In this document: piece by piece, positions 1-64,000 of the stretch
Layout of the letters: each line of letters opens with the position of its first letter
Position numbering within the stretch: the first letter of the stretch is position 1
Source of the DNA: Phormidesmis priestleyi ULC007
Lineage (GTDB): Bacteria; Cyanobacteriota; Cyanobacteriia; Leptolyngbyales; Leptolyngbyaceae
Assembly: GCF_001895925.1 (NCBI RefSeq)
Contig: NZ_MPPI01000011.1
Location: 40,253-104,252, forward strand
Length of the DNA: 64,000 nucleotides
Reading direction: 5' to 3'
Notes under the pieces: model-generated
The model's database searches: none
What the model was told of the DNA's origin: nothing
The model's input: the letters and a program-made list of their open reading frames with translations, nothing else
Position numbers and translations under genes: made by a program

Positions 1-2
1 TT

Positions 3-1130
3 CGGCTGATCAATTGGCTAGAAACTCACTGGGTTAACCCGGCTTATATTGGGTGGGTGCTGGGTGGGCTTGCCCTATTCTTTTTCATCGCAGCTACTAA
101 CACGCTATCGGGTTGGCTTTATGTGATTAGCGGGGTGATCATGGCGCTGTTAGCGATCGCCACCACCCGATCGACCCAAAACCTACAAGGGATTGAAATC
201 ATTCGCCGTCCCATCTACCCAGTAAGCGCAGGCGATCCTCTCACTGTAGAATTGCTGATTCAAAATGCAACCGCTAAAGCCAAAAATCTCCTGCAAGTGT
301 CTGACCTGGTTCCGCACCGATTGGGTAAACCCGTTACTAAAGTTATTGAAAGCCTGAATGCCGATGCTACTCAATATTGGGTCTATCAGCACCCAACTCA
401 ACAACGAGGCGTTTATCGCTGGCAGACAGTGCAACTGCGATCGGCGGCTCCTCTGGGATTAGTTTGGCGACGACAGGATCAGCAAGTTGAGGCAACGGCG
501 ATCGTCTATCCAACCGTTCTTCCTTTAGCGCATTGCCCGTTAATTGATCAAATCGGACAGGAGTCAAAGGCACAATTCACCAGTGACCAGCGTGCTAAAG
601 CTGCCCAAGAGGGATTGACGCGATCGCTGCGCCCTTATCGATGGGGCGACCCGACCCGGCTGATTCACTGGCGCACCAGTGCCCGCTATGGAGAACTGCG
701 GGTTCGAGAACTCGAACTTTTTACGGGCGGTCAAGAACTTGTAGTCTGTTTGGATAGCGCCACCGCATGGAAGTCAGAATCGTTTGAGGAGGCAGTGATT
801 GCAGCCGCGTCTCTTTATTTCTACGCGGCTCGTCAAGCGCTCACCATTAAACTTTGGACTGCCAAGACTGGACTTCTGCAAGGAGAACAAGCAGTGTTAG
901 AAGCCCTTGCAGCGACCTATGCTGGGGAAGATACTCACAGCACTAACCCGCCGAATCTGCCTTTAATTTGGCTGACTCAAAACCCTGAAAGTCTCAACGC
1001 AATGCTTTCAGGAAGCCGCTGGGTATTGTGGACTCAACCCGCGACCGAGCCGCGATCGTCCCCTTTTCCAGGACTCGTGATTCGCCCCGAACGATCGCTG
1101 CAATCACAGCTTCAAGATTCTCTTAGCTAG
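3..1130 (+). CDS. DUF58 domain-containing membrane protein, 5' end cut off by window
   Basis: About 375 residues are visible and the frame is open to the first base, so the true start lies outside the window; the GTG at 57 is internal. Two hydrophobic segments (LGGLALFFFIAATN and LYVISGVIMALLAI) are followed by a soluble region. That region carries the DUF58 hallmark RSLRPYRWGDPTRLIHWRTS, with a von Willebrand A-like fold expected after it (VVCLDSATAW). DUF58 proteins often sit beside MoxR ATPases and transglutaminase-like proteins in cell-envelope loci; the upstream partner would be outside this window. The next gene begins 10 bp downstream, suggesting co-transcription. The precise function is unknown. 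Confidence 0.85.
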   Translation, partial: RLINWLETHWVNPAYIGWVLGGLALFFFIAATNTLSGWLYVISGVIMALLAIATTRSTQNLQGIEIIRRPIYPVSAGDPLTVELLIQNATAKAKNLLQVSDLVPHRLGKPVTKVIESLNADATQYWVYQHPTQQRGVYRWQTVQLRSAAPLGLVWRRQDQQVEATAIVYPTVLPLAHCPLIDQIGQESKAQFTSDQRAKAAQEGLTRSLRPYRWGDPTRLIHWRTSARYGELRVRELELFTGGQELVVCLDSATAWKSESFEEAVIAAASLYFYAARQALTIKLWTAKTGLLQGEQAVLEALAATYAGEDTHSTNPPNLPLIWLTQNPESLNAMLSGSRWVLWTQPATEPRSSPFPGLVIRPERSLQSQLQDSLS

Positions 1131-1140
1131 AGTTCATCTG

Positions 1141-1584
1141 ATGACAGACCAACTACCAGAAGCCTTTTGGCAAGCCATTGAGCAGTTTAATCAAGGCGAA
1201 TTCTACACCTGTCACGACACCCTAGAAGCCATTTGGATGGAAGCGCCTACGTTTGAAAAAAACTTCTACCAGGGAATTCTGCAAGTTGCGGTGGCGATCT
1301 ACCACTTAGGCAATCGCAACTTGCGTGGAGCCGTAATTCTACTAGGCGAAGGGCTAAACCGCCTGCGGAAATATCAGCCAGAATATGGAGGGATCGAGGT
1401 CGATCGCTTCATCAATGACAGTACAAACTTACTTACTACTTTGCAGCAGATGGGAGCCGAGGAAGTGGGAAATGTTATGTTATGTCAGTCTTTAGGAAAA
1501 GCAAGTTCTAGCACAACTGATCAGGATGGCAAGATTATTCTACAGATTCCCATTGTCCGGAAGTTGACTGCATCAGTGGAATAA
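1141..1584 (+). CDS. DUF309 domain-containing protein
   Basis: A 147-residue soluble protein. Its N-terminal 100 residues match the small helical DUF309 family, recognised by QFNQGEFYTCHDTLEAIW and a following GILQVAVAIYHLGNRN helix. The family is widespread in cyanobacteria and other bacteria and has no established biochemical role. The C-terminal 40 residues look less conserved. It starts 10 bp after the DUF58 stop, so the two are probably one transcript. The identification rests on the motif pattern only. Confidence 0.8.
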   Translation: MTDQLPEAFWQAIEQFNQGEFYTCHDTLEAIWMEAPTFEKNFYQGILQVAVAIYHLGNRNLRGAVILLGEGLNRLRKYQPEYGGIEVDRFINDSTNLLTTLQQMGAEEVGNVMLCQSLGKASSSTTDQDGKIILQIPIVRKLTASVE

Positions 1585-1732
1585 TCGGATTAGGACTGAT
1601 CCGCGTCAAGACTATATTTGTAATCATTAGAGAAGACTGGATCATCTCGAAACTTCTCTAAACAAGCATCGTCTTTGAGATTAAGCAACCTATCTAGTTT
1701 CCAACCCTCAAGCGAGATTTGTTAAACTCTCT

Positions 1733-2326
1733 ATGATGATATATTCGAGGTCATCAAAGGTTGCCTCGTGCGATCGCTCTCTCACTGCTCTGTTTGCCAT
1801 CAACCTAATGATATTTTTAAAGCGCTTCTCACTCGATCGTTTAGGGCTGGCGTTGCTGCTTCCGGCAAGCTTGACGTTAGGCTTAACTGCCTCAAATCTT
1901 TCTGCCGATGCGGTGCCTAGCCGAGTTGCTCAAGCTGCACCTGCCCAGCCGCTGACGCTGCGAGCCAACAGCACCGAAGCCAATGCCAAAACTGGGGTTG
2001 TCGTGGCACGGGGCAATGTGCAAATCAATTATCCTTCTCGTCAGATTCAAGCCACGTCAGCTCAAGCTATCTACTTCAGCAAAGAGCGCCGAATCGTTTT
2101 GACGGGTGACGTTTATGTCTTGCAGCAAGGCAACAGTTTGCGAGGAGAAAATATCACCTACCTGGTTGACGAAGGGCGATTTATCGCATTGCCTCAGGCA
2201 AGCAAGCAGGTCGAAGCCATTTACCTGATCACCGATACGCCTGCTGTTTCTAGTCCGAGTGCTGCTAAATCTACCCCGTTTAGCCCTAGCCCACAATTTC
2301 AGTCACCCACTTCCGGCAAGCGCTGA
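1733..2326 (+). CDS. LptA-like (OstA-type) periplasmic LPS transport protein
   Basis: 197 residues from the first ATG. An alternative ATG at 1808 would give 172 residues and puts the basic-hydrophobic signal segment (LKRFSLDRLGLALLLPASLTL) at the N-terminus, so it may be the real start. The mature part contains the OstA/LptA beta-jellyroll pattern: LTLRANSTEANAKTGVVVARGNV, then QIQATSAQAIYF and IVLTGDVYV. LptA-type proteins bridge the periplasm and carry lipopolysaccharide from LptC to LptD. An lptB and an LptF/G-like gene follow directly, which supports the role. The tail is Ser/Pro-rich and low-complexity. Confidence 0.75.
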   Translation: MMIYSRSSKVASCDRSLTALFAINLMIFLKRFSLDRLGLALLLPASLTLGLTASNLSADAVPSRVAQAAPAQPLTLRANSTEANAKTGVVVARGNVQINYPSRQIQATSAQAIYFSKERRIVLTGDVYVLQQGNSLRGENITYLVDEGRFIALPQASKQVEAIYLITDTPAVSSPSAAKSTPFSPSPQFQSPTSGKR

Positions 2327-2369
2327 CTTCCTAACCCGATTCACTTTGGCTATTCTGAGGAGCAGGTTA

Positions 2370-3098
2370 TTGAGGATTGTATTAGAAAATATTCATAAAT
2401 CTTATGGCGCACGATCGGTGGTGAATCGGGTCAGCCTTTCTGTGTCTCAAGGTGAAGTTGTGGGTTTGTTGGGTCCTAACGGGGCAGGCAAAACGACGAC
2501 GTTTTATATTGCAACAGGCTTAGAGAAACCCGATAGCGGCAAGGTTTGGCTAGACGGTCAAGAAGTCACTGCCCTCCCGATCAACAAACGGGCGACGTTA
2601 GGAATCGGCTATCTGGCACAAGAACCGAGCATTTTTCGATATCTCACCGTTCAAGAAAATATTCTTTTGGTTTTAGAGCAAACCAAAGTTCCTCGCTGGC
2701 AATGGAACGATCGCTTAAGCGGGTTGCTTAAAGAATTCCGACTAGAGAAAGTGGCATCTACGCTAGGAGTGCAAGTGTCTGGAGGCGAACGTCGTCGCAC
2801 AGAGTTGGCGCGGGCACTTGCTTCTGGAGTTGAAGGCCCCAAATTTCTGCTACTAGACGAGCCGTTTGCCGGAGTTGACCCGATCGCCGTGGCTGAAATT
2901 CAAGATATTGTGGCTCAACTGCGCGATCGACAAATCGGCATTTTGATCACCGACCACAATGTGCGCGAAACTTTAGAGATCACCGATCGAGCTTACATCA
3001 TGCGCGATGGGCAGATTCTCGCGTCGGGCAACGCTGAAGAACTCTATGCAAATCCTTTAGTGCGGCAATATTATCTGGGAGACAACTTCCAGCGTTAA
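2370..3098 (+). CDS. lptB: LPS export ABC transporter ATP-binding protein LptB
   Basis: 242 residues, the usual LptB length. The ATPase set is complete: Walker A GPNGAGKTT, Q-loop LAQEPSIF, signature VSGGERRR, Walker B FLLLDEPFAGVDP and H-loop ITDHNVRE. I chose the TTG at 2370 because AGGAG lies about 8 bases upstream and because the family begins with a short strand just before LENIHKSYG. The longer frame open from 2259 would overlap the end of the LptA-like gene and adds non-conserved residues. LptB powers extraction of LPS from the inner membrane through LptF/LptG, whose homologue starts 27 bp downstream. Confidence 0.93.
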   Translation: MRIVLENIHKSYGARSVVNRVSLSVSQGEVVGLLGPNGAGKTTTFYIATGLEKPDSGKVWLDGQEVTALPINKRATLGIGYLAQEPSIFRYLTVQENILLVLEQTKVPRWQWNDRLSGLLKEFRLEKVASTLGVQVSGGERRRTELARALASGVEGPKFLLLDEPFAGVDPIAVAEIQDIVAQLRDRQIGILITDHNVRETLEITDRAYIMRDGQILASGNAEELYANPLVRQYYLGDNFQR

Positions 3099-3125
3099 TT
3101 TCTCTAGCCTCTCACTCTTTTCCCC

Positions 3126-4310
3126 ATGTCCTCCGGGTTTTCTCAGCCTCCTCAGCCTTCGTTTCGACCTGTCAGCCGACTCTCTTTTTTGTCGGTGATG
3201 GATCGCTACATCATCACTCAACTGATTCCGCCGCTTTTATTTGGGGTGGCCGCTTTTTCGTCGGTGGTGTCCTCAGTAGGGACGCTGTTTGACTTGATTC
3301 GCAAAGTTACTCAGTCGGGGTTGCCATTCTCGATCGCGCTTCAAGTCTTCTTCTTGCAACTGCCTTATTTTGTGAGTCTGGCGTTGCCTATGTCGATGCT
3401 GTTGGCGGCGTTAATCGTCTATAGTCGGCTCTCAACAGACAGCGAACTGATTGCGCTCCGCAGTGCTGGGATCAGCGTTTATCGGCTGATTTCGCCCGCG
3501 ATCGTGCTCAGTCTCATTGTGACTGGGGTGACTTTTGGGTTTAACGAAGCGATCGTGCCTGCCGCAAATTATCAAGCAGCCCGGACGCTTGACTTAGCGC
3601 TTAAAGAAGACAAGCCGACGTTTAGAGAAAAAAACATTCTGGTGACGCAGTTTAGCAACGGCAAACAGGCGAATGGCTCAAGTGATCAGACGTTAGAGCG
3701 GATCTTTTATGCCCGACAATTTGACGGGCGGCAAATGAAAGGCTTGACGGTTCTCGATTTTTCGCAAGGTGGACTCAATCAAATTGTCGCCTCAGAGTCG
3801 GCGGTTTGGAACCCGAAAGACAGCACCTGGGACTTCTTTAACGGCACGATTTATGTGGTGGCACCTGATGGGTCTTATCGCAACATCGTCAAGTTTGTGC
3901 AGCAGAAACTTGAATTGCCTCGCACTCCCCTAGATCTAGCAAATCGCAAGCAAGACTCAGCCGAGATGAATATTGCAGAACTGCGGGACTCGCTCAACAT
4001 TGTGACTCAGAGTGGAGATGAAAAAGAAGCTCGTAAAGTGCGGCTGCGAATTCAGCAGAAGCTTGCGTTTCCTTTTGTGTGTTTGGTGTTTGGGTTAACG
4101 GGCGCAACGCTAGGCACTCGCCCCCAGCGCGGCGGCAGAGGCGCAAGTTTTGCCATTAGCATTGTGATTATTTTTACTTATTATTTGCTGTCGTTTGTCT
4201 GTGACTCTTTGGGGCTTCTAGAAATTTTGTCTCCCTACATTGCGGCTTGGCTGCCAACCGTGTTAGGACTGGTTGCAGGTGGGTTTTTGCTAGTTCGGGC
4301 GGCTCGGTGA
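3126..4310 (+). CDS. LptF/LptG family permease (YjgP/YjgQ)
   Basis: 394 residues with the family layout: two N-terminal transmembrane helices (PPLLFGVAAFSSVVSSVGTL and the LPYFVSLALPMSMLLAALIV region), a large periplasmic beta-jellyroll domain (roughly residues 140-290) and C-terminal helices. The conserved stretch SELIALRSAGISVYRL is the coupling-helix region that contacts LptB. An internal ATG at 3198 (MDRYIITQLIPP) is closer to the usual family N-terminus, so the first 24 residues may not be translated. A single LptF/G gene is visible here; in cyanobacteria one such protein may act as a homodimer, which is inference. Confidence 0.88.
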   Translation: MSSGFSQPPQPSFRPVSRLSFLSVMDRYIITQLIPPLLFGVAAFSSVVSSVGTLFDLIRKVTQSGLPFSIALQVFFLQLPYFVSLALPMSMLLAALIVYSRLSTDSELIALRSAGISVYRLISPAIVLSLIVTGVTFGFNEAIVPAANYQAARTLDLALKEDKPTFREKNILVTQFSNGKQANGSSDQTLERIFYARQFDGRQMKGLTVLDFSQGGLNQIVASESAVWNPKDSTWDFFNGTIYVVAPDGSYRNIVKFVQQKLELPRTPLDLANRKQDSAEMNIAELRDSLNIVTQSGDEKEARKVRLRIQQKLAFPFVCLVFGLTGATLGTRPQRGGRGASFAISIVIIFTYYLLSFVCDSLGLLEILSPYIAAWLPTVLGLVAGGFLLVRAAR

Positions 4311-4323
4311 ACTGTATAGATCT

Positions 4324-4358
4324 GCCGATCGCCGATGCCTGCAATGAGTTCGATCGGC
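4324..4358. repeat. Inverted repeat built on a CGATCG core
   Basis: GCCGATCG (4324-4331) and CGATCGGC (4351-4358) are perfect complements separated by 19 bases. They lie between the LptF/G-like stop and the next start. There is no T-tract, so this is not a typical intrinsic terminator. It may be a transcript 3'-end structure or simply paired CGATCG palindromes. Confidence 0.45.
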
Positions 4359-4413
4359 TACAATTCCTGTTATCAGGGCTAGTCTGGGCTGAGTTCTCTA
4401 CGGTCTTCAAATC

Positions 4414-5454
4414 ATGCGCCGCCAAACGTCTCCTGTTGCTGCTCGATATCTGTTGGCTAGGTTGCGTCCTCTAACTCGACCCATTTTCTGGGGCCCTGCG
4501 ATCGCGCTGATGTTTGTGATTCTGTTCACCTGGCAATATTGGATGCGCCCTGAATGGCTCAGTTATTTTGGGGTCAACGCTAGTTCGGGTGACACCAGTG
4601 GGCTGTCGCCAGAAGACCGGGCGATCGGTGCAGACATTGACACGCTGCCGATGCTGTTTAACGACTTTGGGGTTGCTAACTCGGCTTCTAAACAGGCTGA
4701 CCCCGCTAAATCTGACCTCGCAACTTCAACTGATCTGGCAAAGCTTCCTCAAATTCCGATACCGGGTTCGGCGATCGCTCCTCAGTCCTCTGATAAGAGT
4801 GTTGGCAATAGCAATGTCTTTGGGGCAACGATGCAGAAACTTGGGCTGCCTGATCTGGGTTTAACGGGCAACTCAACGATCGGCGGAGCGGCCAACTCCA
4901 CTCAACTGCAAAACTCCAATAATCTGGGTAGTGTTCTGGATTTGAACAATCTGTTGAAGTTTCCGACTGTTGGCACGTCTACAGAAAATTCGTCACAGGC
5001 TGCTTCAACAAACTATGGCACTTCTCCTGAAGGGTCGGTGACTCCTTCTAATAATCGTCCGACTCAAACGCCTTCTAGCTTTACTTCGATCGCGCCCTCT
5101 ACTCCGATCGAAGGCGCAACCAGTCTGGGCAACTTTGGCGTAAATGCCGCCCCAACGACTCCCTACACCAATTCTTATACCAGCATTGTCGAAGGTACTC
5201 AGCCTCTTCCGGTCAATGGGACTGTGCCAGTTGTGCCTCCGATCGTGCCTATTTCCCCTTTATCCACGCAGCCGCAGCCAGTTCTATCGCCTCAACCCTT
5301 GAGCAATTCGTCAAGCTTAAATGCGATTCCTGCGCCTTTGGTGCCTCAACAGCCTCAAAGCTTTCCGACCAATGACGTTCCGTTCACGGCTCCGCGTCCG
5401 ATTCCGGGTCGAGTGTTAGGGGGCGGCCAGATCAATACCTTCTCGAATCCTTAA
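4414..5454 (+). CDS. Hypothetical cyanobacterial protein, one TM helix and a Ser/Thr/Pro-rich tail
   Basis: 346 residues. A short basic N-terminus is followed by one transmembrane helix (FWGPAIALMFVILFTWQYWM, about residues 24-43). Then comes a long region rich in Ser, Thr, Asn, Pro and Gln with no recognisable domain, typical of an extracytoplasmic disordered linker. Proline clusters dominate the last 90 residues. The only conserved-looking block is SPEDRAIGADIDTLPMLFND near residues 66-85. The gene follows the Lpt-like genes on the same strand by about 100 bp. I do not recognise a function. Confidence 0.7.
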   Translation: MRRQTSPVAARYLLARLRPLTRPIFWGPAIALMFVILFTWQYWMRPEWLSYFGVNASSGDTSGLSPEDRAIGADIDTLPMLFNDFGVANSASKQADPAKSDLATSTDLAKLPQIPIPGSAIAPQSSDKSVGNSNVFGATMQKLGLPDLGLTGNSTIGGAANSTQLQNSNNLGSVLDLNNLLKFPTVGTSTENSSQAASTNYGTSPEGSVTPSNNRPTQTPSSFTSIAPSTPIEGATSLGNFGVNAAPTTPYTNSYTSIVEGTQPLPVNGTVPVVPPIVPISPLSTQPQPVLSPQPLSNSSSLNAIPAPLVPQQPQSFPTNDVPFTAPRPIPGRVLGGGQINTFSNP

Positions 5455-5555
5455 AACTAGCCTTGTGGGGGAGTTAAGGATTTCTATGCTTGAGCAGACT
5501 TAGCATAATTAGTCTGCTAAATTATTCACCACAAGAGCACATTGCACGATCAACC

Positions 5556-6206
5556 ATGAACCGACGACTGGTAATAAGTCTGATGATTGGTTTGGGTTTG
5601 ACGACGGCAGGGTGGACAGTTGCACTGGTAGCTGCCACCCCAGAAGAAGCGCTTCGTCGTCCATTTTCATGCCCAGGACAGCCTGAAGTCGAGGCAAAAA
5701 ATGTCCAAGTGTTAACGACTCGCAAATGGTCAAAGGGCATCCTGGCACTCTATCGAGGAAACTGTCTGACAGGAGATAAACACAGCTCAGACCAGCAAGT
5801 TTTGAGCTATCGGGTGATGAAGCAAATAGGAATGGAATGGCGACTCAGCAGTAGTGGTAGTCGTTTCACCACAGCCGAGAAGTCTAAGTCTAAACCCGTC
5901 TCTTTGATTGATTATGGAGTTGGGCACACCGTTGGCAAAGGGAACGATCGTCAAACAATTCTCTATGGTCAGGTGCTCTCGCCTCAAGTTTCAGCCATAG
6001 AAGTCACTTTTAATAATGGCAAAAGTCTTCGCGATGAGAGTCCTGACGGGCTATTTGCCTTAGTGGCTCCGGGCGCGACAGGCATTTGTGATATTCGAGT
6101 ATTTGGGTATGACAATCAGATTTTGCAGCGAAACGAACTGATATCACCTCAAAAATCTGACCCTCATGATGGAAACACCTGTCAGGCAATCTCAGGACAG
6201 TTGTAG
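5556..6206 (+). CDS. Hypothetical exported protein
   Basis: 216 residues from the ATG at 5556. I prefer it over the TTG at 5490 because it begins directly with a classical signal peptide (MNRRLVISLMIGLGLTTAGW, then cleavage near VAA-TPE). The mature protein has three visible Cys residues (SCPG, GNCL and ICDIR) plus one near the end (NTCQ), so disulfides are possible. No catalytic motif is recognisable. It follows the Ser/Thr/Pro-rich protein on the same strand with a 101 bp gap. Confidence 0.65.
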   Translation: MNRRLVISLMIGLGLTTAGWTVALVAATPEEALRRPFSCPGQPEVEAKNVQVLTTRKWSKGILALYRGNCLTGDKHSSDQQVLSYRVMKQIGMEWRLSSSGSRFTTAEKSKSKPVSLIDYGVGHTVGKGNDRQTILYGQVLSPQVSAIEVTFNNGKSLRDESPDGLFALVAPGATGICDIRVFGYDNQILQRNELISPQKSDPHDGNTCQAISGQL

Positions 6207-6267
6207 ATTAAGGATCAGCTTTCAGATCCCTGAATTAAGATCGCAGATTAAATAACTATCGGTCACT

Positions 6268-6307
6268 TGCAACGCCAAGGGGCAGTGCCATGCCCGTACA
6301 CAGATTC
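6268..6307. repeat. Short dispersed repeat, copy A (shared with 56598-56642)
   Basis: About 40 bases, starting TGCAACGCCAAG and ending GCCCGTACACAGATTC. They match 56598-56642 with a few substitutions and a 5-base gap. Both copies lie within 25 bp of a MITE-like element. It resembles the GGGCA/TGCCC-type intergenic palindromes common in cyanobacterial genomes. Confidence 0.6.
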
Positions 6308-6318
6308 CTGCTTTATTT

Positions 6319-6448
6319 AACCTGAGTTCGATAGCAGTGGTTCACTCCGATGATGAATTCAGGAGAGCTACCTAAGTCTCCCAATTTGGGGGACTTAGGG
6401 GGCAGAAGCCGCTGAGAACGAAGCGAAAAAACTCGTCGAACTCACGTT
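6319..6448 (+). mobile_element. MITE-like element, copy 1 (shortened)
   Basis: 130 bp bounded by imperfect terminal inverted repeats (left AACCTGAGTTCGA; right TCGAACTCACGTT). Perfect 5-bp direct repeats TATTT flank it at 6314-6318 and 6449-6453. Its right half (GGCAGAAGCCGCTGA, then GAAGCGAAAAAACTCGTCGAA) is nearly identical to copies at 18684 and 56416, and to the reverse complement of the copy at 11296. This copy lacks part of the central palindrome. It lies 18 bp beyond the pgk stop codon. No ORF, so any movement would depend on a transposase elsewhere. Confidence 0.75.
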
Positions 6449-6466
6449 TATTTAAATTTACGCTTC

Positions 6467-7669
6467 TTACGCCTCGTCTAGGGCTGCAATTCCGGGGAGT
6501 TCCTTCCCTTCTAGCAGTTCTAAACTTGCGCCACCGCCCGTTGAGATGTGGCTCATTTGGCTGGCAAGCCCAACTTTCTCAACGGCTGCTACCGAGTCAC
6601 CGCCGCCAATGATCGTCGTGGTGCCTTTGGGAGTTAAATCTGCCAATGTGCGCGCGATCGCTTCCGTTCCCGCAGCAAATTTATCAAATTCAAACACACC
6701 CATCGGGCCATTCCAAATCACGCTTTTGCACTGATTGAGCGCATCCTGGAAGACTTTGATCGAGTCGGGTCCGATGTCTAAACCCATCCAGCCATCGGGA
6801 ATGTTTTCGATGCTGACGGTTTGAGCATTGGCATCTGGAGAGAAGTTGTCAGCGACTACCACGTCCGTCGGCAGCAGCAAGGCAACGCCCCGCTCTTTGG
6901 CTTTGGCTTCGAGGGTTTTTGCTAGTTCTAGCTTGTCTTCTTCGACTAGAGACTTGCCCACGTTTAGCCCACGAGCTTTATAGAAGGTGAAGATCATGCC
7001 GCCGCCCATGAGCAGATAATCGACTTTATCGAGCAGGGTGTCGATCACGCCGATCTTGCTGGAGACTTTTGAGCCACCGACGATCGCAGCCAACGGGCGC
7101 TGAGGATTCTCGATCGCGTTTTGCAAATACTGCAATTCTTTTTCAACGAGTAATCCTGCTACCGAGGGACTCAGATAGTGGGTTACACCTTCGGTCGAAG
7201 CGTGAGCGCGGTGAGCCGTGCCAAACGCATCATTGACGTAAAGATCGGCGATCGAAGCTAACTTCTTTGCAAATTCTGGATCGTTCTTTTCTTCTTCTGG
7301 GTAGAATCGAACATTTTCTAGCAGGATCACGTCTCCGTTATTCATGGCGCTGACTTTAGCAGCCACTTCATCGCCAATGCAGTCGTCGCACTTGACCACC
7401 GATTGCCCCAACACTTCAGAAAGGCGTTCTGCTACGGGAGTGAGACGCAGTTTGTCATCGGCTCCTTTGGGACGACCAAAGTGACTGCACAAAATCACCT
7501 TTGCCCCTTTAGAAGTCAAATTTTGAATGGTCGGCAACGCGGCTCGAATGCGAGTGTCGTCAGTAATCTTGCCCTGATCGTCTACCGGAACGTTAAAATC
7601 AGCCCGAACTAAAACTCGCTTTCCTTGTAAATCAGAGGATGATAAATCGTTTACAGTCTTCTTGGACAC
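6467..7669 (-). CDS. pgk: Phosphoglycerate kinase
   Basis: 400 residues, full length. It catalyses the reversible phosphoryl transfer between 3-phosphoglycerate and ATP in glycolysis and the Calvin cycle. Visible hallmarks are [11 protein letters not shown] near the N-terminus, SHFGRPKG, the hinge [13 protein letters not shown], and the nucleotide-binding [13 protein letters not shown] near the C-terminus. It stands alone on the minus strand between a plus-strand hypothetical gene and a divergent universal stress protein. A MITE-like element begins 18 bp after its stop and could influence its transcript end. Confidence 0.97.
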
Positions 7670-7847
7670 AGAACCAGTCTCCTGAATAAGTCTTTCTACC
7701 CGTCCTTATTTTCCCTGAAAGTGTCGTGATGTCGATCGCAAATCTGGTCTTGATGCGCTAAGTTCAGAAACATAGAGCCAATAAGCGTCAAAATAAAAGA
7801 CGAAGCTCCTTGAATTCTCGCTTCTAGCCTTTCGGAAATGAGATCTT

Positions 7848-8255
7848 ATGTTTAAGACTGTTTTATTCCCAGTTGACCAAAGCCGAGAATCGCGGCAGGC
7901 GGCTGAAACCGTTGCTACCCTCGTCAAAACTCATCAGAGCCGATTAATTATTCTCTCGGTTGTCGAGCCGCCCGAAGCCGAAGTCCCGTCTACGGATGCG
8001 ATGGAGTCACCCCAGGTAGTTGCTGAGTTGCTGCAAAACGCAAAGAAGTTATTTTCTCAACAAGGCATCGAAGCCGAAGCGTTAGAGCGAGAAGGCAAAC
8101 CTGCTTTCACGATTTGCGATGTGGCTGATGAACTGGATGCCGATCTGATTATCATGGGCTGTCGAGGATTGGGACTCACCCATGAAGGCACTTCTGAAAG
8201 CGTGACCAATCGAGTCATTAGCTTGTCGCCCTGCCCAGTGCTGGTCATTCCCTAA
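7848..8255 (+). CDS. Universal stress protein (UspA family)
   Basis: 135 residues, a single Usp domain. It starts with the family strand FKTVLFPVDQS and ends with SPCPVLVIP. The ATP-binding loop is present as MGCRGLGLTHEG followed by TSESVTNRV, close to the G-2x-G-9x-G(S/T) pattern, so nucleotide binding is plausible. It is divergent from pgk, with about 180 bp between their starts. It is 76 bp upstream of the GTPase gene and might be co-transcribed with it. The specific stress is not predictable. Confidence 0.88.
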   Translation: MFKTVLFPVDQSRESRQAAETVATLVKTHQSRLIILSVVEPPEAEVPSTDAMESPQVVAELLQNAKKLFSQQGIEAEALEREGKPAFTICDVADELDADLIIMGCRGLGLTHEGTSESVTNRVISLSPCPVLVIP

Positions 8256-8331
8256 GAAGCTGAGGGATGAGGGGTGAAAAGTCACCTAAGATAGAGGTTT
8301 GCCGTCAAATTCTCTCTCGTCTCTTTTCCCC

Positions 8332-9168
8332 ATGTCTTCCCCTCCTATTCAGTGGTATCCCGGTCACATTGCCAAAGCAGAAAGAGCGCTTTTTGAGCAG
8401 CTTAAGCGCGTTGATGTGGTCTTAGAAGTGCGGGATGCTCGAATTCCGAGGTCAACTCATCACCCACAGGTCGATCAGTGGATTGGCACCAAGGGGCAAG
8501 TGTTGGTGCTTAACCGCACGGATATGATCCCGGCGCAAACTCGTCAGCAGTGGACACAGTGGTTTCGATCGCAGGGGCAAGAACCCAATTTTACCGATGC
8601 TCAACACGGCAAAGGCATCGAAGCGGTCGCTGGCGCAGTGCAAGAAGCGGGGGCACAGGTCAATGCCCGGAGGCGCGATCGGGGCATGTTGCCCAGACCG
8701 ATTCGTGCGGTGGTGATTGGCTTTCCCAACGTGGGCAAGTCGGCGCTGATCAATCGCTTGCTGAATCGGCGAGTGGTTGAAAGTTCTCGTCGGGCGGGGA
8801 TCACTCGTCAACTCAGATGGGTGAGAATTTCTGATCAAATCGAGTTGTTAGATGCACCCGGCGTTTTGCCCAACAAGCTCACTGATCAAGAAGCTGCCAT
8901 CAAGCTGGCGATTTGTGATGATATCGGTGAAGCCGCCTATGACAATCAGCGCGTTGCGGCATCGCTGGTCGATTTGCTCAAACAGTTGCATCAAGATCGC
9001 TGTTTAGAGGCTCGATATAAAGTCGATGCGGCTGAGTTAACGGGGGAGAGCTATTTGCAAGCCCTAGCAGAGCGGAAATATAAAGGAGACGTTGAGCGAT
9101 CGGCGCGTCAGATTCTCAACGATTTTCGCAAAGGAATTTTGGGCACGATCGCGCTTGAACTGCCCTAG
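8332..9168 (+). CDS. Ribosome biogenesis GTPase RbgA/YlqF
   Basis: 278 residues from the ATG at 8332, which gives the family-typical start MSSPPIQWYPGHIAKAERAL; a longer frame from 8299 adds non-conserved residues. It is a circularly permuted GTPase: G4 (LNRTDMIP, about residue 62) precedes G1 (GFPNVGKSALIN) and G3 (DAPGV). RbgA/YlqF assists late assembly of the 50S subunit in Bacillus. The C-terminal helical domain (about residues 190-278) matches the expected length. Confidence 0.92.
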   Translation: MSSPPIQWYPGHIAKAERALFEQLKRVDVVLEVRDARIPRSTHHPQVDQWIGTKGQVLVLNRTDMIPAQTRQQWTQWFRSQGQEPNFTDAQHGKGIEAVAGAVQEAGAQVNARRRDRGMLPRPIRAVVIGFPNVGKSALINRLLNRRVVESSRRAGITRQLRWVRISDQIELLDAPGVLPNKLTDQEAAIKLAICDDIGEAAYDNQRVAASLVDLLKQLHQDRCLEARYKVDAAELTGESYLQALAERKYKGDVERSARQILNDFRKGILGTIALELP

Positions 9169-9743
9169 TTTAAGCAATTGTTTTTCAGGGTTGCGACTTG
9201 CTTGATTGAGAGTAAACTCGTTAATAAAATTTATTGTTCTTGCTTAATAGAAGTCTTTTATCAAATTGAAGAAATGTGACTTTTGCAACATTTTTATCTG
9301 AGATAGCTCTATCTATTAAGTCAACTCCTAGAGTTAGAAATCTCAGCTATCCACCTGATTCACGATCGGTTAACCCTTCTGCTACCATTAAACGCAGCGA
9401 CAAATTTATAGGACAGGTGATCTAAGATACAGGTATCTTATTCTCTGAAACCCTTACTGACATAGAGCTATCGCTTCTGAAAAAAGCTGGGAACCTTTTA
9501 GGTTTGATCTCCGTCGCCTCTTTAAGTGCGGTCGCGAAATCGGTAGGTAGCTTGGTTGCTTCCAATCAATTGGTTTAAGTCTTTTTATAGAAATCTATTG
9601 CTTAAACTCAAAAACGGCTCACTCAGTTAAAAATTAAATTGAGTTATCTGTCTCCTAACTTGCATAAACATTCAAGTTAATAACTATAAGACTTACAAGA
9701 CCTAAGACCGTTGTTTTATATCAAAGTTTGCTGGGGTGTTCTT
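9169..9743. other. 575 bp intergenic region, possibly structured
   Basis: No convincing gene. It contains small inverted repeats: AAGATAC/TATCTT around 9425-9443 and CCAATCAATTGG near 9571-9582, the latter followed by a T-rich stretch. The 9480-9560 part is noticeably less AT-rich than its flanks, which could mark a structured RNA. I matched it to no known RNA family. Confidence 0.4.
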
Positions 9744-9941
9744 ATGGCATTAATTCGTGAAGTGGTGCAACAGGCTCTGATCACTGGCTTATTGACGATC
9801 GAAGCTGAAGACCAACTGCGACAGCTTCTGTCAACCAAGTATGACCGAGAAGATTTGCGAGCCTTTATGACCCTGCAAACGGCGGCAATGGCTGGCTCGG
9901 TGAAGCAAGAATCTCGATGCTGCGTCTCATCGGCTCGATAG
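9744..9941 (+). CDS. Small conserved cyanobacterial protein
   Basis: 65 residues from the ATG at 9744, chosen because it begins the pattern [12 protein letters not shown] shared, from memory, by small cyanobacterial proteins; the frame is open to 9711. The core [20 protein letters not shown] and [10 protein letters not shown] is mostly amphipathic helix with no membrane segment. The C-terminus (VKQESR, then CCVSSAR) is probably variable. Function unknown. It has an unusually long upstream region and precedes ispG by about 125 bp on the same strand. Confidence 0.65.
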
Positions 9942-10065
9942 CCAAATTGAGGCATTTTTTGCACTGTGCGCTACAAATCAGACAAAACGGCTCCATCTAT
10001 GGCAATCTGAGAGACAGAGAGAATTTTCCCCTATTTTCATGCTGTCGAGTCTTAACAACAGCCGT

Positions 10066-11292
10066 ATGCAAACTTTGCCAATTCCTGCTACTTCTGCTCC
10101 GATTTCTAGCGAGCTATCTACAGACCCCGCCATTCAGCGTCGCAAAACCCGTCCCGTCCCGGTTGGCAGCATCACGATCGGAGGCAGTCACCCGGTTGCT
10201 GTTCAGTCCATGATCAACGAAGACACGTTAGACATTGAAGGATCAGTGGCAGCGATTCGGCGACTGCATGAGATTGGCTGCGAAATTGTCCGCGTGACCG
10301 TGCCGAGCATGGCCCACGCCAAAGCGATGGAAGAGATTCGCGATCGGCTGCACAAAACCTATCAGCCCGTGCCCCTCGTCGCTGATGTGCATCACAACGG
10401 CATGAAAATCGCGCTAGAAGTGGCGAAATATGTCGATAACGTGCGGATTAATCCCGGACTTTATGTGTTTGAAAAGCCTAAGAGCGATCGGACTGAATAC
10501 ACACCCGCAGAATTTAAAGAGATTGGGGACAAGATCTACGAAACCTTAGAGCCGCTGGTGGTGTCACTGCGCGACCAAAACAAATCTATGCGGATTGGGG
10601 TCAATCATGGCTCACTCTCAGAACGGATGCTGTTTACCTATGGCGACACGCCTGAAGGCATGGTCGAGTCGGCGCTAGAATTTATCCGGATTTGTGAATC
10701 GCTCAACTTTTACCACATCGAACTCTCGCTCAAGGCATCTAGAGTGCCTGTGATGTTGGCTGCAAACCGCCTGATGGTCAAGCGCATGAACGAGCTAGGC
10801 ATGGACTATCCCCTTCATCTAGGCGTGACTGAAGCGGGAGACGGCGAATATGGACGCATTAAATCTACGGCAGGCATTGGCACCCTTTTAGCAGAAGGAA
10901 TCGGCGACACCATTCGTGTTTCTCTGACTGAAGCGCCTGAGAAAGAAATTCCGGTCTGTTATGGCATCCTGCAAGCCTTGGGTCTGCGGCGAACGATGGT
11001 CGAATATGTAGCATGTCCGTCTTGCGGACGTACGCTATTCAACTTAGAGGAAGTCTTGCATCAAGTGAGAGACGCAACTCAGCATCTGACGGGGCTAAAC
11101 ATTGCTGTCATGGGTTGCATCGTCAACGGGCCGGGTGAAATGGCTGATGCTGACTATGGCTATGTTGGCAAGCAAGCTGGATTCATTTCTCTTTATCGTG
11201 GTCGAGACGAGATTAAAAAAGTCCCTGAAGCAGACGGCGTTCAGGAGTTGATTAATCTGATTAAAGGCGACGATCGCTGGGTTGATCCCTAA
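10066..11292 (+). CDS. ispG: (E)-4-hydroxy-3-methylbut-2-enyl-diphosphate synthase
   Basis: 408 residues from the ATG at 10066 ([12 protein letters not shown]); the frame is open further upstream to 10039 but the family start is nearer here. IspG converts MEcPP to HMBPP in the MEP isoprenoid pathway using a [4Fe-4S] cluster. The cluster-binding cysteines are visible in [10 protein letters not shown] and [10 protein letters not shown], and the TIM-barrel part contains [10 protein letters not shown] and VRINPG. Cyanobacterial enzymes of this type take electrons from ferredoxin. Another MEP-pathway gene, dxs, lies at 58.5 kb. A MITE-like element starts 3 bp after the stop. Confidence 0.97.
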
Positions 11293-11295
11293 CAA

Positions 11296-11459
11296 AATGT
11301 CAGTTCGATGAGTTCTTTCGCTTCGTTCTTCAAGGCTTCTGCCCCCTAGATCCCCCATTCTGGGGGACTTTGAACCGGAAATCTTGGCTTGAAGTTCCCC
11401 AAACTTGGGGGATTTAGGGGGCACGACAAACTGTAACGAAGCCGTCGAATTCAGGCGTT
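11296..11459 (-). mobile_element. MITE-like element, copy 2 (inverted orientation)
   Basis: 164 bp, oriented opposite to copies 1, 3 and 4. On the plus strand it runs from AATGTCAGTTCGATGAG, through GGCTTCTGCCCCCTAGATC and the central G/C palindromes, to CCGTCGAATTCAGGCGTT. Flanking direct repeats are not obvious. It occupies the space between the ispG stop and what appears to be the ispG terminator, overlapping the first stem arm. Confidence 0.72.
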
Positions 11460-11487
11460 CAAATCATACGATCTGAACGCCTTTTTT
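11453..11487 (+). terminator. Intrinsic terminator of ispG
   Basis: AGGCGTTCA and TGAACGCCT form a perfect 9-bp stem with a 12-base loop, followed by a run of T. It is the first intrinsic terminator after ispG on the plus strand. The left arm overlaps the end of MITE copy 2. Confidence 0.85.
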
Positions 11488-11512
11488 ATAGGTAGGGTTC
11501 TGCAATCAATTT

Positions 11513-12928
11513 TTATGATTCAACCAATGGGCTATCTAGACGCGGTTGGTAGGTGTAGAAACTGGCAATCAACCCGATCGTCAGCCACCAAAGTGTATTC
11601 ACCGCCGGACGGTAAAGCACCGTATCGACCAAACCATGCCCCAACATAGCGGCTAGGGCACCAATAATGCCAATCAGCCAAAAACCATCGCGATCGCCCA
11701 GTTGTCTGAGTCGCTTGAGCTGCACAAAGCCCTGACTAAACGTCACCAGCAATAGCCACAAGAACGCAAATAAACCAATGATTCCGGTTTCAACCGCCAC
11801 TTCTAGCAGAATTGAGTAAGCACTCAGCGCACTAAATCGCGCTCTCTGATAAAGCGGATAGATCTTCTTAAACGGCGGATCACCGGGGCCGATTCCCAAA
11901 ACTGGATAGTCTTGAATCATTTGCACAACCGAAGTCCACACATTGAGTCGGAAATTATTGCTGCTGTCGCCCCGTCCGGCAAAAATGCTGCTGACTCGAT
12001 AGCGCAACTGAGGTATCAAGACTACGGCGAGAATAAACAAGCCTGCGATCGTCCCCAAGGCGATCGGAAGTGCCCAAATTCTCCAAAAGCGCGGCAGTGC
12101 TGCACTCCACCAATACAACAGCAAAATCAGCAGCGTTAGCATCAACACGACCAAGCCGATCCAGCCGCCTCGACTCCCGGTGTAATAGAGACACATAAAA
12201 TTGACGATCGTCATCGTGATCGCCAAGAGTTTTGGCACCCAACTGCGCCAGGCAAAGATCGCGGCAACACTCAACGCGATCGCAGGCAGCAAATATCCTG
12301 CTAATAGATTGGGATTGCCCAAAAAGCTGTAAACTCTCACCACTTCAGCGTTTGGAGATTCTGGATCAACCCAGGTTGCTAAAGCCTCCGCGCCAAAAAA
12401 CTGTTGATGAATGCCGTAAACGCTCATCAACAGCGCAACGTGTAGATAAAGCGAAATCAGCCACGATCGCAGCCGAGACGACCTTAACACCCGCGCGGCT
12501 AAAGCAAATAGCAGCACATAGAGCGTCAGTTTGCTCCATCCGGTAAACGCCAACTTTTTGACCGGAGACATCGCCGCCGCGATCGTGGCCACTCCCCAAT
12601 AGAGCGACACCATCAGATGAATCGGTGTAAACCCCGAACCCAAAACCGCTTTTTGCTCTGAGTCAAAGCCCCGATCGTCCGAAACGGTTAACAATGCCCA
12701 ATAACAACCGCAGGCAAAGAGCAAAACTCCTGCCAAGTCACTTGAGACAAACGGAGTCAACCCAAAAACCGTGCCGAGGAGTGCCGCTCCGATCGGGTCT
12801 GCCCACTGCATGAACACACTGCGCTTACGCCATGCTTGCAGCGGCCCGACGAGTCGATGCAGATAGCTAGAGCCGCGCCACCGATAGAGCGGCAGTGCTG
12901 ATAGGGTGATCTGTTGCCACGGATTCAT
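11513..12928 (-). CDS. ictB: IctB family protein (O-antigen ligase-like membrane protein)
   Basis: 471 residues from the ATG at 12928 (MNPWQQITLSALPLYRWRG), the typical family start; the frame is open to 12985. About ten or more transmembrane helices are visible, with a Wzy_C/O-antigen-ligase-type core: YTGSRGGWIGL, a large loop, then GIGPGDPPFKKIYPLYQ. IctB was first described as a putative bicarbonate transporter in Synechococcus, but the family resembles polysaccharide ligases and its biochemical role is debated. It is last in a minus-strand series after a degenerate kinase gene. Confidence 0.88.
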   Translation of the reverse strand: MNPWQQITLSALPLYRWRGSSYLHRLVGPLQAWRKRSVFMQWADPIGAALLGTVFGLTPFVSSDLAGVLLFACGCYWALLTVSDDRGFDSEQKAVLGSGFTPIHLMVSLYWGVATIAAAMSPVKKLAFTGWSKLTLYVLLFALAARVLRSSRLRSWLISLYLHVALLMSVYGIHQQFFGAEALATWVDPESPNAEVVRVYSFLGNPNLLAGYLLPAIALSVAAIFAWRSWVPKLLAITMTIVNFMCLYYTGSRGGWIGLVVLMLTLLILLLYWWSAALPRFWRIWALPIALGTIAGLFILAVVLIPQLRYRVSSIFAGRGDSSNNFRLNVWTSVVQMIQDYPVLGIGPGDPPFKKIYPLYQRARFSALSAYSILLEVAVETGIIGLFAFLWLLLVTFSQGFVQLKRLRQLGDRDGFWLIGIIGALAAMLGHGLVDTVLYRPAVNTLWWLTIGLIASFYTYQPRLDSPLVES

Positions 12929-13023
12929 ACGCGATTTCCAAAGCTTTAGAGAATAATAGCCAAGCCGCCTTTGGGCTATGGTCAATTATCCTCAAAAACG
13001 GATCGTTGGCAAGCGGTAGTGAC

Positions 13024-14451
13024 TTATGGGTTAACTGCGCTTAATCGAGGCAGCGTCACTACATATCGATGTCCCGGCTCAGAGCCGCCTTGAATGAGAA
13101 TTTTTCCGCCGTGCATCTCTGCCAGTTGGAGGCTCAACAATAGCCCCAAGTTTTTGCGAAGAACTTCTGCCTCGATCGCCTCTGAGACCGCTTCATAATC
13201 TGCGATCGTCGCCGTTGACATCAGGTTATAGTCCGACAATCTACTGCCATTGCCGTTTGCGTAATCGCCGTAGCCTAAGCTCATCAGAGCCACAGACCCC
13301 GCAGGCTGGGACGCATAAATCTCTGAATAGCCAAGTTCTTCATCAAAGCACGGATGCGATGACCAAACGGTCAATCTCAGCCCACTACCCTTATGAGAAA
13401 CATGGAAGCGAATCAGACTCCCGGCATTAGACGCTTGAATCACACTAAACATCAGGTGATAAAGCATCTGCCGAATCTTTTCTTTATCTAACATCCAGAT
13501 GCGGCTGCCAGGTTCGACTGAGAGCCTGATTTTTTGCTCTCGGCGGTGAGCGGCTTGCTCTAGAGTGCCGATCGCTTGCTGACAGAGCATCTCAATATCG
13601 ACTGACGAAAGATTAAGCGACTGGGCGCTATCCTCCATTTGAGAGAGTTCTAAAATTTCTTTAACCAGAGAGAGCAGATATTGTCCACTTTGATGAATGA
13701 TGTCTAAGTATTCTTTCTGTTTAGGGGTTAGAGGGCCGTATATTTCTCGACTTAAAACGCTTGCCATGCCCATCACTGACGTGAGGGGAGTCCGCAGTTC
13801 TTGAGCAAGCTGGGCGAGTAGCTCGAACTTAATAGAATGGGTTGAAGAGTTCTGGGGCTGAGGGTCGATCGCCGCTGACTCAACGCTAACTTGATTTTTG
13901 GTTAGGTAAGTGCGCTCATATTCACTCATGCTGAGGCGAGCCGTGAGAGCCAAAAATTCTTGATCTTTGACCGTGAAGATTCGTGGCACCAGATCCATGA
14001 CCGCCAGTGAGCCAATACACTCTCCGCTAGAGGTGATGAGGGGTGCGCCCATGTAGGCACGAATTCCATATTGTTGAGCAAGAATGCTATTGGCGAAGGC
14101 AGGATAATTTAGGGTGTCGTCGATCGCCACCACTTGATGACTGTCTATGACATGAATGCAAAACGACTCATCACGGGGCAGTTCACGAGAAACCGCCAAG
14201 TCATTCATCAAGCCTAACCGCGCCAGCCCTACAGCCGACTTAAACCATTGGCGATCTTGAGCGATCAAGCCCAAGATTCCGATCGGAGCCTCTAAAAAAT
14301 GAGCAGCGGTCTGAGTTGCCTCCTCAAAAATTGGAACGCTATCTGTTTCTAGCAAGCCCAACTCTGTCAATATCGACAGACGCTGCTGCTCACGTACCGC
14401 AACCGTTAAACCATCTAAGCGACAAAAAAGTCTGCTTTCAGGGATTCCCAT
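13024..14451 (-). CDS. GAF-domain histidine-kinase-like protein lacking the phospho-acceptor His
   Basis: 475 residues from the ATG at 14451; a TTG at 14574 would add 41 residues without family similarity. An N-terminal GAF domain (about residues 20-185; FEEATQTAAHFLEAPIGILG, later MGAPLITSSGECIGSLAVMD) precedes a DHp-like helix pair. At the H-box the sequence is AQLAQELRTPLTSVMGM: the usual SHELRTP histidine is Gln (residue 217). The ATPase part is also degenerate, with LYHLMFSVIQAS where LxNLLxNA is expected and LGLLLSLQLAEMHGG in place of a G2 box. It probably senses or scaffolds and does not autophosphorylate. It lies downstream of gun4. Confidence 0.8.
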   Translation of the reverse strand: MGIPESRLFCRLDGLTVAVREQQRLSILTELGLLETDSVPIFEEATQTAAHFLEAPIGILGLIAQDRQWFKSAVGLARLGLMNDLAVSRELPRDESFCIHVIDSHQVVAIDDTLNYPAFANSILAQQYGIRAYMGAPLITSSGECIGSLAVMDLVPRIFTVKDQEFLALTARLSMSEYERTYLTKNQVSVESAAIDPQPQNSSTHSIKFELLAQLAQELRTPLTSVMGMASVLSREIYGPLTPKQKEYLDIIHQSGQYLLSLVKEILELSQMEDSAQSLNLSSVDIEMLCQQAIGTLEQAAHRREQKIRLSVEPGSRIWMLDKEKIRQMLYHLMFSVIQASNAGSLIRFHVSHKGSGLRLTVWSSHPCFDEELGYSEIYASQPAGSVALMSLGYGDYANGNGSRLSDYNLMSTATIADYEAVSEAIEAEVLRKNLGLLLSLQLAEMHGGKILIQGGSEPGHRYVVTLPRLSAVNP

Positions 14452-14663
14452 TCCAACCCCAGCCCCTATAAATAAATCCGTGAGATTATGCAATCGAGGA
14501 GACTTCTTTATAGAACAGTCTTCATCTACACCAAGACTGCCCTCGCCTTGTGCCACACGAACGGTTATATGCAAGGGAGATTACTGAAGTTTGGGAGGTA
14601 CGCGTCTGATGCGATCGAAAAAATCACTGAATCGTTAGCAATTTTACACAAGATAATCGATCG

Positions 14664-15413
14664 CTACTCAAACCAGGCTGGGTGATCGAGCAGAGCCGCA
14701 ATCACCCGCACCCCACGGAGTTGATTGGACAAGGGGAGATGTCCTCTCGGAGCGCTGAGGTTCCAGGTAAACTCATTTGGGTAGCGAGTCCAGTTGTTGC
14801 CTGACTTCCAGCCAATTTTTTCCCAAAGCTTATCCCAGTTTTTGCCGACACCCAGCCAGATCTCGCGCTGCACTGAAAACCCAAATCGACTGTTTGAATG
14901 GGCCAGCCAAAGGGCGTTGATCGTCTGCAAGTCCACTGACGCGAGGCTTTCGATCTCGGTGAAATAGATCCACTTGCGCTGCACAGCCGCCGACCCTGCA
15001 AGCTCACAAAGCTTTTGAATGGTTGACTTGTCGGCTGCCTCAAACTCTTGCTTGGCCAAAATCTGCTGAAGCGGTGCATAGTCGAGGTTGTGCTGCGATC
15101 GTAAGGGCACCGTCCCGGTTGGAAAATGCTGCTGAAGAAAATCAACGACTTGAGTGGCGCGTGTGTTAAACAGCGCTTGATAAACGGCTGCCTCAACGAC
15201 TTTGATCGGAGTTTTGCTCGATCGTCCTTGATCTAAGCCAGGTTGACGCTCTAGCAAAAATTCCATTAAGACCGCTAGACCTGCGTCTCCTACGGCAATC
15301 AACTCGTTAATGATCTGTAGCTGAATTTTCTCTGGCTCAGATCGCAGCTTATATTGCAAGGTGGCGACGCTGGCGGGAATGTTGAGAGCCGAAGCGGTAT
15401 CTAGGTTAGTCAT
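14664..15413 (-). CDS. gun4: GUN4 domain-containing protein
   Basis: 249 residues. The N-terminal 90 or so residues are helical (ARM/HEAT-like, LQYKLRSEPEKIQLQIINEL). The C-terminal GUN4 core follows, with DYAPLQQILAKQEFEAADKST and GRFGFSVQREIW-like text (here NSRFGFSVQREIWLGVG). GUN4 binds protoporphyrin IX and Mg-protoporphyrin IX and stimulates Mg-chelatase in chlorophyll synthesis. Length and architecture match cyanobacterial Gun4. It sits 34 bp downstream of rfaE2, so co-transcription is likely. Confidence 0.93.
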   Translation of the reverse strand: MTNLDTASALNIPASVATLQYKLRSEPEKIQLQIINELIAVGDAGLAVLMEFLLERQPGLDQGRSSKTPIKVVEAAVYQALFNTRATQVVDFLQQHFPTGTVPLRSQHNLDYAPLQQILAKQEFEAADKSTIQKLCELAGSAAVQRKWIYFTEIESLASVDLQTINALWLAHSNSRFGFSVQREIWLGVGKNWDKLWEKIGWKSGNNWTRYPNEFTWNLSAPRGHLPLSNQLRGVRVIAALLDHPAWFE

Positions 15414-15447
15414 GAAACGATTTATTCCAGATTGCGGCAGTGAAGGG

Positions 15448-15942
15448 CTAGGAATTTAAGATGCGGCGAATGATGGCACTCGTAGAACTAGGGATTTCAA
15501 CCTGAATCAGTTTGACGTGCCCCCCATAAGCGTGAACGATCGACGCTTCGGGCAACGTTTCAATTCTATAGTCTCCCCCCTTAGCATAGATCTCTGGCTG
15601 GAGCGCTTCAACCAATTGAGCCGCAGTTGGCTCAGAAAATAGCACGACTCCATCGACTGATCTGAGGGCGGCTAGCACTTCTGCCCGTTGCAGTTCGGGC
15701 ACGATCGGTCTAGCGGGTGCCCCATCAGCTTGAGGTTTGATGGTTTGCACCGATCGATCGCTGTTTAGCCCTACGATCAGCGATCGTCCGAGCAGTTTCG
15801 CAGCGTGCAAATATCGCACATGCCCTGCGTGGAGCAGATCAAAACAGCCGTTTGTAAACACTAGCGGTCGCCATTTTTGGGGATCGGTAGCGATCGCCTG
15901 TTTCAGTTCGCTCAAACTATAAATATTAGACCGATTCTCCAT
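15448..15942 (-). CDS. rfaE2: D-glycero-beta-D-manno-heptose 1-phosphate adenylyltransferase-type nucleotidyltransferase
   Basis: 164 residues from the ATG at 15942 (MENRSNIYSLSELKQ); the frame continues upstream to 16023 into the preceding gene. It is a single nucleotidyltransferase domain with the HxGH-type motif FTNGCFDLLHAGHVRYL and a later EIPSSTSAIIRRIL where the family has the S-T-S/T signature. In gammaproteobacteria this activity is half of the bifunctional HldE and makes ADP-heptose for LPS. No sugar kinase half is fused or adjacent. The actual substrate in a cyanobacterium is uncertain. It is spaced 13 bp from the response-regulator gene. Confidence 0.85.
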   Translation of the reverse strand: MENRSNIYSLSELKQAIATDPQKWRPLVFTNGCFDLLHAGHVRYLHAAKLLGRSLIVGLNSDRSVQTIKPQADGAPARPIVPELQRAEVLAALRSVDGVVLFSEPTAAQLVEALQPEIYAKGGDYRIETLPEASIVHAYGGHVKLIQVEIPSSTSAIIRRILNS

Positions 15943-15955
15943 CTCACCCCATCCT

Positions 15956-16633
15956 CTAATTCTCAGCCACTTCTTCCTGAGAAGACGGTTCGATCGGGAG
16001 GCGATATCCCTGCTCAAACGCAAACCGAACTAGCTGCGATCGGTTCTCTAATTGAAGCTTGCTGAGAATATTACTAAGATGAGTTTGCACTGTGCGGGGG
16101 CTAACAAACAAGTGATCGCCAATTTGCTTATTGGTATAGCCTTGAATCACTTCCCAAAAAACCTTCTCTTCAGCAGGCGTTAACGGCAGAGGGGGCGGAG
16201 TGGGAATTTGGGCAGGAATGCTCTTAGATTGCTGCATTAAACGCACGATTTCGGAGTGCATTCGGCGCGATCGCTCTAGCTGCGCCTCAATTTTTGCCAG
16301 GAGTTCTTTGGGTTCAAACGGTTTGATTAAATAGTCATCTGCTCCGATCGAATGCCCTTGAACTCGATCTTCGATGTCACTTTTGCTTGACAAAAAAATA
16401 AACGGCACTAGCTGCCCCGATCGAGTGGCTCTCAATCGCCGACAAAATTCATAGCCGTCCATTTCGGGCATCAGCACATCAGAAACGATCAGATCGGCGG
16501 GATCTTGCTCAAAAATCTTAAAGGCTTCCACCCCCGACGCAGCATCTTGAACCAGGTATCTGCGTTTTTCTAAATATCGGGTGAGTGCTGTCCGCAGGGT
16601 TGTATCATCGTCAACTACCAGAATTTTCTTCAT
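15956..16633 (-). CDS. NarL/LuxR-type response regulator (Ycf29-like)
   Basis: 225 residues. The receiver domain (1-120) has acidic pocket residues in VVDDD, the phospho-acceptor Asp in DLIVSDVLMPEMDG, Thr/Ser in FLSSKS and Lys in LIKPFEPKE. After a Pro-rich linker a LuxR-type helix-turn-helix follows (LTPAEEKVFWEVIQGYTNKQI, then VSPRTVQTHLSNILSKLQL). It resembles the Ycf29 regulators of cyanobacteria and red plastids. It heads a minus-strand run containing rfaE2, gun4, a degenerate kinase and ictB. No partner kinase is adjacent except the degenerate one. Confidence 0.85.
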   Translation of the reverse strand: MKKILVVDDDTTLRTALTRYLEKRRYLVQDAASGVEAFKIFEQDPADLIVSDVLMPEMDGYEFCRRLRATRSGQLVPFIFLSSKSDIEDRVQGHSIGADDYLIKPFEPKELLAKIEAQLERSRRMHSEIVRLMQQSKSIPAQIPTPPPLPLTPAEEKVFWEVIQGYTNKQIGDHLFVSPRTVQTHLSNILSKLQLENRSQLVRFAFEQGYRLPIEPSSQEEVAEN

Positions 16634-16980
16634 TCACGTCTCCAGGCAGTCAATTAAGCCGCCTCTAGCTTGCTTCGAGCGATCGTTGGCAGAAATCTAC
16701 ACAAAATTATCAGATGAGACGAGATGAACTCTCGATCAAAAACCGTTCTTGCCACTTCATCGTATTTTAGAATTCTTTGATGCTGCTTAGTTCTACTGAA
16801 TTTAGTATCAAGAATTGATGAAGAAATACTCACTACGTGATCGATCAGGCTTCACAAAATTCTGATAGCCTACCAAGACGGCGCTGATCGCTGCGTTTAA
16901 GGCAAGCCTCTCGTAGATGACGCTTTGAATTGAGATCGCCTCTAAGACGTTAGTAACTGACCCTTTCTCACTAAAAATCT
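16634..16980. other. Divergent intergenic region between response regulator and icd
   Basis: 347 bp without a gene. It must hold the promoters of both divergent genes. I see no clear GTA-N8-TAC (NtcA) site and no obvious riboswitch or terminator. Confidence 0.4.
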
Positions 16981-18399
16981 ATGTACGAAAAAATCACTCC
17001 TCCGAGCACAGGTGAAGCCATCACCTTTAAAGACGGTGAACCGATCGTCCCTGATCACCCGATTATTCCATTTATTCGAGGCGACGGCACGGGGATCGAT
17101 TTGTGGCCTGCCTCTGAGAAGGTATTTGATGCTGCGGTCAAAGCCGCTTATGGGGATCAGCGCAAGATCACCTGGTTCAAGGTCTACGCAGGCGATGAAG
17201 CGTGTGAACGGTATGGCACTTATCAATATTTGCCAGAAGACACGCTAGCCGCGATTCGAGAGTTTGGGGTGGCGATTAAGGGGCCGTTGACGACTCCGAT
17301 CGGCGGTGGCATTCGATCGCTAAACGTCGCTTTACGCCAGATCTTTGACCTTTATGCTTGCGTTCGTCCCTGCAAATATTACACGGGCACACCGTCTCCT
17401 CACAAAACTCCAGAGAAGCTAGATGTAATTATTTATCGTGAGAATACGGAGGATATTTATTTGGGGATCGAGTGGAAACAGGGCAGTGAGATGGGCGATC
17501 GCTTGATCAAACTGCTCAACGAAGACTTGATCCCCAACACGCCCGAACACGGCAAAAAGCAGATTCCGCTCGATTCTGGAATTGGCATCAAACCGATTAG
17601 CAAAAAGGGATCTCAGCGATTGGTTCGGCGGGCAATGCAGCACGCTCTGCGGTTGCCCAAAAATAAGCAAATGGTGACGCTCGTTCACAAAGGCAACATC
17701 ATGAAATATACCGAAGGGGCGTTTCGAGATTGGGGCTATGAGTTGGCGATCGACGAGTTTCGAGCCGAATGCGTGACTGAGCGCGAGTCTTGGATTCTCG
17801 GCAACAAAGAGAAAAATCCAGATCTTTCTCTCGAAGACAATGCTCGTCAGATTGATCCCGGTTATGATTCCCTGACCTCTGAGAAGCAAGCCGCGATCTG
17901 CGAAGAAGTCAAATCTGTCTTAGATGCAATTTGGGAGACTCACGGATCGGGGCAGTGGCGCGAGAAAGTGATGGTCAACGATCGCATCGCTGACAGCATT
18001 TTTCAGCAGATTCAAACGCGCCCCGACGAATATTCGATTTTGGCGACGATGAATCTCAACGGCGATTATTTATCCGATGCGGCGGCGGCGATCGTAGGCG
18101 GTTTGGGCATGGGCCCCGGTGCTAATATCGGCGATTCGTCTGCGATTTTTGAAGCAACTCACGGCACCGCCCCTAAACACGCAGGACTCGATCGCGTCAA
18201 TCCCGGTTCTGTGATTCTCTCTGGCGTGATGATGCTGGAGTTTATGGGCTGGCAAGAAGCGGCAGATTTGATTAAGAAAGGGTTGAGCGCGGCGATCGCC
18301 AACGGTGAGGTCACTTACGATTTAGCCCGGATGATGGAGCCGCCGGTTGAGCCATTGAAATGTTCTGAGTTTGCAGATGCGATCATCAGCCATTTCTAA
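16981..18399 (+). CDS. icd: Isocitrate dehydrogenase (NADP-dependent)
   Basis: 472 residues, matching cyanobacterial IDH length. It oxidises isocitrate to 2-oxoglutarate, which is the nitrogen-status signal in cyanobacteria. Diagnostic stretches are [37 protein letters not shown], the substrate-binding YRENTEDIY region and [31 protein letters not shown] marks the coenzyme side. It is monocistronic by context, divergent from the response regulator upstream and convergent with ndhO downstream. Confidence 0.97.
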
Positions 18400-18403
18400 A
18401 CTT

Positions 18404-18431
18404 GTAGGGACGTTCTATAGAATGTCCCTAC
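18404..18431. repeat. 28-base near-perfect palindrome downstream of icd
   Basis: It starts GTAGGGACGTTC and ends GAATGTCCCTAC; only one position breaks the palindrome. It lies 4 bp after the icd stop and before the convergent ndhO stop, so it could act as a 3'-end structure for both. A related 28-mer with the same first 11 bases is at 39268. Confidence 0.65.
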
Positions 18432-18443
18432 GCCATAATACGA

Positions 18444-18659
18444 CTAGCTGAATGGCTCTAGCTGATCGACTCGCAGCCAAATATTAGGCGTTGGGACGAT
18501 GCCAAACTTGACAAAAGCAAAATCACCTTTTAGATCAATCACTTCGCCCTTAGTGTCAAAAATATAGCTGGGAAATCGAGCATCGCTTGCCTTGGCTTCC
18601 AGGCTGTTCTCTAACTTTTCTCGCACCGCCCGAACCAAGTCACCTTTCTTGACTGCCAT
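18444..18659 (-). CDS. ndhO: NAD(P)H-quinone oxidoreductase subunit O
   Basis: 71 residues with the full NdhO pattern: [19 protein letters not shown], an SH3-like core [16 protein letters not shown], and [16 protein letters not shown] at the end. NdhO is a small peripheral subunit of the cyanobacterial and chloroplast NDH-1 complex, which carries cyclic electron flow and respiration at the thylakoid. It stands alone, convergent with icd. A MITE-like element lies 24 bp upstream of its start and probably separates it from any upstream signals. Confidence 0.95.
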
Positions 18660-18683
18660 AGCCTACCTCGAATTACTTTACTT

Positions 18684-18856
18684 AACGTCAGTTCGACAGA
18701 GGTAGTTCGCTCCAATTGTGAATTCGGGAAGCCCCCTAAATCCCCCAAATCGGGGAACTTCAAGCCAAAGTTTCCGGTTCAAAGTCCCCCAGAATGGGGG
18801 ATTTAGGGGGCAGAAGCCGCTGACAACGAAGCGAAAAAACTCGTCGAACTGACATT
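18684..18856 (+). mobile_element. MITE-like element, copy 3 (full length)
   Basis: 173 bp bounded by AACGTCAGTTCGAC and its near-complement GTCGAACTGACATT. Flanks are TACTT (18679-18683) and TATTT (18857-18861), matching at 4 of 5 positions. A large internal palindrome has 15-base arms CCCCCTAAATCCCCC (18732-18746) and GGGGGATTTAGGGGG (18796-18810) that enclose smaller G/C hairpins. It lies 29 bp downstream of the stop of the following minus-strand gene and 24 bp upstream of ndhO. It has no coding capacity. Confidence 0.78.
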
Positions 18857-18885
18857 TATTTAATATTTTAATGAGTTTGGAGCCT

Positions 18886-20004
18886 CTATTTCAGCCGATT
18901 TTGGGCAGACTTCATTAGTTTTTGCGCGTCTGAGTATTGGGTTGTGCCCGGTTTCACTCTGGCGAGTTCATCAATAATCTGTTTGAGCTGAATGGCAACG
19001 CGACCTCTATCGGTGCCTTGCGGATTATTGGTTGTCTCCGCTAACAGTTGATTGGTTAACTGTTGAGCTTTTTCAAAGGCTTGCATTGACTCTTCTTCAG
19101 CCTTTGACCGCACCTTAACTGCACCCAGAGATTTTTGATAGCTGACGAGTTGGGTCTGTGCTTGCACATAGTCTGGATCGCTGACCGTAATTTTATCTAT
19201 GCGATCGATCGCCGTCTCCCACAGCTTCTGAATCTCGGCTAACTCTGCTAAAGAATGAGGTGGATTCCGTGTCGATTTGGTCGCTTCGGCGGCAAACTGT
19301 TTAGCAACGGTGATCAGACTTCCAGTTCGAGTATTGTCTTTGGTAAAGCCGACCACTTGTTGAAAATCTCGCTCATAGGCTTGGAGTTTCCCTTGCGCCA
19401 TTCGCCCCGCCAGCGTTTTTGAAGGAATTTCTTGCATCGTGTCGATCGCGGCTTGCCACTGCTCGATCGCTTTGCTCTGCCTTGGTTGGTCGGTTGCTTG
19501 ACGATAAGCTTGTTGGGCTTCAGCGATCGCCTGACCCGCCTGTTCTATCTGCGTCCGAGCGTTGTCTTCTTGAAATAGAGTCGCTTCCATGCGGGCAACC
19601 TCGGCGCGTGCCGCCCGAAACTCATCGATCGTAAAGTTCCAACCGCAGTGAAACAGGCTGCAATATTGACTCGGATAGTAGCCCACAAACCAGACTGGCA
19701 AAGCATCCAGGTTTTTTTGTGCGGCTTTTGCTTTGGTTTTGCCTAACTCAAAATCTGCGGGAGCCGTCGCTTGATTAATCAGTTGATCGGCTTGCTCGAC
19801 GTTGACGATCGCCTGTCGATAGTTTTGATCCATGCTGATAAAACTGGGCACCAGCAAGAGTGGTGCTGATTTAGCCACTGCCCATCGCAGGGGAGGAAAG
19901 GGCAAATTGAGAACCCAGACTCCACCTGCTAGGGTAATGAGGGCGATCATGGAATATTTGATGGCTCCCCAAGGAAACGGAGCGTGATCACGCGGACGGG
20001 GCAT
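18886..20004 (-). CDS. Hypothetical membrane-anchored coiled-coil protein
   Basis: 372 residues. An N-terminal transmembrane helix (YSMIALITLAGGVWVL, about residues 18-33) with a further hydrophobic patch (SAPLLLVPSF) is followed by about 300 residues of Ala/Gln/Glu-rich helix with heptad character, for example AGQAIAEAQQAYRQATDQP. A repeated theme of Asp/Tyr-containing helical hairpins near the C-terminus (DPDYVQAQTQLVSYQKSL, GTTQYSDAQKLMKSAQNRL) suggests tandem helical repeats. Two Cys (YCSLFHC) lie near residue 116. I recognise it only as a cyanobacterial conserved type; function unknown. Confidence 0.7.
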   Translation of the reverse strand: MPRPRDHAPFPWGAIKYSMIALITLAGGVWVLNLPFPPLRWAVAKSAPLLLVPSFISMDQNYRQAIVNVEQADQLINQATAPADFELGKTKAKAAQKNLDALPVWFVGYYPSQYCSLFHCGWNFTIDEFRAARAEVARMEATLFQEDNARTQIEQAGQAIAEAQQAYRQATDQPRQSKAIEQWQAAIDTMQEIPSKTLAGRMAQGKLQAYERDFQQVVGFTKDNTRTGSLITVAKQFAAEATKSTRNPPHSLAELAEIQKLWETAIDRIDKITVSDPDYVQAQTQLVSYQKSLGAVKVRSKAEEESMQAFEKAQQLTNQLLAETTNNPQGTDRGRVAIQLKQIIDELARVKPGTTQYSDAQKLMKSAQNRLK

Positions 20005-20061
20005 AGCGTAAAGACTGAAACGACTACTCTCTCAAAGGTGCCCCAAAAAGGCTGAACACTT

Positions 20062-20091
20062 AAAAGGGACACTCGATCGAGCGTCCCTTTT
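20062..20091 (-). terminator. Intrinsic terminator downstream of the RRM protein gene
   Basis: AAAAGGGACACTC and GAGCGTCCCTTTT pair around a CGATCGA-like centre, with one G-T style mismatch. On the minus strand the stem ends in TTTT. It is about 190 bp beyond the RRM gene stop and just before the start of the coiled-coil protein gene. Confidence 0.7.
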
Positions 20092-20282
20092 ATGCGATCT
20101 GTAAATTAGGATCAAGTCTGGCAGTGATCTGCTTAAAATCTTTTAGGGTTGACGCTTACCGAATCACAAGCGAAGTCATTGTGACATCGCCTCTGATTGG
20201 GAAAGCGCCAGCACAATCAGGCTAAACGGCCTGCTGTATCTTGAAATCCAGCAAATTTAACATCTTGGACAGACGTTAAACC

Positions 20283-20753
20283 TTAGGAGTTGGTGGTTTG
20301 GGTCGCTAGAAGTTGCTTGAGCTTCTCAAGGTCTTGCGCCCAGCGAGGATCAGGCTGAATCGAGTCAGGATCAGACGAAGCCGTTGTGGTCGTGCGGGTC
20401 TTGTTATTGGCATTACTGCTGCCACCCTTGCGTCGAACACCACCTGACGAAGCAGCACTAACCGGAGCGGGTGCGCTGCCTTCAGGCTTGTCTTCTGTTT
20501 CCTTCGTGCGAGGCAACGCCTTCTCGATTTTGATGGCGTTGTCCTTGATCTGCAACCCGTTGAATTTTTCGATCAACTGATCGGCTAACTCATCGGTTTT
20601 GACCGTGACAAACCCAAAACCGCGACACTTGCCCGTCTTGCGATCGGTGATCAGCTTGGCTGAGACACCATCCCCCTCTTCTGCAAACACGGCTTCTAGC
20701 TCTTGCCGAGTTAAGTCTTCTGGCAAATTGCCAACATATAAACGAATGGACAT
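20283..20753 (-). CDS. RRM-type RNA-binding protein (Rbp3-like)
   Basis: 156 residues. One RRM occupies residues 1-82 with RNP2 (IRLYVGNL) and RNP1 (KCRGFGFVTV). The remainder is Ser/Asn/Thr-rich with a conserved-looking end (DPRWAQDLEKLKQLL). Typical cold-inducible cyanobacterial Rbp proteins are near 100 residues with a Gly-rich tail. This length and tail are closer to Synechocystis Rbp3, linked to localisation of photosynthesis mRNAs at the thylakoid; that assignment is inferred. A long leader region precedes it, as often seen for cold-regulated rbp genes. Confidence 0.85.
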   Translation of the reverse strand: MSIRLYVGNLPEDLTRQELEAVFAEEGDGVSAKLITDRKTGKCRGFGFVTVKTDELADQLIEKFNGLQIKDNAIKIEKALPRTKETEDKPEGSAPAPVSAASSGGVRRKGGSSNANNKTRTTTTASSDPDSIQPDPRWAQDLEKLKQLLATQTTNS

Positions 20754-21377
20754 AGTGAGAACCTCCAGACTTTGATCCTAATACACTTGCTTTGAGAACG
20801 TTCACCGGATGTGGGCTGAGGATGGGCTAGACCGACCTCTAAAAAACTGCCAAATTCGCTTCCCTTGCCAACCGCAACAACTCAAGTAGTTCGTCAAATC
20901 TTAGGCTTTTAATCATCTGCTGACGACTGTCCCAAGATGGGTTGAGAACAATTCTTACTAAAAGAAGAACCCTTAAGTTTTTGGTAACTGCTGGAGGACT
21001 CAGACTAAACAGTAACTTTTAACTGTCTCTCCAGAATGTTTATGCCATTCTTAAAGGTACCATGCCCACCAGCGCTGAACTTCACCCGCAGCAGATTTCC
21101 ATCGATAGCTTGATCTCCCCTTTAAAAACTGAAGCGACCACTCAAATTTTCTCTGTCTAAATGCACATAAAAAATCAGCGATCGAACTTCGATCGCTGAT
21201 TAAGCTTGCTGTGTTGGGAGGAGAAATAACTGATACCGAGACACTTTAGCCACATTAATCGTGAGATACGGGACTGAACCCGGAATCATCCAACTCCTGT
21301 AAAGAAATGTAACACCACATTTCAATAAGTGCAATTTTTCTTTACAAAGAAGCGGGTCTTTCATCAACAATGTAAGA
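20754..21377. other. 624 bp intergenic region with a terminator and a possible tiny ORF
   Basis: It holds the leader of the RRM gene, a terminator for the M48-like gene (21167-21201) and a 32-codon ORF at 21062-21160. The ORF has a weak AAAGG upstream but no recognisable homologue. The part next to the M48 stop contains a T-rich run and nothing else I can assign. Confidence 0.45.
21167..21201 (-). terminator. Intrinsic terminator downstream of the M48-like gene
   Basis: AATCAGCGATCGA and TCGATCGCTGATT form a perfect 13-bp stem with a 3-base loop. On the minus strand it is followed by T6. It is about 180 bp past the M48-like gene stop. The stem is built on two GCGATCGA (HIP1-like) motifs. Confidence 0.82.
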
Positions 21378-23738
21378 CTAGACGATTAAGAAAAGTCCGA
21401 AGAGAATGGCGGTGCCAGCGAGAATCGTAGACCAAACCTGATGCCCACTGCGGCTGATGCGACCCCCCGATCGTAAGGTGTCCATATCGATCCAGGGAAT
21501 CGCCCCTCGCCGAAACCACCCTGTAATCAGCACAGCCTGCCCGATTAGATCGACAGGGCGAGTGACTTGGGGAAGCAGATTTCCGACTGCACCTATTTGC
21601 GAACTGTAGTGCAGCTTGATCAAGCCTTTTGGGGTTTGCAAGAGCAAATCTTGCCCTAACCCGTTGGCGATGCCTATGCGTCCTAGCAATGTGCCTTCTA
21701 GGCGAATGGGTTGACTGTCGATCGGCAACGCATCCGGTTTTGTGATCAAGGTTGAGAGCCATGACAGATCTGCTGACGTGGTGAGCGGTTCTGACTCGCT
21801 GAGTGAATGTGTGGGCGATCGATTCGACTCCAAATGCTTGAGTTCTGGAAAGAAGGCATTGAAGCGAAGAAAGATTCCTAGCCCTAAACCGATCATCATA
21901 AAACCCGCAAACAGGTTGTAGTCACTCGCTAGCCAGGAGATTTGCTGCACTCCAAATCGATAAGCAATCTGAGCCGCAAACCAGAGAATCTGAGCGACGA
22001 GATAGCCTGCCGCCAGCCCAAAAAATGGCGCACATTGCAGCAAAAACGATCGCGGGTTTCGATTCAGCGATTCAGACGGTTCGATGTCTAATTCTGGCTC
22101 TAACTGCCAGTGAAGCGCATAGTGGGTGAGGCGTTGCAGCCGATCGCCCATTAAAGGATGCGAGTGATTAATCGCTAACCAATGTCGATCGGGGTTCACC
22201 AGATCCCATTCCAGGAGGGCGGTCAAAGATATGTGAGGATAGAAGCTTCCTAGACTCGTTGCGGCACCGCATCCCAACGGCGTAAGCAGATCAAAGCTTT
22301 CTAACAGATAATCGGTTTTGGTGTCTCGCTGAATGGTTTGAGCCGTTGCGATCGCACTCTTAACCAATGCGCGAATCAGGCCATTCGGGTTTCCGGTCAG
22401 GTTGCAGGCAGCCCGATCGCTGTACGTTACCCGTTGTTTTGAGAGCCACAGCCCCGACCCGCGCAGCAGGCGATAAAAACCGTAGCTAATCGCCGACCCG
22501 ATCGCCAACAAGTCGGCTCCGATGCCCAGTAAAACCGCTATGAGCTTACTTTCTCGTTGTCGTAACGCGCTTCTTTCTCGCAGCCAGTCTCCACCCTTTG
22601 CCGTTTGCCAATAAAGTGCGTAGGGAATTTGAGTGACGATCGTCACCCAAGACATGAGGCTAAAATCCCAGTGGAGAATGTGACCGAGTTCGCCTGCATA
22701 AATGGTCGCGATTTCGTTATCAGTCAGTTGGTCGAGTAGCCCTTGACTGACGACAATCCGACAAAATCGCCGCAGAGAGCCATAGGTAAAGGCTAAGGGC
22801 GCTTGAGTGGGCACGATTCCTAGACGCGGCATGGGCATCTGATGCTGCTGAGAAAAGCGCTGAATCATCCGATAAGCTTCTGGGCTGTGCGCTCCTAAAG
22901 TGTCTGCTGATAGAGGATGTAGGTTGTACAGCCCTTTGAGCAGCGCGTCAAGCAGCCAGGGAGAAGCCACAAACAACACACCCAAAATCAGTAGAATTTG
23001 TCCGACTGGAATTTCGAGCGATGGAATCGGACTGCTCAAGTGCAGAATGCTGGTTGTGAATTTGAACCAGAGAAGACCGATCGCATTCAAGACCACAAAC
23101 ACGCTGGCGATCAGCAGAAAGAGCGCGATCGGAGTCGCCATTTCTGCCCACTGCAATCGAGCGGGATTGAGTTTAGGTAAAGGTTGCCAGCGCTGAGATC
23201 GTCCCGCACTGCGCCAAATCGATGAGTTTGGAGCCGCAACAGGTTTTTTAACCGATGTAGCGGCTGGTGGATTGACGGGTGGCGGAGATTCTGAATTCTG
23301 AACAGAGGGCTGCTCCGTTGCCGATGAGTTTGGGGGAACAAAGACCGATCGTCTGCCCGTTGTCCCAGACTGCAAGGGCACAAATCCCGCTAAGTCTGCG
23401 GTTTCTGCATCAGCATCAGTTTCCGGGCCTGTCGATGTTGGATAACGCTGCTCAATCTCTTCTAACGTCTGGCTTGCCCAATCTCTGACTTTGATGTGGG
23501 GACTAGAATACAATTGCTGACAAACAGCGATCGCCTTTTTAGGTCGCCCACTGCGTAGATAGACGGTCGCCAGCCACATTCGCGCCTTGATCGAGTTGGG
23601 CTGCTCTAAAGCACCCGCTTGAGACACGAGATAGCGCTCCAAGTGTTGAATTGCCTGGGAGTAGTTGCCCTGTTTGATTGCTGCCAGACCCGCTTCAAGG
23701 CGATCGGCACCCGAAGCGGAATCAGGGGAAGAAGTCAT
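21378..23738 (-). CDS. M48-like membrane protein with N-terminal TPR, zinc-site His missing
   Basis: 786 residues. A TPR-like region (about 10-100; GLAAIKQGNYSQAIQHLERYL) is followed by a Pro/Ser-rich linker. Several transmembrane helices flank an M48/HtpX-type core (MPRLGIVPTQAPLAFTYGSL, later TDNEIATIYAGELGHILHWD). The zinc motif expected as HExxH reads GELGH at residues 349-353: the first His is Gly. Proteolysis by the standard mechanism is therefore doubtful unless another residue substitutes. The C-terminus carries a small beta-rich segment (LEGTLLGRIGIANGLGQDLL) and a final membrane helix. It is 34 bp downstream of prfC. Confidence 0.8.
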   Translation of the reverse strand: MTSSPDSASGADRLEAGLAAIKQGNYSQAIQHLERYLVSQAGALEQPNSIKARMWLATVYLRSGRPKKAIAVCQQLYSSPHIKVRDWASQTLEEIEQRYPTSTGPETDADAETADLAGFVPLQSGTTGRRSVFVPPNSSATEQPSVQNSESPPPVNPPAATSVKKPVAAPNSSIWRSAGRSQRWQPLPKLNPARLQWAEMATPIALFLLIASVFVVLNAIGLLWFKFTTSILHLSSPIPSLEIPVGQILLILGVLFVASPWLLDALLKGLYNLHPLSADTLGAHSPEAYRMIQRFSQQHQMPMPRLGIVPTQAPLAFTYGSLRRFCRIVVSQGLLDQLTDNEIATIYAGELGHILHWDFSLMSWVTIVTQIPYALYWQTAKGGDWLRERSALRQRESKLIAVLLGIGADLLAIGSAISYGFYRLLRGSGLWLSKQRVTYSDRAACNLTGNPNGLIRALVKSAIATAQTIQRDTKTDYLLESFDLLTPLGCGAATSLGSFYPHISLTALLEWDLVNPDRHWLAINHSHPLMGDRLQRLTHYALHWQLEPELDIEPSESLNRNPRSFLLQCAPFFGLAAGYLVAQILWFAAQIAYRFGVQQISWLASDYNLFAGFMMIGLGLGIFLRFNAFFPELKHLESNRSPTHSLSESEPLTTSADLSWLSTLITKPDALPIDSQPIRLEGTLLGRIGIANGLGQDLLLQTPKGLIKLHYSSQIGAVGNLLPQVTRPVDLIGQAVLITGWFRRGAIPWIDMDTLRSGGRISRSGHQVWSTILAGTAILFGLFLIV

Positions 23739-23772
23739 AATTTCTGGAACTCACAGCGCTTCTAGGATACCT

Positions 23773-25401
23773 CTAGAGTGCAATTGGCTCTTTCCCAGAA
23801 ACTACGGGGGCGATCGAGTTCAGTTTTAACTCAGGGTGATCTGACTGAAGCTGCTGACAGTTCCACTCGTTGCGAAACAGCAAAACAGGACGTTCCCAGC
23901 TATCTTTGACAGTTAACGTGTTGAAAATCCGCCCTACTTTTTGCAATGCTTCCCAGCCGCCATCGACCCATCGAGCCACCGTATAAGGAAGCCACTCGAC
24001 CGTAGTCTCAACCCCATATTCATTTTGTAGACGGAACTGCACTACTTCAAACTGCAACTGTCCAACGGCGGCTAGAATCGGGTCACGTTTGGCTTCGTCG
24101 GCAGAATACATAATCTGAACGGCACCTTCTTCTCGAAGCTCAGATACGCCTTTGCGAAACTGCTTAAACTTAGACGGGTTGGGGTTTCTGAGATAGGCAA
24201 ATAGTTCGGGTGAGAAACAAGGAATGCCTTCATATTCCAGCTTTTGACCGTTGTAGATCGTGTCTCCGATCGCAAACACACCCGGATTGTTCAACCCAAT
24301 CACATCGCCCGGATATGCCTCGTCGATCACTTCTCGATCTTGAGCAAACAGCTTTTGAGGACGAGACAATCGCACGGTTTTTCCTGTTCGTGCAAGGTTC
24401 ACTGTCATATCTTTCTCAAACTTGCCCGAACAAACTCGTACAAAGGCAACTCGATCGCGGTGTTTAGGGTCCATATTTGCCTGAAGCTTAAACACAAAAC
24501 CCGAAAACTCTGGGTAGGTCGGCTCAATTTCACCTTGATTACTTTCGTGATTTCCCGGCTTTAGCGCATAGTCGAGAAACGCATCCAGAAATAGCTCTAC
24601 CCCGAAGTTAGTCATGGCACTGCCAAAGAAAACGGGAGTCATTTTGCCTTGATGAACGGCTTCTAAATCGAGTTCAGATCCAGCGCCCTCAATCAGTTCT
24701 AGCTCGTCTTTGAATTGATGATAAAGTCCTTGTTCTAAAAGAGACTCAATGCGCGGATCACCGAGGTCAATCGCGGTATCGATCGCTTCTCGGCTACCGT
24801 GTTGACTGCGCTCAAATAGGTGAATTTGCTGGCTGCGGCGGTCATAGACCCCTTGAAAGAGATCGCCCATGCCGATCGGCCAATTCACCGCGTAGGTTTG
24901 CAAGCCTAATTCTTGCTCGATTTCGTCCAGCAACTCTAGCGGCGATCGCCCCGGACGATCGAGCTTATTGACAAAGGTGAAAATGGGCAGCGATCGCAGT
25001 TTGCAGACTTCAAACAGCTTGCGGGTTTGCGGCTCTAAGCCCTTGGCAGCATCGATCAGCATGACTGCGTTATCGGCGGCGGCTAGAGTCCGGTAGGTAT
25101 CTTCACTAAAGTCCTGGTGTCCGGGGGTATCGAGCAGGTTGATCTGACAGTTTTGATACTCAAATTGCAGCACGGTTGAGGTGATCGAGATGCCACGCTG
25201 TTGTTCCATTGCCATCCAATCTGACGTAGCGTGGCGTTGAGAACGACGCGCTTTGACGGCTCCTGCTTCGTGAATTGCGCCTCCATAGAGCAGCAGCTTT
25301 TCGGTCAGGGTCGTTTTGCCTGCGTCGGGGTGAGAAATAATCGCAAAGTTGCGGCGACGCTCAACTGCTGTCTGCAATTCAGCCTGAAGTTCAGTGGACA
25401 T
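23773..25401 (-). CDS. prfC: Peptide chain release factor 3
   Basis: 542 residues from the ATG at 25401; a TTG at 25413 is in frame but less likely. It is a translational GTPase that recycles RF1/RF2 from terminated ribosomes. Visible G motifs are [19 protein letters not shown] (G1), GISITSTV (G2), [13 protein letters not shown] (G3) and VNKLDRPGR (G4). The RF3-specific domain follows ([16 protein letters not shown]). It is followed by the M48-like gene at 34 bp and is divergent from the DUF4870 gene. Confidence 0.95.
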
Positions 25402-25562
25402 GCTTAGATCCAAAGGATAAATTCGAGGAAACCCGGAAGTTTTACAATACCCTAATTAAAGATAACGAAAAATGGGGCGAGGGGCGAGGAGTGAGAGGTG
25501 TGGAAATTGCTCACTTCTGCATCCCAGATATCCTTACCAAAGAATCTCAAATTTGGAAAATC

Positions 25563-25910
25563 ATGGAAAACTCTGATCAACGTAAGCTATTGTCTGCTCT
25601 GTGTCATGGGTCAATTTTTTTGAGTTCTCTGCTGATCTCGATCGGTATCCCAGTCGCGATTTTATTGATTTCAGATGACTTGATCGCCAAAGAAAATGCC
25701 AGAGAAGCGATCAATTTTCACATTAATCTTTACCTTTATGCCGCCCTTGCAGGAGTGCTGGCAGTGACGGTGATTGGCATTCCGATCGCGATCGTGCTAG
25801 GCATTGCCCTGTTTGTGGCCAGCTTCGTCATGCCGATTATCGCGATCGTAGCGGTGCTGGGCGGCTCTGATCGACCTTACCGTTACCCCTTCATCTGGCG
25901 GTTGGTATAA
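25563..25910 (+). CDS. DUF4870 domain-containing membrane protein
   Basis: 115 residues from the ATG at 25563 (MENSDQRKLLSALCHGSIFL); the frame is open to 25491. It has three hydrophobic helices and the DUF4870 signature around KENAREAINFHINLYLYA. The family (formerly COG3296/TIC20-like in some annotations) consists of small integral membrane proteins of unknown role. It stands alone, with no operon partner visible. Confidence 0.85.
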   Translation: MENSDQRKLLSALCHGSIFLSSLLISIGIPVAILLISDDLIAKENAREAINFHINLYLYAALAGVLAVTVIGIPIAIVLGIALFVASFVMPIIAIVAVLGGSDRPYRYPFIWRLV

Positions 25911-26228
25911 CTTCATCAAAACTTAATCACGGCCTAGCAAATTTGCGGACTTTACTCTGTACGATGTAGAAGTAAATATCAGGGCATTACGGACTTCTCC
26001 TGAGTGAGATTGACTACCTTCAGCATCTACCATTCACCATAGCAAGATCCTCCAGATAGAGCCTGAAAGCCCTGAAAATCTTCAGAAGGCTTTCGGCGCG
26101 TATTGCTGGTATTGGTAACATTGGGGTTGATGTGAATAGGTATAAATTTTTTATTGGTTTGAATGAGCCAGTCGTTTGTGCGTCTGGGTCTGTAGGTTTT
26201 GCGGTTAAGCGATTTTGGAGCATCCGTC

Positions 26229-28355
26229 ATGGACACTAGTAGTGACCTGCTCACCGCTTCGCCGCTTTCGCTCAATTCTGACAGTCAACCTCTCAGCACT
26301 GATGCTCTGCGAGTTGCGTCTGCTCAGAGCAGCTTTGAAACAGCCATTCTCTGGCGCAATTCAGCCGAGGGGATAAATACTAGCTGGTCAATGGACGGAA
26401 CCCGATATGTCAGAAACCGCGATCTGACTTCCGTGAAAGGCTCAAGCTGGCAGTTGACCGCGACGGGTGACTATAACCGCGACGGGCAAGACGACATTCT
26501 CTGGCGTAACTCTGATGGTAGTCTCGCCTGGTGGGTGATGGATGGCACCTCGATCGCCAAGGCAGTTTTCTTAACCACGCCTGCGGTCACAGACCTCAAC
26601 TGGCAGATCGCTGGAGCGGGTGACTATAACCAAGACGGACAAGTCGATTTGCTCTGGCGGAATAAAGCTGAGGGTTCCGTTGCCTGGTGGGTGATGAATG
26701 CCACCTCGATCGCCAGCGTCGTCTATTTGCCGACCCTAAAAGATGCCAATCTGACGATCGTCGGCACGGGTGATTTCAATCAAGATAACCAGGTTGATCT
26801 GCTCTGGCGCAATGGTGCCACTGGCGAAAACTTTTGGTGGGTGACTAATGGTAGCGCTGTCACCGAAAAGCGGGTCTTGCCCCCTGTCACCGACCTAAAT
26901 TGGAAAATCGTCGTCACGGGCGATTTTAATGGAGATGCAAAAGTTGATTTAGTGTGGCGCAACTCCAGCACAGGTGCCAACAGCATTTGGCTCATGAACG
27001 GTCTAGATGTCGCTGACTCAGTGGCACTGCCGACGGTTGCCGATCTGAATTGGAAAATCGTGGGCACTTTGCGCCGTCCTGTTGAGGAACTGTCGCCCGT
27101 GAGTGTGGGCACTGCACCTGCTGCCTTATCGGCTCCTGAAAAGGCGGGAACGCTCACAGCGGCGATCGCTGAAAATTCGGCAAACTTTTCAAGCAGTGCT
27201 CAGGTGAGTGCTAACGATCTCAATGATTTCTATCGGTTTACGATCGCCCAGTCTGGAGTTTTTAGCGCCAGTTTGACGGGCTTGACCGGAGATGCTGATG
27301 TGCGCCTAGTGCAGGACGTTAACCAAAATGGCGAGGTTGACCCCGGTGAAGTGTTGGCGTGGCAGTGGGAGCGAGGCACCATCAGCGAATCGATTCGGCG
27401 GTTTTTGACGACGGGCACCTATTATGCACAGGTGATGAGCTATGGCAGTCAAACGGCAAACTATGGGCTGACGACCAGCTTTACCCCAGCAGCCAGCGAT
27501 GATCAAAAATTTGAGTTTAAGCTTGGTTTTGATACGCAAGGGTTGAGTGGGTTAAACGATGCGGCAAAAGCAGCGATCGTCGATGCAGCAAAGTTTTGGG
27601 AAAGTGCAATCACGAGTCGCAGCGCTATCACTCAATCCAATCAGTTAAACGTCACAATTACGGGCAAAAGCCTGGTCTATAGCAATGGCAGTGCTGATAA
27701 TGGAACACTGGCTCTGTCGGGGCCGCAATTTGCCCTAGACGGCCCTAATTTAATCATCAGTAGTGGCATCAGCACGATCAACGCCCGTCGATTTGCTGAA
27801 TTTAATGCCAATCCGACTTATTTGCGTAGCATCATGATTCATGAATTTGCTCACGTTTTAGGGTTTGGCACCTTATGGGAGCCTGTCCAATTTATGGATT
27901 CTAGTGGACAGATTTTTAACTTTGGCAAGAACTTGATCAACCGCACCAATGCAACTTATAACGCCAATACCTACGCAGGCTGGGCTTATGGAGGATTGAC
28001 AGGCAGTTCTACCCAAGTGGTGGTTCCGATCGAGGCGGGTGCTTTTGCTCACTGGGATGAAACTCGCTTTGACACCGAGTTGATGACCCCCTATGCTGAA
28101 ACCCCTGGAGTTGCTACTCCGCTCAGTCAGTTGACGCTGGCCTCTCTCAGAGACCTGGGTTGGAATCTCAACTTTGGGGCGGCTCAAGCCTATTCACTGC
28201 CCGCAGTTGCCCCGGCTGCCAGTTTAGCGCCGACTGCTCAAGGCAGCCAATTGGCAGCTTATACCAGTTGTGGGTGCGCTCGGTGTTTGGCAGCATCGAA
28301 GGTTTACACGCTTGATGGCACGACTTTGAGTGAGGCGATCGGCGCTTATGCCTAG
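26229..28355 (+). CDS. Secreted FG-GAP repeat / leishmanolysin-like (M8-type) metalloprotease
   Basis: 708 residues from the ATG at 26229. Residues 35-280 hold about five FG-GAP/VCBS-type repeats with Ca-binding-like loops (DYNRDGQDD, DYNQDGQVD, DFNQDNQVD, DFNGDAKVD) and LLWRN strands. A pre-peptidase C-terminal-like domain follows (about 305-420; NDFYRFTIAQSGVF). The protease domain has HEFAHVLGFGTLW (His538, Glu539, His542), a third His in AHWDE (608) and a Met-turn-like ELMTPY, matching the leishmanolysin-like pattern. No signal peptide is visible, so a non-classical or type I route is likely. The tail carries a Cys cluster (CGCARC). Confidence 0.82.
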   Translation: MDTSSDLLTASPLSLNSDSQPLSTDALRVASAQSSFETAILWRNSAEGINTSWSMDGTRYVRNRDLTSVKGSSWQLTATGDYNRDGQDDILWRNSDGSLAWWVMDGTSIAKAVFLTTPAVTDLNWQIAGAGDYNQDGQVDLLWRNKAEGSVAWWVMNATSIASVVYLPTLKDANLTIVGTGDFNQDNQVDLLWRNGATGENFWWVTNGSAVTEKRVLPPVTDLNWKIVVTGDFNGDAKVDLVWRNSSTGANSIWLMNGLDVADSVALPTVADLNWKIVGTLRRPVEELSPVSVGTAPAALSAPEKAGTLTAAIAENSANFSSSAQVSANDLNDFYRFTIAQSGVFSASLTGLTGDADVRLVQDVNQNGEVDPGEVLAWQWERGTISESIRRFLTTGTYYAQVMSYGSQTANYGLTTSFTPAASDDQKFEFKLGFDTQGLSGLNDAAKAAIVDAAKFWESAITSRSAITQSNQLNVTITGKSLVYSNGSADNGTLALSGPQFALDGPNLIISSGISTINARRFAEFNANPTYLRSIMIHEFAHVLGFGTLWEPVQFMDSSGQIFNFGKNLINRTNATYNANTYAGWAYGGLTGSSTQVVVPIEAGAFAHWDETRFDTELMTPYAETPGVATPLSQLTLASLRDLGWNLNFGAAQAYSLPAVAPAASLAPTAQGSQLAAYTSCGCARCLAASKVYTLDGTTLSEAIGAYA

Positions 28356-28675
28356 AGCTAAAACTTGCTGAGTCGCGGTGAACTTTTTAGACAAAACTGC
28401 CCGCAACCAAATTCGGTCACGGGCATAGGGACAGTTAAACGCTTGAAAATATTATGGCTCAACTCTATTGAGATTGAGGAAGCGATGGACGGTTGACAGA
28501 GTGTCCATTGACCGCAACAAAAAGCAAGAGACACGACATGTCCTCTTGTGAATCTGCAATATCAATTGCGTCAATAAAATTGGTATTAGAGTCGTCTAGG
28601 CAAAAAAGTTTCAGGCACTAAATTTAGCGGTAAACTGTGCCGCTAGGATGCCCTTGTTTAAAACCCAATCCGCCC
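28356..28675. other. 320 bp intergenic region with one hairpin
   Basis: TGCCCG and CGGGCA (about 28399-28426) form a hairpin with ACC/GGT inner pairs. It follows the metalloprotease stop and may mark its transcript end, though no clear T-tract follows on the plus strand. The rest is featureless and must contain the MBOAT promoter. Confidence 0.4.
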
Positions 28676-30190
28676 ATGACCTTTCTTTCTCCGCTTTACG
28701 GCTTGTTTTTGCTGAGTGTTATTGGGATCTATTGGTCTGTGCAGCAGTCGTGGCTGCGATCGTGGCTATTATTTATCGCGAGTCTAGTTTTTTATGCCTC
28801 GCTGCAAGCCCAATACATTCCCCTGCTGCTGGCAGCTACTTGGATTAACTTTAAGTTGGGACAAGCGATCGGGGCGCCTCCTGATTGGCGCATCGAAGAC
28901 TGGCAGTTTGCTCAACAAGATTGGAATCGGCGGCGCATCAAGCTTCTCAGCGTTGGTGTAACGATTAATGTTTTACTACTACTTAGTTTTAAATACCTTC
29001 CATTTATTCTGTCGTCGGTGGGAACGGTTTTAGGCTGGTCGAGCGGGTTCCCCGCAGCGAAGCTGTCCGCTCAACAAGGCGCAGACTGGACGACTCAACA
29101 CATCCTGGTTCCCCTGGGGCTGAGTTTTTTCTGTTTTGAGTCCATTGCTTATTTGGTTGATGTTTATCGCGGCGCACCCGCAACGCAAGGGTTTCTCAAG
29201 TTTGCGTCTTACAAACTGTTTTTTGCCAAACTTATTTCGGGTCCCATTGTCCGCTATCACGCCTTTGCAGGACAGCTACAATCGCCTAAATTTCCGGCGA
29301 TCGACCAGATTACAGAAGGGCTATGGCTGATCGCTTGTGGGGCAATTAAAAAAGGACTGATTGCAGACCGATTAGATATTCTCGTCAAGCTCAGTTTTGA
29401 TAACGCCCAGCGAGCCGGAAGCGGTAATTTGTGGCTGGCGATCGTCGCGTACGGCTTGCAGCTTTATCTCGACTTTAGTGGCTATGTGGATGTAGCACGG
29501 GGCAGTGCCCTGTTATTAGGAATCAATCTACCTCAAAACTTTGACTTTCCTTATTTCAGCACGAGCATTGCTGATTTTTGGCGACGCTGGCACATTACCC
29601 TGGGCGACTGGCTGCGAAATTATCTTTATTTTCCTCTGGGCGGCTCTCGTCGAGGACTGGTTCGGACGTGTATCAATCTGATTATTGTAATGTTGATTGC
29701 TGGAGTCTGGCACGGAGCGGCCTGGGGGTTTGTGGTTTGGGGTGGGCTGCACGGGGTCGCGTTAGCCGTGCATCGACTGGTGGATCTGCGATCGCGACAA
29801 TCTCCCCAACTCGAAAATTTTTGGCAAACCCTACCGGGAATCGTGATCGCCTGGTTTACGACTCAGCTAATGGTTTTTAGCGCTTGGATCTTTTTTCGTC
29901 TACCAAACCTCAGAGATTCGTGGGTGGTGGTGCAACGACTAGTCGGACAGTCAGCCGATGCCCAGTTTGCTCAAAAAGTTTATGGAGAAGCGATCGGGCT
30001 ATATCCCTTGCAGATTTCTTTGTTGCTGGGCGCGATCGTCTTGGCAATGGGGTTCGCCTACTTGCTGAATCGAGGGTTAAAACTTCAACTCACCTGGCAC
30101 ATTAAACTATTTTTGGTGCCGCTTTGTCTTTATGCCGTTTGGGTGCTGGCTCCTGAAGGCGGTTCAAAATATATTTATTTCGATTTTTAA
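28676..30190 (+). CDS. MBOAT family O-acyltransferase (AlgI-like)
   Basis: 504 residues from the ATG at 28676 (MTFLSPLYGLFLLSVIG); the frame is open to 28637. Many transmembrane helices surround the MBOAT core: LSFFCFESIAYLVDVYRG, FPYFSTSIADFWRRWHITLG and the catalytic-His motif GVWHGAAWGFVVWGGLHG. Such proteins transfer acyl (often acetyl) groups across the membrane to surface polysaccharides, usually with an AlgJ/DltD/SGNH partner. No such partner is adjacent, so the acceptor is unknown. A cupin gene follows about 80 bp downstream on the same strand. Confidence 0.93.
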   Translation: MTFLSPLYGLFLLSVIGIYWSVQQSWLRSWLLFIASLVFYASLQAQYIPLLLAATWINFKLGQAIGAPPDWRIEDWQFAQQDWNRRRIKLLSVGVTINVLLLLSFKYLPFILSSVGTVLGWSSGFPAAKLSAQQGADWTTQHILVPLGLSFFCFESIAYLVDVYRGAPATQGFLKFASYKLFFAKLISGPIVRYHAFAGQLQSPKFPAIDQITEGLWLIACGAIKKGLIADRLDILVKLSFDNAQRAGSGNLWLAIVAYGLQLYLDFSGYVDVARGSALLLGINLPQNFDFPYFSTSIADFWRRWHITLGDWLRNYLYFPLGGSRRGLVRTCINLIIVMLIAGVWHGAAWGFVVWGGLHGVALAVHRLVDLRSRQSPQLENFWQTLPGIVIAWFTTQLMVFSAWIFFRLPNLRDSWVVVQRLVGQSADAQFAQKVYGEAIGLYPLQISLLLGAIVLAMGFAYLLNRGLKLQLTWHIKLFLVPLCLYAVWVLAPEGGSKYIYFDF

Positions 30191-30268
30191 CGGTGTTTTG
30201 TGTGGTGTTATTCGGATGTTTCTTAAATGTCTTGCATTATAGAGACAGGAGTTCTTTAAGAAAAATCG

Positions 30269-30691
30269 ATGAACCAGGAAGTGAGCGAATCAGTGACTTT
30301 GCATCCTAACGGTGTAAACGCACTTCAGTCGTTGTCATCTGACTCTGAAATCACGCGCACCCGCTATTGGGGAACCGTGACCCTGCTCGAAGAAGGCAAA
30401 CGCTATCGAATTAACCGCATTGAGCTAAAACCCGGACATCACATCAGCACTCAAATGCACTATCACCGCAGTGAACACTGGGTGGTGGTTTCGGGCACGG
30501 CTAAAGTGCTGTGTGGGGGTGAAGAAAAAACGCTGGTGCAAAAGCAATCCACTTATGTGCCGACCTGCACGCCACATCGGGTTGAAAATCCGGGTGTGAT
30601 TCCTCTGGTGATGATCGAAATCCAGAACGGGGAGTATTTAGGAGAAGACGATATTACTCGATTTGAGGCTGATCCAGAGTTAGACGATTAA
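30269..30691 (+). CDS. Cupin protein resembling the C-terminal domain of type II mannose-6-phosphate isomerase
   Basis: 140 residues, one cupin barrel. It contains the metal-binding pattern PGHHISTQMHYHRSEHW and GTAKVLCGGEEKTL, characteristic of the isomerase domain of GMP/PMI fusions. The guanylyltransferase half is absent, as in many stand-alone cyanobacterial versions. It may interconvert mannose-6-P and fructose-6-P for GDP-mannose supply, but that is inference. It lies between the MBOAT gene and the isochorismatase-like gene, all on the plus strand. Confidence 0.85.
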   Translation: MNQEVSESVTLHPNGVNALQSLSSDSEITRTRYWGTVTLLEEGKRYRINRIELKPGHHISTQMHYHRSEHWVVVSGTAKVLCGGEEKTLVQKQSTYVPTCTPHRVENPGVIPLVMIEIQNGEYLGEDDITRFEADPELDD

Positions 30692-30733
30692 GCAGTCCTT
30701 AACGTTAAGCTTTTTAATCTAACGAATCGCTCA

Positions 30734-31783
30734 ATGAATACCCCAGTCAGTTCACAATTGCCAATTCCAGCTTGTTTTGATCGCGATCGTGTCGGCACTG
30801 TTTGGCGCGTTCCTTATCAACAGCGAGCCACCGAAGCCGAAGCTTGGGCAACCCAACAGGGCATTTGTCCCGCATCTGAAGATCAGGTGCGCGTTTGTCT
30901 CCTAGCGATCGACGTGCAAAATACGTTTTGCATTCCAGAGTTTGAGTTATTTGTGGGCGGTCGATCGGGACTGGGGGCGATCGAGGACAATCAGCGACTT
31001 TGCGAGTTTATCTACCGCAACTTGGGGCTGATTACCGAAATCGCGCCGACGATGGATACGCATACAGCAATGCAGATTTTTCATCCCATTTTTTGGGTGA
31101 ATGAAGCGGGTGAACATCCAGTTCCGACTGCCACAATGATTCGGTTAGAAGATGTGCAGAACGGCGTGTGGAAGGTAAATCCAAAGGTTGCTTATAGCCT
31201 GATGAATGGAGATTATGAGACGCTGCAATCTCATGCGCTACACTACACTCAAAAACTGACTGAAAACGGTAAATATCCGCTGACGGTTTGGGCTTATCAC
31301 TCCATGCTGGGGGGAATCGGTCATGCCCTGGTGTCTGCTGTTGAAGAGGCGATGTTTTTTCACTGCATTGCGCGTGGAAGTCAAACCAATTTTCAAATTA
31401 AAGGTGACAATCCTTTAACTGAGAACTACTCGGTTTTGCGTCCTGAAGTCATGGATGGGGTAGACGGATCGGCGATCGCGCAAAAGAACAGTCGATTAAT
31501 TCAAAAACTGCTCGATTTTGATGCTGTGATCATCGCAGGTCAAGCAAAAAGTCACTGTGTTGCATGGACGATCGACGACCTGCTGACCGAAATTTTGGCT
31601 CAAGATCCCAGCTTGGCAAAGAAGGTTTATTTGCTAGAAGATTGCACGTCTCCGGTTGTGGTGCCGGGTGTAATTGACTTTACAGAACAGGCAGATGAAG
31701 CGTTTCAGCGATTTGCTGAGGCTGGGATGAATTTGATTCGATCGACGGATTTTGTGGGCGATCGTCTAGCAAATTTGAGTTAG
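30734..31783 (+). CDS. Isochorismatase/nicotinamidase-like cysteine hydrolase
   Basis: 349 residues, longer than the roughly 200 of minimal family members. The extra length is an N-terminal segment of about 50 residues and insertions. Active-site candidates are Asp60 ([11 protein letters not shown]) and Cys275 ([11 protein letters not shown]); [16 protein letters not shown] resembles the metal-binding loop of nicotinamidases. The substrate is not predictable. A 138-bp stretch near its 3' end (31580-31717) is duplicated, with decay, at 33892-34028 within the downstream island. Confidence 0.85.
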
Positions 31784-32118
31784 GAAGTCACGCGAAAATG
31801 AAACCTCAGTTCATAAGTTGAATCCGCCGATTTCTAAAGTTGAAGCGGGTACTTAATTAATTTTTAACTCTCTAAGCGACTGAGCTTGAGTTTCAACCAG
31901 GATAACTGCGAATATTTGGGTATTGCGCGGCGAGAAAACCTTAACTTTGGGCGTTATTCAGTTTCTTAACGGCATAATTCTGGTAAAGGCGTATCATGGC
32001 GATTGGTAAGTGTCCAGGTAGAAACGAGAGTTAGCTCTCCAGTTTTTAGTGGGACAAAGTTTATAATTTTTCAATAAGTACAATAACCTCAAGTGCAAGA
32101 TTAATTTGAGCTAGACAT
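31784..32118. other. 335 bp AT-rich intergenic region at left edge of the accessory island
   Basis: No gene, repeat or terminator that I can support. Base composition shifts toward A/T, continuing into the next gene. Confidence 0.4.
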
Positions 32119-32769
32119 ATGCAAGTAATAACGTGGGTCGAGTTATTTAAGTTTGTGGGCGGTGGAGCAGCGCTACTAGCTGTTGCTGCATGGCTTATTC
32201 GATCATTAACTCTGCAATTATTATCAAGGGATATAGAAAAATATAAATTCAATTTAAAGCGGGAGTCAGACAAGGAAATTGAGATATTGAAGTTCTCACT
32301 TGTTAAAGAAGTCGAAACGCTAAAATCATCTCTTAGTATGGAAGCTCTAACACACCAAATCAGGTTCTCTAAGCTACACGAGCGCAGAGCGAAATCTATT
32401 GAGGAACTTTACCACAAGGTCATACAGCTTGAAACTCTTGCTCTTAGATTGACGCTTGAGATGGATGATGATGATCATGAAGAACTACAAGTAAGAGCAG
32501 ATGAATTTATCGATAAATTTCTAGAGACTAATTCTCTTTTGCAAGAGAACGCGATCTATTTTCCCAGCAAAATTATAGAAAAAATTGCGGGCTTTAATAA
32601 TTTGATGTTTGACTTATCGCTCAATCTTCATTACCACTCAAAGTCAGAAAATGCTAAGGATTTTATTGATGCCTTTAAAAACAAGCAGAAAGCTTTTGAG
32701 ACTCAGAATTCCGACATTAAAAGATTTGTTGAATCTGAATTTAGAGCACTTCTGGGAGTCATGGGCTAA
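32119..32769 (+). CDS. Hypothetical membrane-anchored coiled-coil protein, atypical composition
   Basis: 216 residues. An N-terminal hydrophobic segment (FKFVGGGAALLAVAAWLIRSL, about 9-30) is followed by charged helix with heptad character (ESDKEIEILKFSLVKEVETL and following) and a second helical part after residue 90. Codon choice is strongly A/T-ended, unlike the neighbours, suggesting horizontal acquisition. No catalytic motif is visible. It neighbours two toxin-antitoxin modules, so a defence or accessory role is conceivable but unsupported. Confidence 0.65.
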   Translation: MQVITWVELFKFVGGGAALLAVAAWLIRSLTLQLLSRDIEKYKFNLKRESDKEIEILKFSLVKEVETLKSSLSMEALTHQIRFSKLHERRAKSIEELYHKVIQLETLALRLTLEMDDDDHEELQVRADEFIDKFLETNSLLQENAIYFPSKIIEKIAGFNNLMFDLSLNLHYHSKSENAKDFIDAFKNKQKAFETQNSDIKRFVESEFRALLGVMG

Positions 32770-33150
32770 CAAGCCTACTGCACCGGAACGTTGTTTACTT
32801 TATGTTGTGTTTTAGAGTTCATCCGCGTCTGGCAAGTGGGAACGTTAGCACTCCAGTTACGGAGCGCGCGCTCAGACAGAAAGCAGAGTGAAGAGAGTAT
32901 GGAGTCCGATCGACAATCGAAAGGGTCTGAGTAGACAACTGTTTCGACAGTTAATGCTGCCCAGACTTGGTGCTATGTTAGCCCGATCGTTAGCTTGCAG
33001 CCGTTAGAATCTGTTCAGCCGTGATTTGAAATTCTGGAAAGATGACAGAGAGAATCCGATCGTTATGCCGCTTCATTTCAAAGTTCAACAACAGCAGCCT
33101 TGATACGGACTAGGTTATTCTTTCGTATCATTTGTTACTCGGAGAGTGAG
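32770..33150. other. Intergenic region with gene debris
   Basis: 381 bp holding a decayed fragment of a Uma2 gene end (32984-33062, annotated separately) and a short hairpin AACTGT/ACAGTT with a TTCG loop near 32938-32953. The GC-richer part from about 32820 resembles neither flank and may be remnant mobile DNA; I could not identify it. Confidence 0.45.
32984..33062 (-). pseudogene. 3'-terminal fragment of a Uma2 family gene
   Basis: 79 bases matching 34808-34886 at 76 positions. That stretch is the last codons and immediate downstream bases of the Uma2 gene at 34814-35425. The fragment keeps the reading frame of the C-terminus (FPEFQITAEQILTA) but has no upstream part. It is a duplication remnant on the far side of the toxin-antitoxin modules. 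Confidence 0.85.
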
Positions 33151-33393
33151 ATGACAATCTACAAGGCATTTATCACAATTGAAGATCCAAATCAGGTTGT
33201 TTTGTCCAACCTACCCTTTCAAAAAGGGCAACGAGTAAGGGTCGTGCTTGTGGCTGAAGATGATGAAAGGGCTACTACAATTAGTCAAAAATTTCGCAAT
33301 CTCTTCGAGAAAACGCAGTCTTTGCTTGGAGTTGGTGAGATTACAGAAGAAGAAATAGCAGCAGAGGTTAAAGCTTATCGCCGAGGAGAATGA
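33151..33393 (+). CDS. Putative antitoxin of a PIN-toxin module
   Basis: 80 residues from the ATG at 33151, chosen because GGAG lies 6 bases upstream. The N-terminal half is beta-rich (YKAFITIEDPNQVVLSNLPF, then KGQRVRVVLVA), like AbrB/CopG-type DNA-binding antitoxin ends; the acidic C-terminus (ITEEEIAAEVKAYRRGE) would neutralise the toxin. Its stop overlaps the toxin start (ATGA at 33390-33393), a classic translational coupling. The toxin SD GAGGAG lies inside this gene. The DNA-binding fold is not certain. Confidence 0.75.
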   Translation: MTIYKAFITIEDPNQVVLSNLPFQKGQRVRVVLVAEDDERATTISQKFRNLFEKTQSLLGVGEITEEEIAAEVKAYRRGE

Positions 33394-33800
33394 AAGTAGT
33401 CATTGATACAAACATTCTTGTTTTTGCTGTTTTGAGAGATAGAGATCCTGAACTGGTGATTCAATTCGTTGTTAACCATCCAGAGTTTGAATGGGTTGCA
33501 TCGCAACCTATATTGACCGAGTACAAGGAAGTCCTCAATAGACGCAAATTCCGATTGACTCAGGAAGTGAAGGATAACTGGTTCAACTTACTAGATGAGG
33601 CTCTCACGCTGATTGAGGTTGATACATCCGTTGATTTTCCCATTGATCCTGATGATGCAATGTTTCTAGCCTGTGCGATTACTGCTGATGCAGACTTTCT
33701 AATTACGGGTGATACAGATCTTTTTCAAGGGACGAACCTGTTGAACACTGCCGTTATTACAGTAGTTCGGTTCAAAGATTTATTTTGTGATGTTCTGTAA
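33390..33800 (+). CDS. PIN-domain toxin (COG1569-type)
   Basis: 136 residues with a single PIN domain. Acidic residues of the nuclease site are Asp6 (VVIDTNILVFAVL), a Glu in ILTEYKEVL, Asp residues in PDDAMFLACAITADADFLIT and the final GDTDLF. PIN toxins of TA modules cleave RNA, often tRNA or mRNA. It overlaps the antitoxin by 4 bases. This subfamily (putative toxin, PIN family) differs from the VapC-type at 34385. Confidence 0.88.
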   Translation: MKVVIDTNILVFAVLRDRDPELVIQFVVNHPEFEWVASQPILTEYKEVLNRRKFRLTQEVKDNWFNLLDEALTLIEVDTSVDFPIDPDDAMFLACAITADADFLITGDTDLFQGTNLLNTAVITVVRFKDLFCDVL

Positions 33801-33891
33801 TCGTGAATGCTGTCATTCAATGCATGGTCGTCTCTTTTGCTTTTCTGTCGATCGTCTCCCCATAATTGTGTTGCAGCCAACGAGCGATAAT

Positions 33892-34028
33892 CTACTGACC
33901 GAAATTTTGGCTCAAGCTCCCAGCTCGGCAAAGAAAGTTTATTGGTAGAAGATTGTACGTCTCCGGTCGTGGTGCCAGGTGTGATGGACTTTACAGAGCA
34001 AGCAGATGCAGCATTTCAGCGATTTGCT
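33892..34028 (+). pseudogene. Fragment of the isochorismatase-like gene
   Basis: 137 bases aligned to 31580-31717 of the isochorismatase-like gene, with about 14 substitutions and one single-base deletion (TTTATTTGCTAG becomes TTTATTGGTAG). The deletion shifts the frame and creates a stop. There is no start, and the rest of the gene is missing. It sits between the two toxin-antitoxin modules, about 2.3 kb from the intact gene. Confidence 0.88.
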
Positions 34029-34080
34029 ATAGATTGAGAATATGCTGCATAGATTGCTGAAGTTTCTTGAGGCTTGCACT

Positions 34081-34374
34081 ATGACTCCACAACTCGAAGC
34101 CGCGATCGTGGCTATCCAACCCCTCTCACCTACGGAGCGCCAACAACTGATCCAAATTCTTGTCCAGAGTATTCCACTCTCAAATTCCCAGAGTGACCTC
34201 GAAACACTCAATGCCCAATTCCGGCAAGGCATCACGCTTAGGCAATTACTTGCCACCCAAACTCCTAAGACTGTACATGACCCTAAAGATCTCGCCGCTG
34301 ACTTTTGGTCTGAAGAAGACTCCATTGAGGACTTTCTTGACTTCCTGCGGCAACAGCGTCAAGCGTTAATTTAA
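34081..34374 (+). CDS. Putative antitoxin of a VapC-type module
   Basis: 97 residues from the ATG at 34081 (MTPQLEAAIVAIQPLSPTER); the frame extends to 34042 but this start fits better. A helical N-terminus with LSPTERQQLIQILVQSI is followed by an acidic end (AADFWSEEDSIEDFLDFLRQQ). This layout is common in small cyanobacterial antitoxins paired with PIN toxins. The toxin begins 10 bp downstream. It is not related in sequence to the antitoxin at 33151. Confidence 0.75.
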   Translation: MTPQLEAAIVAIQPLSPTERQQLIQILVQSIPLSNSQSDLETLNAQFRQGITLRQLLATQTPKTVHDPKDLAADFWSEEDSIEDFLDFLRQQRQALI

Positions 34375-34384
34375 TCCAACTTCC

Positions 34385-34786
34385 ATGAGTCTTCTTTTGA
34401 TTGATACTGACATCGCTTCCTTCATTCTCAAGGGCAGCGACTATGCAGACCCTTATATTTCACTTTTGAGTGGTCATGAGTTAGCACTTTCCTTTATGAC
34501 GGTTGCAGAGCTTTTTCAGTGGGCAATTTTACGTCAGTGGGGCGATCGTCGCCTTGCACAACTAGAGCAATATCTGTCGAATTACCTTGTCATTCCGAGC
34601 GATCAGCCCCTTTGTCGAGAATGGGCGAAGGTCTGTGCAGATCGACAAAGTATAGGACGACCCATTTCACCTCAAGATGCCTGGATTGCAGCAACGGCTC
34701 TACGCCATGACTTACCGTTAGTTACTCATAACATCAAAGATTTTCGAGAAATTCCTAAGCTACAGATGCTTACTCCTCTCCCCTGA
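34385..34786 (+). CDS. VapC/FitB-type PIN-domain ribonuclease toxin
   Basis: 133 residues. The PIN core has Asp7 in LLIDTDIASFIL, Glu in MTVAELFQWAIL, Asp in SPQDAWIAATALRHDLPLVT and a final Asn/Asp pair in HNIKDF. This is the classical VapC order. VapC toxins cleave structured RNAs and are restrained by the co-expressed antitoxin, here immediately upstream. It is followed by a convergent Uma2 gene about 30 bp away. Confidence 0.9.
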   Translation: MSLLLIDTDIASFILKGSDYADPYISLLSGHELALSFMTVAELFQWAILRQWGDRRLAQLEQYLSNYLVIPSDQPLCREWAKVCADRQSIGRPISPQDAWIAATALRHDLPLVTHNIKDFREIPKLQMLTPLP

Positions 34787-34813
34787 GAAGGCACTTTTTT
34801 ATTGACTCGATCG

Positions 34814-35425
34814 TTAGCTTGCCGCCGTTAGAATCTGTTCAGCCGTGATTTGAAGTTCTGGAAAGATGACAGAGAGAATGCGATCGCTTCCTCTAAATCG
34901 ACTCACCTGATATTCACCATCAATCAAACCGTAAACTGAAACGGTCGGAACTTTGGGAGAACCAATATATCGAGTGGCTCCAAGTGCTTTGAAATCGACA
35001 ATCCAATACTCAGCAATCCCAAATTCTTCGTAGTCAGTCAGTTTGTGTCCATAGTCATCTCGCCAATTTGTGCTGACAACTTCAACGACTAACTGGGCAG
35101 ATTCTCTTCTCGTAATCGTTGAGGCTTTTTCCCAAAGTGGCTCGGCTGCTAACGCGGCTCGATCGAGCACAACGACATCAGGTTTATAGGCAGTGTTGGG
35201 AGTGTTGGGCTTGATAGTGCAAGTTCTGGGCAGAAAATAGGTTAACTGTTGGCGGCGAATCTCAAGATTCATCTCAGCCACCAAATAAGCAACTACTTCT
35301 TCATGACTACCCGTTGGATTCACTTCGACCATTTCTCCGTTAATCAGTTCATAAATTCCGCCATTGTCTGGATATTGTTCCAGAAAATCTTCAAAGGTCA
35401 GAGGTTTGGGAATCGCTTGAACCAT
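34814..35425 (-). CDS. Uma2 family (DUF820) putative endonuclease
   Basis: 203 residues from the ATG at 35425, which has GGAG about 6 bases upstream; a TTG at 35455 is in frame and would overlap mutM by 13 bp. It carries the PD-(D/E)XK-type pattern: YKPDVVVLD, LVVEVVSTN and a following Lys in HKLTDYEEFGIAEYWIVD. Uma2 genes are greatly expanded in cyanobacteria; their biological role is unclear and they may derive from transposon-associated restriction folds. The 3' end is partly duplicated at 32984-33062. Confidence 0.9.
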   Translation of the reverse strand: MVQAIPKPLTFEDFLEQYPDNGGIYELINGEMVEVNPTGSHEEVVAYLVAEMNLEIRRQQLTYFLPRTCTIKPNTPNTAYKPDVVVLDRAALAAEPLWEKASTITRRESAQLVVEVVSTNWRDDYGHKLTDYEEFGIAEYWIVDFKALGATRYIGSPKVPTVSVYGLIDGEYQVSRFRGSDRILSVIFPELQITAEQILTAAS

Positions 35426-35442
35426 CGAACTCTCCGCTTTTT

Positions 35443-36273
35443 CTAGCGTTGACAATTAGGACAGAAATGGGACGATCGTCCCGCTAATTTTAATCGCTGA
35501 ATGATAGTCTCACACGTCCGGCAGGCTTCTCCATCACGGGCGTAAACCCAAGCAATGTTGCCATAGTTGCCATTTACACCCGACACGTCTCGAAAGTCGC
35601 TAAAGGTGGTGCCTCTGGCGTTGATACTATCTTGCAAAACGCGAACGACGCTTGATCGCAGCCGTTTAATCTTCGCTGGACTCAACTCTGCACACAGCGT
35701 CTCAGGACGAATGCCACTGAGAAAGAGAGCTTCATCGGCGTAAATATTGCCCACACCTGCCACCAACATCTGATCTAACAAAGCAGTTTTAATCGGACGG
35801 CGACGATTTTTAAGCTGTTGAACAAAATAGTCGTCTGAAAAGTCTGCCGAAAAGGGTTCGGGGCCAAGTTTTTGCAGCCCGGTGATGATGGTTTTAGGAT
35901 CGCGATCGCGCGGCACCCACCACATTTGTCCAAATGTGCGCTGATCGACAAAACGCAACTCGCGATCGTCGCCAAAAAACAATCGAACTCGTGTGTGTTT
36001 ATGAAGCGGTTCGGTTTGATCGAGCCACAAGAGTTGTCCTGTCATTCTTAAATGAACGCCTAGCCAGCCGTCACTCAACTCCGCCAGCAGATATTTTCCG
36101 TAGCGGTGCCATTGAGCGATCGCGGTGCCATCCAGTCCGGTTAAAAAGTCGATCGAGGAAGTTGGATAGGCAACGGTGCGATCGAGCAACACATCGCCGC
36201 CCCGAATCGGTTGATTTAAGGTGACTTGATTTAACCCCAATCGGACGGTTTCAACTTCAGGAAGTTCTGGCAC
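35443..36273 (-). CDS. mutM: Formamidopyrimidine-DNA glycosylase
   Basis: 276 residues starting at a GTG (36271-36273). The second residue is the catalytic Pro of PELPEVETVRLGL, so this start is firm. It removes oxidised purines such as 8-oxoG and nicks the strand. The helix-two-turn-helix (QMLVAGVGNIYADEALF) and the C-terminal zinc finger (CRTCETIIQRLKLAGRSSHF, then CPNC) are complete. Its start codon directly follows the T-tract of a hairpin downstream of psaE, so expression may depend on read-through. The following Uma2 gene is close. Confidence 0.97.
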   Translation of the reverse strand: MPELPEVETVRLGLNQVTLNQPIRGGDVLLDRTVAYPTSSIDFLTGLDGTAIAQWHRYGKYLLAELSDGWLGVHLRMTGQLLWLDQTEPLHKHTRVRLFFGDDRELRFVDQRTFGQMWWVPRDRDPKTIITGLQKLGPEPFSADFSDDYFVQQLKNRRRPIKTALLDQMLVAGVGNIYADEALFLSGIRPETLCAELSPAKIKRLRSSVVRVLQDSINARGTTFSDFRDVSGVNGNYGNIAWVYARDGEACRTCETIIQRLKLAGRSSHFCPNCQR

Positions 36274-36337
36274 AAAAAAACCTTAGACATTGAACAATGA
36301 ATGCAACCGCGCACCCATCATTATTAGTCTAAGGTTT
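36274..36337 (-). terminator. Intrinsic terminator of psaE abutting the mutM start
   Basis: AAACCTTAGAC and GTCTAAGGTTT make a perfect 11-bp stem with a 38-base loop, followed on the minus strand by seven T. The T-tract ends exactly at the GTG of mutM, and the stem's AAGG is also placed as its SD. It can act as terminator or attenuator between psaE and mutM. Confidence 0.75.
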
Positions 36338-36372
36338 AACGATTAGAGTTTGCTGTTTAAGTGCCTAAAGCC

Positions 36373-36732
36373 CTAGCGAGCTTCGGTTCCTTGGTTAGCA
36401 TCTCCTTCTACTACGGTGCTGCCACCTGGGATTTCGGGTGAGTCAGACTGCCTGCCTGAGACTCCGCTTCCGGTTTTGCGAGAGATCGGGTCGATCGGGG
36501 TTTGCTTTCCACCCGGCATGGTTGCCGAGGGCTTTTTACTGGGCGCTGCAACCTCAACCAACTCACTGGTTGCAAAGTTGTTGGTATTTACCCCAGAGTA
36601 AGCAACTTTTTCAAACCGGACGATCACAGGATATTTAATACCACTTTGATCGATGGAGGCGACGGTGCCCACATCTTGAAACCAATAGGATTCTTTGCGA
36701 AGAACGCGAACTTTAGAACCACGCTGAACCAT
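36373..36732 (-). CDS. psaE: Photosystem I reaction centre subunit IV, C-terminally extended
   Basis: 119 residues from the ATG at 36732 ([17 protein letters not shown]); another ATG two codons upstream is also possible. Residues 1-63 are a complete PsaE SH3-like barrel ([20 protein letters not shown], then [11 protein letters not shown]). PsaE sits on the stromal side of PSI and supports ferredoxin docking and cyclic flow. Most PsaE proteins end near residue 65-75; here about 50 further residues follow ([20 protein letters not shown], then [17 protein letters not shown]). They are Pro/Ser/Gly-rich and probably disordered. Confidence 0.95.
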
Positions 36733-36861
36733 GAGCATTCTTTCCTTTTTCTATCAAACTTGAACTCATAAAGCCTAGTGCCTCTCACTCTACTACGGAG
36801 TTGAAACGCTTCTCTCGAAAGACGAACGGGTTGAAACAATCTGCAACAATCTAGAGAAAAA

Positions 36862-38100
36862 TTAATTCCCGTAAGTTCTGCCACGCCACTGAGTCGGGGT
36901 TTGAGTAGACGAGAGGAAAATTCGCAAAACGGCGATCGGGTCGGCGATCGGAGAGAGCCAAAACACCCAGGCAGATTTAGCTTGCGACCGATCATAAGAT
37001 GCCGCGATCGCCCCATTCAACGCGATTCGCATCGCCACTAAAAAGCCATTCAATCCCAAAGCTGCGATCGCGGGAAGTGTAGTGTTTCCGCGCCCGACAA
37101 GCAGGGCTGAAAGCATCAACATCGGCAAAGGCAACCCCTGCACGCAGAGCAAAAGCCATAAATCGCCCCAGATTTGACCTGGCGATGCGGCATCTTTGAG
37201 ATCCAGCGATCGTCCCCATTCTTTCCAGGTTTCTGCCATGCCTTCATACATTCGCACCTTGAGAATCTTGGCTCCATCCATAAAGCCGACTCTGGCACCT
37301 TGGGCGGCTGCAAATCGGGCCAGGGTGACATCATCACAAAACGATCCGCGAGCGCTCGTATAGCCGCCTAGCTGAACGAGGAGCGATCGGCGGCAAAAAA
37401 AGCATTGACCATTTGCCATCACCCGTTCAGGAGGGCTATTTTTTTCGCCCGCGGCTCCAAATCGGTAGACCAGCGTCATTAGCAAGGCAGGTTGCAGCCA
37501 AAGCTCTCCCGGCTGCTTGAGAATGAATTGCGGTGATAGCGAGATCAGATCGTAGTTTTCTGAATAAACTGTTTCGATCAAGCTAGCGACCAAACCGGGA
37601 TGGGGTTGTGTATCGGCATCGATTCCTAAGATCCATTCGCTGTGATCGGAGCTTGCCAAAAATCCTGAATGCAACGCCCAAGGGCGGCCAACCCAACCTG
37701 ACGGGAGCGGGTCATCATTCATTAGCCGAAACCGAGGATCGCGCTCTTGAGCGGTTTTAACCAGATCGGCGGTTCCGTCTTGAGAGTGACTATCGACCAC
37801 GATGATTTCTCGAACTTCGTAGCTTTGCCGAGTTAGCCCTTCTAAGCAGGGTTTAATTCGCTCTGCCTCATTTAAGGTGGGTACGACAACACTAACCACC
37901 CCGAATGAGTCTGGAGCCGCCGATCGAGGTTCGAGGGGAGGGTGACGAGTCGGGCCTTTAAGCAACCGTGAAAGCAAAATCGCTACGGCTGGCAACTGCA
38001 TCAGCAACACGCCTAGAAAGCCCACGTCTTGTTGATAAAACTCGTCTTGAGTGCTAACGAATCCTAAACTGTTCAGCCCTAATTGCAGCAAACTCGTCAA
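36862..38100 (-). CDS. cruG: Carotenoid 2'-O-glycosyltransferase CruG (family 2)
   Basis: 412 residues from a TTG at 38100 with only a weak SD, so the start is uncertain. A family-2 glycosyltransferase domain (VVVPTLNEAERI, IIVVDSHSQDGT, DADTQPHP) is flanked by membrane helices at both ends. In Synechococcus PCC 7002, CruG glycosylates the 2'-hydroxyl of myxol-type carotenoids after CruF hydroxylates the psi end. The cruF homologue lies 33 bp upstream on the same strand, which strongly supports the name. HpnB-like glycosyltransferases share the architecture and are the main alternative. Confidence 0.85.
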   Translation of the reverse strand: MTSLLQLGLNSLGFVSTQDEFYQQDVGFLGVLLMQLPAVAILLSRLLKGPTRHPPLEPRSAAPDSFGVVSVVVPTLNEAERIKPCLEGLTRQSYEVREIIVVDSHSQDGTADLVKTAQERDPRFRLMNDDPLPSGWVGRPWALHSGFLASSDHSEWILGIDADTQPHPGLVASLIETVYSENYDLISLSPQFILKQPGELWLQPALLMTLVYRFGAAGEKNSPPERVMANGQCFFCRRSLLVQLGGYTSARGSFCDDVTLARFAAAQGARVGFMDGAKILKVRMYEGMAETWKEWGRSLDLKDAASPGQIWGDLWLLLCVQGLPLPMLMLSALLVGRGNTTLPAIAALGLNGFLVAMRIALNGAIAASYDRSQAKSAWVFWLSPIADPIAVLRIFLSSTQTPTQWRGRTYGN

Positions 38101-38133
38101 TCTTCTAACCTTTTACGATGGGGGAACCGCGAT

Positions 38134-39069
38134 TTACTTTTCAGAAACGCCAACCGGGACAGCCGGAGACTCATTTTCTAAGTCTCTAGCTTGTAAAACG
38201 GTTTTTAACTGAGCCACAGTTGCGGTGGGCTTGGCGATCCACCAAAGCACGATCGCCGGAACGACTCCTAACACTGCACTCAGCGCTGTAGGAATCCAAA
38301 ATCGAGCATCTAACTGAGCCACGGTGATCACGGCTCCGAAGGCAAAGTTAATCAAATAAACTGCTAGAGGCACGGTAAGTTGGGCACGGCTGAGATTTAA
38401 AGGCGCTTTTCCCCAGAATAGAGATGCCACCGACATAAAGACTACGCCTGTGCCAAACCAGCCTGATAAGTTGCGGTAGGGCATCCCAAAAAAGGCACCT
38501 AGCTGCTTAAACTCCCAGAATGGGTAGGAAGTTTGACTCATGGCAGGGTCAAGGACAAAATCCCAAGCGGTGAGCATTAGAGAACCGACGGCGATCGCCC
38601 CAATCAGACGCGCCCAAACGGGTAACCTGACGCTTTCTAACCCGGCTCTCGCCAACACATAGCACGCCATTCCTAAATAAAACCACGATAGCGGAATGGT
38701 AAAGGGCACCAACCCCGCGATTTTATAGCCCAATCCACTCAAATAGCCATACTCACCAAAGGGAAACCCAGTACTGGTTCCCAAAAGTTCGCTGCCGAGC
38801 GAAAGCACGATCGCCGGAATCATAAACGTCAGCCAGCGCTGCAAACCCAGCACTCGGTAGGCGTAAGCTGCGATCGTCAGCGCCCCCAGCAAGATATAGA
38901 CGACCCCACCGCCTGACATACTCAAACCGAAGGCCGACTGACCAAACGCTGGCAGTGCCAAAATAAAATCAGGGTTGGGCAGCACCAACAATAACCCTGC
39001 CAGCCCAAATGCCAATGCTACTGTGTGACCAGTTAGGCAGAAGCGCTCAATAGCGATCAGTTGCTTCAT
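38134..39069 (-). CDS. cruF: Carotenoid 1',2'-hydratase-type protein CruF
   Basis: 311 residues with about eight transmembrane helices, DUF422 type. Typical conserved parts are GSELLGTSTGFPFGEYGYL and TAWDFVLDPAMS. CruF adds water at the psi end of gamma-carotene to give a 1'-hydroxyl group during myxoxanthophyll synthesis. The ATG at 39069 has AGGAG about 8 bases upstream. It precedes cruG in an apparent two-gene operon. The 370 bp upstream contain the promoter and a short palindromic repeat. Confidence 0.9.
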   Translation of the reverse strand: MKQLIAIERFCLTGHTVALAFGLAGLLLVLPNPDFILALPAFGQSAFGLSMSGGGVVYILLGALTIAAYAYRVLGLQRWLTFMIPAIVLSLGSELLGTSTGFPFGEYGYLSGLGYKIAGLVPFTIPLSWFYLGMACYVLARAGLESVRLPVWARLIGAIAVGSLMLTAWDFVLDPAMSQTSYPFWEFKQLGAFFGMPYRNLSGWFGTGVVFMSVASLFWGKAPLNLSRAQLTVPLAVYLINFAFGAVITVAQLDARFWIPTALSAVLGVVPAIVLWWIAKPTATVAQLKTVLQARDLENESPAVPVGVSEK

Positions 39070-39439
39070 AAGGACTCCTCAGAAAATGTGGCACTTAAAA
39101 TGCCTGCTATAAGTTTACAAATCTTTAATCAAAAACTCGCAATTGGTTACTGCTTTTCTCACATTTCTGGGAAAGAAGTTAAGCGGCGCGATCGTCAGAG
39201 AAGTTAGAGACGCATTCTGTCATGAAGCGATCGATAAAGTAAATCCGCTAGTGCTTTATCAAAGCTAGTAGGGACGTTTAATCGGATGCTCCTACAGATA
39301 GCAGCCCTTCAATTTAACCTTGATAGCTCAGTCTTTGCGGGGTCTGATTTCTGATCGCTTGATATTGCTGCTAAGATCCGCTAGATATTCCTCACTGTTG
39401 CCGTTTGGAATCATACTCCTCACACTGATTATTTGCTGA
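39070..39439. other. Divergent intergenic region between cruF and the permease gene
   Basis: 370 bp. It contains a 28-base palindromic repeat at 39268 and otherwise nothing I can assign. No clear Zur-type palindrome was seen before the permease. Confidence 0.4.
39268..39295. repeat. 28-base palindromic repeat related to 18404-18431
   Basis: It starts GTAGGGACGTTTAATC and ends GATGCTCCTAC. Same length and first 11 bases as the icd-downstream palindrome, but with more mismatches between arms. It lies in a promoter region here, not a 3' end. Confidence 0.5.
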
Positions 39440-40450
39440 ATGACTCAACTGAACAGTGCGTTCACCCTCTTTTTTAGTTTGTTGGTGGAGGCAATTCCCT
39501 TCCTATTGTTAGGGGTTTTGTTCTCTGGACTGCTGCAATTTTTTGTGGATGAGCGGCGGCTGCTGGCAATTTTGCCCAAAAATCCTTTACTAGGGGCGTT
39601 TGCCGGAAGCTGTATCGGTTTTTTGTTTCCGGTGTGCGAATGTGGAAATGTGCCCGTTGCGCGACGGATGCTGATGCAAGGGGCACCAATTTCGGTGGCG
39701 ATCGGGTTTCTTCTTGCCGCTCCGACGATTAACCCGATCGTGATTTGGGCAACCTGGACAGCCTTTCGAGACCAGCCAGAAATTGTGTTTTTGCGAGTGG
39801 GCTTTTCGCTGGCGATCGCGACGATTATTGGCTTTATTTTCAGCGCCCAAGCTGATTTGCGCCCTTTCCTTCAGTCTGGAGTCGCTTCGGCTCTGACCCT
39901 GAAACAAAGTCAACCTTCTGACTTAAATCAGTCTCCGCTGCTGCAATCGGGCACTTATTTTTTGGGGCAATCGGCTAAACCATTAATTACCGATCCGTCT
40001 GAACTGCAAGCGGCAATGATGGCATCGGTGTCTAAGCCCAAGAGCTTTCGTCTCAGACTACTGTTAGAAAACACGGTGCAAGAGATGCGCGAACTGGGAG
40101 GGGTGCTGATTTTAGGCAGTGCGATCGCCGCTCTGGTGCAAGTCTTTGTGCCTCGCGATATCATTCTCAGCTTGGGTCAAAGTCCGGTCACGTCGATTTT
40201 GGCAATGATGCTGTTGGCAGGGGTTGTCTCGATTTGTTCAACCGTAGATTCGTTTTTTGCGCTCTCGTTTGCCTCGACTTTTACAAGCGGCTCTCTCGTC
40301 GCATTTTTGGTGTTTGGCCCGATGATTGACCTCAAAGGCGTGGGTCTGATGCTATCGATCTTCAAGCCGAGAGCCATTTTCTATCTGTTTGCTTTGGCGG
40401 CTCAGTTGACTTTTGCGTTGACGCTATTTCTCAATTTATATATCAGTTGA
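39440..40450 (+). CDS. YcgR-type permease (UPF0718/DUF318)
   Basis: 336 residues with about eight to ten hydrophobic helices in two halves separated by a loop (roughly residues 150-200). The conserved motif FPVCECGNVPVARRM in the first half carries the family's Cys pair, and ISGVCSTVDSFFALSF-like text recurs in the second (here SICSTVDSFFALSF). Family members are associated with metal or metalloid handling; some relatives export organoarsenicals, while the YcgR/YcgQ pair is linked to other metals. The partner gene begins 6 bp downstream. Confidence 0.88.
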   Translation: MTQLNSAFTLFFSLLVEAIPFLLLGVLFSGLLQFFVDERRLLAILPKNPLLGAFAGSCIGFLFPVCECGNVPVARRMLMQGAPISVAIGFLLAAPTINPIVIWATWTAFRDQPEIVFLRVGFSLAIATIIGFIFSAQADLRPFLQSGVASALTLKQSQPSDLNQSPLLQSGTYFLGQSAKPLITDPSELQAAMMASVSKPKSFRLRLLLENTVQEMRELGGVLILGSAIAALVQVFVPRDIILSLGQSPVTSILAMMLLAGVVSICSTVDSFFALSFASTFTSGSLVAFLVFGPMIDLKGVGLMLSIFKPRAIFYLFALAAQLTFALTLFLNLYIS

Positions 40451-40456
40451 TTAGCC

Positions 40457-41218
40457 ATGACTCGTAACGTTATTCGATCGCTTTTGCCCTGGCTTGACGT
40501 GGTAGCGATCGCCGCTTGGGGCGTTTTGCTGCTGAACTATTGGCTGTCTGAGAAGCTCTTTTTGCTGATTCACCCTAACTATATTGGGTTGACGGTGGCA
40601 GCAGGCGTTTTGCTGCTGATCGTGAGTGGGTTAAAAGGGCTACTTTTGCTGCGATCGAGTCGAAGCCGTCAAACTTTTGCACCGATGCAGCACATGACGC
40701 TGTTTCCGCCAGGGTTTGGGAGTTTGCTGATGTTAGCAGTCGCGATCGCGGGGTTGTTAATTACGCCGCGTGCGTTTGCGAGTCAGACCGCGCTCGATCG
40801 CGGAGTCACTGACACCATCACGCTGACGCGGGTGAAACCGCAATCGTTTCGGGCTTCGACTCGGACCGAAGATAAAACCATGATTGATTGGATTCGCACC
40901 CTTCAGGTCTACCCCGAACCAGATGCTTACACGGGGCAAAAGGTAAAAGTTCAGGGATTTGTGGTCTACCCGCCCAAGTTGTCAGAGCAATATTTGTTGC
41001 TGACTCGGTTTGTGATTACGTGCTGCGCGGCGGATGCTTACCCCGTGAGTTTGCCAGTGAAATTGACGACGGGCGATCGTAAGTCTTATCTGCCAGACAG
41101 TTGGCTAGAAATTGAAGGGCAAATGCTGACTGAAACCTTGGATGGCAAACGTCAATTAACCATTCAAGCAAAGACTTTAAAGACAATTCCAGAGCCGAAG
41201 AACCCTTATAACTACTAA
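40457..41218 (+). CDS. YcgQ-type putative permease subunit (TIGR03943/DUF1980)
   Basis: 253 residues. Four hydrophobic segments lie in the first 115 residues. The soluble C-terminal domain carries VQGFVVYPPKLSEQYLLLTR and the double-Cys motif VITCCAADAYPV. This subunit is nearly always next to a YcgR-type permease, as here with a 6 bp gap, so the two almost certainly function together. The substrate is unknown; the Cys residues suggest a soft metal. Confidence 0.87.
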   Translation: MTRNVIRSLLPWLDVVAIAAWGVLLLNYWLSEKLFLLIHPNYIGLTVAAGVLLLIVSGLKGLLLLRSSRSRQTFAPMQHMTLFPPGFGSLLMLAVAIAGLLITPRAFASQTALDRGVTDTITLTRVKPQSFRASTRTEDKTMIDWIRTLQVYPEPDAYTGQKVKVQGFVVYPPKLSEQYLLLTRFVITCCAADAYPVSLPVKLTTGDRKSYLPDSWLEIEGQMLTETLDGKRQLTIQAKTLKTIPEPKNPYNY

Positions 41219-41786
41219 GAATTGCAAATTAAATTCTGTAGGGCATTGCAGATGCAACTTAAGGTAGAGGCACCTTTGATTTAAAGGGTTAGAGATTGTC
41301 GCGATCGAGCTTTCAAGATTTCTTCTTCAAGCATCGCAAACTAACTTGAATCGATTGAAAGATAACTTAACCGATCGCGCCTTCAATTTCAGCCTTCTAA
41401 TCACTAAACTCCTTAGTCAGCCTTGATTTTGAATTCTGAGAAGTTGGGGAAAACAGATTAAGATTAATTAAATTCTTGTAGAAATGTGAAGGATTTCAGC
41501 ATTGTCTTAATAGTTATAGGCTGAGTTTTGATTGCTAAAAAAAAGCTGAAAAAGCTTCTATGCATAGGATAGAGGCTTTTCTATAGAGTAATGAAAGAAG
41601 AGAGCATTCAGCTTCGATAGAATCTCTTAAGATTAGAAATCAGGAGCCAAAAATGTAAACTTTAATGAAGATGCATTCACTCCTCCGATTGCTTTCTCTA
41701 TACTAAATTTCACGCAGCGATTCGCGGGGATCGCTATAAAGTTTTTCAAAACTATCAATAAACCCTTAACTCTGGGAGAGAGAATC
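41219..41786. other. 568 bp AT-rich intergenic region
   Basis: No ORF of note. One hairpin (41550-41580) could terminate the permease operon. The last 30 bp contain GGGAGAGAG, the ribosome binding region for the next gene. Confidence 0.45.
41550..41585 (+). terminator. Possible intrinsic terminator
   Basis: AAAAGCTTCTAT and ATAGAGGCTTTT pair with one G-T pair and a loop of 7. The tail is short (CTAT after TTTT). About 330 bp after the YcgQ-type stop. It would also read on the minus strand with a TTTTT tail. Confidence 0.5.
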
Positions 41787-42161
41787 ATGGCACTGGTTCA
41801 AAGTCAGCCTTTTAAGAACCTCTATTTCGTAGTCGCCCTCAAAAGCTTTTTGATCTGGACTTTTACTCTCACAGTTTGCATGATTGTGGTTGGTTTTCCA
41901 GCACTTGTTTTAGTGGTTTCGGTTGGCGCTTTAGTGGCAGTTACATTACATGCCATCATGCCATTTAGTGCCGTTTTATTGATCGCAGTTGGGCTAATTG
42001 GCATTCATGCGATCGGCATTATGCTGGCTGCTGCATTCATGACTGCTAATGGAATCCACCCCCAAGAGGTTGAGTGGTTGCGATGGCTCAATGGTCAAGC
42101 AGACCCCTTACATACATCAGTTTATGCGGCTTGCCCACTCACTTGTGAAATCGATCCTTAG
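41787..42161 (+). CDS. Hypothetical small membrane protein
   Basis: 124 residues. Three hydrophobic stretches (FLIWTFTLTVCMIVVGFPAL, then VVSVGALVAVTLHAIM and VLLIAVGLIGIHAIGIMLAA) are followed by a short hydrophilic end with two Cys (YAACPLTCEIDP). GGGAGAG lies 8-10 bases before the ATG. A strong terminator follows, so it is probably a single-gene transcript. No family recognised. Confidence 0.65.
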   Translation: MALVQSQPFKNLYFVVALKSFLIWTFTLTVCMIVVGFPALVLVVSVGALVAVTLHAIMPFSAVLLIAVGLIGIHAIGIMLAAAFMTANGIHPQEVEWLRWLNGQADPLHTSVYAACPLTCEIDP

Positions 42162-42171
42162 ACTTAAAATC

Positions 42172-42205
42172 AGCAGACTAAAAACGCAAAACGTCTGCTT
42201 TTTTA
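42172..42205 (+). terminator. Intrinsic terminator after the small membrane protein
   Basis: AGCAGAC and GTCTGCT form a 7-bp stem, extended by A/T pairs, followed by T6. It lies 10 bp after the stop codon. Confidence 0.85.
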
Positions 42206-42254
42206 TAAGCGCACTTTGAAAGTTTCTTGAGTCATCGGTGAAACAGTCCTACCT

Positions 42255-42277
42255 AACCAGCTTCGGCTGGTTTTTTT
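42255..42277 (+). terminator. Second, tandem intrinsic terminator
   Basis: AACCAGC-TTCG-GCTGGTT with a stable tetraloop and T7, only 50 bp after the first terminator. Tandem terminators imply strong insulation of wecB from upstream transcription. Confidence 0.88.
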
Positions 42278-42484
42278 GTGAATTAATTTAATTTATTTGT
42301 TGAGTTTGGGATTCACTCAACTTTCAAAAAATGCTAAATAGCAACTACGATAAGGAAGATATTTTCCTGATAGCGCAATTGGTGAACGATCCGACTGGTT
42401 GAGACAAGTTTCAGAAAGCTTGAATAGCACGGCTTATGGCTTAATTAGAAGCTGGTTTCTCTGTTCTATGACTCAAAAAATCTT

Positions 42485-43600
42485 ATGCTGAAGTTTCCTA
42501 TTCCCATTTGCATTATCGTCGGCACTCGCCCCGAAGCGATTAAAATGGCTCCGGTGATTCAGGCGTTTCAACGATCGTCACTGTTTGACACTCAAGTTGT
42601 TTTGACAGGTCAGCATCGCGAAATGGTGGATCAGGTGATGCACTTGTTTGACCTCACGCCCAATCACGATCTGGCAATCATGCAGCCCAAGCAAACCTTG
42701 ACCGATATCACCTGCTGGGCAATGCGGGGTTTAGAAGAATTGTTTCAAAAAATTCAGCCTAAGATAGTGCTGGTGCAGGGAGACACGACCACCGCATTGG
42801 CAGCCGCGATCGCAGCTTTTTATCAAAAGATTCCCGTTGGGCACGTCGAAGCAGGTTTGCGAACCGAAGATCTCTTTAACCCCTATCCTGAAGAAGCTAA
42901 TCGGCGGCTGATCTCGCAGGTGACTCAGCTTCACTTTGCGCCTACCTCGGTTTCGGTGGAGCATTTGCAGCGATCGGGTGTTTTGGGCGAAATCCATCAA
43001 ACGGGCAACACGGTGATTGATGCCTTGCTCAAAGTGGCAGAACGTCAGCCCACCTGCGAGATTCCAGGGCTTGATTGGAGTCAACATCGCACAATTTTGG
43101 CGACGGTGCATCGCCGAGAAAACTGGGGCGAACCGCTCGAAGACATTGCTCAAGGTTTTCTAGAGGTGTTGACTAAATTTGAAGACACCGCGCTGCTGTT
43201 GCCTTTGCACCGAAATCCTACTGTGCGTGACCCATTAACTGCCATTTTAGGGAGCCATCCGCGAGTTTTTCTCACAGAGCCGCTCGACTACACAGAATTA
43301 GTAGGCGCGATGCAGCGCTGTTATTTGCTGATGACCGATTCAGGCGGCATTCAAGAAGAAGCGCCAAGCTTGGGCAAACCTGTTCTCGTGCTGCGCGAAA
43401 CCACCGAGCGCCCCGAAGCCGTCACAGCCGGAACCGCCAAACTCGTCGGCACTGACCCCGCCAACATTCTCAAAGAAGCCTCAAACCTGTTGAGCAACCC
43501 AGCCGCCTATCAGGCGATGGCAAACGCGATCAGCCCATTTGGTGATGGCTATGCTGCCGATCGCATCGTGCAGCTTGTCGAAGATTATCTGCAAAAGTGA
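42485..43600 (+). CDS. wecB: UDP-N-acetylglucosamine 2-epimerase (non-hydrolysing)
   Basis: 371 residues, full length. It interconverts UDP-GlcNAc and UDP-ManNAc, feeding surface polysaccharide synthesis. Characteristic stretches: VGTRPEAIKMAPVI at the N-terminus, LVQGDTTTALAAAIAAF, VGHVEAGLRT, and MTDSGGIQEEAPSLGKPVLV near the C-terminus. Its own promoter must lie after the tandem terminators. A glycosyltransferase follows about 460 bp downstream on the same strand, past a minus-strand small gene. Confidence 0.95.
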   Translation: MLKFPIPICIIVGTRPEAIKMAPVIQAFQRSSLFDTQVVLTGQHREMVDQVMHLFDLTPNHDLAIMQPKQTLTDITCWAMRGLEELFQKIQPKIVLVQGDTTTALAAAIAAFYQKIPVGHVEAGLRTEDLFNPYPEEANRRLISQVTQLHFAPTSVSVEHLQRSGVLGEIHQTGNTVIDALLKVAERQPTCEIPGLDWSQHRTILATVHRRENWGEPLEDIAQGFLEVLTKFEDTALLLPLHRNPTVRDPLTAILGSHPRVFLTEPLDYTELVGAMQRCYLLMTDSGGIQEEAPSLGKPVLVLRETTERPEAVTAGTAKLVGTDPANILKEASNLLSNPAAYQAMANAISPFGDGYAADRIVQLVEDYLQK

Positions 43601-43602
43601 TC

Positions 43603-43875
43603 TTAGAGGTCTGGTAAGTCTGGCGGCTCGGCTTTGGATGCATCAAGCAGTTCCTTTTTCGAGTCTCTAAGTTGCCGCCAGAGCTGTTTGATTTCTTTGT
43701 ATGCCTCTCCGGGCGGAATTTTGCCTCCCGTCTCCAGCCCACAAAGCAGCGACACGCGTTGAGCGAATTCTTGCAAGTTGGCATTAAAGGCTAGATGCTC
43801 TGGTGTAAACTCGCCCCGATAACGTCCGATCGGGTAAAGGAACCCTTCTTTACTTTTGTCTGTGTTGTCTGCCAC
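43603..43875 (-). CDS. Small conserved cyanobacterial protein
   Basis: 90 residues from a GTG start at 43875. Soluble, with the pattern EGFLYPIGRYRGEFTPEHLAFNANLQEFAQRV (positions 10-41; a GTF-like Tyr/Arg-rich start) and an IPPGEAYKEIKQLWRQLRDS helix. I recall similar proteins throughout cyanobacteria, without known function. Its stop is 2 bp from the wecB stop, so the two genes converge. Confidence 0.75.
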   Translation of the reverse strand: MADNTDKSKEGFLYPIGRYRGEFTPEHLAFNANLQEFAQRVSLLCGLETGGKIPPGEAYKEIKQLWRQLRDSKKELLDASKAEPPDLPDL

Positions 43876-44058
43876 AAGCTTTCCTGAGTAAACGAGGTAG
43901 ATCAGAAACCCAACAAGTCGAATTGCTAGAACGACTCCCTTATCATTCCTATCTTAAATTTACTGGTTTGAAAAGAGAGTGCAGAGAGATTGGCAAGTTA
44001 TTTTAGCTAAATAATGGTCACACTAATGATTGTGTCCATTATTTAGCCTGACTCAGTT

Positions 44059-45030
44059 ATGCGATCGGATCAAGCTGAGAAGCGATTTTTGCCAAAGATT
44101 TCGGTGATTGTGCCCATCTATAACGGAGAAGCAGACCTACCGGGTTTACTTCACTGTTTAAGGGCGCAGACCTATTCGAGTGATCTCGTGAGTTATTGCC
44201 TGGTGGATAATGGCAGCCACGATCGCACCTCTGAGATCCTTAAATCTGCCAGTCAAGACGCTCAAAATTTCGTGGTTTTAAGCGAATCTCAGATTCAAAG
44301 TTCTTACGCGGCTCGAAATCTGGGCATTCGATCGACGACTGGAGAAATTTTAGTGTTTACCGATGCCGACTGTCGCCCAGAGCCAAACTGGTTAGAAAAT
44401 TTGATTCAGCCGTTTGAGGATCTTACCGTAGGGTTGGTTGCAGGAGAAATCAAGGCGCTTTTAGGCAACACAATTTTAGAGCAACACGCCGATCGTCAAG
44501 AAACTCTTTCGCAAAAGCACACGTTAGCGCATCCGTTTTGCGCTTATGGTCAGACCGCAAATTTGGCAGTTCGCGATCAGGTGTTTGAGCAAGTGGGGTT
44601 GTTTCGTCCCTATTTAACGACGGGCGGCGACGCAGATTTCTGCTGGCGCGCTCTAAGCCAAACACCTTGGCAGATCAGGTTTGCAGAACGGGCGATCGTG
44701 CGGCATCGTCACCGCTCTACGCTGGCAGCGCTCCGCAGTCAATGGCGCAGATATGGGCGATCGAACCGCTATCTTCACGAGTTGCATGGAGTAGATCTGA
44801 TGCGCGACTTCAGCTTGCAGGACTATGGTTATCGTCTGACACGCTGGTTGTTTAAAGAATTGCCGATCGCCGCCATTCATGGGCTACAACAGAAAGCAAC
44901 CCTGGCAGATCTATTCAGCACCCCGATCGGACTAATTTGTGCCCATGCCCGCACAACTGGACAGCGACACGCCCACCTACCCGATCAAGCCAGACAGATT
45001 GAGTGGCTTCACGAGCCAAAAAATTCCTAG
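44059..45030 (+). CDS. Family 2 glycosyltransferase
   Basis: 323 residues. The GT-A domain is clear: ISVIVPIYNGEADLPGLLHC, LVDNGSHDRT, the DxD-type motif FTDADCRPEPNW, and GGDADFCWRA later. No transmembrane helix is obvious, so it is probably peripheral. The C-terminal helices (RSQWRRYGRSNRYLHEL) are basic and may contact the membrane. It likely builds a surface polysaccharide; donor and acceptor are unknown. The next ORF begins 33 bp after the stop. Confidence 0.88.
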   Translation: MRSDQAEKRFLPKISVIVPIYNGEADLPGLLHCLRAQTYSSDLVSYCLVDNGSHDRTSEILKSASQDAQNFVVLSESQIQSSYAARNLGIRSTTGEILVFTDADCRPEPNWLENLIQPFEDLTVGLVAGEIKALLGNTILEQHADRQETLSQKHTLAHPFCAYGQTANLAVRDQVFEQVGLFRPYLTTGGDADFCWRALSQTPWQIRFAERAIVRHRHRSTLAALRSQWRRYGRSNRYLHELHGVDLMRDFSLQDYGYRLTRWLFKELPIAAIHGLQQKATLADLFSTPIGLICAHARTTGQRHAHLPDQARQIEWLHEPKNS

Positions 45031-45062
45031 AACCCGGTTCATTCTTAACTCAAATTTTAGAT

Positions 45063-45326
45063 ATGGTATTCACGCTGCTGACCCTTGGTGCGATCGTTCT
45101 CGCTGGTTTAATCATTTATTGGATTTTGCAACCCTCAAATCGCGATCGTCGATCGTCTTCGCGTAGAACAAGCCGACCGCCTAAGCGAGTTATATCACTG
45201 CTGAATGGCGACACGGCAACCGCACAGCGATTATTTGAAACCGCACGTTCAAGAAATCCGGGTGAATCTGATCAGTGGTGTTGGGAGAAAGTGCTGTGGG
45301 ATCTAGAGCGCGATCGTCGCTGGTAA
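45063..45326 (+). CDS. Small conserved cyanobacterial membrane protein
   Basis: 87 residues from the ATG at 45063; the frame is open to 45003, which would overlap the glycosyltransferase. One N-terminal helix (MVFTLLTLGAIVLAGLIIYW) is followed by an Arg/Ser-rich stretch and a compact end (LLNGDTATAQRLFETARSRN and WCWEKVLWDLERDR). The C-terminal block resembles a motif in other cyanobacterial proteins. Function unknown; likely co-transcribed with the glycosyltransferase. Confidence 0.65.
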   Translation: MVFTLLTLGAIVLAGLIIYWILQPSNRDRRSSSRRTSRPPKRVISLLNGDTATAQRLFETARSRNPGESDQWCWEKVLWDLERDRRW

Positions 45327-45364
45327 GATCAAAATTCGGCGTTGCAGAATGAGATGAAATGGCT

Positions 45365-45425
45365 GTAGGAGTAGCGCCCCCGTGCCTACCCCTGACAGAG
45401 GGCAACCACGGGGGGATTGCCCCTA
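45365..45425. repeat. 61-base imperfect palindromic repeat
   Basis: The left arm begins GTAGGAGTAGCGCCCCCGTG; the right arm is the near-complement ending GGGGGGATTGCCCCTAC. This GTAGGGGC / GCCCCTAC type with GGGCAACCACGG is a frequent cyanobacterial intergenic repeat. It lies between a small membrane protein and the oxygenase gene and may act as a 3'-end structure. Confidence 0.65.
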
Positions 45426-45488
45426 CCAAATCATCTCTTTATTCCGCAATGCCTAAAACTCTATTGAAATAAAGATTGGTTCACGTCC

Positions 45489-46097
45489 TTGAGCTACTAT
45501 CGTCAGAAAAACAACGCTTTCGCAGCATCCTATCTTGATGACTTGCGCGGAGGAATTTTGGCTTGCCCTTATTTTGCGGTCAATAACCTCAATCGTGATT
45601 TTGTGGACACCAAAGGATTCTCAGTGGTGTTTCAGCGATCGGGACTCGAAACCGTTGCCCAAAAATTTCCCTTCTTCAAACCTTATTTAGACCTCGCGCT
45701 TGAGTCTACTTGCAATGCGTTTTATCTAAATCCCTTGTTGCTGCGTGAAGGATCTCGTGTAGACCCACATGTCGATCGCTCGTTGCGATCTTATTGCAAA
45801 ACGATCAATCCTCCCGATGGTGTTAGCGTTCTCTATGTACAGGTGCCGTTTGCGCTGCAAGGCGGAGAACTGGTTTTACGAGATCACAAGCGTCAAGTCG
45901 GGCAAGTCAAACCGCAAGAGAATTTGTTGATTCATTTTCAAGGCGACTTGATTCACTCGGTGAATGCTGTAAAGGTTCCGGGAGCGCGACTGAGTTTAGT
46001 TTGTGAACAATACAATTTAGATGAATCGGAACTGCGAGAGATTCCAGAATTTACGATCGAATCGAGAGTGGTGAGCGCCAAGCGATCGCATCGCTGA
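45489..46097 (+). CDS. 2OG-Fe(II) oxygenase family protein
   Basis: 202 residues from a TTG start; no ATG is available between the upstream stop and the conserved region. The jelly-roll has the iron ligands His94 and Asp96 (DPHVDRS) and His156 (DLIHSV), plus Arg167 (ARLSLV) for 2-oxoglutarate. Conserved flanks include NRDFVDTKGFSVVFQRS and CNAFYLNPLLL. Such enzymes hydroxylate proteins or small molecules; the substrate is unknown. It is convergent with the DUF2156 gene, whose stop is 23 bp away. Confidence 0.87.
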   Translation: MSYYRQKNNAFAASYLDDLRGGILACPYFAVNNLNRDFVDTKGFSVVFQRSGLETVAQKFPFFKPYLDLALESTCNAFYLNPLLLREGSRVDPHVDRSLRSYCKTINPPDGVSVLYVQVPFALQGGELVLRDHKRQVGQVKPQENLLIHFQGDLIHSVNAVKVPGARLSLVCEQYNLDESELREIPEFTIESRVVSAKRSHR

Positions 46098-46120
46098 TTG
46101 GGTTTTAGAGAGATTGTAGA

Positions 46121-47881
46121 TTAACGATCTAAGAATGCAGCGAGAGCCTGCTTTACATACTCAAGCTGTAAGTATTCAAATAAGCGATCGCCCGAATCGG
46201 CTCTGACTAACCCTAAAATCACGTCAGGTAAGACGGTTAGACTGGGAAAAACCAGGTAGCGCGGCTCCCATCGTGGCTGAAACTTCTCTTTAAATTGGTG
46301 CAGCCCTTTAAAGTTGTAGAACTGGTTGAGGTGATTGAATAAGTAGTTTAAGGCTTTTTCAACTCTGCGGGCACCCGGTTTTGCGCCAACACCTGCTAGG
46401 GGTGAAAGACTGAGATTAAAGCTGTCATATTCTGCCTCTTTAAAGTGCTGAAACATCGAGACAAACAAAAAATCCATCGTGCCTTTTTCGGCATCTAATC
46501 GGTGACGCATTAAATCGATCGTGACTTCGCGGCGGTTATAGCCAGATAACAAGTTTGCAAAAGCGACGACTTGATTGTTAGCATCGCAGACGACAGCGAT
46601 CGAGCAATCTTGCAAATAGTCTTCATCAAACCAGCCGATCGAAAACTGTTTTTCTGACCCCTGCTTATCTTTTAGCCATTCGTCGCTAACGGGTTTTAAC
46701 TGCTGAAACAGTTCTGGCTGAATTGGCGATTCATAAAGCTTGAACTGATAACCTGCTTTTGCAGATCGATTCAGCGCAGTGCGGAGATTTTGCGCTGCTT
46801 TTCCTTTGAGCGTAAAAGTGGTCAAATCCACGATCGCTTCTTCACCAATTTGAATCTGCTGAAATCCTAATTTAGAGTAGCGATCTAACTGCTCGGTTGA
46901 GGTTTCATAAAAAGCCGGAAACCAGTCGTTACGATCGCAAAATTGACTGAATGTGAGAATGGCTTCGACCCGATCTTGAGGCGGGCCGATGGGATCACCC
47001 AAAGCGATCGCGGCTCGACCTTTAGCAACATAAGCAATCACACTCTGCCCCGATGGGCTGAAATAGTAGCTTTTATCTTTTAGCAATGACAATCGGGCTA
47101 GCGAAGTTTGCCCATGTTGGTCAATGATGTCTCTAGCTCGTCTACGATCGCCAACAGTTGCAGGATCGCCACGCAGCAACACAGGACGCAACAGCATGAA
47201 CAATGCATAAACTAATGTTGCTGCTCCGACCATGTAAATAGAGTTAATGAAAAAGGCACTATATCGAGTCGTGGGTTCTAGCCCTGCGTTATCTTCAGTA
47301 AAAAATATGGCTAACGTTTGCTCGATCGAGGCAAACAATCCAAAATTAGCGGGTTCGCCATTGACCGTAAAGCGTCCGTCGAGCACATAAAAACCAGCCG
47401 TCCCGTAAGCGAGGGTGAACAACAACGCCCCGATCAGAACGCGAACACCTTGATAAATAGACGGACGATCGGAGCGAGCCGTAAACGTCTTTCGCATCAC
47501 GATTAGCTGGATCAGAGGTACGATCGCGAGCAAGCTTTCTTCATAGTCAAGCCCTTTGACCAGATGGCTGGCGATCGAGATGCCTAACAAAGTCACCGTC
47601 AGCAGCCAAGCAATATGCTTACGTCGCAAGAGATTGGCTGCCAGCGTCAGCAGCAAAAAGCCCGTTAACGCTGCAAAGACGTGCCCCCCGGCTCGAATTG
47701 GAAACGGAAAAACAGGCATCAGCCATCTGACTCGTTCGGGTAAGCTTGGCGACACCGCAGATAATAGGTTGACTAAGCCGACTAAGCCCGTCCAGATCGA
47801 AACCGTCCATAGCCCGATGCGAGTTCGATATTTCAGCCCGATCGACAGCGGCTGCATTTTGTGCCGACCTTGTGCGCTCAT
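46121..47881 (-). CDS. DUF2156 / phosphatidylglycerol lysyltransferase-like membrane protein
   Basis: 586 residues. About six to eight N-terminal transmembrane helices (to about residue 230) are followed by two GNAT-like halves typical of the MprF C-terminal (DUF2156) domain: IAYVAKGRAAIALGDPIGP, AFANLLSGYNRREVTIDLMR and FNLSLSPLAGVG. MprF adds lysine to phosphatidylglycerol; cyanobacterial members may modify other lipids or lack that activity. Its ATG overlaps the stop of the upstream esterase gene (ATGA), so the two are translationally coupled. Confidence 0.87.
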   Translation of the reverse strand: MSAQGRHKMQPLSIGLKYRTRIGLWTVSIWTGLVGLVNLLSAVSPSLPERVRWLMPVFPFPIRAGGHVFAALTGFLLLTLAANLLRRKHIAWLLTVTLLGISIASHLVKGLDYEESLLAIVPLIQLIVMRKTFTARSDRPSIYQGVRVLIGALLFTLAYGTAGFYVLDGRFTVNGEPANFGLFASIEQTLAIFFTEDNAGLEPTTRYSAFFINSIYMVGAATLVYALFMLLRPVLLRGDPATVGDRRRARDIIDQHGQTSLARLSLLKDKSYYFSPSGQSVIAYVAKGRAAIALGDPIGPPQDRVEAILTFSQFCDRNDWFPAFYETSTEQLDRYSKLGFQQIQIGEEAIVDLTTFTLKGKAAQNLRTALNRSAKAGYQFKLYESPIQPELFQQLKPVSDEWLKDKQGSEKQFSIGWFDEDYLQDCSIAVVCDANNQVVAFANLLSGYNRREVTIDLMRHRLDAEKGTMDFLFVSMFQHFKEAEYDSFNLSLSPLAGVGAKPGARRVEKALNYLFNHLNQFYNFKGLHQFKEKFQPRWEPRYLVFPSLTVLPDVILGLVRADSGDRLFEYLQLEYVKQALAAFLDR

Positions 47882-48927
47882 GGCTGTGATGCTCCCGGAG
47901 ATGCAGGCAAAGGTTCTGCTAAGGTCTTAGCCTTTTCTGGCTGACTAATTTCCCGGTTTTCTGGCGTTCCCATTTCTGTTTTTTCTGAGGAAGTGGTATC
48001 AGAAGTTGGTTTGGGAAGGGAGGCTCTAAATTGTTTTCCTACAAAGCTCAACGAGGTTGCTAAATGTTTATGCCAATAATTCCAACCGACATTCTTGCCG
48101 ACGATTCCGTGTCCTCCTGGAAACGCATTGAACTCGTTGAGAATTTTCAATTGATTAAGGGTTTGGTGAAACTGCTGAGTCGCTTGCAGATATTTAGTAT
48201 CTTCTTTTCCTGCATCTAAGTAGACCCGCAATTGAGGTCGAATCTCTAAGGGAATTTGCTGAACAAAGAATTGAGGACTATTGTCTGCGCCACTACTGTC
48301 TTTGAAATAGCCAGTATGACTAAACAAAATATGAAACTGATTGAGGTAGTGCAATCCAATATTCAATGCACCCCAACCGCCGGACGATAGCCCCCCGATC
48401 GCCCAAAACTGTGGCTCATTGCGCGATCGATAGTGAGTTTTAACTTCGTTGACCAAATCTGAGCCGATCAGGGTGGCAACTTTGCCGTTGGCTCCGTCGT
48501 AGTATTGGGGGTCCCAAAAGGGGCTGCTGCCTCGATTATCGCTGCCGTCTGGAGTGATGACGATCGAGGGAGGAAGCTTACGATCGCGATAAAGATCGTG
48601 CAGAACTGAGGTGAGGGCAGCTTTGTCTTCAAAGTCTCGCTCGGTGCCGTGCCCTCCGTGCAGCAACACAATCACGGGGTAGCGCTGATTAGGATTTTTC
48701 TCATAACCGGGCGGTAGCACGACTCCATATCGCCGTTCGGTGCCCATGGCTTCGCTATTAAACGTCCGAACTCTAAAAACAAGCCCTGTTTCTGGTTCGG
48801 CTTGAGGCGCATCGATTTGAGGAGCACCTTCTACAAAAACATACCAATAGCCTGCGGCGGCTAGAGCCGTTAGACCCAGTACACTGACGATGATCAGGTT
48901 GCGATAGAGGTTTTTAGAGCGCTTCAT
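47878..48927 (-). CDS. Esterase of the alpha/beta-hydrolase fold (esterase D/feruloyl esterase-like)
   Basis: 349 residues from the ATG at 48927 (MKRSKNLYRNLIIVSVLGL); the frame is open to 48993. An N-terminal signal anchor leads to a putative periplasmic hydrolase. The oxyanion region is VIVLLHGGHGTERDFE, the nucleophile motif GGLSSGGWG, with an Asp in YLDAGKEDTKY and His in FPGGHG. The C-terminal 50 residues are Pro/Ser/Thr-rich. The stop overlaps the DUF2156 start, indicating a two-gene operon that may modify membrane lipids or their products. Confidence 0.85.
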   Translation of the reverse strand: MKRSKNLYRNLIIVSVLGLTALAAAGYWYVFVEGAPQIDAPQAEPETGLVFRVRTFNSEAMGTERRYGVVLPPGYEKNPNQRYPVIVLLHGGHGTERDFEDKAALTSVLHDLYRDRKLPPSIVITPDGSDNRGSSPFWDPQYYDGANGKVATLIGSDLVNEVKTHYRSRNEPQFWAIGGLSSGGWGALNIGLHYLNQFHILFSHTGYFKDSSGADNSPQFFVQQIPLEIRPQLRVYLDAGKEDTKYLQATQQFHQTLNQLKILNEFNAFPGGHGIVGKNVGWNYWHKHLATSLSFVGKQFRASLPKPTSDTTSSEKTEMGTPENREISQPEKAKTLAEPLPASPGASQP

Positions 48928-49162
48928 GCAGAAAGAGAAATAGCAGAACGATTTAACCCATTTAGGATAAACGCAGTTTGCAAAAAATCTCAATCAAGTC
49001 TTGTTATAGGGAGCTTTCTTGAGGACTGTGAAGTGCATGTGTTAAAAAGGACTACTTTGTTGCGTCACGATCGCTCGTGCTTTAGGCAATTAACTTTTCA
49101 GCCTCGGATTGTGCAAGGTCTGACCGCAAGAGCCGTGAAAGGGTTAAAGAAAGCAGACAAAC

Positions 49163-49211
49163 AAAAAGCCTCTGGACGTCTTGCCGTGTTTCGACTCCAG
49201 AGGCTTTTTGA
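49163..49211. terminator. Strong bidirectional intrinsic terminator without an obvious gene
   Basis: AAAAAGCCTCTGGA and TCCAGAGGCTTTTT form a perfect 14-bp arm pair with a 19-base loop and T5 tails on both strands. The nearest genes point away from it, so it may end an unannotated small RNA. Confidence 0.75.
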
Positions 49212-49418
49212 TTCAATTTGCTCCTCACACCTCTATACTATGCAGCACACGACTGAATTTGTCTACTTATCAGTGTGACAGACGTTAAATTGGCTGAAGT
49301 TTTGATATCTATCTAGAAAATAGGTATTGCTAACATCCCACTCATCTCTTTCAGCAGACAGAGGGTGTCTTAAAGCTCAACTTCTGTGATGCTGACATCT
49401 TTTGTCTGCAACCAGAGT

Positions 49419-49553
49419 ATGAAAGCTTTTGGACAACCGCGCTCAATTCTGATTCTCATTTCCTTGCTGTTCGTCGTTGGGCTACTCGGCTTGTTTAGAG
49501 AAATCAGTTCAGGCTACAACAATCATTTGAATGTCGGTAGTTTTTTTGTGTAG
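49419..49553 (+). CDS. Possible small single-helix membrane protein (44 residues)
   Basis: ATG to TAG, 44 residues. A short polar start (MKAFGQPRS) is followed by a convincing hydrophobic helix (ILILISLLFVVGLLGLF, residues 10-26) and a polar end (REISSGYNNHLNVG). The SD is weak (AGAG 2 bases before the ATG). It matches none of the small PSI, PSII, cytochrome b6f or NDH-1 subunits that I remember. It could be a chance ORF in A/T-rich DNA. Confidence 0.35.
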   Translation: MKAFGQPRSILILISLLFVVGLLGLFREISSGYNNHLNVGSFFV

Positions 49554-50738
49554 CGTATGAACCTGATCGAGCTTCCCACCCTCTACGTGTTGATCAGATT
49601 TTTCAAAAAAAGAGGAACGATCTCAAGCCATTACTCGTCTTAAAGCGCTACAATTCTCAGTCCTTTGATGATAAGAGCTTGGCTCGTTGCCCTAAAGATC
49701 TCAATGGCATAGATCAATCGCTGAGAGTTAGATGTATCTGACGTTTTACAAATTTATAGGCAGAGAACAACTCGACGATCGAAAACCAAAATCACGAATT
49801 CTGGAGTGGTAATTTTTGCCTACTGTGTTCTTATAACTTAGAGAAAATACGACTATTCATGAGCATTTTTGAGAAAACCAAACATTTGAGCAACCCGATC
49901 GTTTTAAGAGAGGTTGCAAAAGTTTTAATTTCTCATCTTCGTGAAAACTAGAAATTGGTAAGTAGGTAGCGCTCAGTCTTCAAACGCCCCTGTCTATTAG
50001 AATTTCAGTTTTGATCAAACGAAAGCTAATCTTTCTCTAATCAGATCTATAATAGTATCTCGATTATTCTACCAAGAACCAGAGATGCTGCGAAAACGTT
50101 TTTTGCTAGGGCTAGAAAACTTGTCAAGAATTACTAACAATTTAGAAAATTCTATTAGAATGAACGACCCCTATGAACCCTTTATTTGGTCACTGTAAGA
50201 AAAGCAAATCGACGAGATTTGCGAATGTAACCATAATTTACTTTCTCACCCACAAATTAAGAAATTATCATTAGAATTAAGTTGTATGATTAAAAAGTGG
50301 TTGAGCAACTTAAAAGAGTTGCTGCTCAAGTTAAGCACATCTTTACTGGCGACACATGCTGTTTATGTTAATTAAACACCAGCGTCGCATCTTACCGATA
50401 ACGTAATGGATGCCCTAGTGCTTGAGCACCTTCTCCTTGATTTACCTGAATGCGAACTCACATTGCGTTTGTGAAACGTCAACCTAATCAAGAAATGCCG
50501 AAACGAAGCGGTTTTCTTGAAGACTCCGGTCGTTTAGATACTTCACAAACATAGCTAAATAGTCATGCTCTGTGATTTCGCTCCAATTTTTCACCCCCAG
50601 GGTAATTTAACCCTTTTGAAAGACGGCAAATATAGGGGCAACTGCTAGCGTTAGGGTGCAACATTCTACTAGTCTGACTGTTCCCTTCTTCAAGCCATCA
50701 GAGCAACGTTGTTTTGTCACACGACTGGATTGAGACAG

Positions 50739-51122
50739 ATGAAATTTGAGGATATCTATCAATTCTTTAAAGACCCACCACCTTTTTATCTCAACAAAGA
50801 GTTGGCGGTGTGCTACGTTCTCGCAGTTCTCTTGCGGGGCGACTCTTACGGAACCGAGCTGATCCAGTTATTGGAATCAGAACACCCTCTCTATCGTCTT
50901 TCAGATACGGTGCTTTATAGCGCCCTTAAGTTTCTTGAAGACGAAGAGATGGTAACAGGCTACTGGAAAAAAGTAGAGGGCAGAGGTCGTCCTCGTCGGA
51001 TGTATCAGATTCGGCCTGAGGCAATGCCTCAAGCGCAAGATCTGGCAAAGCTCTGGCAAGATTATGCTGTTAAGCGTGATCACCATAACCGAGTGCCTCA
51101 AGCTAGTGGCTCAGAGCGATAA
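50739..51122 (+). CDS. PadR family transcriptional regulator
   Basis: 127 residues from the ATG at 50739 (MKFEDIYQFFKDPPPFYLNK); the frame is open to 50709. The winged-helix domain (about 18-100) has LAVCYVLAVLLRGDSYGTEL, DTVLYSALKFLEDEEMV and the wing GRGRPRRMYQI. The C-terminal helix expected for dimerisation is short (AQDLAKLWQDYAVKR). The target genes are unknown; the adjacent CCB1-like gene about 80 bp downstream on the same strand is one candidate. Confidence 0.88.
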   Translation: MKFEDIYQFFKDPPPFYLNKELAVCYVLAVLLRGDSYGTELIQLLESEHPLYRLSDTVLYSALKFLEDEEMVTGYWKKVEGRGRPRRMYQIRPEAMPQAQDLAKLWQDYAVKRDHHNRVPQASGSER

Positions 51123-51199
51123 GTTATCCAGGTTCTAAAAGTTATCCATTGTTGACTAGACTGAAGTAGACAGGACGCTTTTACAACCTGGCTGATTTA

Positions 51200-51727
51200 A
51201 TGAGTACCTCTGTCATTCCGTCTACTTTTTTTCTGACTATCTTGATGACGATCGGACTAGTCTTTTTTATCCGTGCGTCGGTCAAAGATCGAACTCAGGT
51301 GATCAGGTTAGCTTCTGACCAATCGGAAACGTCTTTGCTGACCCAGTTGCAGCAATATTTTGACCAGCGTGCCTACCGCGTTGTGTCGCTAGATGCTGCA
51401 AAGAACGAGGTCATCTTTGAGGGGACGGTTCGCCCTAGCCTATTTTTGGCAGGCTTCTTAATCCTGCTCGCAGCGACGGGGGCTTTGTGTCTCGTCTTAA
51501 TGCTGTCTTACCTGTTTCCAGATCAGTCGAAACTTTGGCTGAGTTTATTGCTCCTGTCTCCGTTGGCAGGAGTATTTTATTGGCGCGGTGCGGGGCGATC
51601 GGAGCAAGTCTCACTCAAGATTGAGTCGGTGCCTGATGCAGCGACCAAGAGCTTAATTACTGTCAAAGCGCACCGTGACGAATTAGCAGAGCTACAGCGC
51701 CTTCTAGGATTAAAGACGGCTACCTAA
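51200..51727 (+). CDS. Putative cofactor assembly of complex C subunit B, CCB1-like (DUF3529)
   Basis: 175 residues. An N-terminal membrane helix (STFFLTILMTIGLVFFIRAS) is followed by a soluble part and a pair of helices (FLAGFLILLAATGALCLVLM, WLSLLLLSPLAGVF). The stretch ASVKDRT and the length match what I recall of the CCB1 family, which acts with CCB2-4 to attach haem c(i) to cytochrome b6 at the thylakoid. This is recognition by pattern, and other small membrane proteins could look similar. A strong terminator follows the stop. Confidence 0.55.
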   Translation: MSTSVIPSTFFLTILMTIGLVFFIRASVKDRTQVIRLASDQSETSLLTQLQQYFDQRAYRVVSLDAAKNEVIFEGTVRPSLFLAGFLILLAATGALCLVLMLSYLFPDQSKLWLSLLLLSPLAGVFYWRGAGRSEQVSLKIESVPDAATKSLITVKAHRDELAELQRLLGLKTAT

Positions 51728-51736
51728 AAGCCTCCC

Positions 51737-51777
51737 AAAAAAGTCCCCTCAAGGTTCTCAACTTGAGGGGACTTTTT
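51737..51777 (+). terminator. Intrinsic terminator after the CCB1-like gene
   Basis: AAAAAAGTCCCCTCAAG and CTTGAGGGGACTTTTT form a perfect 16-bp stem with an 8-base loop and a T5 tail, 10 bp after the stop. Nearly symmetric, so it would also work on the minus strand. Confidence 0.92.
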
Positions 51778-51994
51778 GATCAGATAGTGTCAAACCAAGC
51801 AAACGAAATACTTCTAGCTCAAGACAGATTTGAACGATCGTCGTCAGACTTTACAATTGTCCCAGGCTACGTCATCTCTGCTTGATGAATCAAACGTTCA
51901 CTGACCTCGCTTAACGCTTTTATCGTTTCACTAACGCTTAACTGATAAAAACAACAGTCAGGCTAAACGAGGGGTGTGTGGAGTGTTCTAATCT

Positions 51995-52312
51995 CTAATG
52001 ACTCTTTGCAGAAGCCCCAATGGGTTCTAGCTCGTCGTCATTGGTCTTTAAACTGGGGAACAGAAAATGGTTTTCTTCGACATATTGCGCCCCGAAGAGA
52101 CCCTTCTCAGCCCAGAAATACCGATCTGTGGTATGCTCGTTTCTCTTAACCAGCAATAGCGCAGGAGGAAGAATGCCTTCGGAATGGATGAACTTTCGAG
52201 CTGCCGTGACCGGTTTGTCTTCGCCACACTCGATGCTGTATTGAGGCACATGTTCTAAGATTCTGCGCCCCTCTTGCCGCCGCCGACTTTTACGCTTACG
52301 TCTCCTTGCCAA
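51995..52312 (-). CDS. DUF3155 domain-containing protein
   Basis: 105 residues from a TTG at 52312. This start is chosen because a perfect AAGGAGGT lies 7 bases upstream and the family begins with a highly basic stretch (here ARRRKRKSRRRQEGRRI). The core (SIECGEDKPVTAARKFIHSE, LPPALLLVKRNEHTTDRYFW, AEKGLFGAQYVEENHFLFPS) is nearly invariant in cyanobacteria. The basic N-terminus suggests RNA or ribosome contact, which is inference. Function unknown. Confidence 0.88.
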   Translation of the reverse strand: MARRRKRKSRRRQEGRRILEHVPQYSIECGEDKPVTAARKFIHSEGILPPALLLVKRNEHTTDRYFWAEKGLFGAQYVEENHFLFPSLKTNDDELEPIGASAKSH

Positions 52313-52706
52313 ACCCCTTACCTCCTTAATCCTAACTGTCAAGTTGTAGTGATCGTTACAAAAGCCGTCGCAAGTATAGCGGCTCTGGCTCTAGATATCA
52401 ACTTCCCTTAACGCAACGATACAAAATTTCAATTTTCTGGCTTTTCGTCGTCAAGAACACGAGCTGAATGTCGCAGCCTGGCACTTGTTAACCTTAAACT
52501 GATCGGCTGTAACTGCATGTAGGGGCGCTGTTGAACCACAGACTAATAGTTCTGAACTGGAAATTGGTTTGACCTTAAGCCAGCAAAATCGGCAGTTCAG
52601 TGTTTAATGTCTAGTGTTCTATGAGCGTGGAGTGATGCCGCTACTACTAACTTACGAGGGTTCAATGCTTAAGTCAATCTTAATTTAAGCCGAGGTATCT
52701 GAGGGC
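52313..52706. other. Divergent intergenic region
   Basis: 394 bp between the DUF3155 gene and the Hik2-like kinase. It contains promoters for both and nothing else I can assign. Confidence 0.4.
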
Positions 52707-54074
52707 ATGTTGATGCCGACTAGTTCAGAATTTGTAGAGTTGTGTCGATCGCAGGTCGCTCTACTGACTCAAGTGTTAGGAGCTTCACTCAGCGCGGTCT
52801 ATTTAACCGAAGAATTGGTCGAGGGAGCAGAGGCTCAGATCGTGCCAATAGCGACCTACCCTGAATCGGTGGCATTAGAAAAATCGAGCCGCTTTGTGTT
52901 ACCTCCAGGAAGTGACGTGGCTGCTGCAAATTCTCGACAGATTTCTGCGGGTGTTCGCGTCGATGAACCCTTGTCTACTGATTCTGACGAGCCAATCGAT
53001 GCTTCTGCCGTGTCTCAACGTCTCAAGGGTGGCCTGGTCGAGCAACGGCAGGTTGTGTTGCCACTCGTTCATGAAGGGATGGTTTTGGGTTTGTTAGTGA
53101 CTGAACGCAGCGATCGTCCGTGGACTACCTGGGAGCGCAGCCAGATTGAGCGAGTTGCTGCCACGATCGCCTTGGCGTGCGTGATGGATCAACGCGCTCA
53201 GTGGCTAGATCAAACCCGCCACGAGCAGAGACTTTTGCAAAACGAGCAGCATGATGTTTTAGATAATTTGCTGCATCAGTTCAAAAATCCGCTCACGGCC
53301 CTTCGCACGTTTGGCAAACTTTTATTGAGACGATTGCGACCAGAAGACTCAAACCGGGAAGTCGCAACGAGCATTGTACGAGAAAGCGATCGCCTCCAAG
53401 ACCTATTGCAGCAGTTTGATCGGGCGATCGATTTAGAGGATGTAGACCTGATCTCAGTGGAAATAGATCAGGAGTCACAATCAGCGAAAAGTAGACCGAT
53501 TCCTTTACTTCCGGCAGGGGTTTTAACGGGTTCAAGTCTGACCTTAGAAGCCTGTTCAGTCACTGATATCTTGCAGCCGCTGTTGAGTTCTGCCGAGGCG
53601 ATCGCGCAAGAAGAAGAGCTTTCGATTCGAGCGTTGATTCCAACTAATTTGCCGCTTGTGTGGGCAAACTGTGGAGCATTGCGCGAGGTCTTGAGCAACT
53701 TGATTGACAACGCGCTCAAATACACTTCACCCGGCGGACAAGTCCATATTCGAGTCAATGCTCTAGACGATCGTGTCATCCTGCGCGTGACCAACACAGG
53801 GCAAGGAATTCCACCACAAGATTTGCTCCACTTGTTCGAGCGGCACTATCGAGGCATGCAGGCAATGACTGAGATTCCGGGGACGGGATTGGGGTTAGCG
53901 ATCGCGCGTCGCTTAGTCGAGCAAATGCACGGCGAAATTGAAGTCTTTAGCCCCATGCAAAATGACGGCTGGATCTCAGAAGATTCTGACCAGCCGCCAA
54001 AAGAGCCAGGAGCCACATTTGTGGTGAAGCTAGCGGTTGCAGAAGTGAGGGATGAAACAGCACAAGACGCTTAA
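52707..54074 (+). CDS. GAF-domain sensor histidine kinase, Hik2/chloroplast sensor kinase-like
   Basis: 455 residues (ATG at 52707, or 52713). The N-terminal GAF domain spans about 8-160. The H-box is DVLDNLLHQFKNPLTALRTF with phospho-acceptor His190. The ATPase is complete: N box REVLSNLIDNALKYTSPGG, G1 NTGQGIPPQD, G2 PGTGLGLAIARRLVEQ. The unusual H-box and LRTFGKLLLRRL run match what I recall of Hik2 and plant CSK, which sense redox state (Hik2 via an Fe-S cluster) and adjust photosystem gene expression. Cys13 sits where the Hik2 cluster Cys would be expected. No cognate regulator is adjacent. Confidence 0.78.
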   Translation: MLMPTSSEFVELCRSQVALLTQVLGASLSAVYLTEELVEGAEAQIVPIATYPESVALEKSSRFVLPPGSDVAAANSRQISAGVRVDEPLSTDSDEPIDASAVSQRLKGGLVEQRQVVLPLVHEGMVLGLLVTERSDRPWTTWERSQIERVAATIALACVMDQRAQWLDQTRHEQRLLQNEQHDVLDNLLHQFKNPLTALRTFGKLLLRRLRPEDSNREVATSIVRESDRLQDLLQQFDRAIDLEDVDLISVEIDQESQSAKSRPIPLLPAGVLTGSSLTLEACSVTDILQPLLSSAEAIAQEEELSIRALIPTNLPLVWANCGALREVLSNLIDNALKYTSPGGQVHIRVNALDDRVILRVTNTGQGIPPQDLLHLFERHYRGMQAMTEIPGTGLGLAIARRLVEQMHGEIEVFSPMQNDGWISEDSDQPPKEPGATFVVKLAVAEVRDETAQDA

Positions 54075-54101
54075 AGTTCAATCCCCCATCTTTCTGCCTA
54101 C

Positions 54102-55346
54102 TTATTGGGATTGGGGCAAGACCAGATCGGCATTTAGCCGCAGATTGAGGTCAGAATTGGGCTGGATAGAAATCAGATCCACGCGATCGCCGCCAAAGAT
54201 CAGACCCGCCAACGCACCTGCACCCGTGCCAATCAAGACTTCCCCAGCTTTGATGTTGCGATCGCCCGTCACCGCAGAGATGCCCGCCGCCGCCGCAGAA
54301 CCCAACGCGGCACCTTTGAGAATCGTGCCAGTGTTGGAACCGCGACGAATGGTTTCGGTTGTGGTAATTGGGTTAGAGGTGGCATCGATCGGGATCGGTT
54401 GCCCATTGACTACGGTCAATTGGGTGGCAACAAACTGTGCCTGATTTTGAGACACCACCAGTTGACCCGCCACCTGGCTTCCCGCCGGAATCAACACTGC
54501 TCCGGTAGAGGTGACGATGTTTTGAGCGACTTCAAGCGTGATTGGGGTCGGGTTTGGCTCATTCTTGGCTAACAAAATCCTGTCTGCTTTTGTATAGCGC
54601 ACAGAAAGTGAGGTTCCAGCAGGAATTCTCACTTGTCCTTGAGGAGGCGTGACCGCTTGACCCACAATGAAGGGAGACTGAATTGCGGCAACCTGTCCAC
54701 TGCTGACCAATGCCTGAAAGATAAAGGCAGCCGTTTCGGCGCGGGTTTCAACCTGATTGGGGCTGAGCAACTGCACATCAGGATAGTTGACGACCAGGCG
54801 GCGCTCGGTAGCAGCAGCGATACTGCCTCGTGCATAGCCTGGAATGTCAGCCGCATCCCGGAAGACTTGCAGCGTTGTTTCAACCGGATTAGTGCTAGTG
54901 TATTGTAGCCCGTTGGTCAGAGAAACCAGCGCTTGAGCGCGAGGGATGTTTTGGTTAGGTTGGAAAGCCCCACCGGGATAGCCTGCTAAAAACCCAGTTG
55001 TGTAAGCAAATTGAATGGCATCATAGGCCCAATAATCGGTAGGAACATCGGTGAAGTTGATCGCACTGCGAATTTTCGGAGCGTTGGGAAATGCTTGCCG
55101 AATCATGGCAGCAAATTGAGCCCGAGTTACGGGGTCGGTCGGGCGAAATGAGCCATCGGGGAATCCTTTAATGATGTTCCGAGAGGCAAGTTCTTGAATG
55201 AAGGCACTCGCCCAATAGTTTGAAGGGACATCAGCGAAGGTTGTCTGAGCAAAAGCAGGCGCAGAAAAGACGATCGGAGCCGTTGCAGATGCCGTGATGC
55301 CCAGGGTGAGTAACAGAGCCGTTCCAGACTTAAAAGCGATAGACAT
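54102..55346 (-). CDS. S-layer homology (SLH) domain protein
   Basis: 414 residues from the ATG at 55346; a TTG at 55361 is less likely. A signal peptide (IAFKSGTALLLTLGITASAT, then AFA-QT) precedes three SLH units: FADVPSNYWASAFIQEL, FTDVPTDYWAYDAIQFAY and a divergent third (FRDAADIPGYARGSIAAA). The remainder has a beta-rich region (IPAGTSLSVRYTKADRILL) and a Gly/Ala-rich stretch (GAALGSAAAAGISAVTG, then GTGAGALAGLIFGG) like a glycine zipper. It is probably envelope-associated and binds peptidoglycan or secondary polymers. It is convergent with the Hik2-like gene, 27 bp apart. Confidence 0.9.
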   Translation of the reverse strand: MSIAFKSGTALLLTLGITASATAPIVFSAPAFAQTTFADVPSNYWASAFIQELASRNIIKGFPDGSFRPTDPVTRAQFAAMIRQAFPNAPKIRSAINFTDVPTDYWAYDAIQFAYTTGFLAGYPGGAFQPNQNIPRAQALVSLTNGLQYTSTNPVETTLQVFRDAADIPGYARGSIAAATERRLVVNYPDVQLLSPNQVETRAETAAFIFQALVSSGQVAAIQSPFIVGQAVTPPQGQVRIPAGTSLSVRYTKADRILLAKNEPNPTPITLEVAQNIVTSTGAVLIPAGSQVAGQLVVSQNQAQFVATQLTVVNGQPIPIDATSNPITTTETIRRGSNTGTILKGAALGSAAAAGISAVTGDRNIKAGEVLIGTGAGALAGLIFGGDRVDLISIQPNSDLNLRLNADLVLPQSQ

Positions 55347-55714
55347 AGGAGTCGTTCCCAATGGATTGCGTTAATTTTTAGTTTTGATCAAGTAGACAGT
55401 GAACGGGTTGAGAAATCTTGTCATCTGACCACAGAGAGATTTCTAATCTTCCTCAAAACATTGTTGTAGGTTCTAGACTTCTAACTCCCATTCTGTCTGC
55501 CTTTATGTATCTCAAGACCGTAGCTGAAAGACAGATGTTTCCAGCACTATGACACTTCGATAAGTGGTTATAAATCAGCTTATTTATAATGCATCAAATT
55601 AACTCAAATGAGGCTTATTTTTGAATCGCAAAATATTTTTGTTCAGCCGATCGTCCATCTAGCAACGAGACAGCATTTTGGTTTACGCTGCCAAGAGCAG
55701 AGGAAGGGTAAATC
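55347..55714. other. Divergent intergenic region
   Basis: 368 bp between the SLH gene and the nuclease gene. A/T-rich part at 55560-55640. No repeat or terminator identified. Confidence 0.4.
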
Positions 55715-56401
55715 ATGAGCGATGAACGACTGCCGCCTTATAAAGCAAAACAGGTGAGAGAGGCAGGACGGCAGTATTATGTCACCGATCGCGGCGATCG
55801 GGTTCCTAGTGTGACGGCGATTCTCAACGCCACCAAACCGCCAGAGCAAAGAAAGGCGCTATTTGACTGGCAGCAGCGAGTTGGCACCGAGGAAGCGTCT
55901 CAAATCACTCGTGCAGCCAGTCGGCGCGGCACCGGAACTCACCGCCACGTGCAGCGCTATCTAGAGGGTGAAAAGACTCCCTGTCCTGAAGCTGTGCGTC
56001 CCTATTGGGAGAGTATGGCTCCGATCGTCAGCGCGATCGAGCAAGTTCGCTTGGTCGAAGGGACGATATTTCATGACGAACTTCGTTATGGCGGCGTAGT
56101 CGATTGTGTCGCCAGCTTTGAAGGAACGCCCTGCATTTGTGAGTGGAAGACCTCGGATAAGCCTAAACAAACGATCGATCGTTTATACGATTACCCGTTG
56201 CAGTTGGCGGCCTATTGTGGGGCGGTCAATCAGCTTTATCAAGACTACGAGCTAAATTTGCGCCATGCGCTGTTGGTGGTAGCAATTCCAGACAGACCCG
56301 CCGAGGTGTTTTGGTTTGAGCCAGACGCAATGGCAGACTATTGGGAGCAGTGGGAGGAACGCGTCGATCGATTTTGGCGCAGGTTGGGATATTTTCGATG
56401 A
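55715..56401 (+). CDS. PD-(D/E)XK nuclease, MGME1-like exonuclease family
   Basis: 228 residues. Motifs in order: PSVTAILNAT (family start), GTGTHRHVQRYL with His76, YGGVVDCVA with Asp130, CEWKTSDKP with Glu143 and Lys145, and YPLQLAAY. This is the pattern of MGME1/RecB-like single-domain nucleases, which degrade single-stranded DNA ends. A stand-alone version lacks the helicase half of RecB/AddB. The cellular role is unknown; repair or processing is the likely range. A MITE-like element lies 14 bp after the stop. Confidence 0.85.
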   Translation: MSDERLPPYKAKQVREAGRQYYVTDRGDRVPSVTAILNATKPPEQRKALFDWQQRVGTEEASQITRAASRRGTGTHRHVQRYLEGEKTPCPEAVRPYWESMAPIVSAIEQVRLVEGTIFHDELRYGGVVDCVASFEGTPCICEWKTSDKPKQTIDRLYDYPLQLAAYCGAVNQLYQDYELNLRHALLVVAIPDRPAEVFWFEPDAMADYWEQWEERVDRFWRRLGYFR

Positions 56402-56415
56402 GCGGGTCGTGAATT

Positions 56416-56576
56416 AACGTGAATTCGACGGCTTCGTTACAGTTTGTCGCGCCCCCTAAATCCCCCAAGTTTGGGGACTTCAAGCCAAAATTTCCAGTTC
56501 AAAGTCCCCCAGAATGGGGGATTTAGGGGGCAGAAGCCGCTGACAACGCAGCGAAAAAACTCGTCGAACTGACGTT
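56416..56576 (+). mobile_element. MITE-like element, copy 4
   Basis: 161 bp, from AACGTGAATTCGACGG to CTCGTCGAACTGACGTT, with perfect 5-bp direct flanks GAATT (56411-56415 and 56577-56581). The internal palindrome matches copy 3 over nearly its whole length. It is inserted 14 bp beyond the nuclease gene stop. Non-coding. Confidence 0.8.
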
Positions 56577-56597
56577 GAATTAAATTATGTCGCTACC

Positions 56598-56642
56598 TGC
56601 AACGCCAATGGGCACGACATTGCCATGCCCGTACGCAAATTC
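56598..56642. repeat. Short dispersed repeat, copy B (shared with 6268-6307)
   Basis: 45 bases beginning TGCAACGCCAATGGGC and ending GCCCGTACGCAAATTC. The internal GGGCA and TGCCC are complementary. It is 21 bp from MITE copy 4, mirroring the pairing at 6268/6319. Confidence 0.6.
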
Positions 56643-56678
56643 ATAATCCTTGGCGAATGCTATCCGCTTCTTTTAGAC

Positions 56679-57740
56679 TCACACGATTTTTCTTGAGTAC
56701 AATTCGCCGTGCAGTTGACTAGGTGAAAACGCGCCATGCTCGGTCACGATCGCCGCAATCAAATCTGCTGGGGTGACATCAAAAGCGGGATTGTAATAGT
56801 CAATTCCTGGCGGACAAAGTATCGTTTCACCCACCTGGTAGATTTCAGCCGGATCGCGTTCTTCGATCGGAATCTGACTGCCATCTCGAATTTCAAAGTC
56901 AATAGTCGAGAGCGGTGCCGCTACAAAAAACGGAATGTTGTGCGCTTTAGCAATCAGCGCCACACTATAAGTCCCAATTTTATTGGCGGTGTCACCATTA
57001 GCGGCGATGCGATCGGCTCCGACAACCACCGCATCAATCATGCCTTGCTGCATGCAGTGCGCTGCCATGTTATCGGTAATTACGGTCACGGGGATGCCCT
57101 CTTGCACACATTCCCAAGCGGTTAACTTTGCGCCTTGCAGCCGAGGTCGCGTCTCATCGGCGTAAACCCGTTCGAGTCGATCGGCTTGCCACGTCGATCG
57201 CACGACTCCCAAAGCCGTGCCATAGCCAGCCGTTGCCAGCGCCCCGGCGTTGCAGTGGGTCAAAAGCCGCAGCTTTTCAGGGGCGGACGGCAGCGCAGAT
57301 AACCCATGATCGCCGATCGCCTGACAGGTTTGAATATCTTCGGCATTGATCGCCTTTGCCGCTTTTAGCAAGGCTTGTTTCAAATAATCCACGCTGCCGA
57401 GGGTTTGGCGAGCTGTTTTAAGCATCCGCTCGATCGCCCAAAACAAGTTCACCGCTGTAGGGCGAGTGGCGCGTAGTGTTTTGGCAACGTCTTCGAGTTG
57501 GGTGAGAAAGCGATCGCGATCGTGGGTTTCAATTTCTCGTGCGCCGAGATACATCCCATAGGCAGCGGCAACCCCGATCGCCGGAGCGCCCCGCACAATC
57601 ATAGTTTTGATCGCTTGTGCCATATCTTCACAGCGATGAATATCGACCAGCGCATATTCGCTAGGGAGACGGGTTTGATCGATGAGCAAGACACGATCGT
57701 CTTGCCAAATAACGGGATAGACCTGGTTTTGAAGAGACAT
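56679..57740 (-). CDS. mtnA: S-methyl-5-thioribose-1-phosphate isomerase
   Basis: 353 residues from the ATG at 57740 ([20 protein letters not shown]); the frame is open to 57791, overlapping the upstream gene. MtnA converts MTR-1-P to methylthioribulose-1-P in methionine salvage. It is an eIF2B-alpha-like fold with [37 protein letters not shown] containing the catalytic Cys, and [20 protein letters not shown] with the catalytic Asp. Other salvage genes are not adjacent. It lies 17 bp downstream of a Uma2 gene. Confidence 0.95.
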
Positions 57741-57757
57741 AAAAGCGAGGGGTTGGT

Positions 57758-58414
57758 TTACGACGGGTCTGCGAAGGTTTGCAATAACCAACGATTAATT
57801 GTGCCATCATCTTCAGTCCGACTGCGCTGTAATGCCTCTTCGACTAGCGAAATCTTTAATCTGGGCAAGACCAGCGATTCTTGAATTCGACCGCTGTATC
57901 CCTGATTGACCTCAAAGGCAAACACTTCGCTCGTTTCAACCTTCACGACCCAATATTCTTGAACTCCAAGCTGCTCATAGAGTAGGCGCTTATCTCCTAA
58001 ATCATCTTTAAAGGATGAGGCTCCAATCTCAATGACCAAATTTGGCGCACCAAACTCATCTATATTGACAGGAGAATTGTTATGTGGAAGCCGTCCAAAA
58101 TTTGTCCCAACATAAAACGCGATATCAGGTTGACAGCCTCTGACTCCCGTTTTCCAAAAACTTGCATTGGTTAATCCTTTAGTCCGAAAATTCCTAAGGG
58201 CTGCAAAGATAGCGACGACGTTAGAAATCACCGTATTGTCCTGACCGTGTGCCGATCCGAGGGCTGCCATTTCGATTCTTAAGTGTCCACGATCGTAATA
58301 AAACCGCCCTTTTTCATAAACCGGATCATCCGCTAAGGCAGCAAAAGTTTCCCAGCTAGCTTTTATCCAGGTGTCGGTTTCGATCGTGGGAATCGTCGAG
58401 GCAATTTGATTCAT
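57758..58414 (-). CDS. Uma2 family (DUF820) putative endonuclease, second copy
   Basis: 218 residues from the ATG at 58414 ([17 protein letters not shown]); the frame is open to 58459. It has the PD-(D/E)XK-like set [28 protein letters not shown] and [13 protein letters not shown]. It is only distantly similar to the Uma2 protein at 34.8 kb, so the two are not a recent duplication. It sits between dxs and mtnA on the minus strand. Confidence 0.88.
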
Positions 58415-58517
58415 GCTCTTTGCTCTGCTGTCCCGGTTTAAGCTTAACGGCTCAATCAATCAAGGGCTGACTCAAGCTCACAAAGCCCGATTACCAGCCC
58501 TTAAAAACGACGATCGC

Positions 58518-60410
58518 TTACACACTCACCACCGACGGCTGACGGCTAAACAATTTGAGAATCTGCTCTGCCATCTGCGGCGGAGTCAACCCTAAAGCTG
58601 CCTTTGACTCGTCGGGCGTGGCATGGTCAACCAGAATATCAGGAACGCCAATCCGCTTCACGGGAACGGTGATATCAGCATCCATCAACGCTTCGACCAC
58701 AGCAGAGCCAAAACCACCGGGCAAACAGCCTTCTTCAAGCGTCACCACTCGACCGATTTTTTCAGCCAATGGCAAAATCAATTCAGTATCCAGAGGTTTA
58801 GCAAATCGGGCATTGATCACAGTCGCTTCGATGCCGTGTTCGCTCAAGATTTCGGCAACCTGCATTGAGGGATAAACCATTGAGCCATAGCCGAGTAGTA
58901 GGAGATCATCGCCTTGACGGAGAATTTCACCTTTGCCGATCGGCAGTTCTTCCCAGCCTTCTTCCATCAAAGGCACGCCATAGCCGTTGCCTCTGGGATA
59001 ACGCATCGCGATCGGGCCACTCGTATGATTGATTCCCGTGACGATCATGCGCTGCAATTCGGCTTCGTCTTTAGGAGCCATCAGCACCATATTAGGAATT
59101 AGGCGCAGATAGGCAATGTCATACATTCCCTGGTGAGTGGGCCCGTCTGATCCAACGATTCCGGCGCGATCGAGGCAGAAAAACACAGGCAAATTTTGAA
59201 TGCAAACATCATGAATAATTTGATCAAATGCCCGTTGCAAAAAGGTCGAATAAATTGTGGCGACAGGACGCATTCCTTCACAGGCAAGTCCGGCAGCGAG
59301 GGTGATGGCATGTTGTTCAGCGATCCCCACATCGACATATTGCTTGGGCACTCGTTTTTGAAAGATGTCTAATCCCGTCCCGGTTGCCATTGCAGCAGTG
59401 ATGCCGATGACTCTTGGATCGTTTTCAGCGATCGTGCTTAACGTTTCACCAAACACCTTTGAGTAGCTAGGAGGCTTGGGTTTGCTGGAGGGGTTTACCT
59501 TGCCTGTCGCCAAGTTAAAGGGCGTTTGCGCGTGATAGCCGACCTGATCGTTTTCAGCGATCGCATATCCTTTTCCTTTCACCGTCGCCACATGCACCAA
59601 AACTGGACCCGGATGCTGGTGTGCCTGTTTGAAGGTGGCAATCAATTCTTCGAGATTATGACCATCGATCGGCCCCATATAAGTGAAGCCCAATTCCTCA
59701 AACACCGCCCCTACTTTAGGAACTGCCAAACGCTTCATGCCTTCTTTAAGCCGCGATAGTTCGGGCGAGAAGGGCATATTTTTGAACTGCTCTTCTAAGT
59801 TGTCAGTGAGGAACTGAACGGGCGGACTGAGGCGCATTTTGTTGAGATAGCGAGGAATCGCGCCAACATTGGGCGAAATGGACATCTCGTTATCGTTGAG
59901 TACCACAAGCAGATTAGTTTTAGGCAAATGACCTGCGTGGTTAATCGCTTCGAGCGCCATGCCCCCGGTAAGTGCCCCGTCGCCAATGACTGAGACAACC
60001 TTGAAGTTTTCGCCCTTAGCATCGCGTGCCAGAGCCATTCCTAAACCTGCCGAGATGCTGGTGGAGGCATGACCTGCCCCAAAATGGTCAAACTTACTTT
60101 CACCGCGTTTGAGATAGCCCGCTATGCCATCTTTTTGACGTAGCGTGTCAAAGTTGGCATAGCGCCCTGTGACTAGCTTGTGGGGGTAGGCTTGGTGTCC
60201 TACGTCCCAAATTACTTTGTCGCGATCGAGATCGAGAGTTTGATAAAGTGCCAGGGTTAGCTCGACGACCCCTAATCCAGGGCCGAGGTGTCCTCCAATG
60301 GTTGCGACCGTTTGCAGATGCTTTTCACGAATCTGACGAGCAATTTGCTGAAGCTGATAGATCGACAGACCATGCAACTGGTTTGGGTGAGTCAATTCAC
60401 TCAGATGCAT
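58518..60410 (-). CDS. dxs: 1-deoxy-D-xylulose-5-phosphate synthase
   Basis: 630 residues, full length. It condenses pyruvate and glyceraldehyde-3-phosphate with thiamine diphosphate in the first step of the MEP pathway, which ispG (10 kb) serves later. Key stretches: [16 protein letters not shown], the ThDP motif [15 protein letters not shown] to [14 protein letters not shown], and the transketolase part ([34 protein letters not shown]). The minus-strand gene has its own upstream region bordering tRNA-Gly. It is likely rate-limiting for carotenoid supply. Confidence 0.97.
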
Positions 60411-60619
60411 ACCGGGAATATCCTTGGAATGTATGTGATCAGTAGTTTTATCTACCCTTTATCACTGTAATTCATTAGGGGAAATGATTTTGAGCGCGGT
60501 ACGCAATTTGAAACGGTTTCGTTGCCCGCTCACAACCACGATTCACCGTAGACGGAATTTCGTTACGACTGCGATTCCCAGCGAAATTGTTTGGGACTAC
60601 TCTGATTTCTTATGGTTTA

Positions 60620-60690
60620 AGCGAGTGGCGAGAATCGAACTCGCATCATTAGCTTGGAAGGCTAAGGTTTTACCACTAAACTACACTCGC
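60620..60690 (-). tRNA. tRNA-Gly (anticodon TCC)
   Basis: A 71-base cloverleaf on the minus strand. Acceptor GCGAGTG pairs with CACTCGC; the D arm contains AGTGGTAAAA; the anticodon loop is CTTCCAA (anticodon TCC); the T arm GCGAGTTCGATTCTCGC is perfect. The discriminator is T and CCA is not encoded. Confidence 0.95.
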
Positions 60691-60782
60691 GCGTCTAATC
60701 GGCTTGACTTGACTCAAGCGTTTTTAACAATAGCATAGTCTTCACACAGTTCGCTCACAAATTTTTAGAAGTCGCGATCGAC

Positions 60783-61859
60783 TCACTTTAAGGAGTTAAG
60801 CCGCACAGAAACATTTAGAAGAGACTCTACAGGCTGTCCAGCTAAAGTGGCAGGTTCAAACGTCCATTGATCTTGAATCAGGTCACTCACAAACTTGTCA
60901 TACTCCTGTGAACGACTGGGGTCTACCACGCTAGTCACCTTAGGTTTTCCCGTGCGATCAACCAACACGATTAAGCGAATTGTTTGACCCAGATTTAGCT
61001 CAACTTCAGGCGGGTAATTTAGAGTCAAAAATAGTCTACTCGACTCGATCGGGCGGGCAATTTTATCAGGAATCGTTCCTCCACCATTATTCTTCCCATC
61101 TTGAAGACTATTCCCGTCTTGAATGTCCAGCAAATCTGCCTTAACTCCGGTTCCCCCACGAGGAATTGCGTTTTCAACGTTAGGCAACCCTGCGTTCGTT
61201 CGCTTCGATTCGTCTAAGCCCTGCGTAGGTTCACCCGGAACTCGACCAATCTCTGGATCGGGTAAAGGAATTCCACTGGGAGAGGGCGCAGGCACCGGAG
61301 TAGGTTCGGCGGGAGTTTCAGCAGGAGCGGCAGTCGCATCAGGTGCAGGAGCGGGTTGAAACGGCGGTTGCGGAGAGGGAGTGATCGGGGTTGAGAGATC
61401 TGGTTGCGTCGTTAATTTAGGAGAGGGTGTGACCGGAGATGGAATAACTCGCGATCGAGTCGGGGCTGATTTGGGGATCGATCGAGTCGGGGTCACTGGC
61501 ACAGGAGAGGGCTTGATGACTTGCTGAACCGCAGATGGCTGATCGGGCACAGGTGGGGGAACTGAAGAATCAGCGTTAGGCAACCGAGTCGCGGTCTGGG
61601 GAGCGACAGAAGATTTAGCAACTTTGGGTGTGGTCGATCGAGCCACTTTGCTAGAAGACTTTGGAGACAGATCAATTAGCTCGATCGGGGCAGCCACCCG
61701 CGCAGGTTTTTGACTAGAGACGCGAAACAAAAACAAGCGCCCTGACAGCAGCAGCAACAAATGCACAATCAGTGAGCCTGCCAATACGGCAATCCACAGG
61801 CTAGGGGGGTCACTGTGCCGTCGATCGTGCCCAGACCGCAGATCAGTCGCTGGGTTCAT
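60783..61859 (-). CDS. TonB-like energy transducer protein
   Basis: 358 residues. One N-terminal membrane helix (SLWIAVLAGSLIVHLLLLLSG, about 20-40). A long Pro/Ser/Thr-rich periplasmic linker follows (residues 60-210; many SPVTPSP and PVPAPSP units). The C-terminal domain (about 270-358) has LNLGQTIRLIVLVDRTGKPK and QDQWTFEPATLAGQPVES, the TonB_C pattern. It would couple the proton gradient to outer-membrane transporters, but no ExbB/ExbD or receptor genes are in the window. A stand-alone TonB-fold protein with another role is also possible. Confidence 0.82.
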   Translation of the reverse strand: MNPATDLRSGHDRRHSDPPSLWIAVLAGSLIVHLLLLLSGRLFLFRVSSQKPARVAAPIELIDLSPKSSSKVARSTTPKVAKSSVAPQTATRLPNADSSVPPPVPDQPSAVQQVIKPSPVPVTPTRSIPKSAPTRSRVIPSPVTPSPKLTTQPDLSTPITPSPQPPFQPAPAPDATAAPAETPAEPTPVPAPSPSGIPLPDPEIGRVPGEPTQGLDESKRTNAGLPNVENAIPRGGTGVKADLLDIQDGNSLQDGKNNGGGTIPDKIARPIESSRLFLTLNYPPEVELNLGQTIRLIVLVDRTGKPKVTSVVDPSRSQEYDKFVSDLIQDQWTFEPATLAGQPVESLLNVSVRLNSLK

Positions 61860-61959
61860 CAGTCGCCATCCTAGAAACTTAGCGTCACCCTCATCTTAGT
61901 CAGTGGGTAGCGTTTCGGAAGCGTCGTAACCATTTCAGAAACAGGTTTCAGGTTTCGAC

Positions 61960-64000
61960 TTACGGAAGCCTGCACGGTACATCTAGATAAGGATTGACTG
62001 AAAACGTTAAGACCGTCTCATCGATACCTTTGAGTTCTAGAGGGCTGACTTTGGTAATTGCGCTTTCGTCGAGATAGTCGGCGACCGCAGCAGACACGAG
62101 AATGCAGTTTGGCTCGGCGGCTTCTTGGATGCGAGAAGCAATATTCACACTGGGGCCGATCGCCGTATAGTCGGCTCGTTCTTCGCCGCCAAACATGCCG
62201 ACGACTGCCGTACCTTGATGGATGCCGCAGCGAAACTGCACTCGACTAATGCCTTGAGCCTGCCAGCGATCGTTGAGTTCATCTAGCGAGCGATACATCT
62301 GACGGGCTGCGGCGATCGCACGTCTGACTTGCTCGTTGGGAGTCAGTTCTTCGGGTGCGCCAAAGATTGCCAAAATCGCATCGCCCATAAATTTATCAAC
62401 GGTGCCGCCATTCTCAAACACGGCACGGGTCATGCTGGCGAGATATTCGTTAAGCAACTCAGCAACACGACGCGATCGTAAGGTGTTAGAAAGTTGAGTG
62501 AAGCCAACAATATCGCTGAATAAAACCGTGATCATCCGAGGTTCTGGGCGTAGATCTAGCAGGAGTTCACCCTTGGCGGCTCGTTGCACCAAAGCGGGAG
62601 GCAAAAATCGCTTCAGCACCGACTCGGTTAAATAAGTGTTGAGTTGCGCCACTCGCTGCTCGTTGGCTTTGAGCGCCAGCAGATTCCGAACTTCTGCCAA
62701 AAGCTCCCGATCGTTAAATGGCTTTGATAAGTAGGCATCTGCGCCCAGCTCCGCCCCTTCGATGCGGGTGTCTTCATCGGCTTTGGCAGTCAACAACACG
62801 ATCGGAGTGCCTTTGAGAGCGTCGTCTTGGCGAATCATTCGGATCAGGTCGAGTCCTGAGACGATCGGCATCATCAAATCAGTCACAATCAGATGAGGAC
62901 GACGAGTTTGCGCCTCTTGGAATCCTTCAGCACCGTTGCGGGCAGTCCAGACTTGATAGCCCTGTTTTCGCAAAATGCCTGAGACATACGATCGCAGGTC
63001 GGGGTTATCATCTACAACGAGAATCTGAGATGCGTCAGACGCTTGAATTTTGAATTTTGAATTTTGAATCGAGTCTTCTAATTCAGAATTCAACAGTGAG
63101 GATTCAGAATTGTTCTGAAGTTCTATCTCTAGATCGGCTAACTCTACTGCCGCGCGGCTCGATTGCAGTTCTGCCTGATCTTCAGTCACGTGTTCTGGCG
63201 CTAGATGGGCGCTACCAGTTTGCAGCCAGATGCTAAACGTCGTGCCTGCTCCGTAAACAGATTCGACGGTGATCTGTCCTTTGTGCAGTTCGACGAGTTC
63301 TTTGACGAGGGCAAGTCCTAACCCGGTGCCTTCATAGCTGCGATTAGCAGAGCCTTCTGCTTGTCTAAACCGCTCAAATAAGTAGGGAATTTGATCGGGA
63401 AGAATGCCGATCCCCGTATCAATCACTTGCAGCAGACAATGTTCACCTTCTGACCGCGCCACGATCGTGATTTGCTTACCTGCTGGCGTAAACTTCATCG
63501 CGTTAGACAACAGGTTATAGAGAACTTTGTCAAATTTCTCCAAATCCAGATAAGTCGAGGGACACGGACTCAGTTGAGTCAGCAAAGTCAGCCCCTTTTT
63601 CTCGCAGTAGGGACGGAACGAATCGACTACCTGGCTAACAACTGCTTCGAGGTCACACGGGCGGAAACTGGGCTGCATACGTCCAGCATCGAGCCGTTGC
63701 AGGTCGAGAAGCTGATTGACCAACCGCAGCAACCGCCGAGAATTTCGCAGCGCGATCGCGGCTTCGTCGTAGGTCAGCCCCTCTTGTTGAGCCGTTGCCG
63801 ACTCTAACGGGCCCACCATCAGCGTTAAAGGTGTTCTAAACTCGTGGGAGATATTTTGGAAAAACTCAGTCTTTTGGCGATCGAGTTCAAGCAATTGTTC
63901 GGCTTGTTGACGAGTTTTTTGATAGAGACGAGATTGTTGAACGGCGATCGCTGCCTGTGCTGCCACCGACTGCGCGAGTTGAATCTCCGAAGTTTTCCAG
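61960..64000 (-). CDS. Hybrid sensor kinase / receiver / class III adenylate cyclase, 5' end outside window
   Basis: About 680 residues are visible; the frame runs off the window, and the first residues (TSEIQLAQSVAAQAAIAV) are the end of a GAF domain. Then: DHp with FFQNISHEFRTPLTLMVGPL, ATPase (GTGLGLALVKELVELHKGQI), a linker, a receiver domain (VVDDNPDL; phospho-Asp in LIVTDLMMP; Lys in YLSKPF) and a class III cyclase. The cyclase has metal-binding Asp in VLFSDIVGFT and GDAILAIFG, purine-selecting Lys (VDKFMGD) and Asp (ADYTAIG), which predict ATP over GTP. Similar layouts occur in cyanobacterial CyaC-type proteins. Confidence 0.88.
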   Translation of the reverse strand, partial: WKTSEIQLAQSVAAQAAIAVQQSRLYQKTRQQAEQLLELDRQKTEFFQNISHEFRTPLTLMVGPLESATAQQEGLTYDEAAIALRNSRRLLRLVNQLLDLQRLDAGRMQPSFRPCDLEAVVSQVVDSFRPYCEKKGLTLLTQLSPCPSTYLDLEKFDKVLYNLLSNAMKFTPAGKQITIVARSEGEHCLLQVIDTGIGILPDQIPYLFERFRQAEGSANRSYEGTGLGLALVKELVELHKGQITVESVYGAGTTFSIWLQTGSAHLAPEHVTEDQAELQSSRAAVELADLEIELQNNSESSLLNSELEDSIQNSKFKIQASDASQILVVDDNPDLRSYVSGILRKQGYQVWTARNGAEGFQEAQTRRPHLIVTDLMMPIVSGLDLIRMIRQDDALKGTPIVLLTAKADEDTRIEGAELGADAYLSKPFNDRELLAEVRNLLALKANEQRVAQLNTYLTESVLKRFLPPALVQRAAKGELLLDLRPEPRMITVLFSDIVGFTQLSNTLRSRRVAELLNEYLASMTRAVFENGGTVDKFMGDAILAIFGAPEELTPNEQVRRAIAAARQMYRSLDELNDRWQAQGISRVQFRCGIHQGTAVVGMFGGEERADYTAIGPSVNIASRIQEAAEPNCILVSAAVADYLDESAITKVSPLELKGIDETVLTFSVNPYLDVPCRLP
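63045..63069. repeat. Heptanucleotide tandem repeat (GAATTTT)3.6 inside the hybrid kinase gene
   Basis: Three perfect GAATTTT units and a partial fourth. On the coding strand they encode QNSKFKIQ in the linker between ATPase and receiver. Heptamer arrays of this kind occur between genes in cyanobacteria; here one is in frame within a coding region. Confidence 0.85.

Follow-up and report, generated by a model that had tools for sequence, protein, structure and literature searches.

A window of 64,000 nucleotides from the genome of Phormidesmis priestleyi ULC007 (5.68 Mb in 118 contigs) contains a short palindromic repeat that a preliminary description considered one of four copies of a MITE-like element. 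The locus raises three questions: whether this repeat is indeed a mobile unit, which enzyme might move it, and how its G-run hairpin relates to the similar palindromes of other cyanobacteria. For detailed counts we used a 1.264-Mb sample consisting of the window and stretches of five large contigs, each of which had matches in a first search with a 183-bp query.

The window holds four copies of a short non-coding element

All four related elements are present where the preliminary description placed them. Because the duplication that accompanies insertion is 7 bp rather than 5 bp (see below), the mobile unit starts at ACGT; it has ACGTCAGTTCGAC as its ends and a length of about 171 bp. Copy 1 lies at 6320-6447 on the plus strand (128 bp, ends ACCTGAGTTCGAT / ACGTGAGTTCGAC), copy 2 at 11297-11456 on the minus strand (ends ATGTCAGTTCGAT / GCCTGAATTCGAC), copy 3, the one originally reported, at 18685-18855 on the plus strand (171 bp), and copy 4 at 56417-56575 on the plus strand (159 bp, ends ACGTGAATTCGAC / ACGTCAGTTCGAC). 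Copies 1, 3, and 4 have good ends; in copy 2 one end is clear and the other decayed. The hairpin of copy 1 is shortened, with a single recognisable 15-base G-run arm at 6388. In copy 3, half of the core hairpin reads TCCCCC-agaat-GGGGGA-ttt-AGGGGG (18785-18810, plus strand), and the opposite half (18732-18756, minus strand) carries a similar motif with a C stem one base shorter.

The 28 aligned loci (of 30; two loci lacking two ends were left out) give as their consensus a long, imperfect hairpin whose ends measure 13-14 bp and which as RNA would fold with about -105 kcal/mol. Fifty-two copies from the sample, kept from 54 end pairs after dropping two whose interior was not core-like and whose duplication was off by at least two, span 86-276 bp, 41 of them falling between 150 and 173 bp, with ends of 13 bp. 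They are short and non-coding, as MITEs are: consistent with the earlier claim that no copy codes for protein, no ORF of at least 100 aa lies within any copy in the window, and we found no recognisable remnant of a transposase gene between the MITE ends. On the strand opposite gcpE, an ORF of 109 aa overlaps copy 2. Searches of the elements against Rfam at the gathering threshold gave no match, and in a plasmid collection 12 records matched at most 49% of the query, mostly 17-24%, corresponding to pieces of the core.

Elsewhere in the window, a Cyano-1 small RNA lies at 49160-49234 on the minus strand (Rfam 49.5 bits, threshold 41). Repeat pairs of 64-87 bp, 1.8-2.3 kb apart (D3, D4, and D8; 31568-31717/33880-34028 and 32984-33062/34808-34886), look like local gene duplication. 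The ORF at 30734-31783 has no Pfam match, and that at 26199-28355 encodes FG-GAP repeats, visible as internal DNA repeats.

Insertion duplicates seven base pairs and leaves empty sites in a sister species

Two window copies are flanked by identical 7-mers: TTATTTA at 6313-6319 and 6448-6454 for copy 1, and TGAATTA at 56410-56416 and 56576-56582 for copy 4. Copy 3 has TTACTTA at 18678-18684 and TTATTTA at 18856-18862, with one mismatch, and copy 2 is without a duplication, its degenerate flanks TAACAAA and GTTCAAA differing at 3 of 7 positions. The preliminary description had recognised the flanking repeats of copies 1, 3, and 4 and read them as 5 bp long (TATTT, GAATT, and a third matching at 4 of 5); the repeats stand, and their length does not. 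Across the sample, 27 of 52 copies have a perfect 7-bp duplication, a count slightly favoured by our scan because it prefers, among overlapping end pairs, the one with the better duplication; 38 of 52 are perfect or have a single mismatch. When flanks were exchanged among the elements, 33 of 2652 combinations (1.2%) gave a perfect 7-bp match. Perfect repeats of 4, 5, 6, 8, 9, and 10 bp occurred in 0, 0, 2, 3, 0, and 0 copies, respectively, and we rejected the 5-bp duplication, with none perfect at exactly that length against 27 of 52 at 7 bp.

The 28-locus alignment leads to the same length. Read as 5 bp, 14 of 28 loci have perfect flank repeats; a T immediately precedes the left repeat and an A immediately follows the right one, each in 23 of 28. 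Three copies (L005, L008, and L011) have changed terminal bases, so these bases belong to the target and the repeat is 7 bp. The target has the form T-N5-A, with consensus TAAATTA. On contig C30, perfect duplications flank 9 of 13 copies. A near-perfect duplication is missing in one of the four window copies and in 14 of the 52 sampled ones. One copy with the same ends (L003, contig C48, 152531-152707) lies between perfect 10-bp direct repeats of TTATCAGGTT.

The preliminary description had proposed looking for empty sites in close strains. In the sister species G001, which shares 78-88% DNA identity in the longest matches, the site of copy 3 lacks 178 bp, that is 171 + 7, as determined from BLAST pieces and an alignment, and its empty allele reads TTACCTA. 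A second copy (contig C30, 263585-263756) sits within another multi-copy repeat, and at this paralogous site G001 agrees: two of six uninterrupted copies of the surrounding repeat lack exactly 179 bp (172 + 7), one has a gap of 181 bp, and three gave no clean alignment. G001 also lacks the copies at 6320 and 11297, but their flanks there are too diverged to define an exact empty site, and the C30 copy at 276646 had no clean empty site in that genome. A search with joined flanks gave further paralogous candidate sites (C39_184187, C102_115751, and C54_66233). The elements have consistent ends, and G001 has an empty allele; together, flanks and empty sites show insertion with duplication of 7 bp.

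The element is abundant and enriched between convergent genes

The 183-bp query gave 344 first-look candidates in the whole genome, of which 40 were scored, with 82-100% identity over the matched stretch. The 14-base end, allowing up to two mismatches, occurs 169 + 173 times, compared with 45 + 39 for a reversed control pattern, and a degenerate end pattern with zero mismatches and 156-186 bp end to end is found at 59 places, the control at none. Fifteen of these 59 places fall inside the sample, against 13 expected from its length. Scaling from the 52 sampled copies yields a genome total of about 230 by length or about 205 by exact pattern, so the earlier extrapolation to hundreds of copies per genome holds at roughly 200-230, an abundance far beyond chance. 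Of 388 genomes of the class, 10, including this one, have the zero-mismatch pattern, with no control match; G001 has it at one place.

Using gene calls based on the longest ORF only, we found that 24 of 49 intergenic copies lie between convergent genes, whereas 14.8% would be expected by intergenic length (binomial P 1.7e-8 by length, 5e-7 by number of gaps); three further sampled copies lie inside gene calls. We infer that this enrichment probably arises because insertions there are least harmful.

The ends resemble those of IS982-family elements

Members of the IS982 family are about 1 kb long, with ends that mostly start with AC and direct repeats that vary in length, 6 in ISNsp1 of Nostoc and 7 in IS1187 among them (PMC7335449). 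The MITE ends begin with ACGT, in keeping with the family rule of AC at the ends. This genome has an insertion sequence of its own with similar ends (ACGTGAGTTGGAC / ACGTGAGTTCGAT; 1031 bp), present as one complete copy on contig C62 and three pieces on C8, C77, and C103, 99.8-100% identical. Its product matches the IS982-family model NF033520 with 180.7 bits (cut-off 130). Two of 13 bases differ from the main MITE end at each end, both copies that reach the relevant stretch (C62 and C103) contain an in-frame TGA, and the complete copy is without a duplication; given these three features, the current helper may be another insertion sequence or one since lost.

A scan of 54 loci, many partial or overlapping, recovered 16 distinct IS982-type end pairs of insertion-sequence length in other cyanobacteria, Endozoicomonas, and Salinisphaera. 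Most have the form ACGTSAGTTCG, and the ends are ACGTSAGTTCGAC in most, not all, of these elements. A perfect 7-bp duplication flanks 4 of the 16, and one more matches at 6 of 7. The repeated IS982-family copies examined in G014 (L115 and L136) have other ends. A second IS982-like insertion sequence in the source genome (contigs C38 and C117; L072-L074) has an open 302-aa frame and identical copies at contig ends; as a partner we rejected it, since it is without MITE-matching ends in the stretches seen. The transposase with matching terminal repeats that the preliminary description had suggested seeking is therefore represented by IS982-family elements with similar ends, the resident copies differing at 2 of 13 bases per end. 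We conclude that the mobile unit and, as judged by its ends and duplication, its IS982 kinship are well supported and that an IS982-family insertion sequence whose ends resemble those of the MITE probably serves as its partner.

One hairpin core occurs within several kinds of ends

The core arms form 86 clusters in the 1.264-Mb sample. We distinguished six kinds of ends around them: type A, the IS982-type ends; type B, CTACNGTGTAYACAC; type C, GAWCGTGGATT; type D, GACCTCCTGCAYGAAT; and types E and F. Ends on both sides were present in 47 (A), 6 (B), 9 (C), 4 (D), 1 (E), and 1 (F) of the 86 clusters, some clusters being counted under two types and others having ends on one side only, while 5 of 86 had none of the six. 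At 2000 random places the corresponding counts for A to F were 3, 0, 2, 0, 0, and 0. The B-F ends were chosen because they adjoin cores, so the reverse count, of cores within end pairs found independently, is less biased: the core lies inside 45 of 49 A pairs, 6 of 6 B pairs, 8 of 9 C pairs, and 4 of 5 D pairs, and block-shuffled sequence contained 1, 0, 0, and 0 end pairs of these types. By regular expression, the core sequence is the same in types A, B, C, and D. The suspected resemblance of the core to a palindrome common in cyanobacteria was correct, and in the same genome the core is also enclosed by three or more further kinds of ends.

The target signatures differ among the types: 7 bp for A, about 10 bp for B, CTTAG for C (on both sides in 4 of 9), and TA for D (on both sides in 4 of 5). 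The duplication length of type B is the least certain: a 10-bp duplication is perfect in 1 of 10 copies and has one mismatch in 2 of 10, two more stand in tandem with 9 bp, and at another copy all five paralogous empty sites lack 181 bp (175 + 6). Because most of the five C30 copies have ends TACTGTGTATACAC with TA on both sides, we considered that type B might be an IS630/Tc1-like MITE with a TA duplication. The 181 bp missing from the paralogous empty sites exceed a TA-bounded element plus 2, other B copies have 10-bp duplications, and none of the 10 DDE_3 loci of the genome has such ends; we therefore rejected this assignment as very improbable. At C102 118481-119023 (L222), three type B-like elements stand in tandem with the same 9 bp (tccaaaggg) between them.

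Sharing between types extends beyond the core in some elements. In three B-type flanks, one of which has a slightly altered B end, 26-28 of 31 bases agree with the A arm, and the agreement extends to about 15 bp from the terminus; in the remaining B flanks at most 21 of 31 agree, close to the shuffled maximum of 20 in 13,600. The core of A elements has the same orientation relative to the ends in 14 of 32 cases and is inverted in 8, with 10 undecided. Repeats also lie within repeats: one A copy interrupts a multi-copy repeat, and one B copy has inserted into a repeat bearing a GATTCGTGCAGGAGGTCTA end on one side. Some C elements hold a remnant of a B end internally, which would fit insertion of B into C, loss of one B end, and subsequent movement on the C ends. 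No intermediate of an end swap was seen for type A.

Conversely, IS982-type ends enclose other hairpins in six genomes from other genera: at 65 places in G037, 8 in G109, 3 in G023, and one each in G008, G104, and G178. The core found here lies within such ends in G259 (three places), G001, and G003. At 20 places fetched from other genomes the 7-bp duplication is perfect in 8 and has at most one mismatch in 12. Compared with our interior, seven interiors from the six other-hairpin genomes scored 9-17 against shuffled maxima of 13-15 (100 shuffles each), four of the seven exceeding their own shuffled maximum by 1-3 points; two interiors of the core group scored 103 and 99. Ends and hairpins have the appearance of interchangeable modules; the pattern of exchange is well supported, and the process behind it is inferred.

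Triplex-type motifs accompany the elements

Each half of the core, as exemplified at 18785-18810, fits a sequence rule for intrastrand DNA triplexes, in which a pyrimidine stem, a loop, a purine stem, a second loop, and a mirror purine stem follow one another (Holder et al., PMC4666352); TCCCCCAGAATGGGGGATTTAGGGGG is accordingly a candidate triplex-forming sequence. We scanned the sample with our own implementation of this rule (stems of 6-12, loops of 1-6, and one mismatch permitted in stems of 7 or more) and found 108 triplex-type motifs. Of these, 56 belong to A elements and 34 to other core clusters, whose core arm itself constitutes the motif; the other 18 lie outside both groups. Shuffled sequence contained none, a control that cannot separate triplex from hairpin because shuffling also destroys hairpins. 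Grouped by independently found end pairs, 73 of the 108 lie in A (56), B (6), C (8), or D (3), and 35 lie in no recognised pair. The data tie triplex-type motifs in this genome to MITEs. Among the 20 fetched places in other genomes, 15 carry such a motif, 4 of them with the core found here; among the other-hairpin genomes it is present in G037, G109, and G104 and absent from G023, G008, and G178.

Discussion

The ends are consistent, the target is duplicated, empty sites exist, and one insertion-sequence family has ends that match, all as the MITE-like reading of the preliminary description would have it. We put at roughly 0.9 the probability that the unit is a non-autonomous MITE moved in trans by an IS982-family transposase and carrying a hairpin module common to at least four kinds of ends; the enzyme is suggested by the matching ends and matching duplications of IS982 elements. 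The transposase would recognise the 13-bp ends ACGTSARTTCGAY and cut the AT-rich target T-N5-A so as to duplicate 7 bp. Between the ends stands a long hairpin with two inverted G-run arms, each bearing the sequence of an intrastrand triplex motif. Ends might change by insertion of one element into another, after which the composite would move on its outer pair of ends, or by recombination that replaces the terminal 15 bp or so.

Some of the same observations could be read differently. The core hairpin could be an independent, REP-like mobile palindrome that inserts into MITEs and elsewhere, the ends belonging to its hosts. Its occurrence in either orientation (14 same, 8 inverted), its association with many end types, the 5 of 86 clusters that have none of the six, and several loci of other genomes where it stands without any recognised end are all in line with this. 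We nevertheless think it unlikely: some B elements share arms with A outside the core, to about 15 bp from the terminus, so that more than the core is shared; recombination of the inverted arms with each other could also produce inversion; and in the course of the other comparisons no duplication or sharp boundary was noticed around the core alone. Less likely still is convergence, whereby several insertion-sequence families independently made MITEs that took up similar G-run hairpins. That IS982-type ends surround other hairpins in G037, G109, G104, G023, G008, and G178 suggests that hairpins were acquired more than once, whereas the identity of the core across A, B, C, and D and the arms common to A and three B flanks argue for descent.

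An ordinary REP or terminator-like intergenic hairpin kept by selection, whose ends are similar by descent with no transposition, would account for the strong predicted fold and for the excess between convergent genes. The 7-bp duplications, the empty sites corresponding to the element plus 7 bp, and the IS982-type ends speak against it; as a sole explanation it is already refuted by the empty sites, and we give it almost no weight.

Returning to the MITE with its shared hairpin module, we postulate, tentatively and at somewhat less than even odds, that cyanobacterial MITEs are modular, with triplex-type hairpins as a common cargo exchanged among the ends of four or more transposition systems, and that MITEs are the vehicles behind the abundance of these motifs in cyanobacteria. 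The hairpin may be favoured because it aids transposition or host tolerance. The exchange of ends around one hairpin, together with the exchange of hairpins within one kind of end, suggests that small bacterial mobile elements evolve by swapping parts, and the presence of the hairpin within elements with different ends may explain its spread through cyanobacteria. The link to MITEs offers a concrete, directly testable answer to the spread of G/C-rich triplex motifs.

Comparison with known systems

In the open-licence literature we found no description of the core or of an exchange of ends and hairpins, no paper with TAAATCCCCC in a cyanobacterial context, no occurrence of GGGGGATTTAGGGGG, and no MITE report for Leptolyngbya. 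Small mobile repeats of cyanobacteria were reportedly described by Elhai et al. in 2008, and part of the core may already be among them. REP sequences are not known to produce a target duplication, unlike the unit here, which is 171 bp long and makes one. GTAG/CGTC-tagged REPs are palindromes of 20-40 bp (PMC3733652). Nezha and other cyanobacterial MITEs are named in PMC10969869 and PMC3733652; like our element, these are described as non-coding elements with terminal repeats.

G/C-rich intrastrand triplex motifs have been reported in very high numbers in cyanobacteria (PMC4666352). The E. coli motif TMECO treated in the same source has the same stem-loop order as the core, which is recognised here by the sequence rule. 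In that account, no link of TMECO to a transposon or mobile element was found, whereas the motifs described here sit inside MITEs.

The AC ends and, in the related insertion sequence, the length of about 1 kb and a transposase matching NF033520 agree with the IS982 family, whose direct repeats of variable length include one of 7 bp (PMC7335449); in contrast to the family, the MITE has no transposase gene and is far more numerous than the insertion sequence. Its closest counterpart in kind is MITECca01 of Cardinium cOegib, which is likewise linked to IS982 by its ends, is about 240 bp long, and has 169 mostly intergenic copies (PMC9769881). IS982-derived MITEs are thus already known, and the present element adds an abundant member to that group. 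MITECca01 retains sequence next to the end from its parent insertion sequence, and the account in PMC9769881 does not describe a hairpin interior common to other end types, whereas the element of P. priestleyi, at about 171 bp, has a G-run hairpin as its interior.
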